Below are positions 1 to 64,000 of a stretch of DNA of 64,000 nt, piece after piece. A program made the translations under genes and the position numbers. Source of the stretch: an uncultured Pelagibacteraceae bacterium (lineage in GTDB: Bacteria; Pseudomonadota; Alphaproteobacteria; Pelagibacterales; Pelagibacteraceae); contig CACONH010000002.1 in NCBI GenBank assembly GCA_902628495.1, positions 1 to 64,000 of the forward strand, given 5' to 3'. A model generated the notes under the pieces. The model did no database searches. It saw only the letters and a program-made list of their open reading frames with translations, and was not told the DNA's origin. Positions within the stretch are counted from its first letter, which is position 1, and every line of letters begins with the position of its first letter.

Positions 1-1050
1 GGTTATCTTTACTTTCAATTTGTGCTTGGAGTTAATTTTTTAAAAGAATTAAATGACCCAAGGTACTATATAACTCACAATATAGATGTTTTTTTCTTGT
101 TTATATTCATAATTTTTTATTCTTTCTTTATTAAATATTTATCAACTAAAAAAATAGTTAACCACTTAGAGATAGTACTTATTATCTCATCAGTTTTAGT
201 TGGCTTTGTTCTTTGTGTGTTATTTGTTTTATTTTTAGACTTGATTAACCTAATTCCGTTTAACAAATTAAATATATTAAGATTAACAAATCCAATAGAT
301 TATATGTCTCTTCATGCTAATATTTTTCCACGGGATACTAGTATTTTTACCACAATAAAAAATCTCATTTTTGGCTTTGGAGGCGGTTTAGATATTAATT
401 TTAACGAATTTAGACAGAAACCTTTAATCTTATTTCTTGATCCAAGAATCTTTTTTAGAACTTTGCAATTACTCTTTTTTATATCTTTAATTTATTTTTC
501 TATAAAAAAAATTAAAAATAAAAATGTTGATTATTTGTCAGCTTCACTTTTTATTGGAATTTTTTTTCAATATTTGAGTTTTAACTTCCGTGAAACTCAC
601 GGATACAATATGTATCTTTTTCCTTTATATGTATTTATTGCTGCAATTATTTTTAATAAATTAAAAAAAAAATATTTATTAATTTTTTTCCCATGTTTAT
701 TAATAATATTTATAAGTGAGAATTTAGTATTATCAGATATCCATAAAAATTCTTTTTCTAGGGAACCAAGAGTTTATGACATATGCCAAACTGAAAATAT
801 AGAAACTATAAGATGGAAAAATTCAGAAAACTATGTGGAAAAGTATAATAAAACTTCATACATTAAGTTAGTTGATATACCAAAAAAATGGTTTATGAAC
901 CTTGCGAAAAAAATGTCACCCTCATTTGTGGGAGAAGATGGAATACTCTACCCAAAAAAATCTGAAGATAAGTTTTTTAAAAAGTACTGTAATCAAATCA
1001 AAAATGAGAAAGGATTAAGATCTCACTCTTATAAGTTGAAAACAAAATAA
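1..1050 (+). CDS. Polytopic membrane protein of unknown function, probably truncated at its 5' end by the window edge
   Basis: ORF 22-1050 is called from a GTG, but codons 1-21 (G Y L Y F Q F) are open in the same frame, so the gene probably starts upstream. Many hydrophobic segments. Confidence 0.6.
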   Translation, partial: GYLYFQFVLGVNFLKELNDPRYYITHNIDVFFLFIFIIFYSFFIKYLSTKKIVNHLEIVLIISSVLVGFVLCVLFVLFLDLINLIPFNKLNILRLTNPIDYMSLHANIFPRDTSIFTTIKNLIFGFGGGLDINFNEFRQKPLILFLDPRIFFRTLQLLFFISLIYFSIKKIKNKNVDYLSASLFIGIFFQYLSFNFRETHGYNMYLFPLYVFIAAIIFNKLKKKYLLIFFPCLLIIFISENLVLSDIHKNSFSREPRVYDICQTENIETIRWKNSENYVEKYNKTSYIKLVDIPKKWFMNLAKKMSPSFVGEDGILYPKKSEDKFFKKYCNQIKNEKGLRSHSYKLKTK

Positions 1051-1115
1051 TCATATCTAGGTTGGAAATGTAAAAACAATAATATAAAACCATAAAGGAG
1101 GCTCAATATATACCA

Positions 1116-2063
1116 ATGAAATTAACCAAAGAACAAGAACAAGAGATTAAAGATTTACAAGCTCAAGAAAACAAAACTAAAAGAGTAGTTGCCCCAGAGC
1201 TTGAAAAGATTTTATACGATGCAATATCAGTTTTAGATCACGGATTTGTTAGAGTTATTGATTACATGGGTGATGATACTTCAATTGTTCAAGCAGCTAG
1301 AGTTTCATACGGAAAGGGTACAAAAAAAGTTTCTACGGATAGCGGACTAATTAAATATTTAATGCGTCATTGGCACAGTACACCATTTGAGATGTGTGAA
1401 ATTAAATACCATGTAAAGCTTCCAATTTTTATAGCAAGACAATGGATAAGACATAGAACGGCAAATGTTAATGAATACTCAGCACGTTATTCAATTTTAG
1501 ACAAAGAATTTTATTTGCCAAAGAATGAACACTTAGCTGCACAATCAAAAAGTAACAGACAAGGTAGAGGAGATGTTCTTCAAGGAGAACAAGCTAAAAA
1601 AGTTTTAAACCTTTTAAAAAATGATGCTGAGCGAACATATGAAAATTATGAAACAATGTTAAACGAAAGATATGATGGCTCAGTAGTGGATGAAAATGAA
1701 ACAGGACTTGCAAGAGAACTTGCTAGAATGAATTTAACTTTAAATACTTACACCCAGTGGTATTGGAAAACTGATCTTTTAAATTTAATGAATTTTTTAA
1801 GATTAAGAGCTGACCATCATGCTCAATATGAAATAAGAGCTTATGCAGATGTAATGTTGGATACTTTAAAAAGATGGGTACCAACAACTTACGAAGCATT
1901 TATGGATTATAGAGTGGGTGGTACCGAAGTATCATCAAAAGGTAAAGTAATTATCCAAAAACTAATAAGTGGTGAAAAAGTAGATCCTGAGCAGTCAGGT
2001 CTTTCAAAAAGAGAGTGGAATGAGCTTATGACGGCTCTAGAACTTAAAGACAAATTGATTTAA
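1116..2063 (+). CDS. thyX: FAD-dependent thymidylate synthase ThyX
   Basis: ThyX signature [20 protein letters not shown]-like RBS upstream. Confidence 0.93.
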
Positions 2064-2097
2064 ATTATAAATATTTCTTGTTATATCAGTGATTAAA

Positions 2098-4290
2098 ATG
2101 AGACGGTTTAAGAAAGATTTAGTATTAAGATATTCTAAAATAATTCCCTTAATTATTTTTATTTTTTTTAATTCAATTGCTTTTGGAGCAGTTTCATCAT
2201 TTGTAGACTCTTTTGAAGTTGGCGTAAATGATTCTGGTAATGGTCAGAGCCAACCTACTGGGGTACAATTTAATCCTGATGGAACAAGAATGTACGTCTC
2301 TGGTATATCTGGAAATTGGATTTTGCAATATTCACTAGATACACCTTTCGATGTTTCCTCAGTCAATAGTGATTTAGCTGGTCAGATTTGTAATTTTGGT
2401 AGTTCTATAGCGCAAGATGGTGCGAATTTTGAATTCAATTCAGATGGTACAAAAATCTTTATGGCTGATAGAGCAGATGAAACCATAGAACAATTTAAAT
2501 TAACAACTGCATATGATATCTCAACTTGTGTTCATGAAGATGAAATAGATTTAGGAATTACAACTTTAGCTGACTTAGCTTTCAGCCGAGATGGCAAGAA
2601 ACTTTTCATTTACGATCAAAACGTAGGCGCTGGAGCACAATATACTGTTGAACAGTATTCACTTACAAGTCCATACAATTTAACTAATGCTACCTTAGTT
2701 GCAACTTATACAGGACCTAGTGGCAGTATACGAACTAATATCCAACAGTTCGCTCAAGCAATGGTATTTAATATCGATGGTACAAAAATGTACATAACAG
2801 GAGGGAAGGCAACTAGCACAGCAACTCATGGAGGGGTATATGAATTTACACTTTCATCCCCATTTGATGTGAATGGCGCCATAACTTACGAAGGTGAATT
2901 TGATGTGAGTGCACAGGTAGGACAAATAGCAGGCCTAACATTTAGTGCTAATGGTTCAAAAATGTATATCACAGACTTCACTCATGGTGGGAGTGAACCA
3001 GGAGATCGAGGTGTTTATGAATATAATTTAACGTGTAGTTTTGGAGTTATTAAATGTATTGACCCATCCAAAAATAAAGATGACGTTGCAACAATGCAGT
3101 CTCAAACTCAAAGTGTCAAAAAATTGATTAAACACTCAACCAGTCCAGTTTTAAATCGAATGCAATGGCTTAGAAGAAATCAAAATAAAGCAAACTTAAC
3201 TAATCAAAATATAAAGTTTAAATTTAATAACGAAATATTAAATTCACTATCAAAGACATTAATTCCTGTTTTTTTCTCAAATGATGCATCTTCTAATCTA
3301 AATTCACAAAATTCAAATTGGTCTATCTGGAGCGAGGGCACAATTAGTATAGGTAAATCAGGAGATACCACCTATTCCTCTGCAAAAGATATTAGCACCA
3401 CAGCAATTACTTTTGGTGCAGATAAAAGAGATGAAAATAATATTATGAGAGGTATCGCTTTAAGATTAGGAAACGACGACGTAGATGTAGGTGATCTCGG
3501 TAGTGCTTTAGATATGAGTACCATCAGTCTAACACTTTATGGAACAGATCCAAAAGGTGATAATAAATTTGCAGACACTTTAATTGGAATAAGTATTTTA
3601 AACTCTGATACTGTCAACAGCGATGGTTCAAATACTACTACAAGTGAGAGAAATGGAATACAAATATACGGCTCTTACAATTTTAGAAATACCTATAATT
3701 ATAATCTTTTAAATTATACACCTAAAATTAAATTTGATTTAGGCGGAACACATTTAGAGGGATATTCTGAAAAAGGCTCAGATATTTTAACTTATAGATT
3801 TCAAGATCAGTTTATTGGTCATTTAATGACAACTGTTGGAACAAGCCTTGATAAAAATTTTGTATTTAATGATAAGTCTTTTGTACCTTACCTAGATCTT
3901 AATTATACTGCAGATATTAGTCCATCCTCTTCTCAAAAATTTACACATATATCTACTGGAGAAAAATTTATATTAGAAAATATTAATAACACTTCACATA
4001 ATTTTAATGCAGGTATAGGTCTCGATTTAATTACAGATAAAGGTTTAAATTTGATGTCAAAGTATACTATAGATCAATCAAAAGAAGAAAATAAAAGAAA
4101 TTTTGTTATTTCTGCAGATTATAGGGCATCATATAATTCATCTTATGCTCTTTCTATTAATGAAACTTCAACTGAGATAGCTTACAAAAGCAAGCATAAC
4201 AATTTAAATTTTGATGTAACTAGCAATTTAGACTTTTTTGCAGATGATCCTGAATATGGTATTTATTTAAAAGTCTATACTTTAAAATAA
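2098..4290 (+). CDS. Secreted beta-propeller-like repeat protein with C-terminal autotransporter/outer-membrane barrel-like domain
   Basis: Signal-peptide-like N-terminus; at least five repeats of the type (F/V)xFxxDGT+(M/I)(Y/F)(V/I/M); C-terminal ~350 aa of alternating beta-strand-like sequence. ORF track starts at GTG 2089; ATG 2098 is the more likely start. Confidence 0.6.
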   Translation: MRRFKKDLVLRYSKIIPLIIFIFFNSIAFGAVSSFVDSFEVGVNDSGNGQSQPTGVQFNPDGTRMYVSGISGNWILQYSLDTPFDVSSVNSDLAGQICNFGSSIAQDGANFEFNSDGTKIFMADRADETIEQFKLTTAYDISTCVHEDEIDLGITTLADLAFSRDGKKLFIYDQNVGAGAQYTVEQYSLTSPYNLTNATLVATYTGPSGSIRTNIQQFAQAMVFNIDGTKMYITGGKATSTATHGGVYEFTLSSPFDVNGAITYEGEFDVSAQVGQIAGLTFSANGSKMYITDFTHGGSEPGDRGVYEYNLTCSFGVIKCIDPSKNKDDVATMQSQTQSVKKLIKHSTSPVLNRMQWLRRNQNKANLTNQNIKFKFNNEILNSLSKTLIPVFFSNDASSNLNSQNSNWSIWSEGTISIGKSGDTTYSSAKDISTTAITFGADKRDENNIMRGIALRLGNDDVDVGDLGSALDMSTISLTLYGTDPKGDNKFADTLIGISILNSDTVNSDGSNTTTSERNGIQIYGSYNFRNTYNYNLLNYTPKIKFDLGGTHLEGYSEKGSDILTYRFQDQFIGHLMTTVGTSLDKNFVFNDKSFVPYLDLNYTADISPSSSQKFTHISTGEKFILENINNTSHNFNAGIGLDLITDKGLNLMSKYTIDQSKEENKRNFVISADYRASYNSSYALSINETSTEIAYKSKHNNLNFDVTSNLDFFADDPEYGIYLKVYTLK

Positions 4291-4292
4291 AA

Positions 4293-5090
4293 TCAATTTT
4301 CTAAAAATGAAGATTTAATTTTTTTTGCAATATCTAAATATATTTTTGATATATCATTATCTGGATTGCTCTCAACAATTGGCTTTCCTTGATCACCAGA
4401 TTTGCCTACCTCTGGATCAATTGGAATTTCGCATAAAAATTCTTTGCTAAATTCTTCTGCAGTTCTTTTAACTCCACCCTCGCCAAAAATAGGATATTTT
4501 TTTCCATCTTCTCCTTTAAAAAAAGACATATTATCTACTAGTCCAATAATTTTTACCCCCAATTTATCAAACATTCTTATTCCTCTTTTAACATCCTGAA
4601 GGGCAAGCTCTTGTGGAGTTGAAACTATTATCGCACCATCCATTTCTATTTCTTGTGCAAATGTAAGTTGAGTATCTCCTGTACCTGGTGGCATATCTAC
4701 AATTATAAAATCTAGATTGTTCCAGCTTACTTTTTGAGCAAAAGTTTTTATGGTACTAGTTACCATTGGACCTCTCCAAATCATTGGTGTTTGTTCATCA
4801 GTTAGGAAACCAATCGACATACATTGAATGTCGTATTTAATAATAGGCTTTAAATTTGAACCATCGCTCTCAGGTTTATGATCAATTGAAAAAAGTTTCG
4901 GTAATGATGGACCATAAATATCAGCGTCCAATAATCCTACTTTGCAACCCAAATTTTTTAATGCTAAGGCAAGGTTTGTTGCAAAAGTAGATTTACCAAC
5001 ACCTCCTTTGGCACTTGAAATCGCAATTGTAAACTTAGTGCCAGAAATTGGGTTTTTAACAAAGGTTTTTTTATAAGGTTTTCCTATCAT
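4293..5090 (-). CDS. mrp: Mrp/ApbC/NBP35-family Fe-S cluster carrier P-loop ATPase
   Basis: SSAKGGVGKST deviant Walker A, DADIYGPS, DMPPGTGD. Confidence 0.92.
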   Translation of the reverse strand: MIGKPYKKTFVKNPISGTKFTIAISSAKGGVGKSTFATNLALALKNLGCKVGLLDADIYGPSLPKLFSIDHKPESDGSNLKPIIKYDIQCMSIGFLTDEQTPMIWRGPMVTSTIKTFAQKVSWNNLDFIIVDMPPGTGDTQLTFAQEIEMDGAIIVSTPQELALQDVKRGIRMFDKLGVKIIGLVDNMSFFKGEDGKKYPIFGEGGVKRTAEEFSKEFLCEIPIDPEVGKSGDQGKPIVESNPDNDISKIYLDIAKKIKSSFLEN

Positions 5091-5171
5091 TGCTACATTA
5101 AGTCCATTTTTTTAATGGTTGTTTTAACATACTAAACTTGTTTTTCCCAACAAAGACACTATATAAAGTGC

Positions 5172-6269
5172 ATGGTTGATGATTTTAGAAGTAGAGGCGG
5201 TAGCCCATGGGGATCTCCCCCAGGAGGTGGAGGAAATGGTTCTGGAAGCAGAGGTCCAACCCCTCCAAACATTGATGAGATTATTAAAACTTTACAAGAT
5301 AAGATTAATAAATTTTTACCAGGTGGTGCATCTAAAGGTGGAAAACCAATAATATTTGGAATTTCAATTTTATTGGTAATTTATGCTCTGAGTGGATTAT
5401 ATCGTGTTTTACCTGATGAGCAGGGTGTTGTTTTAAGATTTGGAAAATTTGTTTCAACAACTCAACCAGGTTTGAATTATCACATACCTTTTCCAATCGA
5501 AAGCGTAATTACTCCTAAGGTTACAAAAGTTAATAGAATTGATATTGGTTTTAGATCAGAGAGAGATTCAGGATTTAGTTCAGGTGTAGTAGCAGATGTA
5601 CCAGAAGAGAGCTTAATGTTAACCGGTGATGAGAATATTGTTAACATAGATTTTTCTGTCTTTTGGGTAATCAAAGATGCAGGTAAATTTTTATTTAAAA
5701 TACAAGATCCAGAAGGAACAGTAAAAGCAGCTGCAGAAACAGCGATGAGAGAAGTAATCGCTAAAAGTAATATTCAACCAATTTTAACTGAGGGAAGATC
5801 AGTAATAGAGCAAGAAACTGAGACTATTATCCAAGAAATTTTGGATGAATATCAAAGTGGAATTCAAGTGACACAAGTTCAAACACAAAAAGCAGACCCA
5901 CCAGATCAAGTTATCGATGCATTTAGAGATGTTCAGGCAGCTAGAGCAGATATGGAAAGATCAAAAAATGAAGCGGAAGCTTACGCTAATGACGTAATTC
6001 CAAGAGCAAGGGGTGAAGCCGCAAAAATACTTCAAGCTGCAGAAGCTTATAAAAAAGAAGTTGTTGCAAAAGCAGAAGGTGAAGCAAGTAGATTTTTATC
6101 TATTTTTAATGAGTACAGAAAAGCGAAAGAAGTAACACAGGAAAGAATGTATCTTGAAACTATGGAAAAAGTACTGGCTGATATTGATAAAGTAATAATT
6201 GATAAAGATTCTGGATCAGGAGTTGTTCCATACCTACCATTGCCAGAACTAAAAAAGAAAACTAATTAA
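5172..6269 (+). CDS. hflK: FtsH protease modulator HflK
   Basis: Gly/Pro-rich N-terminus, one TM segment, SPFH/Band-7 domain, followed by hflC. Confidence 0.93.
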   Translation: MVDDFRSRGGSPWGSPPGGGGNGSGSRGPTPPNIDEIIKTLQDKINKFLPGGASKGGKPIIFGISILLVIYALSGLYRVLPDEQGVVLRFGKFVSTTQPGLNYHIPFPIESVITPKVTKVNRIDIGFRSERDSGFSSGVVADVPEESLMLTGDENIVNIDFSVFWVIKDAGKFLFKIQDPEGTVKAAAETAMREVIAKSNIQPILTEGRSVIEQETETIIQEILDEYQSGIQVTQVQTQKADPPDQVIDAFRDVQAARADMERSKNEAEAYANDVIPRARGEAAKILQAAEAYKKEVVAKAEGEASRFLSIFNEYRKAKEVTQERMYLETMEKVLADIDKVIIDKDSGSGVVPYLPLPELKKKTN

Positions 6270-6270
6270 T

Positions 6271-7140
6271 ATGAAAAAATTTGCATTACCAATAGTTATA
6301 GTTATAGCTTTTACAGCTTTCTTCTCAATCTTTATAGTAAAAGAAGTAAATCAAGCAATAGTCCTACAGTTTGGTGACCCAAAAAAAATTATTTTAAAAC
6401 CAGGAATAAACTTCAAGTTACCTTTCATTCAAAACGTTGTTTACTTAGATAAAAGAATATTAAATTTAGATACACCACCAGAGGAGGTAATTGCCTCAGA
6501 TCAAAAACGTTTGATTGTTGATGCTTTTGCGAGATTTCAAATTATTGACCCACTAAAATTTTATATATCAGTTGGTAACGAAAGAGTTGCTAGATCGAGA
6601 TTATCTACAATTATTAATTCAAGAATAAGAAACGTTTTAGGTCAGCAAGAACTACAAACTCTATTATCACAAGATAGAACAAAACAAATGGCTTTGATCC
6701 AAGAAGGTGTTAATAATGAAGCTGAAAACTTTGGTATAAAAATAGTTGATGTAAGAATTAAAAGAGCAGATCTTCCTCAAGCAAATAGTGATGCGATTTA
6801 TAGAAGAATGCAAACTGAAAGGGAAAGAGAAGCTAAAGAATTTAGAGCAAAAGGTGCAGAAATGGCCGTTACAATAACATCAACTGCAGACAAAGAGGTT
6901 ACAGTAATACTTGCAGATGCAGAAAAAAAATCTCAAATAATGAAGGGTGAAGGAGATGGAGCAAGAAACAAGATATTTGCTGATGCATTTGGACAAGATC
7001 CCCAATTCTTTGCATTTTATAGAGCAATGCAAGCTTATGAAAAAGCTTTAATAGGTGGTGAAACTTCTTTAATACTTTCACCAGACAGTGAATTTTTCAA
7101 ATTTTTCGGAGATATAAAAGCAAAACAATTAAATCAGTAA
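6271..7140 (+). CDS. hflC: FtsH protease modulator HflC
   Basis: Band-7 domain, N-terminal TM, immediately downstream of hflK. Confidence 0.93.
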   Translation: MKKFALPIVIVIAFTAFFSIFIVKEVNQAIVLQFGDPKKIILKPGINFKLPFIQNVVYLDKRILNLDTPPEEVIASDQKRLIVDAFARFQIIDPLKFYISVGNERVARSRLSTIINSRIRNVLGQQELQTLLSQDRTKQMALIQEGVNNEAENFGIKIVDVRIKRADLPQANSDAIYRRMQTEREREAKEFRAKGAEMAVTITSTADKEVTVILADAEKKSQIMKGEGDGARNKIFADAFGQDPQFFAFYRAMQAYEKALIGGETSLILSPDSEFFKFFGDIKAKQLNQ

Positions 7141-7144
7141 AAGT

Positions 7145-7333
7145 ATGAGAGAAATAATAGTCGCTTTTGGACTATTTTTATTTATCGAGGGCGCTTTATA
7201 CGCCTTATTTCCCTCAAAAATGAGAAATATGTTAGAGAAGTTAAAGTTGATGAAAGACTCACAGCTAAGATTTGGAGGTGTTATATTTGCATTAGTTGGT
7301 TTTTTAATCATCTGGTATATGAAAGTTTTATGA
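7145..7333 (+). CDS. DUF2065-type small inner-membrane protein
   Basis: 62 aa, two hydrophobic segments, position between hflC and the Do-type protease as commonly seen in alphaproteobacteria. Confidence 0.75.
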   Translation: MREIIVAFGLFLFIEGALYALFPSKMRNMLEKLKLMKDSQLRFGGVIFALVGFLIIWYMKVL

Positions 7334-8736
7334 GAGTAATTTTAAAAAAATATTTTACTTTGATCTTGTTGTTTTCAATAGCAACAATTTTGCCAACAAA
7401 CTCACAAGATAGACCAGCTTCTTTTGCTGATTTGGCAGAGGAATTAATGCCATCTGTTGTAAATATTTCAACAACAACAACTGTCGTACAAAATACAAAT
7501 CCTTTTCCCTTTGAATTTCCTCCAGGATCTCCTTTTGGAGATATGTTTAAAGAATTTGGTTCACCACAAAAAAGGAAAGCCAGCGCTTTAGGTTCAGGTT
7601 TTGTAATAGACAGTAATGGAACAGTTATAACAAATAATCATGTAATTAAAGGTGCCGAAGATATAGTTGTTAGATTTAGCAATGATAAAGAATATAAAGC
7701 AGAAATAATTGGTGCAGATCCACTATCAGATGTTGCAGTTTTAAAAATTAAATCAGATGATAAGTTTCAGCCTGTTAAATTTGGAAACTCTGACAAGGCT
7801 AGAATAGGTGACTGGGTTATAGCAATTGGAAATCCATTTGGTTTAGGAGGCACAGTTACCTCGGGAATAATTTCAGCAAGAAATAGAAATATTGGATTAT
7901 CAAGATATGAAGATTTCATTCAAACAGATGCATCAATTAATACAGGAAATTCTGGTGGACCTTTATTTAATATGAATGGAGATGTAATAGGAATAAATAC
8001 AGCGATACTTGGTCAACAAGGGTCAATTGGTATTGGTTTTGCAATCCCATCAAATAGTGCAAAACAAGTTATAGATCAATTAATTGAGTTTGGTGAAACT
8101 AAAAGAGGGTGGCTAGGTGTTAGAATACAAAATGTTTCAAAAGAAATAGCAGAGATTGAAAAATTAGGAAAAGCGAGAGGTGCATTAGTTGCAAGTGTTG
8201 CACCAGGAAGTCCTTCAGACAAAGGAGGTATTAAAGATGGAGACATCATATTAGAGTTTGATGGAAAAAAAATAAACGAAATGCAAGAACTACCACTAAT
8301 AGTTGCTCAGACTAAAGTTGGAAAAGTTGTTAAACTTAAAGTTTGGAGGAATAAAAAAGAAATAACAAAAACTATTACTCTTGGTAGACTTGAAACCTCA
8401 GAAGATTTTAAAGCTGAAACTCCAAATATTCCAAAAGTTGAAGTTATAAATGCTTTAAAAATTGAGGTAAGACCTACGACAAAAGAAGATATAGCACAAA
8501 GACAACTACCTCCAAATATATCAGGTTTAATAATAACTAAAATAGAGCCAGATAGTCCTATAAATTATTTAAAGGTAAATGATATAATTGTAGAAGCAGG
8601 CAAAAGAAGAATTAAGTCTGCTAATCAGCTAAATAATTTAGTTAACACAGCATTAAAGTCGCAAAATAAAACTATACTAATTGCAATATTTAATAATCAA
8701 AATCAAAAAAGATATATTGGTGTAAAATTGAATTAG
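7330..8736 (+). CDS. Periplasmic Do-family serine protease (DegP/DegQ/MucD-like), two PDZ-like regions
   Basis: GNSGGPLFN catalytic Ser motif, NNHV His motif, DPLSDVAVLKI Asp motif, PDZ-like GWLGVRIQNV. Confidence 0.92.
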   Translation: MRVILKKYFTLILLFSIATILPTNSQDRPASFADLAEELMPSVVNISTTTTVVQNTNPFPFEFPPGSPFGDMFKEFGSPQKRKASALGSGFVIDSNGTVITNNHVIKGAEDIVVRFSNDKEYKAEIIGADPLSDVAVLKIKSDDKFQPVKFGNSDKARIGDWVIAIGNPFGLGGTVTSGIISARNRNIGLSRYEDFIQTDASINTGNSGGPLFNMNGDVIGINTAILGQQGSIGIGFAIPSNSAKQVIDQLIEFGETKRGWLGVRIQNVSKEIAEIEKLGKARGALVASVAPGSPSDKGGIKDGDIILEFDGKKINEMQELPLIVAQTKVGKVVKLKVWRNKKEITKTITLGRLETSEDFKAETPNIPKVEVINALKIEVRPTTKEDIAQRQLPPNISGLIITKIEPDSPINYLKVNDIIVEAGKRRIKSANQLNNLVNTALKSQNKTILIAIFNNQNQKRYIGVKLN

Positions 8737-8737
8737 T

Positions 8738-9649
8738 ATGGACCTAAAGTCCAAAATAATTTTAATTTCAGGACCCACAGCATCAGGCAAATCTAAATTT
8801 GCACTTAAGCTTGCAAAAAAAATTGATGGAGAAATTATCAATGCTGATAGCATGCAAATATTTAAAGAAATAAAAATTCTAAATGCAAGACCGAGCACAA
8901 AAGATAAATCAAATATTAAACATCACTTATATGGCTTTCTAAGTGTAAAAAAAAATTTTTCAGTAGGTGACTGGTTAAAAAAATGTCTTACAAAAATTTC
9001 AGAAATAAAAAAAAGAAGGAAAATACCAATAATTGTTGGTGGTACTGGCCTTTATTTCAAATCTTTAGTAGATGGTTTAGCAAAAATACCAAAAATAAGT
9101 AGAAGAAATAGGGATAAAGTAAGAAATTTACAAAAAAAAATTGGTCAAAAAAGTTTTTACAAAAAATTAATCAAATTAGACCCTTTGTGTAAAAATAATA
9201 TTAACATCAACGATCAAAATAGATCAATTAGAGCTTATGAAGTTTATATTCAAACCAATAAATCTTTGTATACTTGGTTTAAGAATACAACAATTCATTT
9301 TCAAGATAAGGACTTTGAGAAAATATTTATTGATATTTCAAGAGATGAAGTTGTAAAAAATTTATCAAATAGGATAGAAAAAATGATCAAAGTGGGAGCC
9401 ATCCAAGAAGTAAAGAGATTTAATAAATTAAAAGTAAAAAAGGCGAATAGCTCATTTAAAATAATAGGGATAAGAGAAATTAATGAACTGAAACCTGATA
9501 AGACCAATTTAAGTCTTATCAAAGAAAAAATTACTATAAAAACCAGGCAATACGCCAAAAGACAGATGACTTGGGCAAGAGGGCATATGAAAGACTGGCA
9601 CAGAATTGCTCCGAACAATCTAAATTCTTATCTAAATAAGATTAGTTAA
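8738..9649 (+). CDS. miaA: tRNA dimethylallyltransferase MiaA
   Basis: GPTASGKS P-loop, NADSMQ, GGTGLY, TRQYAKRQMTW. Confidence 0.94.
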   Translation: MDLKSKIILISGPTASGKSKFALKLAKKIDGEIINADSMQIFKEIKILNARPSTKDKSNIKHHLYGFLSVKKNFSVGDWLKKCLTKISEIKKRRKIPIIVGGTGLYFKSLVDGLAKIPKISRRNRDKVRNLQKKIGQKSFYKKLIKLDPLCKNNININDQNRSIRAYEVYIQTNKSLYTWFKNTTIHFQDKDFEKIFIDISRDEVVKNLSNRIEKMIKVGAIQEVKRFNKLKVKKANSSFKIIGIREINELKPDKTNLSLIKEKITIKTRQYAKRQMTWARGHMKDWHRIAPNNLNSYLNKIS

Positions 9650-9651
9650 AC

Positions 9652-9687
9652 TTGACCAATTAGCACAACTTCAGCTAGATTGGTCAA
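9652..9687 (+). promoter_or_regulatory. Inverted repeat/hairpin abutting the ilvB start codon
   Basis: TTGACCAAT-TAGC-acaacttca-GCTA-g-ATTGGTCAA: 13 bp stem with one bulged G, ending at 9687; ATG is 9688. Also readable as TTGACC (9652-9657)-18 nt-TAGATT (9676-9681). Confidence 0.65.
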
Positions 9688-11454
9688 ATGTCAAAATTAT
9701 ATACAGGTGCAGAAATAGTTTTTAAATGTATGGAGGATCAAAAAGTTGAATTCATTTTTGGTTATCCTGGTGGCGCCGTATTACCAATTTACGACGAATT
9801 AAAAAATCATGATAGTATTAAACATATACTTGCACGACACGAGCAAGGAGCGGGACATGCTGCAGAGGGTTACGCAAGGTCATGTGGAAAACCTGGTGTA
9901 GTTTTAGTTACATCTGGTCCTGGTGCAACAAATGTTGTTACAGCTTTAACAGATGCGTACATGGATTCTATTCCATTAGTATGTATTTCAGGACAAGTTC
10001 CAACACATTTAATAGGCACTGATGCTTTTCAAGAATGTGATACAACAGGAATTACTAGACCGTGCACTAAGCATAATTGGTTGGTAAAAGATGTTAAGGA
10101 TTTAGCAAAAACAATTCACAAGGCTTTTGAAGTTGCAACTACTGGAAGACCTGGACCAGTTTTAGTTGATATACCAAAAGACATTCAATTTCAAAAAGCC
10201 AAATACACAAATTTTAAAAAACAAAAAAAACTTAATGGAAAATCAAATAATAGATTTTCACAAAAAGATATCGACAAACTTATTGAAATGATGAGTAAAG
10301 CAAAACAACCAATATTTTATACAGGCGGTGGTGTGATTAATTCTGGTCCTAAGGCAAGTGAGCAATTAAGAGAATTAGTTTCAATCACTGGATTTCCAAT
10401 AACATCAACCCTACAAGGCCTTGGTTCATTCCCAGGAGATGACAATCAATTTTTAGGAATGCTTGGTATGCATGGCACATACGAAGCTAATAATGCTATG
10501 CACGATTGTGATCTTATGATTAACATAGGTGCAAGATTTGATGATAGGATAACAGGAAAAATCGATGAATTCTCTCCTAAATCCAAAAAAGTTCACATAG
10601 ATATAGATCCATCTTCAATAAATAAAAATGTGAAGGTTGATCTTCCAATTGTAGGCGATGTCTCAGAAGTAATTTCGTTACTAATAAAGACCATTAAAAA
10701 ACATAGCCCAAATTTTTTAAAGTCTAACAAAGAAAATATTTCAAAATGGTGGGAACAAATAGGAAAATGGAGATCTGTTAATTCGCTAAACTTTATTAAT
10801 AGCGATAAAACAATTAAACCACAATTTGCAATTCAAAGACTTTATGAGTTAACCAAAAATAAAGATACATTTATTACAACAGAGGTTGGTCAGCATCAAA
10901 TGTGGGCTGCGCAACATTATAAATTCGATAAACCAAATAGATGGATGACATCTGGTGGTCTTGGTACAATGGGTTACGGTTTACCAGCGGCAGTTGGTGT
11001 TCAAATAGCTCATCCTGATAAATTAGTAGTTGATATTGCAGGAGAAGCCTCAGTTCTTATGACAATGCAAGAAATGTCTACAGCTGTTCAGTATAATTTA
11101 CCAATAAAGATTTTTATTTTAAATAATGAGTACATGGGGATGGTAAGACAATGGCAAGAATTACTTCATGAAAAAAATTATTCCGAGAGTTATACTGCAG
11201 CTCTCCCTGATTTTGTAAAATTAGCAGAGGCTTATGGATGTGTTGGAATTAGAGCTAAAACTCCCGATGAATTAGATCAAAAAATTCAAGAAATGATCGA
11301 TGTGAAAAAACCAGTAATATTTGATTGTTTAGTTGATAAAGAGGAGAATTGTTTTCCAATGATTCCTTCAGGCAAACCTCATAATCAAATGTTATTAGGC
11401 CCTAATGATCAAAAAGAAAATAAAATTACAGGAAAAGGAAAAACTTTAGTTTAA
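9688..11454 (+). CDS. ilvB: Acetolactate synthase large subunit
   Basis: ThDP enzyme motifs GYPGGAVLPIYD, RHEQGAGHAAEGYARSCGKPGV; followed by ilvH. Confidence 0.95.
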   Translation: MSKLYTGAEIVFKCMEDQKVEFIFGYPGGAVLPIYDELKNHDSIKHILARHEQGAGHAAEGYARSCGKPGVVLVTSGPGATNVVTALTDAYMDSIPLVCISGQVPTHLIGTDAFQECDTTGITRPCTKHNWLVKDVKDLAKTIHKAFEVATTGRPGPVLVDIPKDIQFQKAKYTNFKKQKKLNGKSNNRFSQKDIDKLIEMMSKAKQPIFYTGGGVINSGPKASEQLRELVSITGFPITSTLQGLGSFPGDDNQFLGMLGMHGTYEANNAMHDCDLMINIGARFDDRITGKIDEFSPKSKKVHIDIDPSSINKNVKVDLPIVGDVSEVISLLIKTIKKHSPNFLKSNKENISKWWEQIGKWRSVNSLNFINSDKTIKPQFAIQRLYELTKNKDTFITTEVGQHQMWAAQHYKFDKPNRWMTSGGLGTMGYGLPAAVGVQIAHPDKLVVDIAGEASVLMTMQEMSTAVQYNLPIKIFILNNEYMGMVRQWQELLHEKNYSESYTAALPDFVKLAEAYGCVGIRAKTPDELDQKIQEMIDVKKPVIFDCLVDKEENCFPMIPSGKPHNQMLLGPNDQKENKITGKGKTLV

Positions 11455-12002
11455 TGGTTAAATCTAAATCAGCTTATAGCGATCCGGGCAAAAAAGGTAA
11501 ACTAGATACGCATATAATAGTAGTTTGGGTAGATAATGAGGCTGGAGTTTTAGCTAGAGTAGTAGGTCTATTCTCTGGCAGAGGATATAATATAGAGTCC
11601 TTAGCTGTAGCAGAGGTTGATCCCAAAAGAGGCATATCAAGAATAACTATTGTAACTACTGGAACACCCCAGGTAATTGAGCAGATTAAATTACAATTAG
11701 GCAAACTAGTACCAGTTCATAAAGTTGCAGATTTTATGAGAGGTGATAAGAAAATTATATTTAAGGAAATGGCTTTATTAAAACTCGTTGGGAATACCTC
11801 TAAAAGAAATAAAGCATTAAAAGTTTGCAAAAAATTTAATCCAGTAGTATTAGACAAAACTCAAAAATCAGTTGTTCTTCAAATAACTGCATTAAGAAGA
11901 GAAATAGATACTGTGATGGGAGATTTAAAAAAATTTGGATTAGTTAGTGTGTCTAGAACCGGTGCAGTAGCCATGACAAGAGGATCAGAAATATTTAAAT
12001 AA
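11454..12002 (+). CDS. ilvH: Acetolactate synthase small (regulatory) subunit
   Basis: ACT domain (WVDNEAGVLARVVGLFSGRGYNIESL); ATG overlaps ilvB stop (TAATG). Confidence 0.95.
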   Translation: MVKSKSAYSDPGKKGKLDTHIIVVWVDNEAGVLARVVGLFSGRGYNIESLAVAEVDPKRGISRITIVTTGTPQVIEQIKLQLGKLVPVHKVADFMRGDKKIIFKEMALLKLVGNTSKRNKALKVCKKFNPVVLDKTQKSVVLQITALRREIDTVMGDLKKFGLVSVSRTGAVAMTRGSEIFK

Positions 12003-13037
<1,035 letters not shown>

Positions 13038-13078
13038 AAAAGTAACGTATAAAACCCATAATTGACTATTTTGTTTTG

Positions 13079-13097
13079 CAATCTCTGCTAGAGATTG
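13079..13097 (+). promoter_or_regulatory. Hairpin/palindrome between ilvC and leuA
   Basis: CAATCTCT-GCT-AGAGATTG perfect 8-bp stem; no U-tract on either strand, 31 nt before the leuA ATG; TTGACT at 13062-13067. Confidence 0.5.
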
Positions 13098-13128
13098 TAT
13101 TATCCAAAAAAAATAATTTACAAAAATT

Positions 13129-15739
<2,611 letters not shown>

Positions 15740-15745
15740 GATAAA

Positions 15746-16594
15746 ATGGAAACTAACAGAGATGATTTCATAATCGCGATCAGATCTGCCTTTTTAAAAA
15801 AAGGAACAAAGCAAAGATTTTCATTAATTGTATTATTATTTTTCTCAATTACTATTTTAACATTGAGTAAATACAATTTTAAAGGCATAGCCTTTTTAAA
15901 ATCAGGTCTAAATGAAATTGTTTATCGTGCTTCTTTTATAATTTCAGCACCAGAAAATTTTATTGTAAATACTTACAAGTTAACAATGTCACATATCAAT
16001 TTGTATGATGATCACAAAAAACTTAAAAAAGATTTTAAGGCATTGAAAGCTGAAAACTTAAGCAATAATTTTATTATATCTGAAAACATAATGCTTAAAT
16101 CTAAAATAGAGGATATTGTAGATATCTCATCTGAAATTTTGGCAAAGGTATTAGTAGATAAGCAGAGCCCATTTCTTAAATCTATTATTGTAAATAGAGG
16201 GAGTAAAGACAAAGTAAAATTAGGGATGGCTGTTTTAGATGGAGATTTTTTAATTGGAAAAGTTGTAGAGGTTAATTATTTAACATCAAGAGTACTGCTA
16301 TTATCAGACTTAAACAGCAAGGTGCCAGTATCTGTTGAACCTAATAGTGTCCAATCTATTTTGACAGGGACTGGGGAAAGATTTGGAAAACTTCAATATA
16401 CGCAATTAGAAAGTTTTGATCTAAATAATGGTGATCAAGTCTACACCTCGGGATCTGGTGGAATATTTAAATCAGGTATACCTGTTGGTGAAATAAATAT
16501 AATTGATGAAAGCAAGGAAAGCTATGTTTTGTTTCACTCCAATTTTTCACAGTTAAGATTGGTAAAAATTGTTTTATACGAAAATATAAATTGA
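15746..16594 (+). CDS. mreC: Rod-shape-determining protein MreC
   Basis: N-terminal TM, coiled coil and beta-rich C-terminus; follows mreB. Confidence 0.9.
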   Translation: METNRDDFIIAIRSAFLKKGTKQRFSLIVLLFFSITILTLSKYNFKGIAFLKSGLNEIVYRASFIISAPENFIVNTYKLTMSHINLYDDHKKLKKDFKALKAENLSNNFIISENIMLKSKIEDIVDISSEILAKVLVDKQSPFLKSIIVNRGSKDKVKLGMAVLDGDFLIGKVVEVNYLTSRVLLLSDLNSKVPVSVEPNSVQSILTGTGERFGKLQYTQLESFDLNNGDQVYTSGSGGIFKSGIPVGEINIIDESKESYVLFHSNFSQLRLVKIVLYENIN

Positions 16595-16598
16595 ATTT

Positions 16599-17111
16599 AT
16601 GAGTTTAACACAACTACCATTTTCAAGAAAACTTCTATCATTAGGCCCAATTATTTTACTTTATGTCTCAGTGCTAAATGAGTTTGATTTTAATTATTTA
16701 AATTTAAAATATTTTTCTTTTAATTTTCCATATATCTTAATTTTTTATTGGAGTTTAAAAGGAGAAGGAAGATTAAGTTATGTATTGGTATTTTTTGCTG
16801 GTCTAATAAATGATGTTGTAATTGGATTACCTTTAGGAATTAGTAGCGTTACCTATTTATTTATTTGTGTTTTTGCAGTTTATTTAAGAAATATCACATT
16901 AAGAGTTAGTCTAATTAAAGATTGGTTTTTCTTTCTTTTTACTATTTTAGTCATAAATTCAATATTTTATTCAATCCTAGTAGTTTTTTTCAATGTAAAA
17001 ATTGATTATTACAATTTACTTTTTAATGTCTTGTATACTTTCTTGTTCTATTATTTTTTTTCGTATATTTTTGGTTATTATTTAAATTTACTTAGAAGAA
17101 CTAATGATTAG
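16599..17111 (+). CDS. mreD: Rod-shape-determining protein MreD
   Basis: Small polytopic membrane protein in mreBCD order. Confidence 0.82.
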   Translation: MSLTQLPFSRKLLSLGPIILLYVSVLNEFDFNYLNLKYFSFNFPYILIFYWSLKGEGRLSYVLVFFAGLINDVVIGLPLGISSVTYLFICVFAVYLRNITLRVSLIKDWFFFLFTILVINSIFYSILVVFFNVKIDYYNLLFNVLYTFLFYYFFSYIFGYYLNLLRRTND

Positions 17112-19083
17112 TGGTGGCTCAGATACTAGTTACAGAAAACAAAGCGTGGTCAGTAGAAGAATGTTTATTCTATCTGCTGCTAAGTTAGTTGTTTTTGGAG
17201 GAATAATTGCACAACTATTTTCACTTCAAATAAATCAAAATAAAAAATATTTAACTTTGTCTGATAAGAATCGACTGAGGGAGTGGAAACTTCCACCAAT
17301 TAGAGGAGATTTCCAAGACTTTTTTGGGAATATAATCGCTGGTAATTTAAAAGTTTATCAACTTCACATTATACCAGAACAAGTCGAAAATTTTAATAGT
17401 TTAATAATTAGAGTGAAAGACATTTTAGAACTAGACCAAAAGACTTTTAACAAAATTATAAAAAAGAAAAACTCTCAAAAGCCATGGGAAACATTAATAA
17501 TTTCAGAGAATCTATCCTGGGATCAATTTGTTAAAATAAATTTTTATTTACATGAACTGTCAGGTGTCAAACCAGTATTGTCTGTAGCAAGAAGCTATCC
17601 TTACAATGAAAATTATACTCATCTTTTAGGATACGTTGCACAAGCAAGTCAAAATGATCTTACAAATAATGATGAAATTAAAAAGAAACATGTTCCTGGA
17701 TTGAGAGTTGGAAAAATTGGATTAGAAAGATCCTTAGAAAACGATTTAATAGGTATGAATGGAGTTCAAAGATACGAAGTTAATGCATATGGCAAAAGAA
17801 TAAATCAAATAGATCACATAGAGGGCCAAAAAGGTAAATCAATAAGATTAACAGTCGACACAAAAATTCAACAGAAGTGTAACGAGCTTTTAAAAGATAG
17901 AGCAGGATCGATAAGTGTTATGGACATATACACTGGAGATATACTTGCAATGCACTCATCACCTTCCTTTGATCCAAATTTATTTTTATATGGAATAAGT
18001 TATGATAATTGGGAGGCAATCAGAAATAATCCAAAAAAACCACTTATAAATAGATCGATTACAGGATTATATCCTCCTGGTTCAACAATAAAACCGATTG
18101 TTGCACTGTCAGCGTTAGAAAACAATGTCATCTCGCCAAATTTCAAAGTTAATTGTTCAGGAAAAATTGAGATGTATGGGCAAACTTACAATTGTTGGAA
18201 AAAGAAAGGTCATGGAGTGGTTAATCTTAGAGATGCTCTAAAAGTTTCATGTGATACTTTTTTTTATGAAATGTCCAGAAGATTAGGAGTTGATCGTCTA
18301 AATGAAACTGCAAAAAAATTTGGTTTAGGTAATAAAGTTTTTAATGATATCTTCAATGAAGAAAAAGTAGGATTAGTCCCTTCAACAGAATGGAAAAAAA
18401 ATGCCCTTGGTAGAGGTTGGGTTCTTGGTGAGACACTTATAACAGGTATTGGTCAAGGTTATATACAAACTACTCCGTTACAGCTATGTTTGATGACAGC
18501 CCAATTAGCGAATGGTGGTTTTAAAATAAATCCAAAAGTGATTGTAAATAAAGACGATTTAACTTTTGAGAATATTAAATCTAAAATGAATAAAAATTTA
18601 GAACAAAAAATACAAGGCCCAGATTTTGATGATGCATTGGTGGACCTTGGGATTTCATCTAATAAAGATAATAATTTGTATAGCCCTCTATTTAGAAATC
18701 AAGAAAATGTAAAATTTGTTTTGGAAGCAATGTTTGCTTCTACAAATGAAGTTAGAGGAACTTCTTTTTCATCAAGAATTGAAGATAAGAAATATCAGTT
18801 TGCGGGAAAAACAGGAACTTCACAGGTAAAAAGAATAACTGAAGCTCAAAGAGAACTTGATTTAGATATTTCGCAAATTCCTTATGAAGACAGAGACCAC
18901 GCTCTTTATATTGCATTTGGACCTTACAAAAACCCAAGATATGCAATGAGTGTTTTTATAGAACATGGTGGATCTGGCGGTTCAACAGCTGCTCCAATGG
19001 CTAAAAAACTTTTTAAAGTTGTAATCGATAGGCACGAAGAAAGAGAAAAATTTAAACAAAAAAATATTAATTTTGTAGCGTAA
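17104..19083 (+). CDS. mrdA: Penicillin-binding protein 2 (peptidoglycan transpeptidase)
   Basis: PBP motifs GLYPPGSTIKP (SxxK), KTGTS, dimerization domain. Confidence 0.93.
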   Translation: MISGGSDTSYRKQSVVSRRMFILSAAKLVVFGGIIAQLFSLQINQNKKYLTLSDKNRLREWKLPPIRGDFQDFFGNIIAGNLKVYQLHIIPEQVENFNSLIIRVKDILELDQKTFNKIIKKKNSQKPWETLIISENLSWDQFVKINFYLHELSGVKPVLSVARSYPYNENYTHLLGYVAQASQNDLTNNDEIKKKHVPGLRVGKIGLERSLENDLIGMNGVQRYEVNAYGKRINQIDHIEGQKGKSIRLTVDTKIQQKCNELLKDRAGSISVMDIYTGDILAMHSSPSFDPNLFLYGISYDNWEAIRNNPKKPLINRSITGLYPPGSTIKPIVALSALENNVISPNFKVNCSGKIEMYGQTYNCWKKKGHGVVNLRDALKVSCDTFFYEMSRRLGVDRLNETAKKFGLGNKVFNDIFNEEKVGLVPSTEWKKNALGRGWVLGETLITGIGQGYIQTTPLQLCLMTAQLANGGFKINPKVIVNKDDLTFENIKSKMNKNLEQKIQGPDFDDALVDLGISSNKDNNLYSPLFRNQENVKFVLEAMFASTNEVRGTSFSSRIEDKKYQFAGKTGTSQVKRITEAQRELDLDISQIPYEDRDHALYIAFGPYKNPRYAMSVFIEHGGSGGSTAAPMAKKLFKVVIDRHEEREKFKQKNINFVA

Positions 19084-20207
19084 TGTTTCAAGAAACAGCA
19101 CTAAGTGGACAAATCACCTTCTTTCAAAAACTTAGGTCTTTAGACTACATCTTGCTTTTTTGCTTATTAATCCTTGGACTTGTAAGCTCCTTATCAATGT
19201 ATTCAACAGAGGGAGGAGAAGTTCTTTATCACACAAAAAGTCATGTAATTCGATTTATAGTTTTCTTTTCCATGATGTTGATATTTTCCTTTGTGAATTT
19301 AAAACTTTGGCATTCAATCGGCTATATTTTTTATTTTGTGGTTTTATGCTTATTAATTTGGGCATCTTTGTACGGAGTAAAAGCTTCTGGATCTCAAAGG
19401 TGGGTAGACCTGTACTTTATTAATCTTCAGCCTTCTGAATTAATGAAAGTTGCAATAATCATGTGTTTTGCTAAATTTTATCACCGGACACAGATTCATT
19501 TAGTTAATAGTTTTAAAAATATAATAATTCCAATGGTAGTATTAATTGTGCCAATTCTATTAGTTGTAAGCCAACCAGATTTAGGTACCTCAATTTTAAT
19601 TGGTTTGAGTGGTTTAGTTGTTTTATGGTTATCAGGAGTTAATGCAAAATATTTCATCTATTCTTCTTTAGTTTTATTAATTTCTTTACCGTTTGTAATA
19701 TCTTTTTTAAAACCTTACCAAAAACTTAGAATATTAACTTTTTTTAATCCAGATAGAGATCCTCTTGGTGCAGGATATCAAATAATACAATCAAAAATTG
19801 CCGTAGGTTCAGGCGGTTTATCAGGAAAAGGTTTCCTCAAAGGGACACAAAGCTATTTGGACTTTTTACCTGAAAAGCATACAGATTTTATATTTACATT
19901 ATTTTCAGAAGAACATGGATTTATTGGTTCAGTTTTATTGCTTTTTCTTTACGCAATTATAATTTACAGAACTGCAAAAATTGGTGCGTCTGCCAGAAGC
20001 TTTTTTGGAAAATTATTTTGTTACGGATTCGCATCCTCTATATTTATTTATGTTACTGTTAACATGAGCATGGTTTTAGGACTACTTCCAATTGTAGGAT
20101 CACCCCTACCTATCATGTCCTACGGAGGTTCTTCTATGTTAGCTACAATGATAGGTTTTAGTGTTGTAATGAGCACAAAAATTTATCAAAAACAGATTAT
20201 TGCATAA
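19083..20207 (+). CDS. rodA: Rod-shape-determining SEDS protein RodA
   Basis: SEDS motifs GSGGLSGKGFLKGTQSYLDFLPEKHTDFIF, PIMSYGGSSM. Confidence 0.94.
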   Translation: MFQETALSGQITFFQKLRSLDYILLFCLLILGLVSSLSMYSTEGGEVLYHTKSHVIRFIVFFSMMLIFSFVNLKLWHSIGYIFYFVVLCLLIWASLYGVKASGSQRWVDLYFINLQPSELMKVAIIMCFAKFYHRTQIHLVNSFKNIIIPMVVLIVPILLVVSQPDLGTSILIGLSGLVVLWLSGVNAKYFIYSSLVLLISLPFVISFLKPYQKLRILTFFNPDRDPLGAGYQIIQSKIAVGSGGLSGKGFLKGTQSYLDFLPEKHTDFIFTLFSEEHGFIGSVLLLFLYAIIIYRTAKIGASARSFFGKLFCYGFASSIFIYVTVNMSMVLGLLPIVGSPLPIMSYGGSSMLATMIGFSVVMSTKIYQKQIIA

Positions 20208-20229
20208 TTTGTCGCGATAATTTTTTTTT
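20197..20229 (+). terminator. Probable Rho-independent terminator overlapping the rodA stop codon
   Basis: TTATTGC-(10 nt)-GCGATAA stem followed by nine T residues. Confidence 0.55.
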
Positions 20230-20250
20230 CTCATGATGTAGATTATTTTA

Positions 20251-21495
20251 ATGTCAAAAAGTGAAGTAGCTATTATTGGTGCCGGTATACAAGGTGTCTG
20301 CAATGCTTTATTTTTACAAAAAAAAGGAATTGACGTAACTTTATTTGACAAAGACGAACCGGGTTGCGCAGCTTCTTATGGAAATGCAGGTCATTTTTCA
20401 CCGTATGCTTCCTTACAGTTAAACAGATCAGATGTGCTATCTGATGTACCTGCTATGCTGTTAAGCAGTAGAGGACCGCTAGCTTTAAAATGGAATTATT
20501 TTGTTAAAATGATTCCTTGGTTTTCAAAATATATTATGAGTTGCTCAGAAAAAAAAATGATGCATACCGCAAAATATATGCATCAAATTTTGGATATTTC
20601 ATTAGATGCATATGATGAACTTTTTGCAGATATTAATTTAGATGGTCTAGTCGAAAAAAAAGGAATTATGTATGTATGGGAAAAAAAAGGAATTAAAAGT
20701 AGAAAGATCGAAATTGATATTCGGGAAAAATTGGGTGTAAAACAAAAAATTTTAAACCCAAAAGAAGTTCATGATTTGGAACCAAATTTAAAACCATTTT
20801 ATGACGGAGGTGTTTTTTATGAATACGCCAGACATGCAAGAAATCCAAAAAAAATTATTGAAAAGCTATTTGCAGATTTTTTAAAAAAAGGAGGGAAATT
20901 TAAAAAAATAAATATTAAGAATATAAACTTTAAAGACCAGAAACCCATTTTAATAACAGAAAATAACAAATTATTGTTTGATAAAGTTGTTATAGCTTGC
21001 GGTGCTTTTTCAAAAAAGCTAACTGACAAATTAGATGAAAAAATTCCACTAGATACTGAAAGAGGCTATCATATTCATTTTAAAAATTTCTCAAATCTAT
21101 TAACCAGACCAGTTGTTTGGGCTGATAGAGGTTTCGGTATAACACCTATGGAACAGGGTCTTAGAGTTGTTGGAACAGTTGAATTTGGAGGTTTGGAAAA
21201 CCCTCTATCTAAATCGAGAATTAAAAATTTAATATTAAATGCAAAAGATATGTTAAATGGTTTACCAGAAAATGAAGATCATGAGGATGAATGGTTAGGA
21301 TTTCGACCAACATTGCCTGATTTTCTACCAGTAATTGGGAAGTCAAAAAATTATAACAATGTTTATTATTCCTTTGGGCATCATCATTTGGGATGGACAT
21401 TAGGAGCTATTTCAGGGAAGATAGTATCCAAAATGATTCTTGGTGAAAAAACTAATTTAGATTTATCTCCTTATAGTTCATCAAGATTTAATTAA
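20251..21495 (+). CDS. FAD-dependent D-amino-acid dehydrogenase (DadA-like)
   Basis: N-terminal GAGIQG dinucleotide fold, AASYGNAGHFSPYA, C-terminal GHHHLGWTLGAISGKIV. Confidence 0.85.
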   Translation: MSKSEVAIIGAGIQGVCNALFLQKKGIDVTLFDKDEPGCAASYGNAGHFSPYASLQLNRSDVLSDVPAMLLSSRGPLALKWNYFVKMIPWFSKYIMSCSEKKMMHTAKYMHQILDISLDAYDELFADINLDGLVEKKGIMYVWEKKGIKSRKIEIDIREKLGVKQKILNPKEVHDLEPNLKPFYDGGVFYEYARHARNPKKIIEKLFADFLKKGGKFKKINIKNINFKDQKPILITENNKLLFDKVVIACGAFSKKLTDKLDEKIPLDTERGYHIHFKNFSNLLTRPVVWADRGFGITPMEQGLRVVGTVEFGGLENPLSKSRIKNLILNAKDMLNGLPENEDHEDEWLGFRPTLPDFLPVIGKSKNYNNVYYSFGHHHLGWTLGAISGKIVSKMILGEKTNLDLSPYSSSRFN

Positions 21496-21503
21496 GGATC
21501 AAT

Positions 21504-22397
21504 TTGTCAAAAAATTACTTAGCTTATACTTTGCTTGTATTTGCTACATTTTGTTGGTCTGGAAATTTTATAGTGGGAAAATTTGCATATTTATATGAAG
21601 TACCCCCACTGACTTTAAATTTTTTTAGATGGATTTCAGTCTGGTTGATTCTATTACCATTTACTTACAAAGAAATTTTTAACAATTGGAATTATATTAA
21701 AAAAAATTTGATTGTAATAAGTTTTATGGGATTAATGACAATAAGTACATTCAACTCAGTTGTATATTTTGCATTGAATTACACGCAGGTAATAAATGTA
21801 GCTTTGGTTTTAGCAGCTATTCCGGCAGTAACAATAATTATTTCATCGTTTATGAAAGTAGACAAAACAAATATTTTTCAACTAATTGGATTATTGTTGT
21901 CTGTAATTGGAATTAGCTCAATTATTTCTAATGCAGACATTAACAAAATTTTAGCTCTAAATTTTAATAAAGGTGACCTATGGATGTTAGTTTGTGTTAT
22001 TTGTTGGTCGCTTTATTCAACACTACTTAAAAAGCATAGTTTTAAGTTTTCACAATTTACATTAATTCAATTGATGGTATCGATCGGAATTTTATTCTTA
22101 ATACCACAATTTTTTTATGAAAAGTCAATTGGTTTGGAAACAGATTTTAATACACCATTTTTTATAATTCTTTTTTATGTTGTAATGTTTCCTGCGCTAG
22201 CTGCGTATTACTGCTGGCAGAAAGGCATTGAGATAGTTGGGCCAAATCGTGCCACAATGTTCATCCAATTAATGCCACTACTAAGTGCAGTGCTTGCAAT
22301 TTTGATTTTTCAAGAGACATTTGAACTATACCATTTTATAGGAGCTTCATTTATTCTTTCAGGAATTTATTTATCTAATAAAAAAACTGCCAAATGA
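21504..22397 (+). CDS. EamA/DMT-superfamily transporter
   Basis: Two EamA repeats, ~10 hydrophobic segments; TTG start. Confidence 0.85.
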   Translation: MSKNYLAYTLLVFATFCWSGNFIVGKFAYLYEVPPLTLNFFRWISVWLILLPFTYKEIFNNWNYIKKNLIVISFMGLMTISTFNSVVYFALNYTQVINVALVLAAIPAVTIIISSFMKVDKTNIFQLIGLLLSVIGISSIISNADINKILALNFNKGDLWMLVCVICWSLYSTLLKKHSFKFSQFTLIQLMVSIGILFLIPQFFYEKSIGLETDFNTPFFIILFYVVMFPALAAYYCWQKGIEIVGPNRATMFIQLMPLLSAVLAILIFQETFELYHFIGASFILSGIYLSNKKTAK

Positions 22398-23287
22398 AAT
22401 TACCAGTAGTCAATCACCAGGATTACGTCGCAAAGATAAATGATGATAATAAGTTTCCAATAAGAAAGTTTGGTGAACTTGCAAATTATTTAATTAACCA
22501 AAAAATAGTAGATAGATTTTATAAACCTGACTATTGTTCTGAAGAGACTTTGAGTAGAGCACACTCCTTAGAGTATATTGCTAGTATAAAAAAAAAAACT
22601 ATAGACACAAAATCCCAAAAAAAAATTGGTTTTCCAATAAATGATAGCGTAGTGAATAGATCTTTTAGAGCGACTGGTGGAACTGTCTTAGCGAGTAAAC
22701 TTGCTATTGATCACCGTATTGCATGTAATACAGCAGGAGGAAGCCATCACGCAACTTATAATGAAGGAGCAGGTTACTGCGTTTTTAATGATGTGGCAGT
22801 TGCTACTAGATATTTACAATCTAAAGGCTATGTAAAAAATGTTTTAATAGTTGATCTTGATGTTCATCAAGGAAATGGAACTTCAGATATTTTCAAAAAC
22901 GATAAATCTGTTTTTACCTTTAGTATGCATTGTAAATCTAATTATCCTGCAAAAAAAAACAAGGGTAACTTAGATGTAAGTTTAGATGATAATATTGAAG
23001 ATGAGGAATATCTAAAAAAGCTAAAGGATAATATTTTATTACTAAATAAAGAAAAGTATGATTTTGTATTTTATGTTGCAGGAGTTGATATACATTTAAA
23101 TGATAGATTAGGTAAATTGAAAATCTCAGAGGATGGAATAAAGAGAAGAGACGAAATGATAATAAACAACTTTTTTGAAAAAAATGTTCCTATTTGTGGA
23201 GTTTTAGGAGGTGGTTATAATAAAGATTTTGAAACTTTAGTAAGACTCCATGCTATATTATATAAAACTTGTGCGTCTGTTATATGA
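22394..23287 (+). CDS. Histone deacetylase/AcuC/AphA-family deacetylase
   Basis: GGSHHATYNEGAGYCVFNDVAVA, DLDVHQGNGT. Confidence 0.9.
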   Translation: MKLPVVNHQDYVAKINDDNKFPIRKFGELANYLINQKIVDRFYKPDYCSEETLSRAHSLEYIASIKKKTIDTKSQKKIGFPINDSVVNRSFRATGGTVLASKLAIDHRIACNTAGGSHHATYNEGAGYCVFNDVAVATRYLQSKGYVKNVLIVDLDVHQGNGTSDIFKNDKSVFTFSMHCKSNYPAKKNKGNLDVSLDDNIEDEEYLKKLKDNILLLNKEKYDFVFYVAGVDIHLNDRLGKLKISEDGIKRRDEMIINNFFEKNVPICGVLGGGYNKDFETLVRLHAILYKTCASVI

Positions 23288-23658
23288 AAAAAAATCCAAA
23301 TTTATCCTCAGAACAAAGATTAATTTTATTTGAAGAGGGAACAGAAAGACCGGGATCTAGTGAATTAAATTTTGAAAAAAGAGAAGGTAATTATCATTGT
23401 GTAAATTGTGATGTAAAACTTTTTGAATCAAAAAAAAAATACGAGAGTGGTTCTGGTTGGCCATCATTCTTTGAATCATTGCCTGATGTATTCGAAACAA
23501 AGACAGATCACCATGTTGGTTACGTAAGAACTGAGTATCATTGTAAGAGTTGTGGCGGGCATCATGGACACATATTTGATGATGGTCCTAAACCAACTGG
23601 TAAAAGATATTGTAATAATGGTTTATGTTTAGTATTTAAACCTAAAAAATTAAAATGA
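23284..23658 (+). CDS. msrB: Peptide-methionine (R)-S-oxide reductase MsrB
   Basis: SGSGWPSF, CxxC zinc pairs, GKRYCNNG. ATG at 23284 overlaps the upstream stop; the track's earlier start is less likely. Confidence 0.9.
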   Translation: MKKNPNLSSEQRLILFEEGTERPGSSELNFEKREGNYHCVNCDVKLFESKKKYESGSGWPSFFESLPDVFETKTDHHVGYVRTEYHCKSCGGHHGHIFDDGPKPTGKRYCNNGLCLVFKPKKLK

Positions 23659-23996
23659 TTATAAAATATTTTACTTTTTTAATTGGGATTATTTGGTCTT
23701 ATTCTATAATTAAAACTCAATCTATTTTTAGTAAAAAAGCGGGTCTTTTATTCAAAATATTTATTTCCAAAGTATCTTGGTTTACTTTTTTAGCCGCAAT
23801 TTATTTTGGTTACAAAAACTTCCAAATTAAATTTGTTTTAATAGGATTAATTATTGGATTGATAATTGTTAATTTAGGATTTTATTTCCTAAGAAAAATA
23901 ATAAATCAGAAGTTTAGTGAAAAACAAATATTAAATTTTAAAAGTTTTTTTGAATATACACTTATATTTTTAATTATTTATTATGTTTTATTTTAA
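23655..23996 (+). CDS. Small membrane protein of unknown function
   Basis: 113 aa, four hydrophobic segments. Confidence 0.5.
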   Translation: MIIKYFTFLIGIIWSYSIIKTQSIFSKKAGLLFKIFISKVSWFTFLAAIYFGYKNFQIKFVLIGLIIGLIIVNLGFYFLRKIINQKFSEKQILNFKSFFEYTLIFLIIYYVLF

Positions 23997-24242
23997 AAGG
24001 TCTTGTAGCTTATTATTTTTTTCTAAAGCTCTGATTTCTTCATAGCCACCGATGTGCAGATCATCAAAAAATATTTGTGGAATAGTTCTTTTACCGTTTG
24101 CTTTTTTAAGCATTTCATCTAATGCTCCATCAACTTCTGCAATATTAATTTCAGAATATGATGCATTATTTCTTTTTAATAATCTTTTTGCAGCATCGCA
24201 ATAATTGCAAACCGGACCAGTATAAATGGTAATTTTTTTCAT
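23988..24242 (-). CDS. grxC: Glutaredoxin 3
   Basis: CNYCDAAKRLL redox site, RTIPQIFF, HIGGYEE. Confidence 0.92.
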   Translation of the reverse strand: MKKITIYTGPVCNYCDAAKRLLKRNNASYSEINIAEVDGALDEMLKKANGKRTIPQIFFDDLHIGGYEEIRALEKNNKLQDLLK

Positions 24243-24245
24243 TTA

Positions 24246-24539
24246 TTATATATAATCATTTTTTTTAATTTTTCTTCTAATTTCTTTTCTTGTTTCTTCA
24301 AATTTTTTTCTGTGCTTTATACTTTGACCTTTAGCCCTCTTTCTCCAAAGCCTAAATGATGAAGGTTTAAGTGATCTTCTCATAATTTTTATAACATCGC
24401 CTTCTGATAAACCTGTTTTTGATTTGATATCTTCGAAAGTTATTCGGTCTGCCCAAGCAGCCCATACCACCCAGCTCTGACTGCCCACTTTGGGTTCAGG
24501 ATTTTTAACCTTTGTGAGTGGTCTGCGACTTTTTTTCAT
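24246..24539 (-). CDS. DUF2805/TIGR03643-like conserved protein
   Basis: 97 aa, WAAWADRITFEDIKSKTGLSEGDVIKIMRRSLKPSSFRLWRKR. Confidence 0.7.
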   Translation of the reverse strand: MKKSRRPLTKVKNPEPKVGSQSWVVWAAWADRITFEDIKSKTGLSEGDVIKIMRRSLKPSSFRLWRKRAKGQSIKHRKKFEETRKEIRRKIKKNDYI

Positions 24540-24563
24540 AAATTCTTAATAAATATTAAAAAA

Positions 24564-24593
24564 TTGATTAATGCAATTTTTACCGACTATGTT
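24564..24593 (+). promoter_or_regulatory. Candidate sigma70-like promoter for the lysE-family gene
   Basis: TTGATT-18 nt-TATGTT; would place the start site near 24600, just before the hairpin. Confidence 0.4.
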
Positions 24594-24604
24594 ATTATAG
24601 TTCA

Positions 24605-24651
24605 GATAGTCCTATCTAGCCATCTTTAGCTCCCGGTTTTTTAGGACTATC
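24605..24651 (+). promoter_or_regulatory. Inverted repeat/5' leader hairpin upstream of the lysE-family gene
   Basis: GATAGTCCTA-(27 nt)-TAGGACTATC, perfect 10-bp stem ending 6 nt before the ATG at 24657. Confidence 0.65.
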
Positions 24652-24656
24652 CCATA

Positions 24657-25271
24657 ATGCTTCCCTTAGATTATTTTCTCTTTCTACAAATTATACTTTT
24701 TTTATTTATAACTCCAGGTACACCAAGAATTGTAATTATTTCATATGCGATGAATTATGGAACAAGAAATTGTATTTGGATTGCACTAGGTGATATTACT
24801 GCAAATCTAATACAAGCTACTTTAGTAATATTTTTTATAGGATCCTTCATTGCTAATAATAGTGAAACATTAAATATTTTAAAATGGTTTGGTGTAGCTT
24901 ATTTATTTTATCTTTCTTACGATATCTATAGGTCTAGACCGACAAATTTTAACAAAGCATCAACAAAATCAAAAAAATTTTTATCTTTTTTTAAAGATGG
25001 ATTTATTGTAGCTGGAACAAGTCCAAAAGCTTGGATATTTTTTCCATTAATCTTTCCACAGTTTATAAATTTTAACGAAAATTATATTTTTCAATTTGTA
25101 ATTCTTATAATTACATACATGGTACTAGATTTTATCTCACTTATTGGCTATGCAATCTTAGCCAAAAAACTTTTAACATGGATCAACGCAAATCCAAGAG
25201 TGTTAAACACAATTTCGGCGTGTGTATTGATTTTCATTGCAATTTTTATTGGATTTACACAAAATTATTAA
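24657..25271 (+). CDS. LysE/RhtB-family amino-acid exporter
   Basis: LysE-type ITPGTPRIVIISYAMNYGTRN N-terminus; about six TM segments. Confidence 0.82.
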   Translation: MLPLDYFLFLQIILFLFITPGTPRIVIISYAMNYGTRNCIWIALGDITANLIQATLVIFFIGSFIANNSETLNILKWFGVAYLFYLSYDIYRSRPTNFNKASTKSKKFLSFFKDGFIVAGTSPKAWIFFPLIFPQFINFNENYIFQFVILIITYMVLDFISLIGYAILAKKLLTWINANPRVLNTISACVLIFIAIFIGFTQNY

Positions 25272-25289
25272 CAACTATATTAATTTATT

Positions 25290-26066
25290 ATGAAAATAGG
25301 TTTCATAGGAACGGGACAGATAACAAAAGCAGTTGTAACAGGTGTAATTAATTCAAATTTGAAAATTTCACAAATATTTGTATCTGAAAGAAATAAAAAA
25401 ATTTCAAGAATTTTAAAATTTAAAAGTAAAAAAATTAAAATAATTAAGAATAATCAAGAAATTATAAATAAATCTGAATGGGTCTTCCTTGCGGTAACAC
25501 CAACTGTAGGAAATAAAATTTTAAATAGTTTAAAATTCAATAAAAATAAGATGATAATTAGTTTCATTTCAACAATTAATTTAACTCAACTAAAAAAAAA
25601 AACTGGATTAAAATCAAATATTGTTAGAGCAATACCATTACCACCAATTGCGTTATGCAAAGGACCCGTACCAATTTATCCACCAAATATTAAGGTTAAA
25701 AAGTTTTTTGATAAATTAGGATCTACAGTTGAAATCAGCAATGAGAAGTTATCACTAAATTTTTGGACTACTTCTGCTATGATGGCTCCTTTTTACGAAA
25801 TCTTATACTCATTATCAAATTGGTTAGTTAAGAGAGGAATAAAAAAAGAAAATGCACAAAAATATATATCATCTCTATTCCTTGCGTTATCAGAAGACGC
25901 TTTTAATAACAACAAAAATCTAAAAAAACTTGTTCGAGAGTCGCAAACACCCGGTGGCCTGAATGAGCAAGCCATTAAAGATCTGCGAAAAGCTGGTTTT
26001 TATAGATTACTTGAAAAAACATCTAATAGAATAATAAAAAGGTTAAAAAAGTCACAATCTAATTAA
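25290..26066 (+). CDS. proC: Pyrroline-5-carboxylate reductase family protein
   Basis: GFIGTGQITKAVV, VRAIPLPP, QTPGGLNEQA. Confidence 0.82.
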   Translation: MKIGFIGTGQITKAVVTGVINSNLKISQIFVSERNKKISRILKFKSKKIKIIKNNQEIINKSEWVFLAVTPTVGNKILNSLKFNKNKMIISFISTINLTQLKKKTGLKSNIVRAIPLPPIALCKGPVPIYPPNIKVKKFFDKLGSTVEISNEKLSLNFWTTSAMMAPFYEILYSLSNWLVKRGIKKENAQKYISSLFLALSEDAFNNNKNLKKLVRESQTPGGLNEQAIKDLRKAGFYRLLEKTSNRIIKRLKKSQSN

Positions 26067-26091
26067 AACAATTTAGTTTATAAATTAAAAA

Positions 26092-26727
26092 ATGACCAAA
26101 AAAAAACCATTAAAAAGAAAAATAAAAGTCGCTTTAAAAAGAAAAAGCAAAATATTCAAACGCTCAATTACAAAAAAAAAGGATTTAATATCTAAAAAAT
26201 TTAATACTTCCATCAAAGGTAAAAAAATTGATATTGGAAAATCTGTAAAAAATTTTTTTGACTGGGTTAAAGGTGCTGAAATTGTTGAATTGCCGAACTG
26301 TAATACTAATGAGGATCCAGTAAGACCAGAATTAGATAATGATTTTAGAACAAGTTTTGGAAGAAAAATATATGGTGTTAAGTATCAAGATGAAATACAT
26401 GCGGTAATGTGTTTTGCGTTTACAAATAGCATTCCGAAAACTGTAGAAGAGTTAGATATGATGAGTAAAGATGCTTATCTTCAGAGTATCAATAGAGATT
26501 TTAAAGTTGGTCAAATTGCTATTGCATATACTGTTTGGTCAAAAAAAAAAGGTGGTGGAAGATTAATTGTAAAAGAAGTTTTTAAAAAAATAAAAAAAAC
26601 AAACCATTTAAATAGATTAGTAACACTATCACCACTTACTGATATGGCTAGGAAATTTCATTTAAGTAACGGCGCCATAGAGATTGGAGTTAATGAAACC
26701 ACTCAAAATTTTGAGTATAAAATATGA
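26092..26727 (+). CDS. Conserved protein with Lys-rich N-terminal tail and GNAT-like C-terminal domain (tentative)
   Basis: First ~60 aa very Lys-rich; C-terminus RLVTLSPLTDMARKFHLSNGA resembles GNAT/malonyl-CoA-decarboxylase-like folds by eye only. Confidence 0.4.
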   Translation: MTKKKPLKRKIKVALKRKSKIFKRSITKKKDLISKKFNTSIKGKKIDIGKSVKNFFDWVKGAEIVELPNCNTNEDPVRPELDNDFRTSFGRKIYGVKYQDEIHAVMCFAFTNSIPKTVEELDMMSKDAYLQSINRDFKVGQIAIAYTVWSKKKGGGRLIVKEVFKKIKKTNHLNRLVTLSPLTDMARKFHLSNGAIEIGVNETTQNFEYKI

Positions 26728-27426
26728 TTATTGGTATTTATTTTCTAAATAGTAATCAAAGTAATTTGATAAAAGTTTATCTATTTTATAAAAATTTGGC
26801 ACTAGGAATGGCCTTCTAGCATGCACTCTATCATTTACCCAATGCTTTGACCATTCAGTAGTTGTTTCTACGCATTGTTTTGGAAATTCATTAATTTTAT
26901 ATCTCTCCTTAATCTGAAAACAACCACCTATAAATAAATCTACATACGATTGAACAATTGGATGACTATTATTTGGTTTTTTTATTTTTCCTGGATTAGC
27001 TGCATAAACCCAAAAGTTTTTATTTTTAGTTTTAATTTTTTTTCCATAGAAACTTAAATCTTTGCCTTCAACTTTTACTCTACAATAGCCACTCTCTCTT
27101 TTATCTGTCTTATTCAAGTCCTTTATTGAAACTGGGTAATAAACTGCATTAACAGCTGAGTTTTCTTTTTTAATGATTGTTAAAAAAGTAATTTTGTATA
27201 TTCTCCCCTGAAGGCCCCAAGTTCTTTCAAAACCTTTAATCAAAATAGGTTTAACTACAAAAGCTGATTTATTTGTTCTAATTCTCGATTCTTTATCCAT
27301 TAAGGATCCATAGCCAATAATATAATTTTTACTCCCTCGCTCTGGATTTAAATTACATTCCTGACTTTGTGCTAACTGTGTTGAAAAAATTAATATTATA
27401 ATGACTAACAACTTTTTCATATTCAA
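26728..27426 (-). CDS. Secreted gamma-glutamylcyclotransferase-fold protein
   Basis: Signal peptide, IIGYGSLM GGCT motif. Confidence 0.55.
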   Translation of the reverse strand: MNMKKLLVIIILIFSTQLAQSQECNLNPERGSKNYIIGYGSLMDKESRIRTNKSAFVVKPILIKGFERTWGLQGRIYKITFLTIIKKENSAVNAVYYPVSIKDLNKTDKRESGYCRVKVEGKDLSFYGKKIKTKNKNFWVYAANPGKIKKPNNSHPIVQSYVDLFIGGCFQIKERYKINEFPKQCVETTTEWSKHWVNDRVHARRPFLVPNFYKIDKLLSNYFDYYLENKYQ

Positions 27427-27429
27427 TAC

Positions 27430-28056
27430 TTAAAAATATTTCTTAAACTCTTCATTTACTCGTAAAATTTCTAAATCTACTAATCCACCTATTATTAATT
27501 GAATAGCAACAAGTAAAATAAATGCTAAACCCACATAGGCAATCCATAAATGTTTTTGAATATAGTTTGCAAGATAAGTTGCGAGTGCTCCAGTTAAAAT
27601 AACTGATAAAACTAAACCAAAAATCATAAAACCAAAATAACCTTTGGAAGCTCCAACAACACCAATAACATTATCAAAACTGATTGTTATATCTGCAAAT
27701 AAAACTTTATACACACTTTGTATATATGAGGGCTCCTTAGAAACTTTTGTTGGTGATTTTACTTTCTTAATTTCAAACAAGTCTTTTCTTAAATCATAAA
27801 CTATCCAAATTAATAGTAGCCCACCTAAAATTTTAATAAAATAGAACTTAAATAAATAAGTTGCAAAAATTGCAAAAATAACTTTAAAAATTAATGCACC
27901 TGCTACACCCCAAAGTATAATTTGTCTTCTGTGTTTTGGAACAAAGTTAGCAGCTATCAAACCGATTATTATTGCATTATCTGCAGCCAAAATAATATCG
28001 ATGAATATTATTTGTAACAAAATTAAAGATTGCTCAAAAAATAGTGATTGCTCCAT
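27430..28056 (-). CDS. TerC-family integral membrane protein (YjbE-like)
   Basis: FIDIILAADNAIIIG and ADITISFDNVIGVVGAS paired acidic TM motifs. Confidence 0.85.
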   Translation of the reverse strand: MEQSLFFEQSLILLQIIFIDIILAADNAIIIGLIAANFVPKHRRQIILWGVAGALIFKVIFAIFATYLFKFYFIKILGGLLLIWIVYDLRKDLFEIKKVKSPTKVSKEPSYIQSVYKVLFADITISFDNVIGVVGASKGYFGFMIFGLVLSVILTGALATYLANYIQKHLWIAYVGLAFILLVAIQLIIGGLVDLEILRVNEEFKKYF

Positions 28057-28171
28057 TGGAATTCTTAGATAATAAATGAATATTAGAATTTTTCAATTAA
28101 AAGTAGATAATTTTTTTATTGATTTAATATTAAATTAATAATCAAATATATTTTTAAAAAGAGGAGGTGAA

Positions 28172-29140
28172 ATGAGAATAATTAAATACTTTATTTCAAC
28201 ATTAACATCACTACTTTTACTTTCAAATGTATCATATGCTGAAAAATGGGATATGGCGTTAGCTTATGGTGCGGGTAATTTTCATTCTGCAAATGCAACT
28301 GAATTTGCAAAAAATGTAACTGAAAAAAGCGGTGGTAAACTAACTATAGTCACACACCCAGGTGGATCATTATTCAAAGGTGGAGAAATTTTTAGAGCAG
28401 TAAGAACAGGACAAGCTCCGATTGGTGAAAGATTTATGTCGGCATTAGGTAAAGAAGATCCTTTACTTGAAATCGACTCTTTACCTTTTTTAGCTACATC
28501 TTACACAGATGCTATGAAATTATATAAAGCATCAAAAGCTGAAATAGCAAAAAGCTTAGATGCAAAAGGTTTAGTATTTTTATATGCAGTGCCTTGGCCT
28601 GCTCAAGGTTTATATTCTAAAAAAGAAATAAATAGTGTTGCAGATTTAAAAGGATTAAAGTTTAGAGCTTATAATGGTGCTACAATTAGAATTGCAGAGC
28701 TCACAGGTATGGCTCCAACTAAAATTGAAGCAGCAGAAATATCTCAAGCATTTTCTACAGGAGCTGTTGAAAGTATGATCACTTCACCAACTACTGGAAA
28801 GAATAGTAAGATTTGGGAAAACGGAGTAAAATATTTTTATGATATAGCTGCTTGGTTTCCAAAAAATATGATTATTGCTAATAAAAAAGCTTGGAATAAA
28901 CTTGATAAGGAAACTCAAGACTTAATTATGAAAGAAGCAGCTCTTGCTGAGAGAAAAGGGTGGCAACTTTCAAAAATGGGAAACAAGAATGACAAGAAAG
29001 CTTTAGCTGACGCTGGAATGAGTGTTGGTAAAGTTAATTCTGCCTTAAAGCAACATTTTGAAAAAGTAGGATCTCAAATGGCATCTGAATGGACAAAGAA
29101 AGCTGGTGCTAGAGGTCAATCTGTTTTATCTGCTTATTAA
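28172..29140 (+). CDS. dctP: TRAP transporter substrate-binding protein (DctP family)
   Basis: Signal peptide, DctP fold motifs, followed by DctQ and DctM; strong RBS GAGGAGG. Confidence 0.9.
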   Translation: MRIIKYFISTLTSLLLLSNVSYAEKWDMALAYGAGNFHSANATEFAKNVTEKSGGKLTIVTHPGGSLFKGGEIFRAVRTGQAPIGERFMSALGKEDPLLEIDSLPFLATSYTDAMKLYKASKAEIAKSLDAKGLVFLYAVPWPAQGLYSKKEINSVADLKGLKFRAYNGATIRIAELTGMAPTKIEAAEISQAFSTGAVESMITSPTTGKNSKIWENGVKYFYDIAAWFPKNMIIANKKAWNKLDKETQDLIMKEAALAERKGWQLSKMGNKNDKKALADAGMSVGKVNSALKQHFEKVGSQMASEWTKKAGARGQSVLSAY

Positions 29141-29152
29141 ATAATCTTTTCT

Positions 29153-29180
29153 AAAGGCCGTTATAATATTAACGGCCTTT
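29153..29180 (+). terminator. Intra-operon terminator/stabilizing hairpin between dctP and dctQ
   Basis: AAAGGCCGTTA-TAATAT-TAACGGCCTTT plus T. Confidence 0.75.
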
Positions 29181-29186
29181 TATCAT

Positions 29187-29669
29187 ATGCATAATAAAAT
29201 TAATTTTTATCTGGAAAAAATTTATAAATTTTCTGGGTATGTTGCTGCTTTATTTTTAATTCTAATTGCTATTTTTATACTGTTAGGAGTTTGTTCAAGA
29301 ATATTTGGTTTTTACATTAGAGGTTTGTCAGAATATTCAGGTTATTGCATGGCTGCTTCCACTTTTTTTGCTTTAGCTTATACATTTGGCGAAGGGGGAC
29401 ATATAAGAATTACTTTATTCATTGAAAAACTAGATAAGAAATTTAGAAAAATATTTGAAATATGGTGTCTATTAGTAGCCTCAACATTTTCAGGCTATTT
29501 ATCCTTCTATTTTATAAAGATGCTTATTATCTCATACAAGTTTAAAGAACGAAGTGAAGGTGCTGATGAAATATTGATATGGATACCTCAATTACCACTT
29601 GGAATTGGATCCACAATTCTATTTGTATGTATTTTTCACCATCTGTTAAAATGTTTTTATAATGACTGA
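29187..29669 (+). CDS. dctQ: TRAP transporter small permease (DctQ)
   Basis: Four TM segments between dctP and dctM. Confidence 0.85.
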   Translation: MHNKINFYLEKIYKFSGYVAALFLILIAIFILLGVCSRIFGFYIRGLSEYSGYCMAASTFFALAYTFGEGGHIRITLFIEKLDKKFRKIFEIWCLLVASTFSGYLSFYFIKMLIISYKFKERSEGADEILIWIPQLPLGIGSTILFVCIFHHLLKCFYND

Positions 29670-30972
29670 AATATTTTTAAGTATTTTTTTTATTTCTGTA
29701 CTTTTATTACTTTTAGGCACTGGTGTTTGGGTTGCATTAAGCATGATTGGTGTTTCAGCAATTGCAATGACTTTGTTCACATCGAGGCCAGTAGGGGATG
29801 CAATGGCTACGACTATTTGGGGTACTTCATCTTCGTGGACTTTGACAGCTTTACCATTATTTGTATGGATGGGAGAAATATTATTTAGAACCAAATTATC
29901 AGAAAATCTTTTTGAGGGTTTATCGCCTTGGATGCAAAAACTACCTGGCGGTTTAATTCATGTAAATGTTGTTGGTTGTGCTTTATTTGCAGCTATATCG
30001 GGCTCATCAGCAGCAACTGTTGCAACTGTTGGAAAAATGTCAATTCCGGAGCTAAGAAAAAGAAATTATCCAGAAAAAATATTACTAGGTAGTTTAGCAG
30101 GCTCAGGAACACTAGGATTATTAATTCCACCCTCAATAATTTTGATTATTTATGGCGTAACTGTTCAAGAATCTATTGCAAAATTATTTGTTGCTGGAAT
30201 TATTCCCGGAATAATGATTGCGCTAATTTTTATGGGTTATGTAATTATATGGTCTTTATTTAATAAAAAAGAGATGCCATCTATCTTAATCAATTATGGT
30301 TTTGTCGAAAAAATAAAAAAATCAGGTCAATTAATACCTGTAATACTTTTGATTATTTCTGTCATTGGTTCAATTTATACAGGTATTGCTACAGCTACAG
30401 AAGCCGCATCTCTAGGAGTAGTTGGTTCATTAATTTTGTCGTATTTTCAAAACAGTTTAACTTGGAATACTTTTAAAAGCTCTCTCTTAGGTGCAACGAT
30501 TACTTCATGCATGATCTCATTTATATTAGCAGGATCTGCTTTTTTATCTTTAGCGATGGGGTTTACAGGCTTGCCTAGGAATTTAGCTTTATGGATTAAT
30601 AGTCTAGAACTTTCCCCATACATTCTAATTTTTGTTCTAATGATATTTTATATTATCTTAGGAATGTTTTTAGACGGAATATCAGCTGTAGTTTTAACTA
30701 TGGCCATTATTGAACCAATGATAAGACAAGCAGGTTTTGATATGATTTGGTTTGGGATATTTCTTGTAGTTGTTGTTGAAATGGCCCAAATTACTCCACC
30801 TGTAGGATTCAATTTATTTGTACTACAAGGAATGGCTAAAAAAGATATGGGTTTTATTGCAAAAAGTGCATTCCCATTATTCTTATTAATGATATTTGCA
30901 ACAATTATTATAGTAATTTTTCCAGAAATAGTGATGTGGTTACCAGATCAAATGATCCAAAAAATTAATTAA
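29662..30972 (+). CDS. dctM: TRAP transporter large permease (DctM)
   Basis: Large polytopic protein, SGSSAATVATVG, LAGSGTLGLLIPPSIILIIYG, MAQITPPVGFNLFVLQG. Confidence 0.92.
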   Translation: MTEIFLSIFFISVLLLLLGTGVWVALSMIGVSAIAMTLFTSRPVGDAMATTIWGTSSSWTLTALPLFVWMGEILFRTKLSENLFEGLSPWMQKLPGGLIHVNVVGCALFAAISGSSAATVATVGKMSIPELRKRNYPEKILLGSLAGSGTLGLLIPPSIILIIYGVTVQESIAKLFVAGIIPGIMIALIFMGYVIIWSLFNKKEMPSILINYGFVEKIKKSGQLIPVILLIISVIGSIYTGIATATEAASLGVVGSLILSYFQNSLTWNTFKSSLLGATITSCMISFILAGSAFLSLAMGFTGLPRNLALWINSLELSPYILIFVLMIFYIILGMFLDGISAVVLTMAIIEPMIRQAGFDMIWFGIFLVVVVEMAQITPPVGFNLFVLQGMAKKDMGFIAKSAFPLFLLMIFATIIIVIFPEIVMWLPDQMIQKIN

Positions 30973-31475
30973 TACTTTGATTGCTTGGTTCCTTCAATTA
31001 CTTGTTTAAGTTCATTGTACTCTTTACAATTACAACTTTCCAAAACAGCCAACCTTTTTTTTGCTTCACTCATTCTATTCGTTGCAACAAATAGTTCACC
31101 CATATATTCGTTAATACCTACATGCTTAGGGTCAATTTCTAATCCCATTGCGTAATATATTTCTGCATTTTCGTAATCTCCAATTTTTCTATGAGAAAAT
31201 CCTAAAAGATTTAAAGTATCAGGGTCACCAGGGTTTTGATAATTTGCCTCTAACAATTTTTTTATAGCTTTTTCGTAAGCTTTTTTTGCCTTATCCTCTT
31301 TATTTTTTTTCTCTAATTTTTTTGCTTTAGATATCCATTTTTCCCCTATTTCAAAATTGGTTGCTGCTTTTACACCTTTGCTAGCTGTATTTTTGCTATC
31401 ATCTCCAGCAGAGCCTGCTGCAATTACGACCGAACTTAGCGTCATAAATAAAAGAATTAGTATGATTTTTTTCAT
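30969..31475 (-). CDS. Secreted tetratricopeptide-repeat protein
   Basis: Signal peptide; TPR pattern NLLGFSHRKIGDYENAEIYYAMGLEIDP. Confidence 0.75.
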   Translation of the reverse strand: MKKIILILLFMTLSSVVIAAGSAGDDSKNTASKGVKAATNFEIGEKWISKAKKLEKKNKEDKAKKAYEKAIKKLLEANYQNPGDPDTLNLLGFSHRKIGDYENAEIYYAMGLEIDPKHVGINEYMGELFVATNRMSEAKKRLAVLESCNCKEYNELKQVIEGTKQSKY

Positions 31476-31476
31476 A

Positions 31477-32250
31477 TTATGTAAATTTTTTTAAATTATT
31501 TAATGATTTAAGGTAAATATTATTTTCTTCAAGAACTTTTTTTATTTGTTTTGCGGTTTCAAGAGACTCTTTATTATCTCCATGAATACAAACAGAGTCA
31601 ATTTCACATTTAATTTTCTTTCCAGAGAAACAACTAATTGACTGTGTCTCAACCATCTTAAGAACATGTTGCTTGCACTTTTCTGGATCAGTTATTACTG
31701 CATTAGGTTTACTTCTTGAGACAAGATTACCATCATCCTCGTAATTTCTATCTGCAAATATTTCACATGCTATTTTCATATCAAACATTCTAGCGGCTTC
31801 TTCCATCTTTGACCCAGTTGGTACCAAATAAATTAAATCTTTGTCAATCTCGTAGATTGTTTTTGCTAAAATTTTTGATAGATTTAAATCTTCACAAGCC
31901 ATATTATTTAATGCACCATGTGGCTTAATATGAGTTATCTTTGTTTTAAGTTTGATAGCAATATTTTCTAATATTTTATATTGATCAATTATCAATTTTT
32001 TGATTTCATTTTCAGGTAAGTTGTGTCTTTTTCTTCCAAAGTTTTGTGGATCTTTAAATGAAGGATGTGCACCAATACTTACGTTATTCTTTTTTGAAAT
32101 CTCAATTGTATCTGTCATGGTTTTCTCATCTCCAGCATGAAAACCACAAGCTATATTTGCTGAGTTAACAATTTTAAGTAAATCTGGATCATACTTTGTA
32201 GAATGAAATTCAGATTTCTCACCTAAATCGCAATTAATATTAATTTCCAT
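31477..32250 (-). CDS. pxpA: 5-oxoprolinase subunit A (LamB/YcsF family)
   Basis: MEININCDLGEKSEFH, NIACGFHAGDE, HIKPHGALNN. Track start is 32274; the homologous start is more likely the internal ATG at 32250. Confidence 0.88.
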   Translation of the reverse strand: MEININCDLGEKSEFHSTKYDPDLLKIVNSANIACGFHAGDEKTMTDTIEISKKNNVSIGAHPSFKDPQNFGRKRHNLPENEIKKLIIDQYKILENIAIKLKTKITHIKPHGALNNMACEDLNLSKILAKTIYEIDKDLIYLVPTGSKMEEAARMFDMKIACEIFADRNYEDDGNLVSRSKPNAVITDPEKCKQHVLKMVETQSISCFSGKKIKCEIDSVCIHGDNKESLETAKQIKKVLEENNIYLKSLNNLKKFT

Positions 32251-32277
32251 AAAATTTTCCATGAAGTATAACATTAT

Positions 32278-32955
32278 ATGATTAAAAATATAGTCAATCT
32301 TGGTGACGCAGCAATTTATTGTGATTTCGGAAATGAGGTTGATAAAGAAACAAATTTAAAAGTAATTAAATATTTTAAAAATATAAAAGACAAAAACTTA
32401 AAAGGAGTTACCAACCTATCTCCTTCGTACAATAAATTAATTATTACATTTGATTTAAACGAAACATCTTTTGATAAATTAAGTCTCGATCTTTCAAATT
32501 TAGATATAGAAAATGAAATAGAGAATAAATGTCAAAAAATTAATATTCCTCTTTGTTTTGATGATGAATATTCATTAGATATTCCTAGACTTGAAAAAAA
32601 ACTCTCAAAATCAAAAAATGAATTAATAAAAATTTTTTTAAGCAAAACTTATTTTTGTTATATGACTGGCTTTATTGCAGGAATGCCATTTTTAGGTGAT
32701 TTAAATAAATCAATTATGTTAGATAGATTAGAAACTCCTAGAGTGAAGGTACCCAAAGGTTCTGTTGGATTGACTGAACAATTTTGCAACATATATACTT
32801 TCGAGAGTCCTGGGGGATGGAACATTATTGGGAATACACCAATTAAAATTTTTAATTCTTTAAGTTTAAGCAAACCAAATTTAATTAATCCTGGTGACGA
32901 AGTATCATTTTATGAGATAAATAAAAAAGAATATCTAAAAGTTTACAATGAATGA
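32278..32955 (+). CDS. pxpB: 5-oxoprolinase subunit B (KipI-like)
   Basis: GFIAGMPFLGDL, TPRVKVPKGSVGL, YTFESPGGWNIIGNTP. Confidence 0.88.
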   Translation: MIKNIVNLGDAAIYCDFGNEVDKETNLKVIKYFKNIKDKNLKGVTNLSPSYNKLIITFDLNETSFDKLSLDLSNLDIENEIENKCQKINIPLCFDDEYSLDIPRLEKKLSKSKNELIKIFLSKTYFCYMTGFIAGMPFLGDLNKSIMLDRLETPRVKVPKGSVGLTEQFCNIYTFESPGGWNIIGNTPIKIFNSLSLSKPNLINPGDEVSFYEINKKEYLKVYNE

Positions 32956-33892
32956 ATATTTTGAAGTAATTAGGGGTGGAATAAACTCTACTTTTCAAGA
33001 CGAGGGTAGAAAAAATTTTTCTCATATTGGATTACCTTTTAGTGGGGTCATGGACAAAAGGAACTTTGTAATTGCTAATACAATTATAAATAATCAAAAA
33101 GAGGATCCAGTTTTAGAATTTGCTTATCAAGGACCATCCTTAAAATATTTTGGCAATAAAAGATTTATTGTAATTACTGGTGACGTAAATTTCAAAATTA
33201 CTAAAAATAATAAAAAAGAAATACTGGGAAACTGCTACAAAACAATTGAAATTGATAATGGCGATATTATTGATATTATTTCAACAAATAAATCAGTTTA
33301 TGGTTATTTCACAGTTAATGGTGGCTTTAAAATTAACAGAGTTTGGGGAAGTTATTCTACCACAGTTAGAGCAGGGGTTGGGCCTAACAAAGGAAATAAA
33401 TTATTAAATGGTCAAAATATTAAACTAAATAAATCTAATGTTATACAAAGCAGATCTTTAAATTTTGTTAATTCTAAAATAGAATTTATTAGGGTAATTA
33501 AAGGAACTAATTTTCAATTTTTTTCAGATCAGTCAAAAAGAGACTTTTTTTCTAAAGTATTTGTAGTTACAAAACTTACTGATAGAATGGGAATGAGACT
33601 TGAGGGAGTTAAACTTAAAAATTTAAAAAAAACTAATATTAAGTCTGAAGGATTAGTAAAAGGAACTATACAAGTACCTGCTGACGGGAATCCTATAATT
33701 TTATTATCTGATCATGGTACCATTGGAGGATATCCTAAATTTGGTGTTGTGATAAGTGCTGACTACGATAAACTTATTCAATTACCACCAGGATCTAAAA
33801 TAAAATTTAAAGAAATACTGTTAAAGGATGCTGAAAATCTTTATAAAATATATAATATGGAAACTAATAATATCTTAAATAAGATTAAATGA
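32948..33892 (+). CDS. pxpC: 5-oxoprolinase subunit C (KipA/biotin-dependent carboxyltransferase-like)
   Basis: GGINSTFQDEGRKNFSHIGLPFSGVMD; LLSDHGTIGGYPKFGVV. Confidence 0.88.
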   Translation: MNEYFEVIRGGINSTFQDEGRKNFSHIGLPFSGVMDKRNFVIANTIINNQKEDPVLEFAYQGPSLKYFGNKRFIVITGDVNFKITKNNKKEILGNCYKTIEIDNGDIIDIISTNKSVYGYFTVNGGFKINRVWGSYSTTVRAGVGPNKGNKLLNGQNIKLNKSNVIQSRSLNFVNSKIEFIRVIKGTNFQFFSDQSKRDFFSKVFVVTKLTDRMGMRLEGVKLKNLKKTNIKSEGLVKGTIQVPADGNPIILLSDHGTIGGYPKFGVVISADYDKLIQLPPGSKIKFKEILLKDAENLYKIYNMETNNILNKIK

Positions 33893-34665
33893 ACAAGAAA
33901 ATTAAAAATATTCTATCAAAAAAAGATAAATCTAAAATAATTTGTTTAACATCATATTCAAAAAATATCTCAGAAATATTGGACAATTTAGTCGACATAA
34001 TCCTCGTTGGAGATTCTTTAGGTTCAGTTTTATATTCATATAATACAACAAAAAAAGTTAAGCTTGATACGATGATTGAACATTCAAAAAGTGTGAGACA
34101 AGGTGTTAAGCAAAGTTTGATGGTTGTGGATATGCCATATAACACTTATAGAAATAAAGTTGAAGCGCTAAAAAATGCAAAGAAAATAATTAAGTATTCA
34201 AAAGCAGATGCAATTAAATTAGAGGGAGGAAAAAAAATAGTAAAAATCATTGATTATCTCAGAAAAAATAAAATAAATGTTATGGGGCATTTAGGTATTT
34301 TACCTCAAAGTCATAAAGGTAAATTTAGGTATAAGGGAAAAACTATTTCTGAGAGAAAAAACTTGATTAATGACGCACTATTACTTCAAAAAAACGGTGT
34401 ATTTTCAATTGTGCTTGAGTGTATTGAAACAAATTTAGCAAAAAGAATTACTAAACAATTAAAAATCCCTACCATTGGAATTGGCTCCTCTGTTAATTGT
34501 GATGGTCAAGTTTTAGTTACTGATGATTTAATAGGTTTAAATTTAACATCAATTAAATTCGTGAAAAGTTTTAGCAATATTAGAAAACATATTAAGTCAG
34601 CTGTAAAAAAATTTATCAAAGAGGTAAAAAACAAAAAGTATCCCTCGAGCAAATTTAGCTATTAA
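33889..34665 (+). CDS. panB: 3-methyl-2-oxobutanoate hydroxymethyltransferase
   Basis: LVGDSLG, GHLGILPQS, IGIGSSVNCDGQVLV. Confidence 0.88.
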   Translation: MNKKIKNILSKKDKSKIICLTSYSKNISEILDNLVDIILVGDSLGSVLYSYNTTKKVKLDTMIEHSKSVRQGVKQSLMVVDMPYNTYRNKVEALKNAKKIIKYSKADAIKLEGGKKIVKIIDYLRKNKINVMGHLGILPQSHKGKFRYKGKTISERKNLINDALLLQKNGVFSIVLECIETNLAKRITKQLKIPTIGIGSSVNCDGQVLVTDDLIGLNLTSIKFVKSFSNIRKHIKSAVKKFIKEVKNKKYPSSKFSY

Positions 34666-34668
34666 TAT

Positions 34669-35883
34669 TTATCTTATTTTTTTACTTTTTAATTTCCCTT
34701 TTTTTAAGTCAACTTCTACAAATGATCCAAACGTGTCACCAAATTTATCAAATTCTACACCTGTCGCACCCTCATAATTAATTAATTTACCTTCTTTAAT
34801 AAGGTTTATAGCTTTATTTATTTCGCCAGGATAAATTTTAATTCCAGGTTTATTAGATATAAGATAAATAATTTCATTTATAGATTTTATCTCTGAATAA
34901 ATTTTTGCAAAATTTGATAATATTATAACTGCTGCAGCATCATAAGACTCACTAGTATATGGACTAAATGGATCTATTCCTGATTTTTGAGCAAGATTTA
35001 TAAATTTTTCTGAGCCTAAATTTGAGAGCCCTAAAACGTATCCGAATGATTTTTTTAAATTTTTTTCTTTAAAATTGTTTATTATTTTCTCATTTATCAT
35101 ATTTTCTGAAAGGATAAAGACATTAAACATTCCTGTATCTAACATAGATTTAATAACTTGATCGCCCCCTAGATCTGTATCACTTATTATAGCTAAAGCA
35201 TCTCCTCCTGCAGCACCTAAAGTAGATATGTGTTTTGAGTAGTCATTGGTATTTTTGTTATGTGATAACATAGTTGATGTTTTTATATTGTTTTCATCTA
35301 GCGCATTTTTATAAGCCATTGCAAACCTTTTATAGTCTTCATCATTACTGTAAGAGATAGCTAATTTTTTTATTCCACGGTCATTTGTAATATCGGCTAA
35401 TATTTGACTTCCTCTTATTTTAGACGGCGTTGTTCTAAATAAATAACCGTTATCTTTTAAATTTGTTAATTCATTAGAATTATCAGCTGGTGTTATTGTT
35501 AATATTTCTTTCGGAATTGAAATTTTATTTGCAATTTCTTTAGTAATATTTGGACAGGCAGCACCAATAATGGCGCTAACACCGTCGCTAACAAGTTTTT
35601 TGGCAGCATTTTTTGCTAAATTCATATTATTGCAAGCTGTATCAGCTCTTAATATTTTAAAAGTTAATTCGTTATTTTTTATCTCATTAAAGGCTAATTC
35701 AGCTGACTCAGCCATCGATGGTGTTAAGCTTTCAACTGCGCCCGTGAAACCTAATAAAATTCCTACTTTGATTTCTTTTTTTTTCTCAGCAAAACAATTT
35801 GGCACAAATAACAGTATATAAATAAATAAGTAAATAAAAAATTTGCTAAAAGTGGTATTAATTTTGTCTATTAACATAGTCAT
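34669..35883 (-). CDS. ABC-type branched-chain amino-acid/amide substrate-binding protein (Leu/Ile/Val-binding family)
   Basis: Signal peptide, IKVGILLGFTGAVESL, IGAACPNITKEIA. Confidence 0.82.
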   Translation of the reverse strand: MTMLIDKINTTFSKFFIYLFIYILLFVPNCFAEKKKEIKVGILLGFTGAVESLTPSMAESAELAFNEIKNNELTFKILRADTACNNMNLAKNAAKKLVSDGVSAIIGAACPNITKEIANKISIPKEILTITPADNSNELTNLKDNGYLFRTTPSKIRGSQILADITNDRGIKKLAISYSNDEDYKRFAMAYKNALDENNIKTSTMLSHNKNTNDYSKHISTLGAAGGDALAIISDTDLGGDQVIKSMLDTGMFNVFILSENMINEKIINNFKEKNLKKSFGYVLGLSNLGSEKFINLAQKSGIDPFSPYTSESYDAAAVIILSNFAKIYSEIKSINEIIYLISNKPGIKIYPGEINKAINLIKEGKLINYEGATGVEFDKFGDTFGSFVEVDLKKGKLKSKKIR

Positions 35884-35921
35884 AAAATTGGTATCTTTAA
35901 ATTATAATATAACTTATTAAT

Positions 35922-36662
35922 ATGGATTCAAAAAAAATTAAACCCAAATTTATAAAAAAAACAAATCCAAGAGTAGGGCTAATTGTATTAGCAACAGATG
36001 TGATGATCGAAAAAGATTTTTTAAAAGTTTTTAGTGGTATATCCGCTGATCTATTTGTTAATAGAATAACTAATTACAATCCTGTCACTGCTGAAAATCT
36101 TAAAAAGATGACAAATAATATTACATCTGTTACTGATAATATTCTTCCTGGAGAGAAAATTGATTGTGTTGTTTATGGCTGCACATCAGGAACAATAGTT
36201 TCGGGCTATGATAGTATTAAAAAAAAGATTAATATTGCAAAACCAGATGCATTGGTAACTGCTCCAAGTACAGCAGCATTAAATGCTTTAAAGAAAAAAA
36301 ATATTAAAAAGATTTCAATAGTGACCCCTTATATAAAAAGCGTAAATGATGATGTTGTTAATTTTTTTAAGAATAATGATTTTAAAATTTCCTCAAATAC
36401 CTATTTCAATATTGAATCTGATGTTGATATTGGAAAAGTAGATCAGGATCAATTGTTTGAAATTTTATCTAAAATAGATCATAAAGATGCTGAGGCTTTG
36501 TTTGTATCTTGCACTTCATTACCAGTATTAAATATAATTGAAAAATTAGAAAAAAAATTAAGTATGACTGTTTTGTCTAGTAATCAAGCATTAATTTGGG
36601 AAACTTTAGAAAATATAAACAAAAATAATTCTATTAAAGGATACGGAAGTTTATTTTCTTAA
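35922..36662 (+). CDS. Asp/Glu racemase/arylmalonate decarboxylase superfamily, EutA-like
   Basis: GLIVLATDVMIEKDF, FVNRITNYNPVTAENL, YGCTSGTIVSG, FVSCTSLP resemble ectoine-utilization EutA. Confidence 0.75.
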   Translation: MDSKKIKPKFIKKTNPRVGLIVLATDVMIEKDFLKVFSGISADLFVNRITNYNPVTAENLKKMTNNITSVTDNILPGEKIDCVVYGCTSGTIVSGYDSIKKKINIAKPDALVTAPSTAALNALKKKNIKKISIVTPYIKSVNDDVVNFFKNNDFKISSNTYFNIESDVDIGKVDQDQLFEILSKIDHKDAEALFVSCTSLPVLNIIEKLEKKLSMTVLSSNQALIWETLENINKNNSIKGYGSLFS

Positions 36663-36670
36663 TATAAAAC

Positions 36671-37837
36671 ATGAGCTTTTCTAAAAATGAGTATAAAGAT
36701 CGACTAAAAAAAGTTCAATTATCAATGCAAAAAAAAGGTATTGAACTTTTAATATCCCAAGACACTGCAAATATAAATTATTTAACAGGTTATGACGCAT
36801 GGTCATTTTATTATGCTCAATGTGTAATTGTGCATATTAATTCAGATGAACCTATTTGTTTTATAAGAGCTCAAGATGCAGGTGGAGCATTTATAAAAAC
36901 ATATCTTAAAAAAGAGAATATAGTAATTTATGATGAGAAGTATATTCATACTTGGCCTTCTCACCCATACGATGCATTAGTGAATTTATTAAAAAAAAAT
37001 AAATGGGATAAACTACAAATTGGTGTAGAGATGGACGCGCATTATTTTACAGCATACTGCTATGAAAAGCTCAGACAGGGATTGCCCAACGCCAAAATAA
37101 AAGACTCAGAAAGATTAGTAAACTGGATAAGAGTAGTCAAATCGAATGCTGAGATAGATTTTATGAAAAAGGCTGCAGTTATCTCAGAAAATGCAATGAA
37201 GACAGCGATGGATATAATTAACCCAGGTGTAAGACAATGTGATGCTGTTGCTGAAATTCAAAAAACATTATTTAAAGGAACAAATGATTTTGGTGGTGAA
37301 TATGCAAGTATCGCTACTCTTTTGCCCACTGGCAAAGGAACGTCAGCATCTCATCTCACTGCGAGTGATGAAAAGTTTGTTAAGGGAGAAGCCACTGTTG
37401 TAGAATTATCTGGCACTTATAAGAGATATCATGCTCCAATGGCAAGAACTGTAAATCTGGGTAAACCAGAACAAAAAAAAATTGACGCTATGAATGCTAC
37501 AAATGAGGCTTTAGAAGCTGGGATAGAAGCAAGTAAACCTGGAAATACTGCAAATGATGTTGCTGAAAAATTTTGGGCAATATTAGATAAATACAAAATT
37601 AAAAAAGAATCTAGAACTGGTTATTCAATCGGAATAGGCTATCCACCAGATTGGGGAGAACATACTCTTAATATTTCTAAAGGTGATATGACAATTTTAA
37701 AACCAAATGTTTGTTATCATATGATAGCTGTGATGCAATTTGGTGAATGGGGAGTTGAAGCATCTGAGTCTATAAGGATTACAGAAGAGGGAAACGAGTT
37801 ATTATGCAACTTTTCAAGAGATTTACACGTAAAATAA
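36671..37837 (+). CDS. M24-family hydrolase, ectoine hydrolase (DoeA/EutD)-like
   Basis: LTGYDAWSFYYAQCV, VNWIRVVKSNAEIDFM, RTGYSIGIGYPPDWGEHT resemble DoeA rather than generic prolidase. Confidence 0.75.
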   Translation: MSFSKNEYKDRLKKVQLSMQKKGIELLISQDTANINYLTGYDAWSFYYAQCVIVHINSDEPICFIRAQDAGGAFIKTYLKKENIVIYDEKYIHTWPSHPYDALVNLLKKNKWDKLQIGVEMDAHYFTAYCYEKLRQGLPNAKIKDSERLVNWIRVVKSNAEIDFMKKAAVISENAMKTAMDIINPGVRQCDAVAEIQKTLFKGTNDFGGEYASIATLLPTGKGTSASHLTASDEKFVKGEATVVELSGTYKRYHAPMARTVNLGKPEQKKIDAMNATNEALEAGIEASKPGNTANDVAEKFWAILDKYKIKKESRTGYSIGIGYPPDWGEHTLNISKGDMTILKPNVCYHMIAVMQFGEWGVEASESIRITEEGNELLCNFSRDLHVK

Positions 37838-37880
37838 AAAACTTGAAATATTAGCCTACAAATGTTTTAAACCTTACCCA

Positions 37881-38969
37881 ATGTCAAAGAACCAAGAATT
37901 TGTAAAATTCGATAAAGTAGACAAAAGTTATGACGGCAAGGTCCTTGTTGTAAAAGATTTGAATCTAGATATTGCTGAAGGAGAATTTATTACGATGCTT
38001 GGACCATCTGGTTCAGGTAAGACTACCTGTTTAATGATGTTAGCCGGTTTTGAAACACCAACAAACGGTGAAATTTTTTTAGATAAAAATCCTATATCAA
38101 ACATACCACCCCATAAAAGAGGTATTGGAATGGTTTTTCAAAATTATGCATTGTTTCCACACATGACAGTTTATGAAAACTTGGCCTTTCCTCTTAAGGT
38201 AAGAAAAATAAACAAAGATGATATAGATAAGAAAGTTGATAAGGCATTATCAATGGTATCATTATCTGGATTTGAAAACAGAATGCCAGGACAATTATCA
38301 GGTGGACAACAACAACGTGTTGCTGTTGCTAGAGCTTTAGTGTTCGATCCTCAAGTAGTATTAATGGACGAACCTTTAGGAGCCTTGGATAAAAATCTTA
38401 GAGAAAGTATGCAATATGAAATTAAACATATCCATGAGAGCATAGGTGTTACTGTTGTATACGTTACGCACGATCAGAGTGAAGCTCTCACAATGTCTAA
38501 TAGGATTGCTGTATTTAATGACGGAAAAGTTCAACAACTCTCTTCTCCAGACAAATTATACGAAGAGCCTGTTAATTCTTTTGTAGCAGAGTTCATAGGA
38601 GAAAATAATACTTTTGCGGGCGAAGTAACAAACTTTCAAAAGGATCAATGTAAAGTAAAATTATCAAATGGTTCAGAGATAATTGCCAATCCAATATCTG
38701 TTAGCTCAAATGGTGACAGAACTACTGTATCATTAAGACCAGAGAGAGCTCTTATAAACACAAAAAATAAAATGGATAATAATTTTAAAGGTAAAATTGA
38801 GGAAGTTATATATCATGGTGACCACACCAGGGTAAGGATAGACTTGCTAGGAAACAAAGAATTTATTTTAAAAGTTCCAAACAGTTCCTCTAACATGGAT
38901 ATAAAAATGGGTAATGAAATAAATGTTAGTTGGAATAGTCATGATGCGAGAGCGTTAGATCCAAAATAA
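37881..38969 (+). CDS. potA: Spermidine/putrescine-type ABC transporter ATP-binding protein
   Basis: GPSGSGKTT Walker A, LSGGQQQRVAVARAL signature, TOBE-like C-terminus. Confidence 0.9.
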   Translation: MSKNQEFVKFDKVDKSYDGKVLVVKDLNLDIAEGEFITMLGPSGSGKTTCLMMLAGFETPTNGEIFLDKNPISNIPPHKRGIGMVFQNYALFPHMTVYENLAFPLKVRKINKDDIDKKVDKALSMVSLSGFENRMPGQLSGGQQQRVAVARALVFDPQVVLMDEPLGALDKNLRESMQYEIKHIHESIGVTVVYVTHDQSEALTMSNRIAVFNDGKVQQLSSPDKLYEEPVNSFVAEFIGENNTFAGEVTNFQKDQCKVKLSNGSEIIANPISVSSNGDRTTVSLRPERALINTKNKMDNNFKGKIEEVIYHGDHTRVRIDLLGNKEFILKVPNSSSNMDIKMGNEINVSWNSHDARALDPK

Positions 38970-39029
38970 ACCTCAGGTTTAAATAAATTTATCTTAATAA
39001 AATTAGGCTTATTTTAGTGAAATGCCCTG

Positions 39030-39058
39030 TTGACTCCTTACTAATATATTGCTGTAAT
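39030..39058 (+). promoter_or_regulatory. Candidate sigma70-like promoter for the potD-like gene
   Basis: TTGACT-17 nt-TGTAAT, 33 nt before the ATG; the palindrome CGTTTAAACG lies at 39073-39082. Confidence 0.5.
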
Positions 39059-39090
39059 TAGCTTTTATAAAACGTTTAAACGGAGGAATA

Positions 39091-40206
39091 ATGAAAAAAC
39101 TAAGTAAATTGTTACTAGTTCTATCTTTTGCACTTTCTATAAGCTCATCAGCATTTGCAGTTACTGTTGCATCTTGGGGTGGAGCATATACAGAGTCTCA
39201 AAAGTTAGGATATGGTGACCCTACTGCTAAGAAACTTGGTGTACCGATCAATTGGGTCGACTACTCAGGTGGATTATCAGAGATTAAAGCACAAAAAGAG
39301 GCAGGCAAAATCACGTGGGATATTATCGACGTATTTGCTATGGACACTATCACTGGATGTGACGAAGGTTTATTTGTAGAATTTGATTTCGACAAAGACT
39401 TCCCGCCAGCACCAGATGGTACTGCGGCGAGTAAAGATTTCTTTGCTCCAATGCCAAGTAAGTGTGCTGTAGGAAACATTTTATATTCTTGGAATTATGC
39501 TTATAACACGAACAATGTTAAAGGCACACCAAAGACTATAAAAGATTTCTTTAACACAAAAAAATTCCCTGGAAAAAGAGCTATCTATAAAAGCGCTCTA
39601 ACAAACTTAGAGATCGCTTTAGCAGCAGATGGTATTAAGCCAGGAAAAGGTGGAGCAAAAATCTACAAAGCTCTTGAAACTGAAAAAGGTGTAAACAGAG
39701 CAATGAACAAGATCAAAGAACTTTGCACAGACCCTAACGGTGGATGTGTATTTTGGTCAGCAGGTGCTCAACCACCAGAACTATTAGTATCTGGTGAAGT
39801 TGTTATGGCAACTGGTTGGAATGGTAGATTCTTCAACGCAGAAATCGGTGAAGGCGCTCCAATCAAACAAGTTTGGGATGGTCAAGGTCTTGACTACGAA
39901 TATTTCGTACTAGTTAAGGGTGGACCAAACGAAGCTGATGCTAAAAAAGCACTAGCGATGATGACAAGTACAGAAGGTTTAGCAGGAAGTGCAAAATATA
40001 TTGCATATGCACCTTGGAGAAAATCATCACTTAAAGTTATGGCAGCAGGTGAGCCATGGTACAAAGATGGTAAGACTAACATGGTACCACAAATGCCAAC
40101 TGCACCAGCAAACACTAAAAATTACTTCTTAGTAGATCCAATATTCTGGGCTGATAACGGCACAGAGCTTGGTGAAAAATGGGAAGCAATGAAGTCTGGT
40201 CTATAA
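39091..40206 (+). CDS. potD: Polyamine-type ABC transporter substrate-binding protein
   Basis: Signal peptide, VTVASWGGAYTESQ, embedded in pot operon; GGAGGAATA RBS. Confidence 0.88.
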   Translation: MKKLSKLLLVLSFALSISSSAFAVTVASWGGAYTESQKLGYGDPTAKKLGVPINWVDYSGGLSEIKAQKEAGKITWDIIDVFAMDTITGCDEGLFVEFDFDKDFPPAPDGTAASKDFFAPMPSKCAVGNILYSWNYAYNTNNVKGTPKTIKDFFNTKKFPGKRAIYKSALTNLEIALAADGIKPGKGGAKIYKALETEKGVNRAMNKIKELCTDPNGGCVFWSAGAQPPELLVSGEVVMATGWNGRFFNAEIGEGAPIKQVWDGQGLDYEYFVLVKGGPNEADAKKALAMMTSTEGLAGSAKYIAYAPWRKSSLKVMAAGEPWYKDGKTNMVPQMPTAPANTKNYFLVDPIFWADNGTELGEKWEAMKSGL

Positions 40207-40242
40207 TTTTAAGTTTTAAAGACTAAAATTATATATTATATT

Positions 40243-40271
40243 AAGGGCGGTTATTTGTAGCCGCCCTTTTT
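40243..40271 (+). terminator. Intra-operon terminator hairpin between potD and potB
   Basis: AAGGGCGGTTATTTGTAGCCGCCCTTTTT; U-tract ends 5 nt before the potB ATG. Confidence 0.8.
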
Positions 40272-40276
40272 ATTTT

Positions 40277-41530
40277 ATGAGCAGCGAAACAGGAAAAATT
40301 TTAACAACAGACGGCATACCTCTCGAGGTAAGTTTAAAAAAAGCTGAAAGAAAAAATAAAATTAAAGCATTTCTTTTAGTTGCGCCTTTATTATTATTTT
40401 TACTTATCACTTATATTTTTCCAATCGGCGATATGCTGATGAGAAGTGTAGATGACAAAATGGTGACTGAAATGTTACCAAAAACATTTAAATCAATGGA
40501 AAAGTGGGATGGAAATGAAATGCCACCTGAGGAGGTATTCGAGGCTTTCTACTTAGATTTTCAAAAATTAGTAGAGGAAAAACGTGATGGAAAATTATCT
40601 ACTCAATTAAATTACACCAAGAATGGTTTTAAAAGTATTTTAAAAAAATTACGAAGAAAAGCCAAAAATTTCGAGGAAGGAAATTATAAAGAACAAATAA
40701 TGGCTGTTCACAAAAGATGGGCTGATGTCGAATATTGGAGAGCTATAAAAAGACGAGCACCAGCATTTACAAGTGCAAAATATCTGAAGGGCATGGATAT
40801 GTATAAAAATGAAGAAGGTGAAATTGTAAGTGTAGAGGAAGATCGTAGAATACATAGAGTACTTTGGCTTAGAACTTTAGAGATAGCTTTCTTTGTAACT
40901 CTATTATGTTTTTTAATGGCTTATCCAATAGCACATTTACTTGCAACATTGCCAATGAAGTACAGCAACCTTTTAATGATTTGTGTGCTACTTCCATTTT
41001 GGACATCCCTTTTAGTTAGAACCGCAAGTTGGATGATACTTCTTCAACAGCAAGGAGTAGTAAACGATTTCTTTGTCATGATTGGCTTAGTAGCAGACGA
41101 CAACCGGCCTGAGATGATGTACAATAAAACTGGAACTTACGTTGCAATGACACAAATTTTATTGCCTTTTATGGTTCTACCTTTATATAGTGTAATGAAA
41201 ACCATATCCCCAAGCTTAATGAGAGCTGGAAAATCACTTGGAGGAACACCATTCATCACTTTTTGGAAGGTATATTTTCCTTTAACTATTCCAGGTATTG
41301 GCGCAGGTTGCTTGTTAGTTTTTATACTTGCTATTGGATATTACATTACCCCAGCGCTAGTAGGCGGTGCATCAGGCACCTTGATCAGTAACCAAATTGC
41401 ATTTCATATGAAGAGCACTCTAGATTGGAGTTTTGCATCAGCAATGGGACTGATGTTATTAGCAGGAGTACTAGCAATATATTGGGTTTATAACAAATTA
41501 GTTGGGATTGATAACATTAAACTAGGATAA
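40277..41530 (+). CDS. potB: Polyamine-type ABC transporter permease with large TM1-TM2 insertion
   Basis: BPD permease domain (GKSLGGTPFITFWKVYFPLTIPG); ~130-aa charged insertion after the first TM segment. Confidence 0.88.
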   Translation: MSSETGKILTTDGIPLEVSLKKAERKNKIKAFLLVAPLLLFLLITYIFPIGDMLMRSVDDKMVTEMLPKTFKSMEKWDGNEMPPEEVFEAFYLDFQKLVEEKRDGKLSTQLNYTKNGFKSILKKLRRKAKNFEEGNYKEQIMAVHKRWADVEYWRAIKRRAPAFTSAKYLKGMDMYKNEEGEIVSVEEDRRIHRVLWLRTLEIAFFVTLLCFLMAYPIAHLLATLPMKYSNLLMICVLLPFWTSLLVRTASWMILLQQQGVVNDFFVMIGLVADDNRPEMMYNKTGTYVAMTQILLPFMVLPLYSVMKTISPSLMRAGKSLGGTPFITFWKVYFPLTIPGIGAGCLLVFILAIGYYITPALVGGASGTLISNQIAFHMKSTLDWSFASAMGLMLLAGVLAIYWVYNKLVGIDNIKLG

Positions 41531-41532
41531 TT

Positions 41533-42387
41533 ATGGCGCTACCAAAATATACAGAACCACATTACAGAATTTGGCATTACGTATATATTTTTATTTGTAC
41601 ATGTGTATTTTTCTTTTTGATTGCTCCTTTGTTTGTAATTTTTCCTTTGTCATTCAATGCAGAGGAATTTTTAAGTTTTTCCGAGGGGATGAAAAACCTT
41701 GATCCAGATGCATTTTCTTTAAGATGGTATAAGGATATGATTTATGGAACAAAAAATCCTTGGGGTCTAGCAGCTAAAAATAGTTTTATCATTGCTATCT
41801 TTGCAACATTAGGTTCAGTTCTTTTAGGAACTGTTGCAGCATTAGGATTAAGTAGCAGACACATGCCGTATAAAGGATTGATTATGGCAACACTAATTTC
41901 TCCAATGATCGTTCCTTTAATTATATCTGGTGTAGCTATTTTCTTCTTCATGGCAAAAGCTGGTTTGGCGGCTACACATACTGGTATAGTTCTAGCACAT
42001 ATAATTTTGGGGACACCATTTGTTGTAATAACTGTTACAGCTACTTTATCTGGCTTTGATCATAGTGTAACTAGAGCTGCATCAAGTCTTGGAAGCGATC
42101 CAGTAAATACTTTCATGAAAATTACATTACCTTTAATTTTACCTGGTGTAATCTCAGGTGGTTTATTTGCTTTTGTAACCTCTTTTGATGAAGTTGTTGT
42201 TGTATTATTTTTAGCGGGTTTAGAGAATACAACTATTCCAATTCAAATGTGGACTGGTTTAAGAGAACAGCTAAGTCCAACAATTCTTGCAGTTGCGACA
42301 TGTTTGATTATTTTATCAACACTTATTCTTGTTACAGCTGAGTTATTAAGAAGAAGATCTGAAAGACTCAGAGGAATTAATAGATAA
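41533..42387 (+). CDS. potC: Polyamine-type ABC transporter permease
   Basis: BPD permease domain, ASSLGSDPVNTFMKITLPLILPG. Confidence 0.9.
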   Translation: MALPKYTEPHYRIWHYVYIFICTCVFFFLIAPLFVIFPLSFNAEEFLSFSEGMKNLDPDAFSLRWYKDMIYGTKNPWGLAAKNSFIIAIFATLGSVLLGTVAALGLSSRHMPYKGLIMATLISPMIVPLIISGVAIFFFMAKAGLAATHTGIVLAHIILGTPFVVITVTATLSGFDHSVTRAASSLGSDPVNTFMKITLPLILPGVISGGLFAFVTSFDEVVVVLFLAGLENTTIPIQMWTGLREQLSPTILAVATCLIILSTLILVTAELLRRRSERLRGINR

Positions 42388-42394
42388 AAAATAA

Positions 42395-44617
42395 ATGCAA
42401 ATTAAAAGTGTTGTCATCATTGGATCTGGTACTATGGGTAGTGGAATAGCAGCACATCTATGTAATGCCAATATTCCCGTTACTCTTTTAGATCTATCAA
42501 CTGATATTAGTTCAAAGGCTAGAGAAAGAATTTATAAATCTAGACCACCACTTCTAATTGATAAAAATAAAATTGATAATATTAAAGTAGGCAACATCAA
42601 TGATGATTTTGATGTTGTTAAAGAAGCTGATTGGATTGTGGAAGCTGTTGTTGAAAGAATAGATATAAAACATAAAATATATGATAAAATATTTAAAAAT
42701 AGAAAATCAGGAGCGATTGTATCCTCTAATACTTCTTCAATTCCTATAAAAATTTTATCAGAACATTTAACCGATGATGAAAAAAAAGATTTTTGTATAA
42801 CTCACTTCTTTAATCCTGTTAGATACATGGGACTCTTAGAGATTGTCAAAAATGAAAATAACGATTTAAAAAAAATAGATTCTTTAAAAAAATTTTGTGA
42901 AAACGAATTAGGCAAAGGTGCAATTGTGTGTAATGATACACCTGGTTTTCTTGGAAATAGAATAGGTGTTTATGCAATGCAAGTAGCGATGACCGAAGCT
43001 TTCAAAATGAAATTATCAATTGAGGAAGCCGATGCTGTATTTGGAAGACCAATGGGTATTCCTAAAACAGGTGTTTTTGGTTTATACGATCTAATCGGAA
43101 TAGATCTTATGGCTGATGTCCTAAAAAGCTTTATAAAAGAGCTTCCTGAGCAAGATCCATTTCAAGAAGTTGCTAAAGAAATACCCTTAGTTAAAAAATT
43201 AATTGAGACTGGTTACACAGGAAGAAAAGGCAAGGGTGGTTTCTACCGAATGAATAAGGTAAATGACAAAAAAATATTAGAGGCTATAAATTTAGAATCG
43301 GGCGATTATTTTCCTACTAAAAAAATAGACATGGGAATTGATACTGTAAATCTAAAAGAATTAATTAATAGAAAAGATAAATATGGCGAATATTCTTGGT
43401 CAGTTATATCAAAAATAATTAAATATGCCTCATCATTAGTTCCAGGTATTACAGATAAATTCAATGATATTGATGAAGCAATGAGACTAGGATTTAATTG
43501 GGCTATGGGTCCTTTCGAGATGCTTAAATCTATTGGAGTTAATGAATTTTTTAATCGAATAGATAATTTTAAAAATAACGCCTTTCTAGAAAATTTATCA
43601 AAAACAAAAGATGAGAATTTTTATGGTTCTAGGCAATTATATACTGATATCGAAACTTTAGGAAAAATAAAACCTAAAGCAATAAAAACAGATAAAAATA
43701 AGTCAGCTGAAATATATAGATTTAAAGACTTTAATATTGTTGAATTTACCACAAAGGCTTGCGCACTAGATTACGACTCTATGGATGCACTTAAAAAAGC
43801 AACTGATAAACCATTAATAGTGATAAATGAAAGTATGCAATTTTCTGCAGGTGTAAATCTTAGTTATACTATGAACTTTGCAGAAGAAAATGATTATAAA
43901 TCTATAGAAAAATTTATTAAATATTTTCAAGATACTTGTAAAGAATTAAAATATTCAAAACATCCCGTAGTATCAGCTCCATCTGGCCTTACTTTAGGTG
44001 GAGGATTTGAAGTTTTAGTACAAAGTAATTTTGTTGCATCTCATACAAATATAGTAGTTGGATTAGTTGAAACCATGGTCGGACTAGTTCCAGCTGGAGG
44101 TGGATGTAAAGAAATGTTGTGGAGGTGGTCACAAACTTCTGAAGCAAAAAGCGATCCTGACTTTGCTGCGTTAAAAGTTTTTGAGATTATTGGTTATGCA
44201 AAAACTGCTACTTCTCCAATTGAAGCTGAGCCTTTGAAATATTTAAGACCAGAAGATAAAAAAATAATGAACAGAAATAGTCTTTTTGCAGAGTCAAAAA
44301 AAATAATAGATCAAAATCAAAATTTTAAATCTCCAAATGAATGTACATTTAAATTATCAGGAAAACCACTAAAAGAAAAAATGATTAAGGTGCTAGAAAA
44401 ACTTTATAATGAAAAAGTAATATTAGATCATGGTATGAAAGTAGGAGCAGAACTTGCAAATGTCTTAAGCGGCGGAGATACTACTTCAGATAAATTATTA
44501 ACTGAGGATAATTTATACCAGTTAGAGCTTACTTCATTTATGAACTTAATTGAAACAGATCAGACTAAAGATAGAATAAGACATACCCTAGCTACTGGTA
44601 AGCCACTAGTTAATTAA
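42395..44617 (+). CDS. 3-hydroxyacyl-CoA dehydrogenase / enoyl-CoA hydratase fusion (FadN-type domain order)
   Basis: N-terminal IGSGTMGSGIAAHL HAD domain; C-terminal crotonase-like LTLGGGFEVLVQS. Confidence 0.85.
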   Translation: MQIKSVVIIGSGTMGSGIAAHLCNANIPVTLLDLSTDISSKARERIYKSRPPLLIDKNKIDNIKVGNINDDFDVVKEADWIVEAVVERIDIKHKIYDKIFKNRKSGAIVSSNTSSIPIKILSEHLTDDEKKDFCITHFFNPVRYMGLLEIVKNENNDLKKIDSLKKFCENELGKGAIVCNDTPGFLGNRIGVYAMQVAMTEAFKMKLSIEEADAVFGRPMGIPKTGVFGLYDLIGIDLMADVLKSFIKELPEQDPFQEVAKEIPLVKKLIETGYTGRKGKGGFYRMNKVNDKKILEAINLESGDYFPTKKIDMGIDTVNLKELINRKDKYGEYSWSVISKIIKYASSLVPGITDKFNDIDEAMRLGFNWAMGPFEMLKSIGVNEFFNRIDNFKNNAFLENLSKTKDENFYGSRQLYTDIETLGKIKPKAIKTDKNKSAEIYRFKDFNIVEFTTKACALDYDSMDALKKATDKPLIVINESMQFSAGVNLSYTMNFAEENDYKSIEKFIKYFQDTCKELKYSKHPVVSAPSGLTLGGGFEVLVQSNFVASHTNIVVGLVETMVGLVPAGGGCKEMLWRWSQTSEAKSDPDFAALKVFEIIGYAKTATSPIEAEPLKYLRPEDKKIMNRNSLFAESKKIIDQNQNFKSPNECTFKLSGKPLKEKMIKVLEKLYNEKVILDHGMKVGAELANVLSGGDTTSDKLLTEDNLYQLELTSFMNLIETDQTKDRIRHTLATGKPLVN

Positions 44618-45263
44618 TATCAGAAAACATTTTTAAAGAATTAATAAAATCTGGTCTTAAAACATATTCAGATTGATCGTTAAATTTAATTTTTTCTAAA
44701 GCAGAAATTCCATTAATAACTCTCCCTAAAGGAGTGTACTCACCCTCAAACAAAAAAGCGTCAGCCAGAAGAATTAAAAATTCACTATCTTCTGCATCTC
44801 CATTTTTACTTTTTGCAAAAGCTAATGTACCTCTTTTGAATTTAAATGGTTTATCAGTTTCTGGTTTGATTAAATCGTATTTCGATCTTCCACTACCTAT
44901 ATAAGTATAATTTATATTTTCTTTCCTACCAAATTCTAGATCTCCTGCTTGTACTAAAAAATTTTCAACAACTCTATGAAATGCAACATTGTCATATTCT
45001 TTATTTTTAACTAGCTTTTTAAATCTTTCGACTGAATTTGGTGAAATACTTGGAAAAAGTTCGATTACAACATCACCACATGGAACATTTAAGATGACGA
45101 TATTTTCAGGCTTATCAAAATTTAATTTCGTAAGATTTACTTTTTCAACAAACAAACATTTATTTTTAATCAAAGTGAAAAAAATTAATGAAAAAATTGC
45201 AAGTAAAATTAAAAAAATTAGTAATAATTTTTCAGATTTTGTTTGTTTGATTTTTTTTAACAT
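44610..45263 (-). CDS. Membrane-anchored cyclophilin-type peptidyl-prolyl isomerase
   Basis: N-terminal TM; VAFHRVVENFLVQAGD; KRGTLAFAKS. Confidence 0.87.
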   Translation of the reverse strand: MLKKIKQTKSEKLLLIFLILLAIFSLIFFTLIKNKCLFVEKVNLTKLNFDKPENIVILNVPCGDVVIELFPSISPNSVERFKKLVKNKEYDNVAFHRVVENFLVQAGDLEFGRKENINYTYIGSGRSKYDLIKPETDKPFKFKRGTLAFAKSKNGDAEDSEFLILLADAFLFEGEYTPLGRVINGISALEKIKFNDQSEYVLRPDFINSLKMFSDIN

Positions 45264-45265
45264 TT

Positions 45266-46003
45266 TTAAAATTGATGTTTAGCATCTAATTTTTTGACTA
45301 TATTTTCAATTATTCTTACTTTTTTATTAAGTATCTCATCTTTAATAATCATATCTAGAATTAAATTATTGTCTGACATCATAAAAGAAAAAGTTTCAGC
45401 CATATCTTCAGATATTGTTGATTTTGCATATTCAGATACAAATCCTTTACTATTGTGAATTTTTTTTAAGCTATAGTTGTTAGAACATATTGAACATGCT
45501 GAATACTTAAATTCTTTCGAATTTAAATCACTCCAAGAAATATTTAAAAAATATTTATTAAAATTATGCTCAATTATATGAAAAACCTCATGATGCAATA
45601 CTCTTTCAAAATTTGAATTGTTGGTATTTATATTAAAAATAAGTGTTTTCATTTCAGGGTTAGCAAATCCAAGTGCAGGTATTCCTGATATTTCTAACTC
45701 ACTACATAGAACAATATATTTCAATTTAATTTTTCTAAAAAAATCATCGTTATATCTATTGAAACCTCTTTGAGCCTCTAAATACTTTTCATTAAAATTT
45801 CGAGATTGATTTTTTTTACAACTAACATTCTTAAAACTTGAACCAACGAAAAAATCTTTTGTAGGCTTTAAGTATGCTAATGAGTTTTTATTTTCCAATT
45901 TATGTAAAGTTAAATTAGGTATCTTTATTAGTTCAAGAATTTGGTCAGCTTTAACTACAAATGATAATAATAATAGCAATATTATGTAAAAGTTTAATTT
46001 CAT
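45266..46003 (-). CDS. Secreted putative HExxH zinc metallopeptidase-like protein
   Basis: Signal peptide; HHEVFHIIEHNF; downstream EDMAETFS acidic motif. Confidence 0.55.
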   Translation of the reverse strand: MKLNFYIILLLLLSFVVKADQILELIKIPNLTLHKLENKNSLAYLKPTKDFFVGSSFKNVSCKKNQSRNFNEKYLEAQRGFNRYNDDFFRKIKLKYIVLCSELEISGIPALGFANPEMKTLIFNINTNNSNFERVLHHEVFHIIEHNFNKYFLNISWSDLNSKEFKYSACSICSNNYSLKKIHNSKGFVSEYAKSTISEDMAETFSFMMSDNNLILDMIIKDEILNKKVRIIENIVKKLDAKHQF

Positions 46004-46054
46004 TGGAAAATTATGATTATACTTTAATTAAATATTATATGTTAGATTAAATAA

Positions 46055-47017
46055 ATGAAGAAAAAAAATAAAGATACAATTCAACCAGTAAGCGGAACAA
46101 TTGTACCAAGATTTGCAGGACCAAGTACATTTGCACGATTGCCAGAACTCAGGGATGTAGAAAGTTGCGATGTAGCAATTGTTGGAATTCCTTTTGATGC
46201 AGGAACAAGTTATAGACCTGGTGCAAGATTTGGACCACAAAGTATTAGACAAGCATCTAGACATTTGAGAACAAATTACCATCCAGATTATGATGTTGAA
46301 CCATTTAAAGTTCAACAAGTTGCAGATGCAGGGGATATAACTTGTAATCCATTCAATATAAAAGAAGCCATACATCAAATAGAAAATGGAGCTATCGATC
46401 TTTTAAAACAAACAGGTGGTATCATTAGTATGGGGGGCGATCATACAATTGCATTTCCACTTCTTAGAGCAGTAAATAAAATTAATGAGGGGCCTGTAGC
46501 TCTAGTGCATTTTGACGCTCACTTAGATACTTGGGATACTTATATGGGTGCACCATTTACGCATGGTACTCCTTTTAGAAGAGCAAGAGAAGAAGGTTTG
46601 TTTCTTGATGATGCATCAATGCATGTTGGAATTAGAGGTCCCTTATACAGTAGAGATGATTTAAAAAACGACGAAAGTTTTGGTTTTAAAATTATTCATT
46701 GTGATGAGTTTCAAACCGAAGGAATTGACAAGATAGTAAGCAGAATAAGAAAAAGAGTAGGCAACAACCCATTGTATCTCTCAATTGATATAGATGTATT
46801 AGATCCTGCTTTTGCTCCAGGCACAGGGACACCTGAAATAGCTGGGATGTCCACAAGAGAAATGGTTAATGTTATCAGAGGATTATCAGGCCTGAAATTA
46901 ATATCAGCAGATGTTGTTGAAGTATCACCAGCATATGATCATGCTGAGGTTACATCTTTAGCTGCGGCGACAATAATTTATGAGCTGACTAATTTATTTG
47001 CAAAAGTTAAAGGATAA
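46055..47017 (+). CDS. speB: Agmatinase/ureohydrolase-family protein
   Basis: GGDHTI, HFDAHLDTWD, SIDIDVLDPAFAPGTGTPE Mn-binding motifs. Confidence 0.88.
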   Translation: MKKKNKDTIQPVSGTIVPRFAGPSTFARLPELRDVESCDVAIVGIPFDAGTSYRPGARFGPQSIRQASRHLRTNYHPDYDVEPFKVQQVADAGDITCNPFNIKEAIHQIENGAIDLLKQTGGIISMGGDHTIAFPLLRAVNKINEGPVALVHFDAHLDTWDTYMGAPFTHGTPFRRAREEGLFLDDASMHVGIRGPLYSRDDLKNDESFGFKIIHCDEFQTEGIDKIVSRIRKRVGNNPLYLSIDIDVLDPAFAPGTGTPEIAGMSTREMVNVIRGLSGLKLISADVVEVSPAYDHAEVTSLAAATIIYELTNLFAKVKG

Positions 47018-47031
47018 GTTAATTTCTTTTC

Positions 47032-48465
47032 ATGTTAGATAAAAAAAAATTCTATATCAATGGAGAATGGGTCAATCCTAAAAGCAACCAAACAATAGAT
47101 ATAATAAATCCTGCAACAGAAGATGTTTGTGCAGAGATATCTTTAGGGAATAAAGAGGATGTTAATGAAGCTGTTCAATCTGCTAAAACAGCTTTTAAGA
47201 CTTGGGCATTCTCAACAAAAGAGGAAAGACTAGCTCCATTAGAGAAATTATATGAGCTTTATAAAAAGAGATGGGCAGATATTGCAGAGGCAATTACTTT
47301 AGAAATGGGAGCACCAAAAGATTTTGCAACTAAACTTCAAGCTGGTACAGGAGCAGCGCATATAAAAACCTTTATTAGATATTTAAAAGAATTTAATTTT
47401 GAAAAGCCTTTAGGTGAACATGCAAAAAATCAAAGAATAATTTACGAACCCAAAGGAGTATGTGCTTTAATTACTCCTTGGAACTGGCCCATGAATCAAA
47501 CTTGCTTAAAAGTTATGCCAGCAATAGCATCTGGCTGTACAATGGTTCTTAAACCATCAGAGGTAGCGCCATTATCAGCAATGATACTCGCAGAATTAAT
47601 ACATGAAGCTAAATTTCCAAAAGGAGTTTTTAATTTAGTTAATGGAGATGGAGCAAACACAGGTGATGCGCTTACAAGTCATCCAGATATAAATATGATT
47701 TCGTTTACCGGATCAACCCGTGCTGGTGCTTTGATTTCACAAAATGCTGCAAAAGATTTTAAAAGGGTAAGTCTAGAACTAGGTGGTAAAGGTGCTAATA
47801 TCATATTTAAAGATGCAGACCCTAAGGCAATTGAAAGAGGAGCTCTTAGATGTTTTAGAAATTCTGGTCAATCGTGTAATGCACCAACCAGAATGCTAGT
47901 AGAAAAAAGTATGTATACCCAAGCTGTTGAAAGAGTAAAACAATTTGCTAACGAAATGAAAGTTGGCGACCCCAATAAAGAAGGAGAACACATTGGCCCA
48001 GTTGTTTCCGAAGTTCAATATAAAAAAATCCAATCTTTAATTCAAAAAGGAATTGATGAGGGCGCTACACTTGTAGCTGGTGGAACAGGAAAACCAGATG
48101 GTATTGAAAAAGGGTACTTTGTAAAACCCACTGCTTTTGCTGATGTAAATAATAATATGGAAATTGCTAGAACAGAAATTTTTGGACCTGTTTTATCAAT
48201 TATACCTTTCGAAAATGAGGAGGAAGCTATCGAGATAGCAAATGATACTGACTATGGATTAACAAATTATATCCAAACTCAAGATAAAGAAAAAGCAAAT
48301 CGTGTTGCAAGAAAATTAAGATCTGGAATGGTTGATGTTAATGGCGCTGGTATAGCAGTGGATGCTCCTTTTGGTGGTTTTAAACACTCAGGAATTGGAA
48401 GAGAAGCAGGTAAAGAAGGTTTATTAGAATTTTTAGAAGTCAAATCAGTTGGTGGCTGGAATTAA
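47032..48465 (+). CDS. NAD(P)-dependent aldehyde dehydrogenase
   Basis: SLELGGKGANIIFKDAD, RCFRNSGQSCNAPTRML, EIFGPVLSI. Confidence 0.92.
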   Translation: MLDKKKFYINGEWVNPKSNQTIDIINPATEDVCAEISLGNKEDVNEAVQSAKTAFKTWAFSTKEERLAPLEKLYELYKKRWADIAEAITLEMGAPKDFATKLQAGTGAAHIKTFIRYLKEFNFEKPLGEHAKNQRIIYEPKGVCALITPWNWPMNQTCLKVMPAIASGCTMVLKPSEVAPLSAMILAELIHEAKFPKGVFNLVNGDGANTGDALTSHPDINMISFTGSTRAGALISQNAAKDFKRVSLELGGKGANIIFKDADPKAIERGALRCFRNSGQSCNAPTRMLVEKSMYTQAVERVKQFANEMKVGDPNKEGEHIGPVVSEVQYKKIQSLIQKGIDEGATLVAGGTGKPDGIEKGYFVKPTAFADVNNNMEIARTEIFGPVLSIIPFENEEEAIEIANDTDYGLTNYIQTQDKEKANRVARKLRSGMVDVNGAGIAVDAPFGGFKHSGIGREAGKEGLLEFLEVKSVGGWN

Positions 48466-49646
48466 TTCGCTTTAGATTTAATACCTTCTAAAAATTTTAA
48501 ACATTTTTTTAATTCATTCAATTCAATAAATTCATCAACCTTATGTGCTTGCTCTATAGATCCAGGACCACACACTACAGTGCTAATTCCTATTTCTTGA
48601 AACAATCCTGCTTCAGTTCCAAACGATACTACGTTTCTTGAATTATCACCTGTAATACTCGAAACAAGTTCACATGCATCAGATTTTTCCTCTCGATCAA
48701 AACCAATTATTTCTCCAATAACTTCTTTTTCAATTTTAGAACCTGGATAAGTTTTTTTCATTTCAGGTAACAATTTTTCATTAATAAATTTATCAATTTC
48801 ACTATTAACAAACACACCATCTTTTTTTACAACAGGCCTTAATTCCCAATCAACCTTACATTTATCTGCAATCACATTTCTTGCTATACCACCTGATATA
48901 CCACCAATTTGAAGAGTTGTGTGAGGTGGGTCAAAGATAGAATTTTTTGGAGGATTATTTTTTAAGTGTTCTCTAATCTCTAAGAGTTTTTGTATAAACT
49001 TGGATGCATACTCAACAGCATTTACTCCTTTATCAGGTTGTGAACCGTGTCCTGCTAATCCGTAGAAATGAGTTGTGTATTCGTAACAACCTTTGTGAGC
49101 ATCTATAATTTTCATATTTGTAGGTTCACCGACTACACAAATTGCATTTTTGATATTTCTTTTTTTTAATTCTTTAATTAATAATGGCGCGCCTTGACAA
49201 GCTGTTTCCTCATCAAATGTGAATGAAAAATGAAGGTCTCTATCCAGGTTTGAATTTGAGAAAATTGGAGCGTAAGCTAGTAAGCAAGCAAGAAATCCCT
49301 TCATGTCACATGAGCCTCGTCCATATAATTTTTCATTTTTTATAGTAGCTATAAAAGGATCTGATGACCAACCTTTCGAAACAGGGACGACATCCGTATG
49401 TCCAGATAAAATTATAGGCTTTTTACCATTTTTATTTTTCGATTTAAGAGTAGCAAAAAGATTTACCCTTTTTTTGTCAGAGTCGTAAATTTTAAATGAC
49501 TCCGCACCTAAGTCATTAAAAATTTTTTCACAATAATTTATTATAGAATTATTATCCTCTCCAGAAATTGATTTAAAAGCTATTAGGTCAGAGAGTATTT
49601 TTACTGAACTATCGAATGTTTTATCTAAATTATTTTCTGTACTCAT
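48462..49646 (-). CDS. argE: Acetylornithine deacetylase-like M20 peptidase
   Basis: LSGHTDVVPVS, GRGSCDMKGFLA, FTFDEETACQGA. Confidence 0.85.
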   Translation of the reverse strand: MSTENNLDKTFDSSVKILSDLIAFKSISGEDNNSIINYCEKIFNDLGAESFKIYDSDKKRVNLFATLKSKNKNGKKPIILSGHTDVVPVSKGWSSDPFIATIKNEKLYGRGSCDMKGFLACLLAYAPIFSNSNLDRDLHFSFTFDEETACQGAPLLIKELKKRNIKNAICVVGEPTNMKIIDAHKGCYEYTTHFYGLAGHGSQPDKGVNAVEYASKFIQKLLEIREHLKNNPPKNSIFDPPHTTLQIGGISGGIARNVIADKCKVDWELRPVVKKDGVFVNSEIDKFINEKLLPEMKKTYPGSKIEKEVIGEIIGFDREEKSDACELVSSITGDNSRNVVSFGTEAGLFQEIGISTVVCGPGSIEQAHKVDEFIELNELKKCLKFLEGIKSKAN

Positions 49647-49673
49647 ATAAAAAATTAATTATATATTAAATTC

Positions 49674-50015
49674 ATGAAAGAACAAATAACGTATGATATT
49701 TTTGATAAAGTAGATATCAGAATTGGCACAGTGATTTCAGTTAAAAAAAATGAAAAAGCAAGAAAACCCTCGCTTGTAGTCGAAGTAGACTTTGGAAAAG
49801 ATATTGGGATTAAACAATCTTCTGCCCAAATTACTCATTATTATAATGAAGAAAATTTAATGAATAAGCAAGTAATAGGTGTTTGCAACTTTGCTGAAAA
49901 AAATATTGCTGGTGTAGTATCACAAGTTTTAATATTAGGAGCAATCGACTCAGATGGTAAAGTAGTTTTATTACATCCATCTCAAAAGACTGAAAATGGT
50001 TTGCCGATTGCTTGA
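49674..50015 (+). CDS. CsaA/YgjH-type tRNA-binding-domain protein
   Basis: FDKVDIRIGTVISVKKNEKARKPSLVVEVDFG; MNKQVIGVCNF. Confidence 0.87.
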   Translation: MKEQITYDIFDKVDIRIGTVISVKKNEKARKPSLVVEVDFGKDIGIKQSSAQITHYYNEENLMNKQVIGVCNFAEKNIAGVVSQVLILGAIDSDGKVVLLHPSQKTENGLPIA

Positions 50016-50066
50016 TTATTAAGTAACTTTGCGACAAATGATAGTTTTATTAAATCACTTAATTAT

Positions 50067-50089
50067 GCTAAATCGAAATCGATTTAAGC
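50067..50089 (+). promoter_or_regulatory. Hairpin immediately upstream of acnA
   Basis: GCTAAATCG-AAAT-CGATTTAaGC, 9-bp stem with one bulge, 10 nt before the ATG; no obvious Shine-Dalgarno. Confidence 0.45.
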
Positions 50090-50099
50090 TCTTATATAT

Positions 50100-52769
50100 A
50101 TGAAACCAGGTAACAAAAATTCTTTTAAATCTTTAACGACAATAAAAATTAATAATAACGAATACTATTACTATTCTTTAAAATTAGGTGAAAAAAATGG
50201 ATTAGATGGAATATCTAAATTACCCAAATCTTTAAAAGTATTGTTAGAAAATTTGTTAAGATATGAAGACGATGAGTCAGTAACAAAATCTCAGATTCTA
50301 GCACTACAATCATGGCTAAAAAATAAAAAATCAGATACTGAAATAGCCTATAGACCTGCCAGAGTTTTGCTACAAGATTACACTGGTATACCAGCAGTAG
50401 CTGACTTAGCTGCCATGAGAGAAGCAGTTAAAAAAAAAAATAAGGATCCAAATAAAATAAATCCATTATCATCAGTAGATCTTGTGATAGATCATTCAGT
50501 TCAGGTTGATAAATATTCAACTTTAAACTCTCTCAAAGAAAATGTTGAAATTGAATTTCAGAGAAATGCTGAGAGATATTCTTTTTTAAAATGGGGTCAA
50601 CAAGCATTTAATAATTTTAGAATTGTTCCTCCAGGAACAGGTATTTGTCATCAAGTAAATCTGGAATATTTGTCAAAAGTTGTTTGGATGGAAAAATTTA
50701 ATAGTAAAAATTATATATTCCCTGATACACTTGTTGGGACTGATAGCCATACTACAATGGTTAACGGTTTATCAGTTTTAGGATGGGGAGTTGGTGGCAT
50801 AGAGGCAGAAGCAGGTATGCTCGGTCAACCTATTTCTATGTTAATACCTGAAGTAGTCGGATTTGAGGTAAAAAACAAACTTCCGGAGGGTACTACAGCT
50901 ACAGATTTAGTTCTTACAGTTGTAAAAATGTTAAGAGATAAAGGTGTTGTTGGTAAATTCGTTGAATTTTATGGAGATGGTTTAAAAAATTTAACTTTAG
51001 CAGATAGAGCAACTATAGCTAACATGGCGCCAGAGTATGGAGCAACTTGTGGATTTTTTCCAATTGATAATGAAACTTTAAAATATTTAGAATTCTCAGG
51101 CAGAGATAAAACTCAAGTGGAAATAGTAAAGAAATATGCAATTGAACAAGGTCTTTGGGCAAGTGATGATATAGAATTTAGTGATACTCTATCTTTGGAT
51201 ATGTCTACTGTAGTTCCAACAATATCAGGACCAAAAAGACCACAAGACAAAGTCTTTTTGACAGATGCAGCACAAAATTTTAAAGAAAACTTTAAGAAAA
51301 ATACTAATAGAAATGATTTTTTAAAGGTAAAAGTTAACAACGCAGATTTCGAGATACAAGATGGATCAATATTAATTGCAGCAATTACCTCTTGTACAAA
51401 TACCTCAAATCCAAATGTACTAATTGGTGCAGGTCTTTTAGCAAAAAAAGCTTGTGAACTTGGTTTAAACTCTAAGCCTTGGGTCAAAACCTCTCTTGCG
51501 CCTGGATCTCAAGTAGTAACTGATTATTTAGAGAGAGCAGGTTTAAATACATATTTAGATAAGTTAGGTTTTAACTTAGTCGGATACGGATGTACGACTT
51601 GTATTGGAAACTCCGGACCTCTCGCAGAAAATATTTCTGAGTCCGTGAGCAAAAATAATTTATATGCAGTTTCAGTTCTTTCAGGAAATAGAAATTTTGA
51701 AGGTAGAATATCTCCATTAGTTAAAGCAAACTATTTAGCGTCGCCACCATTAGTTGTTGCATATGCAATTGCAGGAAATATGCAAGTAGACTTTTACAAA
51801 GATCCCTTAGGAAAAACTCCGGATGGAAAAGATGTGTTTTTAAAAGATATTTGGCCGAGTAATCAGGAAATAGACGAGGTTTTAAATGAGTCTCTTAACG
51901 CATCAATGTTTATAAAAAGATATTCTGATGTTTCAAAGGGTCCAGATCAGTGGCAAAAAATTAAAACAAAAGAATCCAGTATTTATGATTGGGACGAGAA
52001 TTCTACTTATGTAAAGAAACCACCTTTTTTTGAAAATCTACAAGACGAACCAGAAAAATTTGAAAATATTGAAAATGCGAGACCATTATTAATTTTAGGT
52101 GATATGGTAACAACTGATCACATATCCCCCGCTGGATCAATTCAAAAAGATAGCCCCACTGGTGAATATTTCATGAAAAATCAAGTCCTTCAAAAAGATT
52201 TTAACTCTTATGGATCTAGAAGAGGAAACCACGAAGTTATGACAAGAGGAACATTTGCTAATATAAGAATTCGAAATGAGATGGCACCAGGAACAGAAGG
52301 TGGCTTTACAAAGTTACATCCAGAAGAAAAGGTAATGCCAGTTTATGATGCTGTGGTTGAATATAAAAAAAGAGGTACTGATTTAGTTGTGATTGGTGGC
52401 AAAGAGTATGGGACTGGATCTTCAAGAGACTGGGCTGCCAAAGGCACAAAATTATTAGGAATAAAATCTGTGTTAGCAGAAAGTTTTGAGAGAATTCATA
52501 GATCTAATCTAATTGGTATGGGAATATTACCTTTACAATTTATTGACGGCCAAAACAGAAAAAAATTGAATTTAGAGGGTTCAGAATTAATTTCGATTAA
52601 AGGAATTAAAGAGGGTCTAAAACCAGGCGATAAAGTTTCAGTTGAGTTTAAGTATAAAAAAGGTGATACAAAAAAAATTGAAATGCTTTGTAGAATTGAC
52701 ACTAATAATGAGCTTGAATATTTTAAACACGGCGGAATCTTACAATACGTTCTTAGAAACATGATTTAA
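50100..52769 (+). CDS. acnA: Aconitate hydratase A
   Basis: DSHTTMVNGLSVLGWGVGGIEAEA, ITSCTNTSNP, GCTTCIGNSGPL, GSSRDWAAKG. Confidence 0.95.
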   Translation: MKPGNKNSFKSLTTIKINNNEYYYYSLKLGEKNGLDGISKLPKSLKVLLENLLRYEDDESVTKSQILALQSWLKNKKSDTEIAYRPARVLLQDYTGIPAVADLAAMREAVKKKNKDPNKINPLSSVDLVIDHSVQVDKYSTLNSLKENVEIEFQRNAERYSFLKWGQQAFNNFRIVPPGTGICHQVNLEYLSKVVWMEKFNSKNYIFPDTLVGTDSHTTMVNGLSVLGWGVGGIEAEAGMLGQPISMLIPEVVGFEVKNKLPEGTTATDLVLTVVKMLRDKGVVGKFVEFYGDGLKNLTLADRATIANMAPEYGATCGFFPIDNETLKYLEFSGRDKTQVEIVKKYAIEQGLWASDDIEFSDTLSLDMSTVVPTISGPKRPQDKVFLTDAAQNFKENFKKNTNRNDFLKVKVNNADFEIQDGSILIAAITSCTNTSNPNVLIGAGLLAKKACELGLNSKPWVKTSLAPGSQVVTDYLERAGLNTYLDKLGFNLVGYGCTTCIGNSGPLAENISESVSKNNLYAVSVLSGNRNFEGRISPLVKANYLASPPLVVAYAIAGNMQVDFYKDPLGKTPDGKDVFLKDIWPSNQEIDEVLNESLNASMFIKRYSDVSKGPDQWQKIKTKESSIYDWDENSTYVKKPPFFENLQDEPEKFENIENARPLLILGDMVTTDHISPAGSIQKDSPTGEYFMKNQVLQKDFNSYGSRRGNHEVMTRGTFANIRIRNEMAPGTEGGFTKLHPEEKVMPVYDAVVEYKKRGTDLVVIGGKEYGTGSSRDWAAKGTKLLGIKSVLAESFERIHRSNLIGMGILPLQFIDGQNRKKLNLEGSELISIKGIKEGLKPGDKVSVEFKYKKGDTKKIEMLCRIDTNNELEYFKHGGILQYVLRNMI

Positions 52770-52770
52770 A

Positions 52771-53412
52771 ATGGATGAAGATATTGCAATAGTAAACGAA
52801 AATACAAGAATTTCTTTAATAAAAAATTTTTTTAAAAACAATTCAAAAAATATAGCAATATTAGTGATATTTATTATTGCAATAGTAATATTTTTTTTTG
52901 CTTATGATGAAATAAAAAAAAGAAAAAAAGAAAAAATTGCCGTAGACTATAACCGCATCATCTTTAATACAGATAAATATAATCAAAACGATATAAAAAA
53001 TGAGATGATTAAAATTATTAACGAAGAAGTAGATACATATTCAACTTTAGCACTATATCATTTAATTGATAATAATTTAATCGACGACCAAAATACAATA
53101 AGTGATTTATTTGATAAAGTTATTTCAATAAATAAAGATGATGAACTTAAGAATTTAATTGTTTTTAAAAAAGCATTATATTTTTCAGATAAATATACAG
53201 AGTCCAAAATGTTAGAAATTTTAAACCCTTTACTTAACTCTGAAAGTATATGGAAACAGCATGCATTCTTGTTAATGGGAGATTATTATTTCCATAAAAA
53301 ACAATATACTAAATCTAAAGAATTTTTTGAAAAGATAACTCAACTAAGTGATGCAAACCCTAAAATAAAATTAGATGTTGAAAGAAGGCTAAACAGAGAT
53401 TTTAATGAATAA
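52771..53412 (+). CDS. TPR_21/YfgM-like membrane-anchored protein
   Basis: Single N-terminal TM, helical repeats, upstream of bamB-like gene. Confidence 0.65.
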   Translation: MDEDIAIVNENTRISLIKNFFKNNSKNIAILVIFIIAIVIFFFAYDEIKKRKKEKIAVDYNRIIFNTDKYNQNDIKNEMIKIINEEVDTYSTLALYHLIDNNLIDDQNTISDLFDKVISINKDDELKNLIVFKKALYFSDKYTESKMLEILNPLLNSESIWKQHAFLLMGDYYFHKKQYTKSKEFFEKITQLSDANPKIKLDVERRLNRDFNE

Positions 53413-54691
53413 ACTTGTTTATATTGGTTTAATTTTTATTTTAAGTTGCTCATTAAACTCTGACTCGGCTTTTTGGTCACAAACAAAAAAAGTTGAGACA
53501 GATAAGATTATTACAAAAATACTATTCACAGACATAAAACCTAACGAAAAAGAATTTAATCCAAAACTAAAAGTAAATTTACCAAGTAAAAATATTCAAA
53601 ATATTAAATATATTTTTAACAATGATGGATTTACTAGCGAAAATATTACTGGTAATAAATTTTCTAAATATAACTTTTCTAAAATAGAAAATTTCTCAGG
53701 ATATGAACCTGAAATTTTAATTGATAATCAAAATTTATTTTATTTTGATAATAAAGGATCAATAATCAAATTTAACAAAGGCTCAAAAATTCAATGGAAG
53801 AAGAACTATTACTCAAAATCAGACAAAAAAAATAATCCAATTTTATTTTTAGCTTCAGAAGATAATAATTTATTTATAGCTGATAACAATGCCAATTACT
53901 ATCTGCTCAATAAAGAAAATGGAAATTTGAAATGGAAAAAAAAACATACCTCCTCATTTAATTCGCAAATAAAAATTAAAGATGGTAAAATTTTTGTTGT
54001 GGATATGGAAAATACTCTTAGATGTTTTTCTATAAAAAATGGGGATAATTTATGGTCAGTACCAACTGAATTGACTGTGATCAGTTCACAAAAAAAACAA
54101 TCAATAATCATAGTTGAAAATATGGTTATATTTTCAAACTCAATTGGTGATTTAACAGCCGTTGATTTGAAAAGTGGCGAAAAAATTTGGCAAACACCAA
54201 CTCAAATTCTAGGTTTTGCAAAAAATATTACACTAAGAAATTCCGATATAGTTTCTGATGGTAAATTTGTATTTATCTCAAGTAATAAAAACCAATTTGC
54301 AGCTTTAGATACTAAAACTGGAATAATTAAGTGGAAACAAGAGATAAACTCTGAGATTAGACCGGTTGTGATTTCTGATTATATAGTAACCATATCAAAT
54401 GAGGGTTTGATGATATTATTAAACAAAAATGACGGTAATATAATAAGAATAAATAATATTCTCAAAAACATAAAAAAAAAGAGAAGAAAAAATTACCTTC
54501 CAGTAGGTTTCATTATAAGTAACGACAAAGTCTATGTTTCGACTAAAAATGGAAGATTATTTATAATAAACTTTTCCGACAGTACATTTCAAAAAATACT
54601 TAAATTAGATAGGGAGAAAATACAAAGACCTGTTTTTTTTAATAAAGAACTATATATTGCAAAAGATAATTCAATAATTAGGATTAATTAA
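53405..54691 (+). CDS. bamB: Outer-membrane assembly lipoprotein BamB-like PQQ-repeat protein
   Basis: Lipobox-like FILSCSLNSD; repeated beta-propeller motifs (KNGDNLWSVPTE, KSGEKIWQTPTQ, KTGIIKWKQEI). Confidence 0.78.
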   Translation: MNKLVYIGLIFILSCSLNSDSAFWSQTKKVETDKIITKILFTDIKPNEKEFNPKLKVNLPSKNIQNIKYIFNNDGFTSENITGNKFSKYNFSKIENFSGYEPEILIDNQNLFYFDNKGSIIKFNKGSKIQWKKNYYSKSDKKNNPILFLASEDNNLFIADNNANYYLLNKENGNLKWKKKHTSSFNSQIKIKDGKIFVVDMENTLRCFSIKNGDNLWSVPTELTVISSQKKQSIIIVENMVIFSNSIGDLTAVDLKSGEKIWQTPTQILGFAKNITLRNSDIVSDGKFVFISSNKNQFAALDTKTGIIKWKQEINSEIRPVVISDYIVTISNEGLMILLNKNDGNIIRINNILKNIKKKRRKNYLPVGFIISNDKVYVSTKNGRLFIINFSDSTFQKILKLDREKIQRPVFFNKELYIAKDNSIIRIN

Positions 54692-55122
54692 TGTTTTTAA
54701 AATTTTTAGAAAAAATTGGAAGAAAAAAAGTTGTTTTAGATAGAGGGCCGTCACACCCAAAATTTAATGAAGCAAAACCATGGATGAACAGATATTATTT
54801 GATTTTTAGACATAGACCAAAATGGTTTCCATTTAATATTCTAATACATGAAATGCTCGCAGATGATCATGGTGAAGGGGTGCATAATCACTTATTTCCA
54901 TTTATAACGATTATTTTAAGAGATGGATATTGGGAAACACTTAAAAGTGGAAGATATTGGAGACCACCAGGTTATATAGGTTTTAGATCAGCAAACACTC
55001 ATCATAGAGTAGATTTAAAACCTGGAACCAAACCTCTAACACTTTTTATTTCGGGACCATTCGGACTAAGAAAAGGACCAAGATCTGAATATGGAATTGA
55101 TTTTAATACCAAAATAAAGTGA
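54691..55122 (+). CDS. Conserved cupin-like protein of unknown function
   Basis: HNHLFPFITIILRDGYWE...HHRVDLKPGTKPLTLFI double-stranded beta-helix-like His pattern. Confidence 0.5.
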   Translation: MFLKFLEKIGRKKVVLDRGPSHPKFNEAKPWMNRYYLIFRHRPKWFPFNILIHEMLADDHGEGVHNHLFPFITIILRDGYWETLKSGRYWRPPGYIGFRSANTHHRVDLKPGTKPLTLFISGPFGLRKGPRSEYGIDFNTKIK

Positions 55123-55538
55123 GACAAATATTTTTTAACCTTGTAGTTAATACATCAGGTCAAAGATTATACGAAATTACAGATAAAACTATCAAATGGA
55201 TTGAAAAAAATAACTTTAATAATGGAATGTTAAATATGAGCATTCAACATACTAGCGCATCTCTCATAGTACAAGAAAACGCAGATCCAGATGTTCAAAA
55301 GGACCTGATTAATTATTTTGATAAATTAGTGCCTATGGATGAAAAACTTTATATTCATTCGTCTGAGGGCAAAGATGATATGCCGGCTCATATAAAATCT
55401 GCGCTTACAAATAATCAAATTTCATTGAGTATAAAAGACTCAAAATTAATTTTGGGAACCTGGCAAGGTATTTATTTATTTGAACACAGATTAGATAGTC
55501 ATAAAAGAACTATCGTTCATCATTATATTGGAGATTAA
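55119..55538 (+). CDS. UPF0047/YjbQ-family protein
   Basis: MSIQHTSASLIVQENADPDVQKDL, LGTWQGIYLFEHR. Confidence 0.9.
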   Translation: MRQIFFNLVVNTSGQRLYEITDKTIKWIEKNNFNNGMLNMSIQHTSASLIVQENADPDVQKDLINYFDKLVPMDEKLYIHSSEGKDDMPAHIKSALTNNQISLSIKDSKLILGTWQGIYLFEHRLDSHKRTIVHHYIGD

Positions 55539-56953
55539 TTTTTTTTTATACTTTGAAAAGCCTTTAAAGCTTCAGCTCTTGCTTGCTCATGTATAACTAT
55601 TGGTTTAGGATAATCTTTGCCTATAACAGTGCTTATGGCTTTTTGATATTTATCTTCCATTTCCCATGGTTTGTGGACATATTTAGATGGGACCTTTCTA
55701 AGTTCAGGGACCCATTTCTTAACATATGTTCCCTCTTTATCAAACTTTTCACCCTGCAATATAGGATTAAAAATTCTAAAGTATGGAGCTGCATCTGCAC
55801 CACATCCAGCTACCCATTGCCATTGTGCTACGTTGTTTGCTTCATTAAAATCTAATAAACAATTTCTAAAATATTTCTCGCCCTCGACCCAATTTATTCT
55901 CAAGTGTTTCACTAAAAATGAACCCACAACCATTCTTATTCTATTATGCATCCAACCTGTTTCATATAACTGTCTCATTCCAGCATCTACAATAGGATAA
56001 CCGGTCATACCTTGCTTCCATGCATTCAAAAATTCTTTATTCTTAACCCAAGGGAATCTGTCAAATTCTTTTCTCAAGTTACCTTTAAGCATCTCTGGAA
56101 AATAGTTTATTAAACTATGTGAAAATTCTCGCCACCCAATTTCATTAACATATTTTTTTATACCAATGTTTTTTGGTTTTATTTCGTTACATTTTTTCCA
56201 AATTAAACTTACATGTATCTGACCGCTTCTTATATATGGAGAAAGTCTAGATGTTCCATTGATACTTGGATAGTCTCTTAACGTACCATAATCTTTTACT
56301 TTTTTATTAATAAAATTTTGGAGTAATTTACCAGCGTCATTTTCTGAGGGAGTCCAATATTTTTCAAATTTTTTATACCAATTTTTATTGGGTAGTATTT
56401 TTTCAGGTTTCACCTTATTTTTGAATAAGTTTTTAATTTTTTTTAATTTTTTTAAAGATTTATTTTTTAGCGGAACACTTTCAATATAATAATTTTCAGC
56501 ATTCCTCCAAAAAGGACTGTAAACTTTAAATGGAGTACCATCATTCTTCGTAATTTCATTATATTCATTTAGAACATTTCCTTTGAAAAATTTGTAATTT
56601 ATTTTATTTTTTTCCAATTCAGTAATTATTTCTTTATCTTTTTTTAGTTCTTGTGGCTCATAAATTTTGTTCCAATAAACCGCGATATCATTTGATTTAA
56701 ATTTTTTGAAAAAGTTTATTTGATTATCTTCAACAATTTCCAAATTTATATTATTTTTAACTAAGTCCTCATTTAAACTTTTTAAAGACTTAGATATCCA
56801 CCACTTTTGAGCTTCTCTAATATTATCAAATTCTTTTTTATCATAAATATAAATTGCAGAAACAAATTCATGATTGTTTGTTGCAAATGATAGCGCGGGG
56901 TTATCCTGTAATCTAAAATCATCTCTTATCCAAACTATAGAATTATTAATCAT
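55535..56953 (-). CDS. phrB: Deoxyribodipyrimidine photolyase/cryptochrome family
   Basis: VWIRDDFRLQDNPAL; GWMHNRIRMVVGSFLVK; QWQWVAGCGADAAPYFRIFNP. Confidence 0.92.
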   Translation of the reverse strand: MINNSIVWIRDDFRLQDNPALSFATNNHEFVSAIYIYDKKEFDNIREAQKWWISKSLKSLNEDLVKNNINLEIVEDNQINFFKKFKSNDIAVYWNKIYEPQELKKDKEIITELEKNKINYKFFKGNVLNEYNEITKNDGTPFKVYSPFWRNAENYYIESVPLKNKSLKKLKKIKNLFKNKVKPEKILPNKNWYKKFEKYWTPSENDAGKLLQNFINKKVKDYGTLRDYPSINGTSRLSPYIRSGQIHVSLIWKKCNEIKPKNIGIKKYVNEIGWREFSHSLINYFPEMLKGNLRKEFDRFPWVKNKEFLNAWKQGMTGYPIVDAGMRQLYETGWMHNRIRMVVGSFLVKHLRINWVEGEKYFRNCLLDFNEANNVAQWQWVAGCGADAAPYFRIFNPILQGEKFDKEGTYVKKWVPELRKVPSKYVHKPWEMEDKYQKAISTVIGKDYPKPIVIHEQARAEALKAFQSIKKN

Positions 56954-58091
56954 ATTTTTTTAATTTCTGATTACCTATTTTGTACAATTTATTATATAAA
57001 TTTTTGTCTGTATCACCTTCGCAACCAATTATTAGAATATTAGATTTTTCACTTATTTCTAATTTTTTTTTCACAAGTGGATCATTACAACAAGAGATTA
57101 CGCTTATTACACCAGGAGTAGAACATTCCCCTGCAATTATCTTTTTGTTACTAAATTTTTTTTTTGCTAACATTGTTAAAGTTTGAGGCACATATTTATC
57201 TGATACACTCACACAATTATTTACAGCATTTTTTAAAATTCGCCATGGGACCAAAGATACTTCAGCACAAGACATTCCGCCCATAATACTCTGCTTTTGA
57301 ATATTGGCTTTTTTAAGCGATCCAAATTTAATACTTTTCATTACACAATTTGCATTCTCTGGTTCAATAACAATTATTTTTGGAATTCTTTTAAAATATT
57401 TAGCAATCCCACTTATAATTCCTGCTGCCATACCACCAACCCCAGCCTGAAGAAAAACATGTGTTATGTAATGTTTTGTTTGATTAGAAATTTCTTTAAT
57501 CATTACCGAATATCCGGCCATGGTTAATTTAGGAACATATTCATAATTCCGCCATGCAACATCTTGGATAATTTTCCACTCTTTCTTTTTTGATATCTCT
57601 TTGCAAACTTTTAGAGATTTTTCATAATTTCCTTTCACCCTAATTACATCAGCCCCGAGTTTTTCCATCTCAATAGCTCTAGTATTAGTTACATTTTCAT
57701 TAATAAAAATTTTACATCTTGCTCCTATTTTTTTTGCTCCCCAAGACACAGATTTTCCATGATTTCCGGCTGTTGCAGTTGATACTGTTACTTTTTTTTT
57801 ATTTTTAACAATTTTTTCTACTGCATAAGCCCCACCTAATGCTTTAAAAGATTTTAAACCAAATCTCTTAGATTCATCTTTGTAAAAAATGTTATTTGTG
57901 CACAATTTTTCAGACAATATTCTTAGATTAATTAGAGGGGTTTTTTTATAACCTTTCCATTTTGAAATTACTTTATGAGCATCTAATAGATGCTTTTCAG
58001 GTAGTACTTTGAGTATCTTTTTCCTACTAAAATTAAAATTTTTATTAGTAGTAAATTCAGAAAATTTAAAATTTAAATATTTTTTTACCAT
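56946..58091 (-). CDS. PLP-dependent diaminopropionate ammonia-lyase/threonine dehydratase-like enzyme
   Basis: YKDESKRFGLKSFKALGGAYAV, TATAGNHGKSVSWGAK, QAGVGGMAAG. Confidence 0.82.
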   Translation of the reverse strand: MVKKYLNFKFSEFTTNKNFNFSRKKILKVLPEKHLLDAHKVISKWKGYKKTPLINLRILSEKLCTNNIFYKDESKRFGLKSFKALGGAYAVEKIVKNKKKVTVSTATAGNHGKSVSWGAKKIGARCKIFINENVTNTRAIEMEKLGADVIRVKGNYEKSLKVCKEISKKKEWKIIQDVAWRNYEYVPKLTMAGYSVMIKEISNQTKHYITHVFLQAGVGGMAAGIISGIAKYFKRIPKIIVIEPENANCVMKSIKFGSLKKANIQKQSIMGGMSCAEVSLVPWRILKNAVNNCVSVSDKYVPQTLTMLAKKKFSNKKIIAGECSTPGVISVISCCNDPLVKKKLEISEKSNILIIGCEGDTDKNLYNKLYKIGNQKLKKYD

Positions 58092-58225
58092 ATATCTTTT
58101 TAAGTTATTTTAAAAATTTTTAAACGTATAGGTGTATTTTATTATAATATTTGTGAAATAATTATTTAATTTTATACTTATTAATGCTAGCCTAAGAATT
58201 TCAAAGAACTAATTACGGAGGAAAT

Positions 58226-58777
58226 ATGAAACACTGTGAAGAAGCCGATGGTTTAATGGCTCCAGACAAGGACACTGATGGATTTGTTTTTAACCATTTA
58301 ATGCTAAGAATAAAAGATCCCAAAAAAACATTAAATTTCTACTCAAAATTGATGGGAATGAGATTAATTAAAAAATTTGACTTTCCAACAATGAAGTTTT
58401 CTTTATATTTTTTAGGCAATCTTACTGATGATGAAATTGCAAATGTTCCAAAAGATAATTTTGATAGGTCTGCATGGACTTTCACCCAAAAAGGAATGCT
58501 TGAGTTTACGCATAATTGGGGATCAGAAAATGATGATAAAGTAAAATTCCATGATGGGAATGCAGAGCCAAAAGGATTTGGTCACATATGTTTTTCAGTT
58601 CCAGATATATATGCAGCTTGTAAAAAATTTGAGGAAAATGGAGTTGAATTTGTTAAAAAACCAGACGATGGATCCATGAAAGGTTTAGCTTTTATAAAAG
58701 ATCCTGATGGATATTGGATTGAAATTGTTCAATCAAAAAAAGTTGCAAATATCGTAAAAGAGATGGGAAAAATTTAG
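58226..58777 (+). CDS. gloA: Lactoylglutathione lyase (glyoxalase I)
   Basis: [55 protein letters not shown]. Confidence 0.92.
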
Positions 58778-58841
58778 CAAGATTTTACAATCTGAAGTTG
58801 ATTAAAATAATTTTTTTCGTTGCGAATTATTATCAATATAA

Positions 58842-58871
58842 TTGACTTCTTTTTTTAGATCATGTTAAATT
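58842..58871 (+). promoter_or_regulatory. Candidate promoter for the Tat/GMC operon
   Basis: TTGACT-18 nt-TAAATT; the -10 lies inside the palindrome GTTAAATTTAAC (58864-58875). Confidence 0.45.
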
Positions 58872-58914
58872 TAACTTATAAAATTTATCATTAGATAAAT
58901 TTAACGTTAAATTT
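58864..58914. promoter_or_regulatory. Cluster of three palindromes (candidate operators or leader hairpins)
   Basis: GTTAAATTTAAC (58864-58875), AAATTTATC-ATTA-GATAAATTT (58881-58902), AAATTTAACGTTAAATTT (58897-58914). Confidence 0.55.
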
Positions 58915-58954
58915 TGAGAGTGCCACTTGAAGCCCTCAAGTTTCCCGCTCTCAA
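58914..58954 (+). promoter_or_regulatory. Two-part leader stem-loop upstream of the Tat-signal gene
   Basis: TTGAGAG...CTCTCAA outer stem, ACTTGA-AGCCC-TCAAGT inner stem, followed by GGAGG RBS at 58960. Confidence 0.65.
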
Positions 58955-58972
58955 CAATTGGAGGAAGAATAG

Positions 58973-59542
58973 ATGAAAATAACTAGACGAGAACTTCTAA
59001 TTAGTGCTGGATCTTTACTCGCTTACTCACAGTTGGGTTCACTAGCTAATGCTGAAGTTAATATCGCTGCACAGCCAGGTGATCAAGAAATGATCGCTTC
59101 TATGTGCAAAGCTCTATATCCGCATGATAGATTCCCAATGAGTATCTACATGGATGTAGCTGCTGGAGCTATCAAAAAAGGAAATGCTGACACAGGTGCA
59201 AAAATTTCCTTTAGAGCTGGTTTAGATGGCTTGAAGATTAATAAGTTCGACAAGATGAACTTTAAAAAACAAACTAAATACCTAAAATCAATAGAGAACA
59301 CTCCGTTCTTTGGCTTAGTAAGAGGTCATACGGTAGTAGCACTTTATGATCACAAAGAAGTTCACAAAATCTTTGGATACCAAGGTGCAAGCTTTGATAA
59401 AGGTGGTTACAAAGACGGCGAATACAATGACCTAACGTGGTTACCGGAGCCAAGAATTGAAGAGCACCCAGATTTAACTGCTTTTCTAGACGACAGCTCG
59501 CCGAAAAAATATGCGTCTTTGAAAATTAAAAAAACATTTTAA
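58973..59542 (+). CDS. Tat-signal protein resembling gluconate 2-dehydrogenase subunit 3
   Basis: TRRELLISAGSLL Tat-type leader; sits directly before a GMC oxidoreductase. Confidence 0.7.
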   Translation: MKITRRELLISAGSLLAYSQLGSLANAEVNIAAQPGDQEMIASMCKALYPHDRFPMSIYMDVAAGAIKKGNADTGAKISFRAGLDGLKINKFDKMNFKKQTKYLKSIENTPFFGLVRGHTVVALYDHKEVHKIFGYQGASFDKGGYKDGEYNDLTWLPEPRIEEHPDLTAFLDDSSPKKYASLKIKKTF

Positions 59543-59559
59543 CTAGGGGAGATATATAA

Positions 59560-61122
59560 ATGAAAATAGACAAAAAAGAAAAAGCTGTTGTCGTTATAGG
59601 ATCTGGTCCTGGTGGCGCACAAGTAGCTTATCAATTAACTAAACAGGGTATTCCTGTTGTTCTTTTAGAAGCTGGAAGACGTATTATGAAGGAAGAGTAC
59701 GTAAACGAAGAATGGCCAGCTTTCAGTCAAATGGCTTGGTTAGATAAAAGAACTATGTCAGGTAACGCTAGAATAGTTAAAGACTTTAATGGTTTACCAA
59801 CATGGTTAGTAAAAGCTGTGGGAGGAACTGCTACACACTGGGCAGGTGCTACTCCACGTTTTCTTGACTATGAATGGAAAACTAAATCAACTTACGGAAG
59901 CGTTGACGGTGCAACTCTAATGGACTGGCCGATCGATGGTAAAGAAATGAAGCCTTACTACGTAAAGGCTGAAGATGCTATCGGATCAACACATAGAGGT
60001 GGACGTCCTCCATTACCAGCAAATAACAACTATAAAGTTTTTGCTGAAGGAGCAAAAAGAAATGGTTACAAGTTCTATGCAACAGGACCTTACGGTACTA
60101 ATGCAGCTCCATATGATGGAAGACCAGCATCAATTCAAGATGGTTTTAATTTCCAAGGTGATAAAAATGGTTCAAAATGGAATCCAAACGTAAGTGAAAT
60201 TCCAAAAGCCCTTGCAACTGGAAAATTAGAGCTAAGAACAAACTCTCAAGCTGTTCAGATAACTACTGATAGTTCTGGAAAAGCTGATGGTGTTTTATAC
60301 ATGGACACAAAAACTAAAGCTTTACACAGACAAGAAGCTAAAGTTATTTGTGTTGCTGGTAACTCAATTGAGACACCAAGATTGTTCTTAATGAGTGCTT
60401 CATCAAGATTTCCAAATGGTTTAGCTAACAGCTCAGATCAAGTTGGAAGAAACTACATGAGACACTTAACAGGTTCAGTTTATGCTACATTTGATAAGCC
60501 AGTTAACTTCTTTAGAGGAGAGACTATGGCTGGGTTCTTAGCAGATGAAGTAAAACACAATCCTAAAAGAGGTTTCGTAGGTGGATACTATCTTGAGACA
60601 TTAGCTTTAGGACCATCATTCTTAGGTGCTTTCTTAGATCCAGGTAAATGGGGCAAGAAATTTGCTGACATGATGGATGGATATCAAAATATGGCTGGTA
60701 TGTGGATTGTAGGTGAAGATATGCCTCAAGCAAACAACAGAATAACTTTAGGATCTGCAAAAGACGCTTTTGGTCTTCCTGCTCCTAACGTTCACTTTGA
60801 TGATCACCCAAATGATACTGCTATGAGAAATCATGCTTATGAAAAAGGTGAAGCAATATACAAAGCTGTTGGTGCAACACAAACATACAGAGTTACACCA
60901 TATCCACACACTCACAACCTTGGCTCTATGAGAATGAGTGCTAAGGCAAAAGATGGTGTTGTAGATAAATGGGGCAGATGCCACGATGTGAAAAACCTTT
61001 TCGTATCAGACGGTTCTGTCATGACTACAGGTGCAGCATGTAACCCAACATTAACGATTACTGCATTAGCTATCAGACAAGGTGAATATCTTGCTGGTCA
61101 ACTAAAAAAAGGTAACGTTTAA
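59560..61122 (+). CDS. GMC-family FAD oxidoreductase (large subunit of membrane/periplasmic dehydrogenase type)
   Basis: VIGSGPGGAQVAYQL FAD motif; HTHNLGSMRMS; VSDGSVMTTGAACNPTLTITALAIRQGEYL. Confidence 0.88.
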   Translation: MKIDKKEKAVVVIGSGPGGAQVAYQLTKQGIPVVLLEAGRRIMKEEYVNEEWPAFSQMAWLDKRTMSGNARIVKDFNGLPTWLVKAVGGTATHWAGATPRFLDYEWKTKSTYGSVDGATLMDWPIDGKEMKPYYVKAEDAIGSTHRGGRPPLPANNNYKVFAEGAKRNGYKFYATGPYGTNAAPYDGRPASIQDGFNFQGDKNGSKWNPNVSEIPKALATGKLELRTNSQAVQITTDSSGKADGVLYMDTKTKALHRQEAKVICVAGNSIETPRLFLMSASSRFPNGLANSSDQVGRNYMRHLTGSVYATFDKPVNFFRGETMAGFLADEVKHNPKRGFVGGYYLETLALGPSFLGAFLDPGKWGKKFADMMDGYQNMAGMWIVGEDMPQANNRITLGSAKDAFGLPAPNVHFDDHPNDTAMRNHAYEKGEAIYKAVGATQTYRVTPYPHTHNLGSMRMSAKAKDGVVDKWGRCHDVKNLFVSDGSVMTTGAACNPTLTITALAIRQGEYLAGQLKKGNV

Positions 61123-61133
61123 TTAACTAATTT

Positions 61134-61170
61134 AAAAAGGCCCCATATTCATATATGGGGCCTTTTTTTT
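61134..61170 (+). terminator. Rho-independent terminator after the GMC oxidoreductase
   Basis: AAAAAGGCCCCATAT-TCAT-ATATGGGGCCTTTTTTTT. Confidence 0.9.
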
Positions 61171-61265
61171 ATACCTCATTTAAAATTAATCGCTAAACAA
61201 CTAATAAAAATTTTATATCAATTTATAAAACTAAGTATTAATTTGATTGTAAAAAATTTTATATC

Positions 61266-62294
61266 ATGAAAAATATTTTAATTATTGGCGCAGGAGCAAT
61301 GGGTTCAGCATTTTCAGTGCCATGTATTGAAAATAATAATAATGTATCTCTTATAGGCACCCACCTCGAAGATAGTTTGATTGAAACGATTAAATCTAAA
61401 AATAATTTTCATCCAAAATTAAATGTAAGTTTACCTCCAACACTAAAGTTAGAAAAAATTGAAAAACTTGATGATTTGATGAAGGAAAAATTAGATATGT
61501 TGGTTGTTGGAGTAAGTTCTATCGGAATTGACTGGTTTGTAGATAAAATTGCAGACAAAATTGATAACAAAACCTCTTTGGTAATACTCACTAAAGGTCT
61601 CTCAATTGTTAATAAAAAACTCAGCACTATTTCAGATAAGATAAAAATAATGTTAAGTGAAAAAGGTATTGAATTTACAAATATATCTGCAATCAAAGGC
61701 CCTTGTTTGGCAGCTGGTTTAGCTAATAGAATTAGAACAAGCACATTAATTGCAAGCCCTAATATTGCTGAAGCCAAAAAATTACAAAAAATAATTTCTA
61801 CAGATTATTATTCAACAGAAATTTCAGAGGATCTTAATGGCGTTGAATTATCTGGAGCAATTAAAAATATTTACTCTATGATTATTGGAGCCTCAGAGGG
61901 ATTGAGCAGTTCATCTGCAAAAAGCGAAATTAAATCTAAATATTTCCATAATACATCTGCTTCATTAATACATAAGTCAATTTCTGAAATGGCAAAATTT
62001 GTAAAACACTATGGGGGTAAATCAGATACTGTTTATGGATTAGCTGGACTTGGAGATTTATATGTAAGCGCAGTTGGTGGAAGAAATAGTCAAATGGGAA
62101 AATACTTAGGCGAAGGATATCTATACAAAGAAGCTAAAAAGAAATTTATGGACGAAGTTACTGTTGAAGGAGCGGAACTTGCAATTGAAGTAGGAAAAAA
62201 ATTAAAACAAGACTTAAATGAAAAAGATTTTCCTCTTATGTTAAGCATTATTGAGTGTATTTGTGAAAATAAAAAATTAGAAATCAGTTGGTGA
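61266..62294 (+). CDS. gpsA: NAD(P)-dependent glycerol-3-phosphate dehydrogenase family
   Basis: IIGAGAMGSAFSVPC, LSGAIKNIYSMIIGASEGL, GLAGLGDLYVSAVGGRNSQMG. Confidence 0.8.
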   Translation: MKNILIIGAGAMGSAFSVPCIENNNNVSLIGTHLEDSLIETIKSKNNFHPKLNVSLPPTLKLEKIEKLDDLMKEKLDMLVVGVSSIGIDWFVDKIADKIDNKTSLVILTKGLSIVNKKLSTISDKIKIMLSEKGIEFTNISAIKGPCLAAGLANRIRTSTLIASPNIAEAKKLQKIISTDYYSTEISEDLNGVELSGAIKNIYSMIIGASEGLSSSSAKSEIKSKYFHNTSASLIHKSISEMAKFVKHYGGKSDTVYGLAGLGDLYVSAVGGRNSQMGKYLGEGYLYKEAKKKFMDEVTVEGAELAIEVGKKLKQDLNEKDFPLMLSIIECICENKKLEISW

Positions 62295-62315
62295 TATTTT
62301 AATTAATCTTTAATC

Positions 62316-63110
62316 ATGACAATTAAATTATTAATAGTTGAAGGAAACCTACAAGAGGAAAATCAAAATTTTAAAAACGCTGGTATTCAAACACATACAG
62401 AAAGTTTAAAAGATAGTCTTGCTTACATCACTAAAGATATCGAAATAGATGTTGTTAATCCATCTGCTAATCCTAAAATTTTTGAAAATATTGGAAATTT
62501 AGAAAAATATGATGGAACAGTGTGGGGTGGTAGTAGTTTAAATATTTACAATAATACTGATGAAATTAAGAGACAAATAATGTTCATGAAAGAATGTCAA
62601 AAAAAAATAAAAAAAATTTTAGCAATTTGTTGGGGCATGCAAGTTGCTGTGGTTGCAGCCGGTGGAGAGGTTAAAAAATCATCTAATGGATCTCATATAG
62701 GTATTGCTTTTGATATTGAATTAAACCCTAATGGTCAAAGACATCCTATCTACAAAGGTAAAAAAAATAAATTTTGCTCACCAGCTTTTAATTTTGATGA
62801 AGTTGTTACTCTACCAAAAGATGCGATTTTATTAGCCTCAAATAATATCAATAAAATTTCAAGCATATCTTTTAATCATGAAAAAAGTGAAATATGGGGA
62901 ATTCAGTATCATCCAGAGATTAAATACGAAAAAATGATAGAATTAATTAAATTTAGAAAAGATAGATTAATAAATCAAAGAAAAGCTTTTAAATCATATG
63001 ATGAAATCGATCATCATATAAGTTTGATAAAAAATGAATTATCAAAATCTGAAATAAATCATAGAATGATAGAGTTAAAGAACTGGCTAGGTAGCATAAA
63101 TGGAAATTAA
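62316..63110 (+). CDS. Class-I glutamine amidotransferase (GMP synthase-like domain)
   Basis: ILAICWGMQVAV nucleophile region; WGIQYHPEI His/Glu motif. Confidence 0.8.
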   Translation: MTIKLLIVEGNLQEENQNFKNAGIQTHTESLKDSLAYITKDIEIDVVNPSANPKIFENIGNLEKYDGTVWGGSSLNIYNNTDEIKRQIMFMKECQKKIKKILAICWGMQVAVVAAGGEVKKSSNGSHIGIAFDIELNPNGQRHPIYKGKKNKFCSPAFNFDEVVTLPKDAILLASNNINKISSISFNHEKSEIWGIQYHPEIKYEKMIELIKFRKDRLINQRKAFKSYDEIDHHISLIKNELSKSEINHRMIELKNWLGSINGN

Positions 63111-64000
63111 ATCTAAAAATGACATTATAGATTATTTTGCATCAGGTATTAAACAAGATGAATTAATAGGTGTGGAGAATGAGCAGTTTTTATTCAATGT
63201 TAAAACAAACAAAAGAGCTGAATATGAAAATATTAAAAGATTATTTAAAATTTTTATAACTAAATTTGGTTGGCAAGAAATTAAAGAAAATGAAAATTTA
63301 ATAGGGTTAAAATATAATGGTAAATCAATATCGCTAGAGCCTGGAAATCAAATTGAGTTATCAGGGGATAAATTAAAAAATATTCATGAGGTTTGTGTAG
63401 AGTTACACAATTTTCAAAAAGAATTAGACTCAGCTTGTTTTGATACTAATTTAACAAATATGGCAACAGGGTACGATCCTGTGACTAAATTAAAGGACGC
63501 ACCCAATAATCCGAAAGAAAGATATAAAATAATGACAAATGAAATGCCAAAAGGTGGCGAGCTAAGTTTGAATATGATGTATCAAACATCTGGAACACAA
63601 GTAAATATGGACTATAGCTCTGAAGAAGATTTTAAAAAAAAATTTAAGTTGATGTGCTACTTAACACCTTTAACAATTGGTATATTTGCTAATTCAGCTG
63701 TATATGAAAACAGAGCAAGTGGTTATTTATCTTACCGTGCAAAAGTCTGGCAAAATACAGCAAGAGCAGGTCTACCAAAAATATTTTTAGAAAACATGGA
63801 TTTTGAAAAATATGCAGATTTTATTATTAAATTTCCTTTATTGTTTATTGAAAAAAATAACTCTTACCATTATGGGGGTGACCAAACATTCAAAGACTTT
63901 ATGGAGGGAAATTTACAATCAAACAAATCCATACCGACTGATAAGGACCTTGGACTGCATTTAAGTACAATATTTACCGAGGTAAGATTAAAAAAATATT
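63100..64000 (+). CDS. gshA: Glutamate-cysteine ligase (GCS2-type), truncated by the window end
   Basis: Not in the ORF track because no stop lies in the window. Translation from ATG 63100: MEIKSKNDIIDYFASGIKQDELIGVENEQFLF..., ISLEPGNQIELSG, MMYQTSGTQVNMDY, YRAKVWQNT. Confidence 0.85.
   Translation, partial: MEIKSKNDIIDYFASGIKQDELIGVENEQFLFNVKTNKRAEYENIKRLFKIFITKFGWQEIKENENLIGLKYNGKSISLEPGNQIELSGDKLKNIHEVCVELHNFQKELDSACFDTNLTNMATGYDPVTKLKDAPNNPKERYKIMTNEMPKGGELSLNMMYQTSGTQVNMDYSSEEDFKKKFKLMCYLTPLTIGIFANSAVYENRASGYLSYRAKVWQNTARAGLPKIFLENMDFEKYADFIIKFPLLFIEKNNSYHYGGDQTFKDFMEGNLQSNKSIPTDKDLGLHLSTIFTEVRLKKY

Follow-up and report, generated by a model that had tools for sequence, protein, structure and literature searches.

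The window analysed here is a 64,000-nt stretch from an uncultured Pelagibacteraceae bacterium, whose genome is of the Pelagibacter type of SAR11 and whose nearest relatives are titled Pelagibacteraceae. Towards its end lies an operon for a Tat-signal protein and a GMC oxidoreductase, preceded by a conserved leader and closed by a terminator; its coding part and terminator are as follows.

58973..59542, plus strand: Tat-signal small subunit, 189 aa, of the FAD sugar dehydrogenase small-subunit type by context
59560..61122, plus strand: GMC oxidoreductase, with FAD glucose dehydrogenase (6a2u) and the fructose dehydrogenase large subunit as nearest structures
61134..61169, plus strand: intrinsic terminator, AAAAAGGCCCCATAT-TCAT-ATATGGGGCC-TTTTTTT, read from the sequence and among the window's best-folding stretches

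The gene order, small subunit with Tat signal first and GMC catalytic subunit second, is that of FAD glucose and fructose dehydrogenase operons (6a2u, 7w2j; PMC9727119), in which the small subunit of the Burkholderia FAD-GDH serves as a hitch-hiker protein for Tat export (PMC9727119); unlike those operons, the present one has no adjacent cytochrome gene and lacks the iron-sulphur cysteines. Window-type Tat proteins begin MKITRRELLISAGS, and the small subunit has no Pfam match of its own; its AlphaFold model is of low confidence (pLDDT 57), and a fold search was uninformative. It is 34–37% identical to the small proteins of sister-genus operons, one of which gives a Tat-signal match and a sub-threshold match to Gluconate_2-dh3. 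At about residues 188–200 of the GMC protein, a region that in FAD glucose dehydrogenase contains the clustered cysteines of a 3Fe-4S centre (PMC9727119), the three cysteines of ACQQIGFCFQGCK are gone in all seven window-type enzymes (here ASIQDGFNFQGDK) and are kept in five sister-genus orthologues. In other genera the operon follows a heme-protein-like gene, which is absent here; together with the lost cysteines, this suggests that the electron path has likely been re-wired in the window-type lineage. The terminator was not flagged by a consensus scan and sits in a 143-nt gap that is 94–99% conserved; its position after the GMC gene and the conservation of that gap point to a closed transcript of two genes. 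The gaps flanking the two genes measure 134, 17, and 143 nt, so the earlier note's remark that intergenic regions here are otherwise very short holds in part.

The window was compared with 14 loci found in the genome collection with the Tat protein (95–99% identical), which are designated by L numbers and fall into a near group (L013–L021 and L026) and a diverged group (L022–L025). Upstream of the operon, the 15 genomes share a promoter pattern consisting of TTGACW, 18 nt, and an TGTTAAAAT-like extended −10.

58842..58847, plus strand: −35 element TTGACT, with TTGAC invariant in the 15 genomes and TTGACA in diverged relatives
58863..58871, plus strand: extended −10, TGT-TAAATT, read as TGT-TAAAAT, TGT-TAAGAT, or TGT-TAGAAT in relatives, with the 18-nt spacer kept

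The promoter proposed in the earlier note, TTGACT and TAAATT (58866–58871) separated by 18 nt, is thus both present and conserved. Promoter hexamers as such occur at chance level (6 sites in 2.9 kb vs. 9.3 expected), so that support for the promoter comes from the conservation of the hexamers across genomes, not from the hexamers themselves. A σ70-type promoter with an extended −10 is the best explanation of this segment, and the position of the −10 predicts a transcription start at about 58878–58880. The 64 nt preceding the promoter are 52–62% identical to the window in the diverged group, which places the onset of conservation approximately where transcription should begin; the conserved block of all 15 genomes starts near the predicted +1 and ends at the ATG. 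As a separate observation, the segment 58778–58877, promoter and preceding DNA together, occurs in two very different versions (52–62% identity), although the flanking genes of these genomes share over 90% identity, a pattern that may reflect fast evolution or replacement of the promoter segment.

The transcribed part of the conserved block is predicted to contain a hairpin near its start and a two-part hairpin before the ribosome-binding site.

58878..58972, plus strand: conserved 95-nt 5′ leader, 91–96% identical to L022–L024
58882..58901, plus strand: hairpin P1, AAUUUAUC-AUUA-GAUAAAUU, its pairs kept in all sequences with one U-G (L018)
58914..58954, plus strand: hairpin P2, UUGAGAGUG (58914–58922) with CGCUCUCAA (58946–58954)
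58925..58941, plus strand: inner hairpin P3, ACUUGA with UCAAGU, with a compensatory G-C to A-U change in L025

The leader is present in all 15 genomes that carry the close Tat/GMC operon; its 15 copies reduce to eight distinct, very similar sequences, and that of L025 matches the window at 90 of 94 nt. Substitutions in the four diverged genomes affect 3–10% of leader positions, vs. 13–23% of fourfold-degenerate sites in both genes, a rate 2 to 5 times lower (Fisher p 0.013 to 1e-5). Conservation is high in further gaps of the locus too (GMC–gpsA, 94–99%; lyase–glyoxalase, 88–90%), so the leader is not unique within it in this respect. Conservation extends to unpaired residues of the leader, namely TTAACGTT, TCC, and CAAUUGGAGGAAG. 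Of 200 dinucleotide shuffles of the window's leader, 199 fold less well than the leader itself (z = −3.35); the leaders of its relatives give z values of −2.2 to −4.6. Among 8,522 GC-corrected 95-nt stretches of the window, the fold belongs to the top 0.5%. The GC content of P2/P3 is 52.5%, as against 20% in the upstream intergenic DNA and 30.6% in the whole window.

The two-part stem described earlier, with outer arms TTGAGAG (58914–58920) and CTCTCAA (58948–58954) and inner P3 arms ACTTGA (58925–58930) and TCAAGT (58936–58941), is confirmed, and its hairpins are kept across the 15 genomes; P2 may extend further through AAUU (58910–58913) and AAUU (58956–58959). Over the eight distinct sequences, 99.1% of the pairs in P1, P2, and P3 are standard, compared with 27–45% when the partners are slid by one to three columns. 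Changes within the stems comprise three wobble changes (U-A to U-G in P1 of L018, U-G to U-A in P2 of L022, and U-A to U-G in P3 of L024), one compensatory double change (the G-C to A-U in P3 of L025), and two broken pairs (L015 and L025), both of which adjoin a loop or bulge. Substitutions placed at random over the leader would be expected to break 10.9 cells rather than the two seen (P ~1e-4); this scarcity is not significant once the number of stem hits is fixed (P 0.22). The search for compensatory changes among orthologues, which the earlier note had proposed as a check, therefore returned one double change that is not itself significant (66 of 500 shuffles score as high; simulation P 0.16–0.26). 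Support for the predicted structure is good from folding and from the retention of pairs, and does not come from covariation.

Immediately downstream of P2 is the ribosome-binding site, for which two segments of the hairpin are complementary.

58960..58964, plus strand: Shine-Dalgarno sequence GGAGG, invariant, 8 nt upstream of the ATG (58973)
58934..58937, plus strand: CCUC in the P3 loop, able to pair with GAGG in every sequence, with wobbles in L024 and L025
58941..58945, plus strand: UUUCC, at the foot of P3 and in the P2 internal loop, able to form 5 bp with GGAGG (58960–58964) in all sequences

GGAGG begins 5 nt after P2, and the predicted folds leave it single-stranded or pair it weakly at best; in the fold of L015 it is mostly free. 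The pseudoknot suggested in the earlier note, between CCTC and GAGG, can form in every sequence and would use two P3 bases; GGAGG is invariant, however, and the unpaired stretch of the P2 internal loop, UUUCC or UCUCC, is complementary to it throughout, which makes UUUCC/GGAGG a pseudoknot candidate at least as good. UUUCC has changed only twice (L015 and L024), each time converting a G-U pair with GGAGG into G-C. These changes favor the pairing and are suggestive, but they amount to two transitions opposite an invariant Shine-Dalgarno sequence; because GGAGG never varies, models of its sequestration lie beyond a covariation test. No terminator was found within the leader.

Taken as an RNA, this element is probably a lineage-specific structured 5′ leader that acts on translation or stability, a likelihood divided about evenly between active regulation and constitutive stabilization. 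The comparison shows that the leader is conserved from the predicted +1, that its hairpins persist, that it goes one-to-one with this operon, and that Rfam has no match for it; the transcription start, RNA-level action, the pseudoknot, and any sensed signal are what we infer from these features. The leader would set expression after transcription has begun: P1, at the extreme 5′ end of the transcript, would shield the mRNA, and P2/P3 would govern access of ribosomes to the Shine-Dalgarno sequence. In an open state GGAGG would be free or weakly paired; in a closed state UUUCC (or CCUC) of P2/P3 would fold back onto it as a pseudoknot. The element is best described as a candidate for a new, lineage-specific structured leader of an ordinary kind, in which a switch is putative.

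The constitutive half of this reading, in which the hairpins guard the mRNA at its 5′ end and leave the ribosome-binding site clear with no sensing at all, is a tentative possibility of some weight. In E. coli, the ompA message is stabilized by a stem-loop at its 5′ end. The leader is like that mRNA in its predicted hairpin at the extreme 5′ end and second hairpin before the Shine-Dalgarno sequence, and unlike it in sequence and organism. P1 at the predicted 5′ end and a Shine-Dalgarno sequence left open or weakly paired (and mostly free in L015) are what a stabilizing leader would present, and the extended −10, strong Shine-Dalgarno sequence, and terminator suggest an operon in steady expression. 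A mere stabilizer would not need the conserved unpaired TTAACGTT, TCC, and CAAUUGGAGGAAG, however, and the retained complementarity of UUUCC to the ribosome-binding site also argues against it.

A different view of the same DNA is that one or both dyads between about +1 and +37 (AATTTATC-N4-GATAAATT and AAATTTAACGTTAAATTT) bind a repressor or activator as operators and that the RNA hairpin is incidental. The palindromes and the dyad named in the earlier note are indeed there: apart from the two features below, AAATTTATC-ATTA-GATAAATTT occupies 58881–58902.

58864..58875, unstranded: palindrome GTTAAATTTAAC, overlapping the −10 and perfect in 2 of 15 genomes (the window and L017)
58897..58914, unstranded: 18-bp palindrome AAATTTAACGTTAAATTT, intact in 10 of 15 genomes

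The position of the dyads just downstream of +1 suits a repressor, and AAATTTAACGTTAAATTT is the only perfect palindrome of at least 18 bp, and the longest, in the 64-kb window. All but one of the 15 genomes keep the P1 dyad perfect over 8 bp around an invariant spacer of 4 nt; the same conservation would be expected of an RNA hairpin, so P1 could serve as either DNA or RNA. Loose P1-like dyads with two or three mismatches number 107 in the genome vs. 65 for a reversed control, which differs in word content. Against an operator, AAATTTAACGTTAAATTT is broken in 5 of 15 genomes, by a T to A change in L013, L017, L020, and L022 and by a 1-nt deletion in L015, and the palindrome over the −10, perfect in two, is probably incidental. 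Elsewhere in the genome the P1 dyad does not recur with zero or one mismatch, TTTAACGTTAAA is not enriched there (24 vs. 36 for the control), no regulator gene lies among the neighbors tested, and an operator would not explain why the GC-rich 40 nt of P2/P3 are conserved. Poorly conserved and not enriched, the palindromes are weak evidence of an operator, and the operator reading is unlikely. As conserved operators they lack support, and neither appears to mark a regulon, although a regulator with a single target may act here; of the earlier proposal of transcriptional control combined with a cis-regulatory RNA, the promoter and the structured leader stand and the palindromic operators do not.

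Within the RNA-level reading, a more specific form is a new, small riboswitch class of SAR11, in which a ligand-dependent P2/P3 pseudoknot would capture GGAGG through UUUCC; we regard this as doubtful, and place equally little confidence in its corollary that a sugar, polyol, or redox metabolite of the GMC enzyme would control translation of its own dehydrogenase. The earlier note recognized no known riboswitch class here, and Rfam bears this out: no family of Rfam 15 matches the region at the gathering score, and a permissive search returned chance matches alone (E 1.3 and 3.7). If the leader is a switch, the most plausible model is the mode of SAM-V and SAM-II in SAR11 (PMC6061858; PMC11508383), which exert compact, translational pseudoknot control near the ribosome-binding site; unlike these, the leader has no match to them in sequence or structure, and its operon is not methionine related. 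Among structured RNAs of SAR11, GC enrichment in AT-rich intergenic DNA is a hallmark (Meyer et al., 2009; PMC2704228), and P2/P3, at its GC content within an AT-rich gap, fits it. The candidates reported for 'Cand. Pelagibacter ubique' were the rpsB, rpsL, and ffh motifs and the pntA, rhtB, and SAR11_0636 elements (PMC2704228). Like these, the leader is a short, GC-enriched structured element directly 5′ of a gene in a SAR11 intergenic region, and like the weaker ones it has limited support from covariation; unlike them, it is not among the motifs of that survey, which mentions no dehydrogenase or oxidoreductase.

The remaining explanations fare less well. That the features arose by chance from AT-rich palindromes and the recent common ancestry of the genomes would account for promoter-like hexamers at chance level, for the overall similarity of the sequences, and for the conservation of other gaps of the locus; the two- to fivefold lower rate of change in the leader than at fourfold-degenerate sites, the sharp drop of identity at the promoter, and the fold z of −3.35 all speak against it, and it appears improbable. 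An RNA thermometer, in which the Shine-Dalgarno sequence would open on warming, is more improbable still: predicted pairing of three of its bases does fall from ~0.95 at 5–15°C to ~0.65 at 37°C, but these bases pair singly with three positions of the leader, of which L015 has lost one, there is no thermometer-like Shine-Dalgarno hairpin, and folding across temperatures gave no convincing case. A leader-peptide attenuator is barely credible and was rejected, since the 18-codon frame that exists in the window (GTG CCA CTT GAA ... AGA TGA, from GTG at 58920 to a TGA overlapping the Tat ATG) is destroyed by 1-nt deletions in L018 and L023, indels in L015, L018, and L023 exclude a conserved reading frame, and neither a Shine-Dalgarno sequence at a proper distance nor an attenuator terminator is present.

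The leader occurs one-to-one with the Tat/GMC operon in the genomes searched. In 397 genomes from the family and 337 from the class, a covariance model of the leader matched this operon alone. Nothing comparable was found in the rest of the window's genome, a search of the genus likewise led to no other operon, and additional genomes drawn from the genus yielded no new leader sequences. The Tat loci turn up again in ~1–3% of the genomes sampled at order, family, or genus level, and the leader is limited to the minority of Pelagibacter genomes with this operon. Viral contigs contained neither a relative of the Tat protein nor the leader. Partial matches of 24 or 25 nt in the genus (L062–L074) were set aside, because the flanks they share suggest a single conserved coding segment.

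In the streamlined genomes of SAR11, transcription factors are few and intergenic gaps very short. A conserved, folded leader of 95 nt on one accessory operon is therefore a promising site at which to seek RNA-level control in the most abundant marine heterotrophs. Should the leader prove a true switch, its ligand would reveal what the GMC enzyme oxidizes; should it be a mere stabilizer, it is an ordinary feature.

Orthologous operons of sister genera have unrelated leaders, and one genus keeps the gene order, with the operon after glyoxalase; the leader would therefore seem dispensable for the enzyme in general. In L031, L033, and L091 of a sister genus, U/C-rich stretches lying ~60 nt upstream of the Tat gene are able to pair with its G-rich ribosome-binding site, most clearly in L091 (−11.6 kcal/mol), in a set with too few sister leaders to judge. 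Elsewhere in the window, positions 24587–24662 match the known SAR11 rhtB RNA element (Rfam RF01814) at 77 bits.
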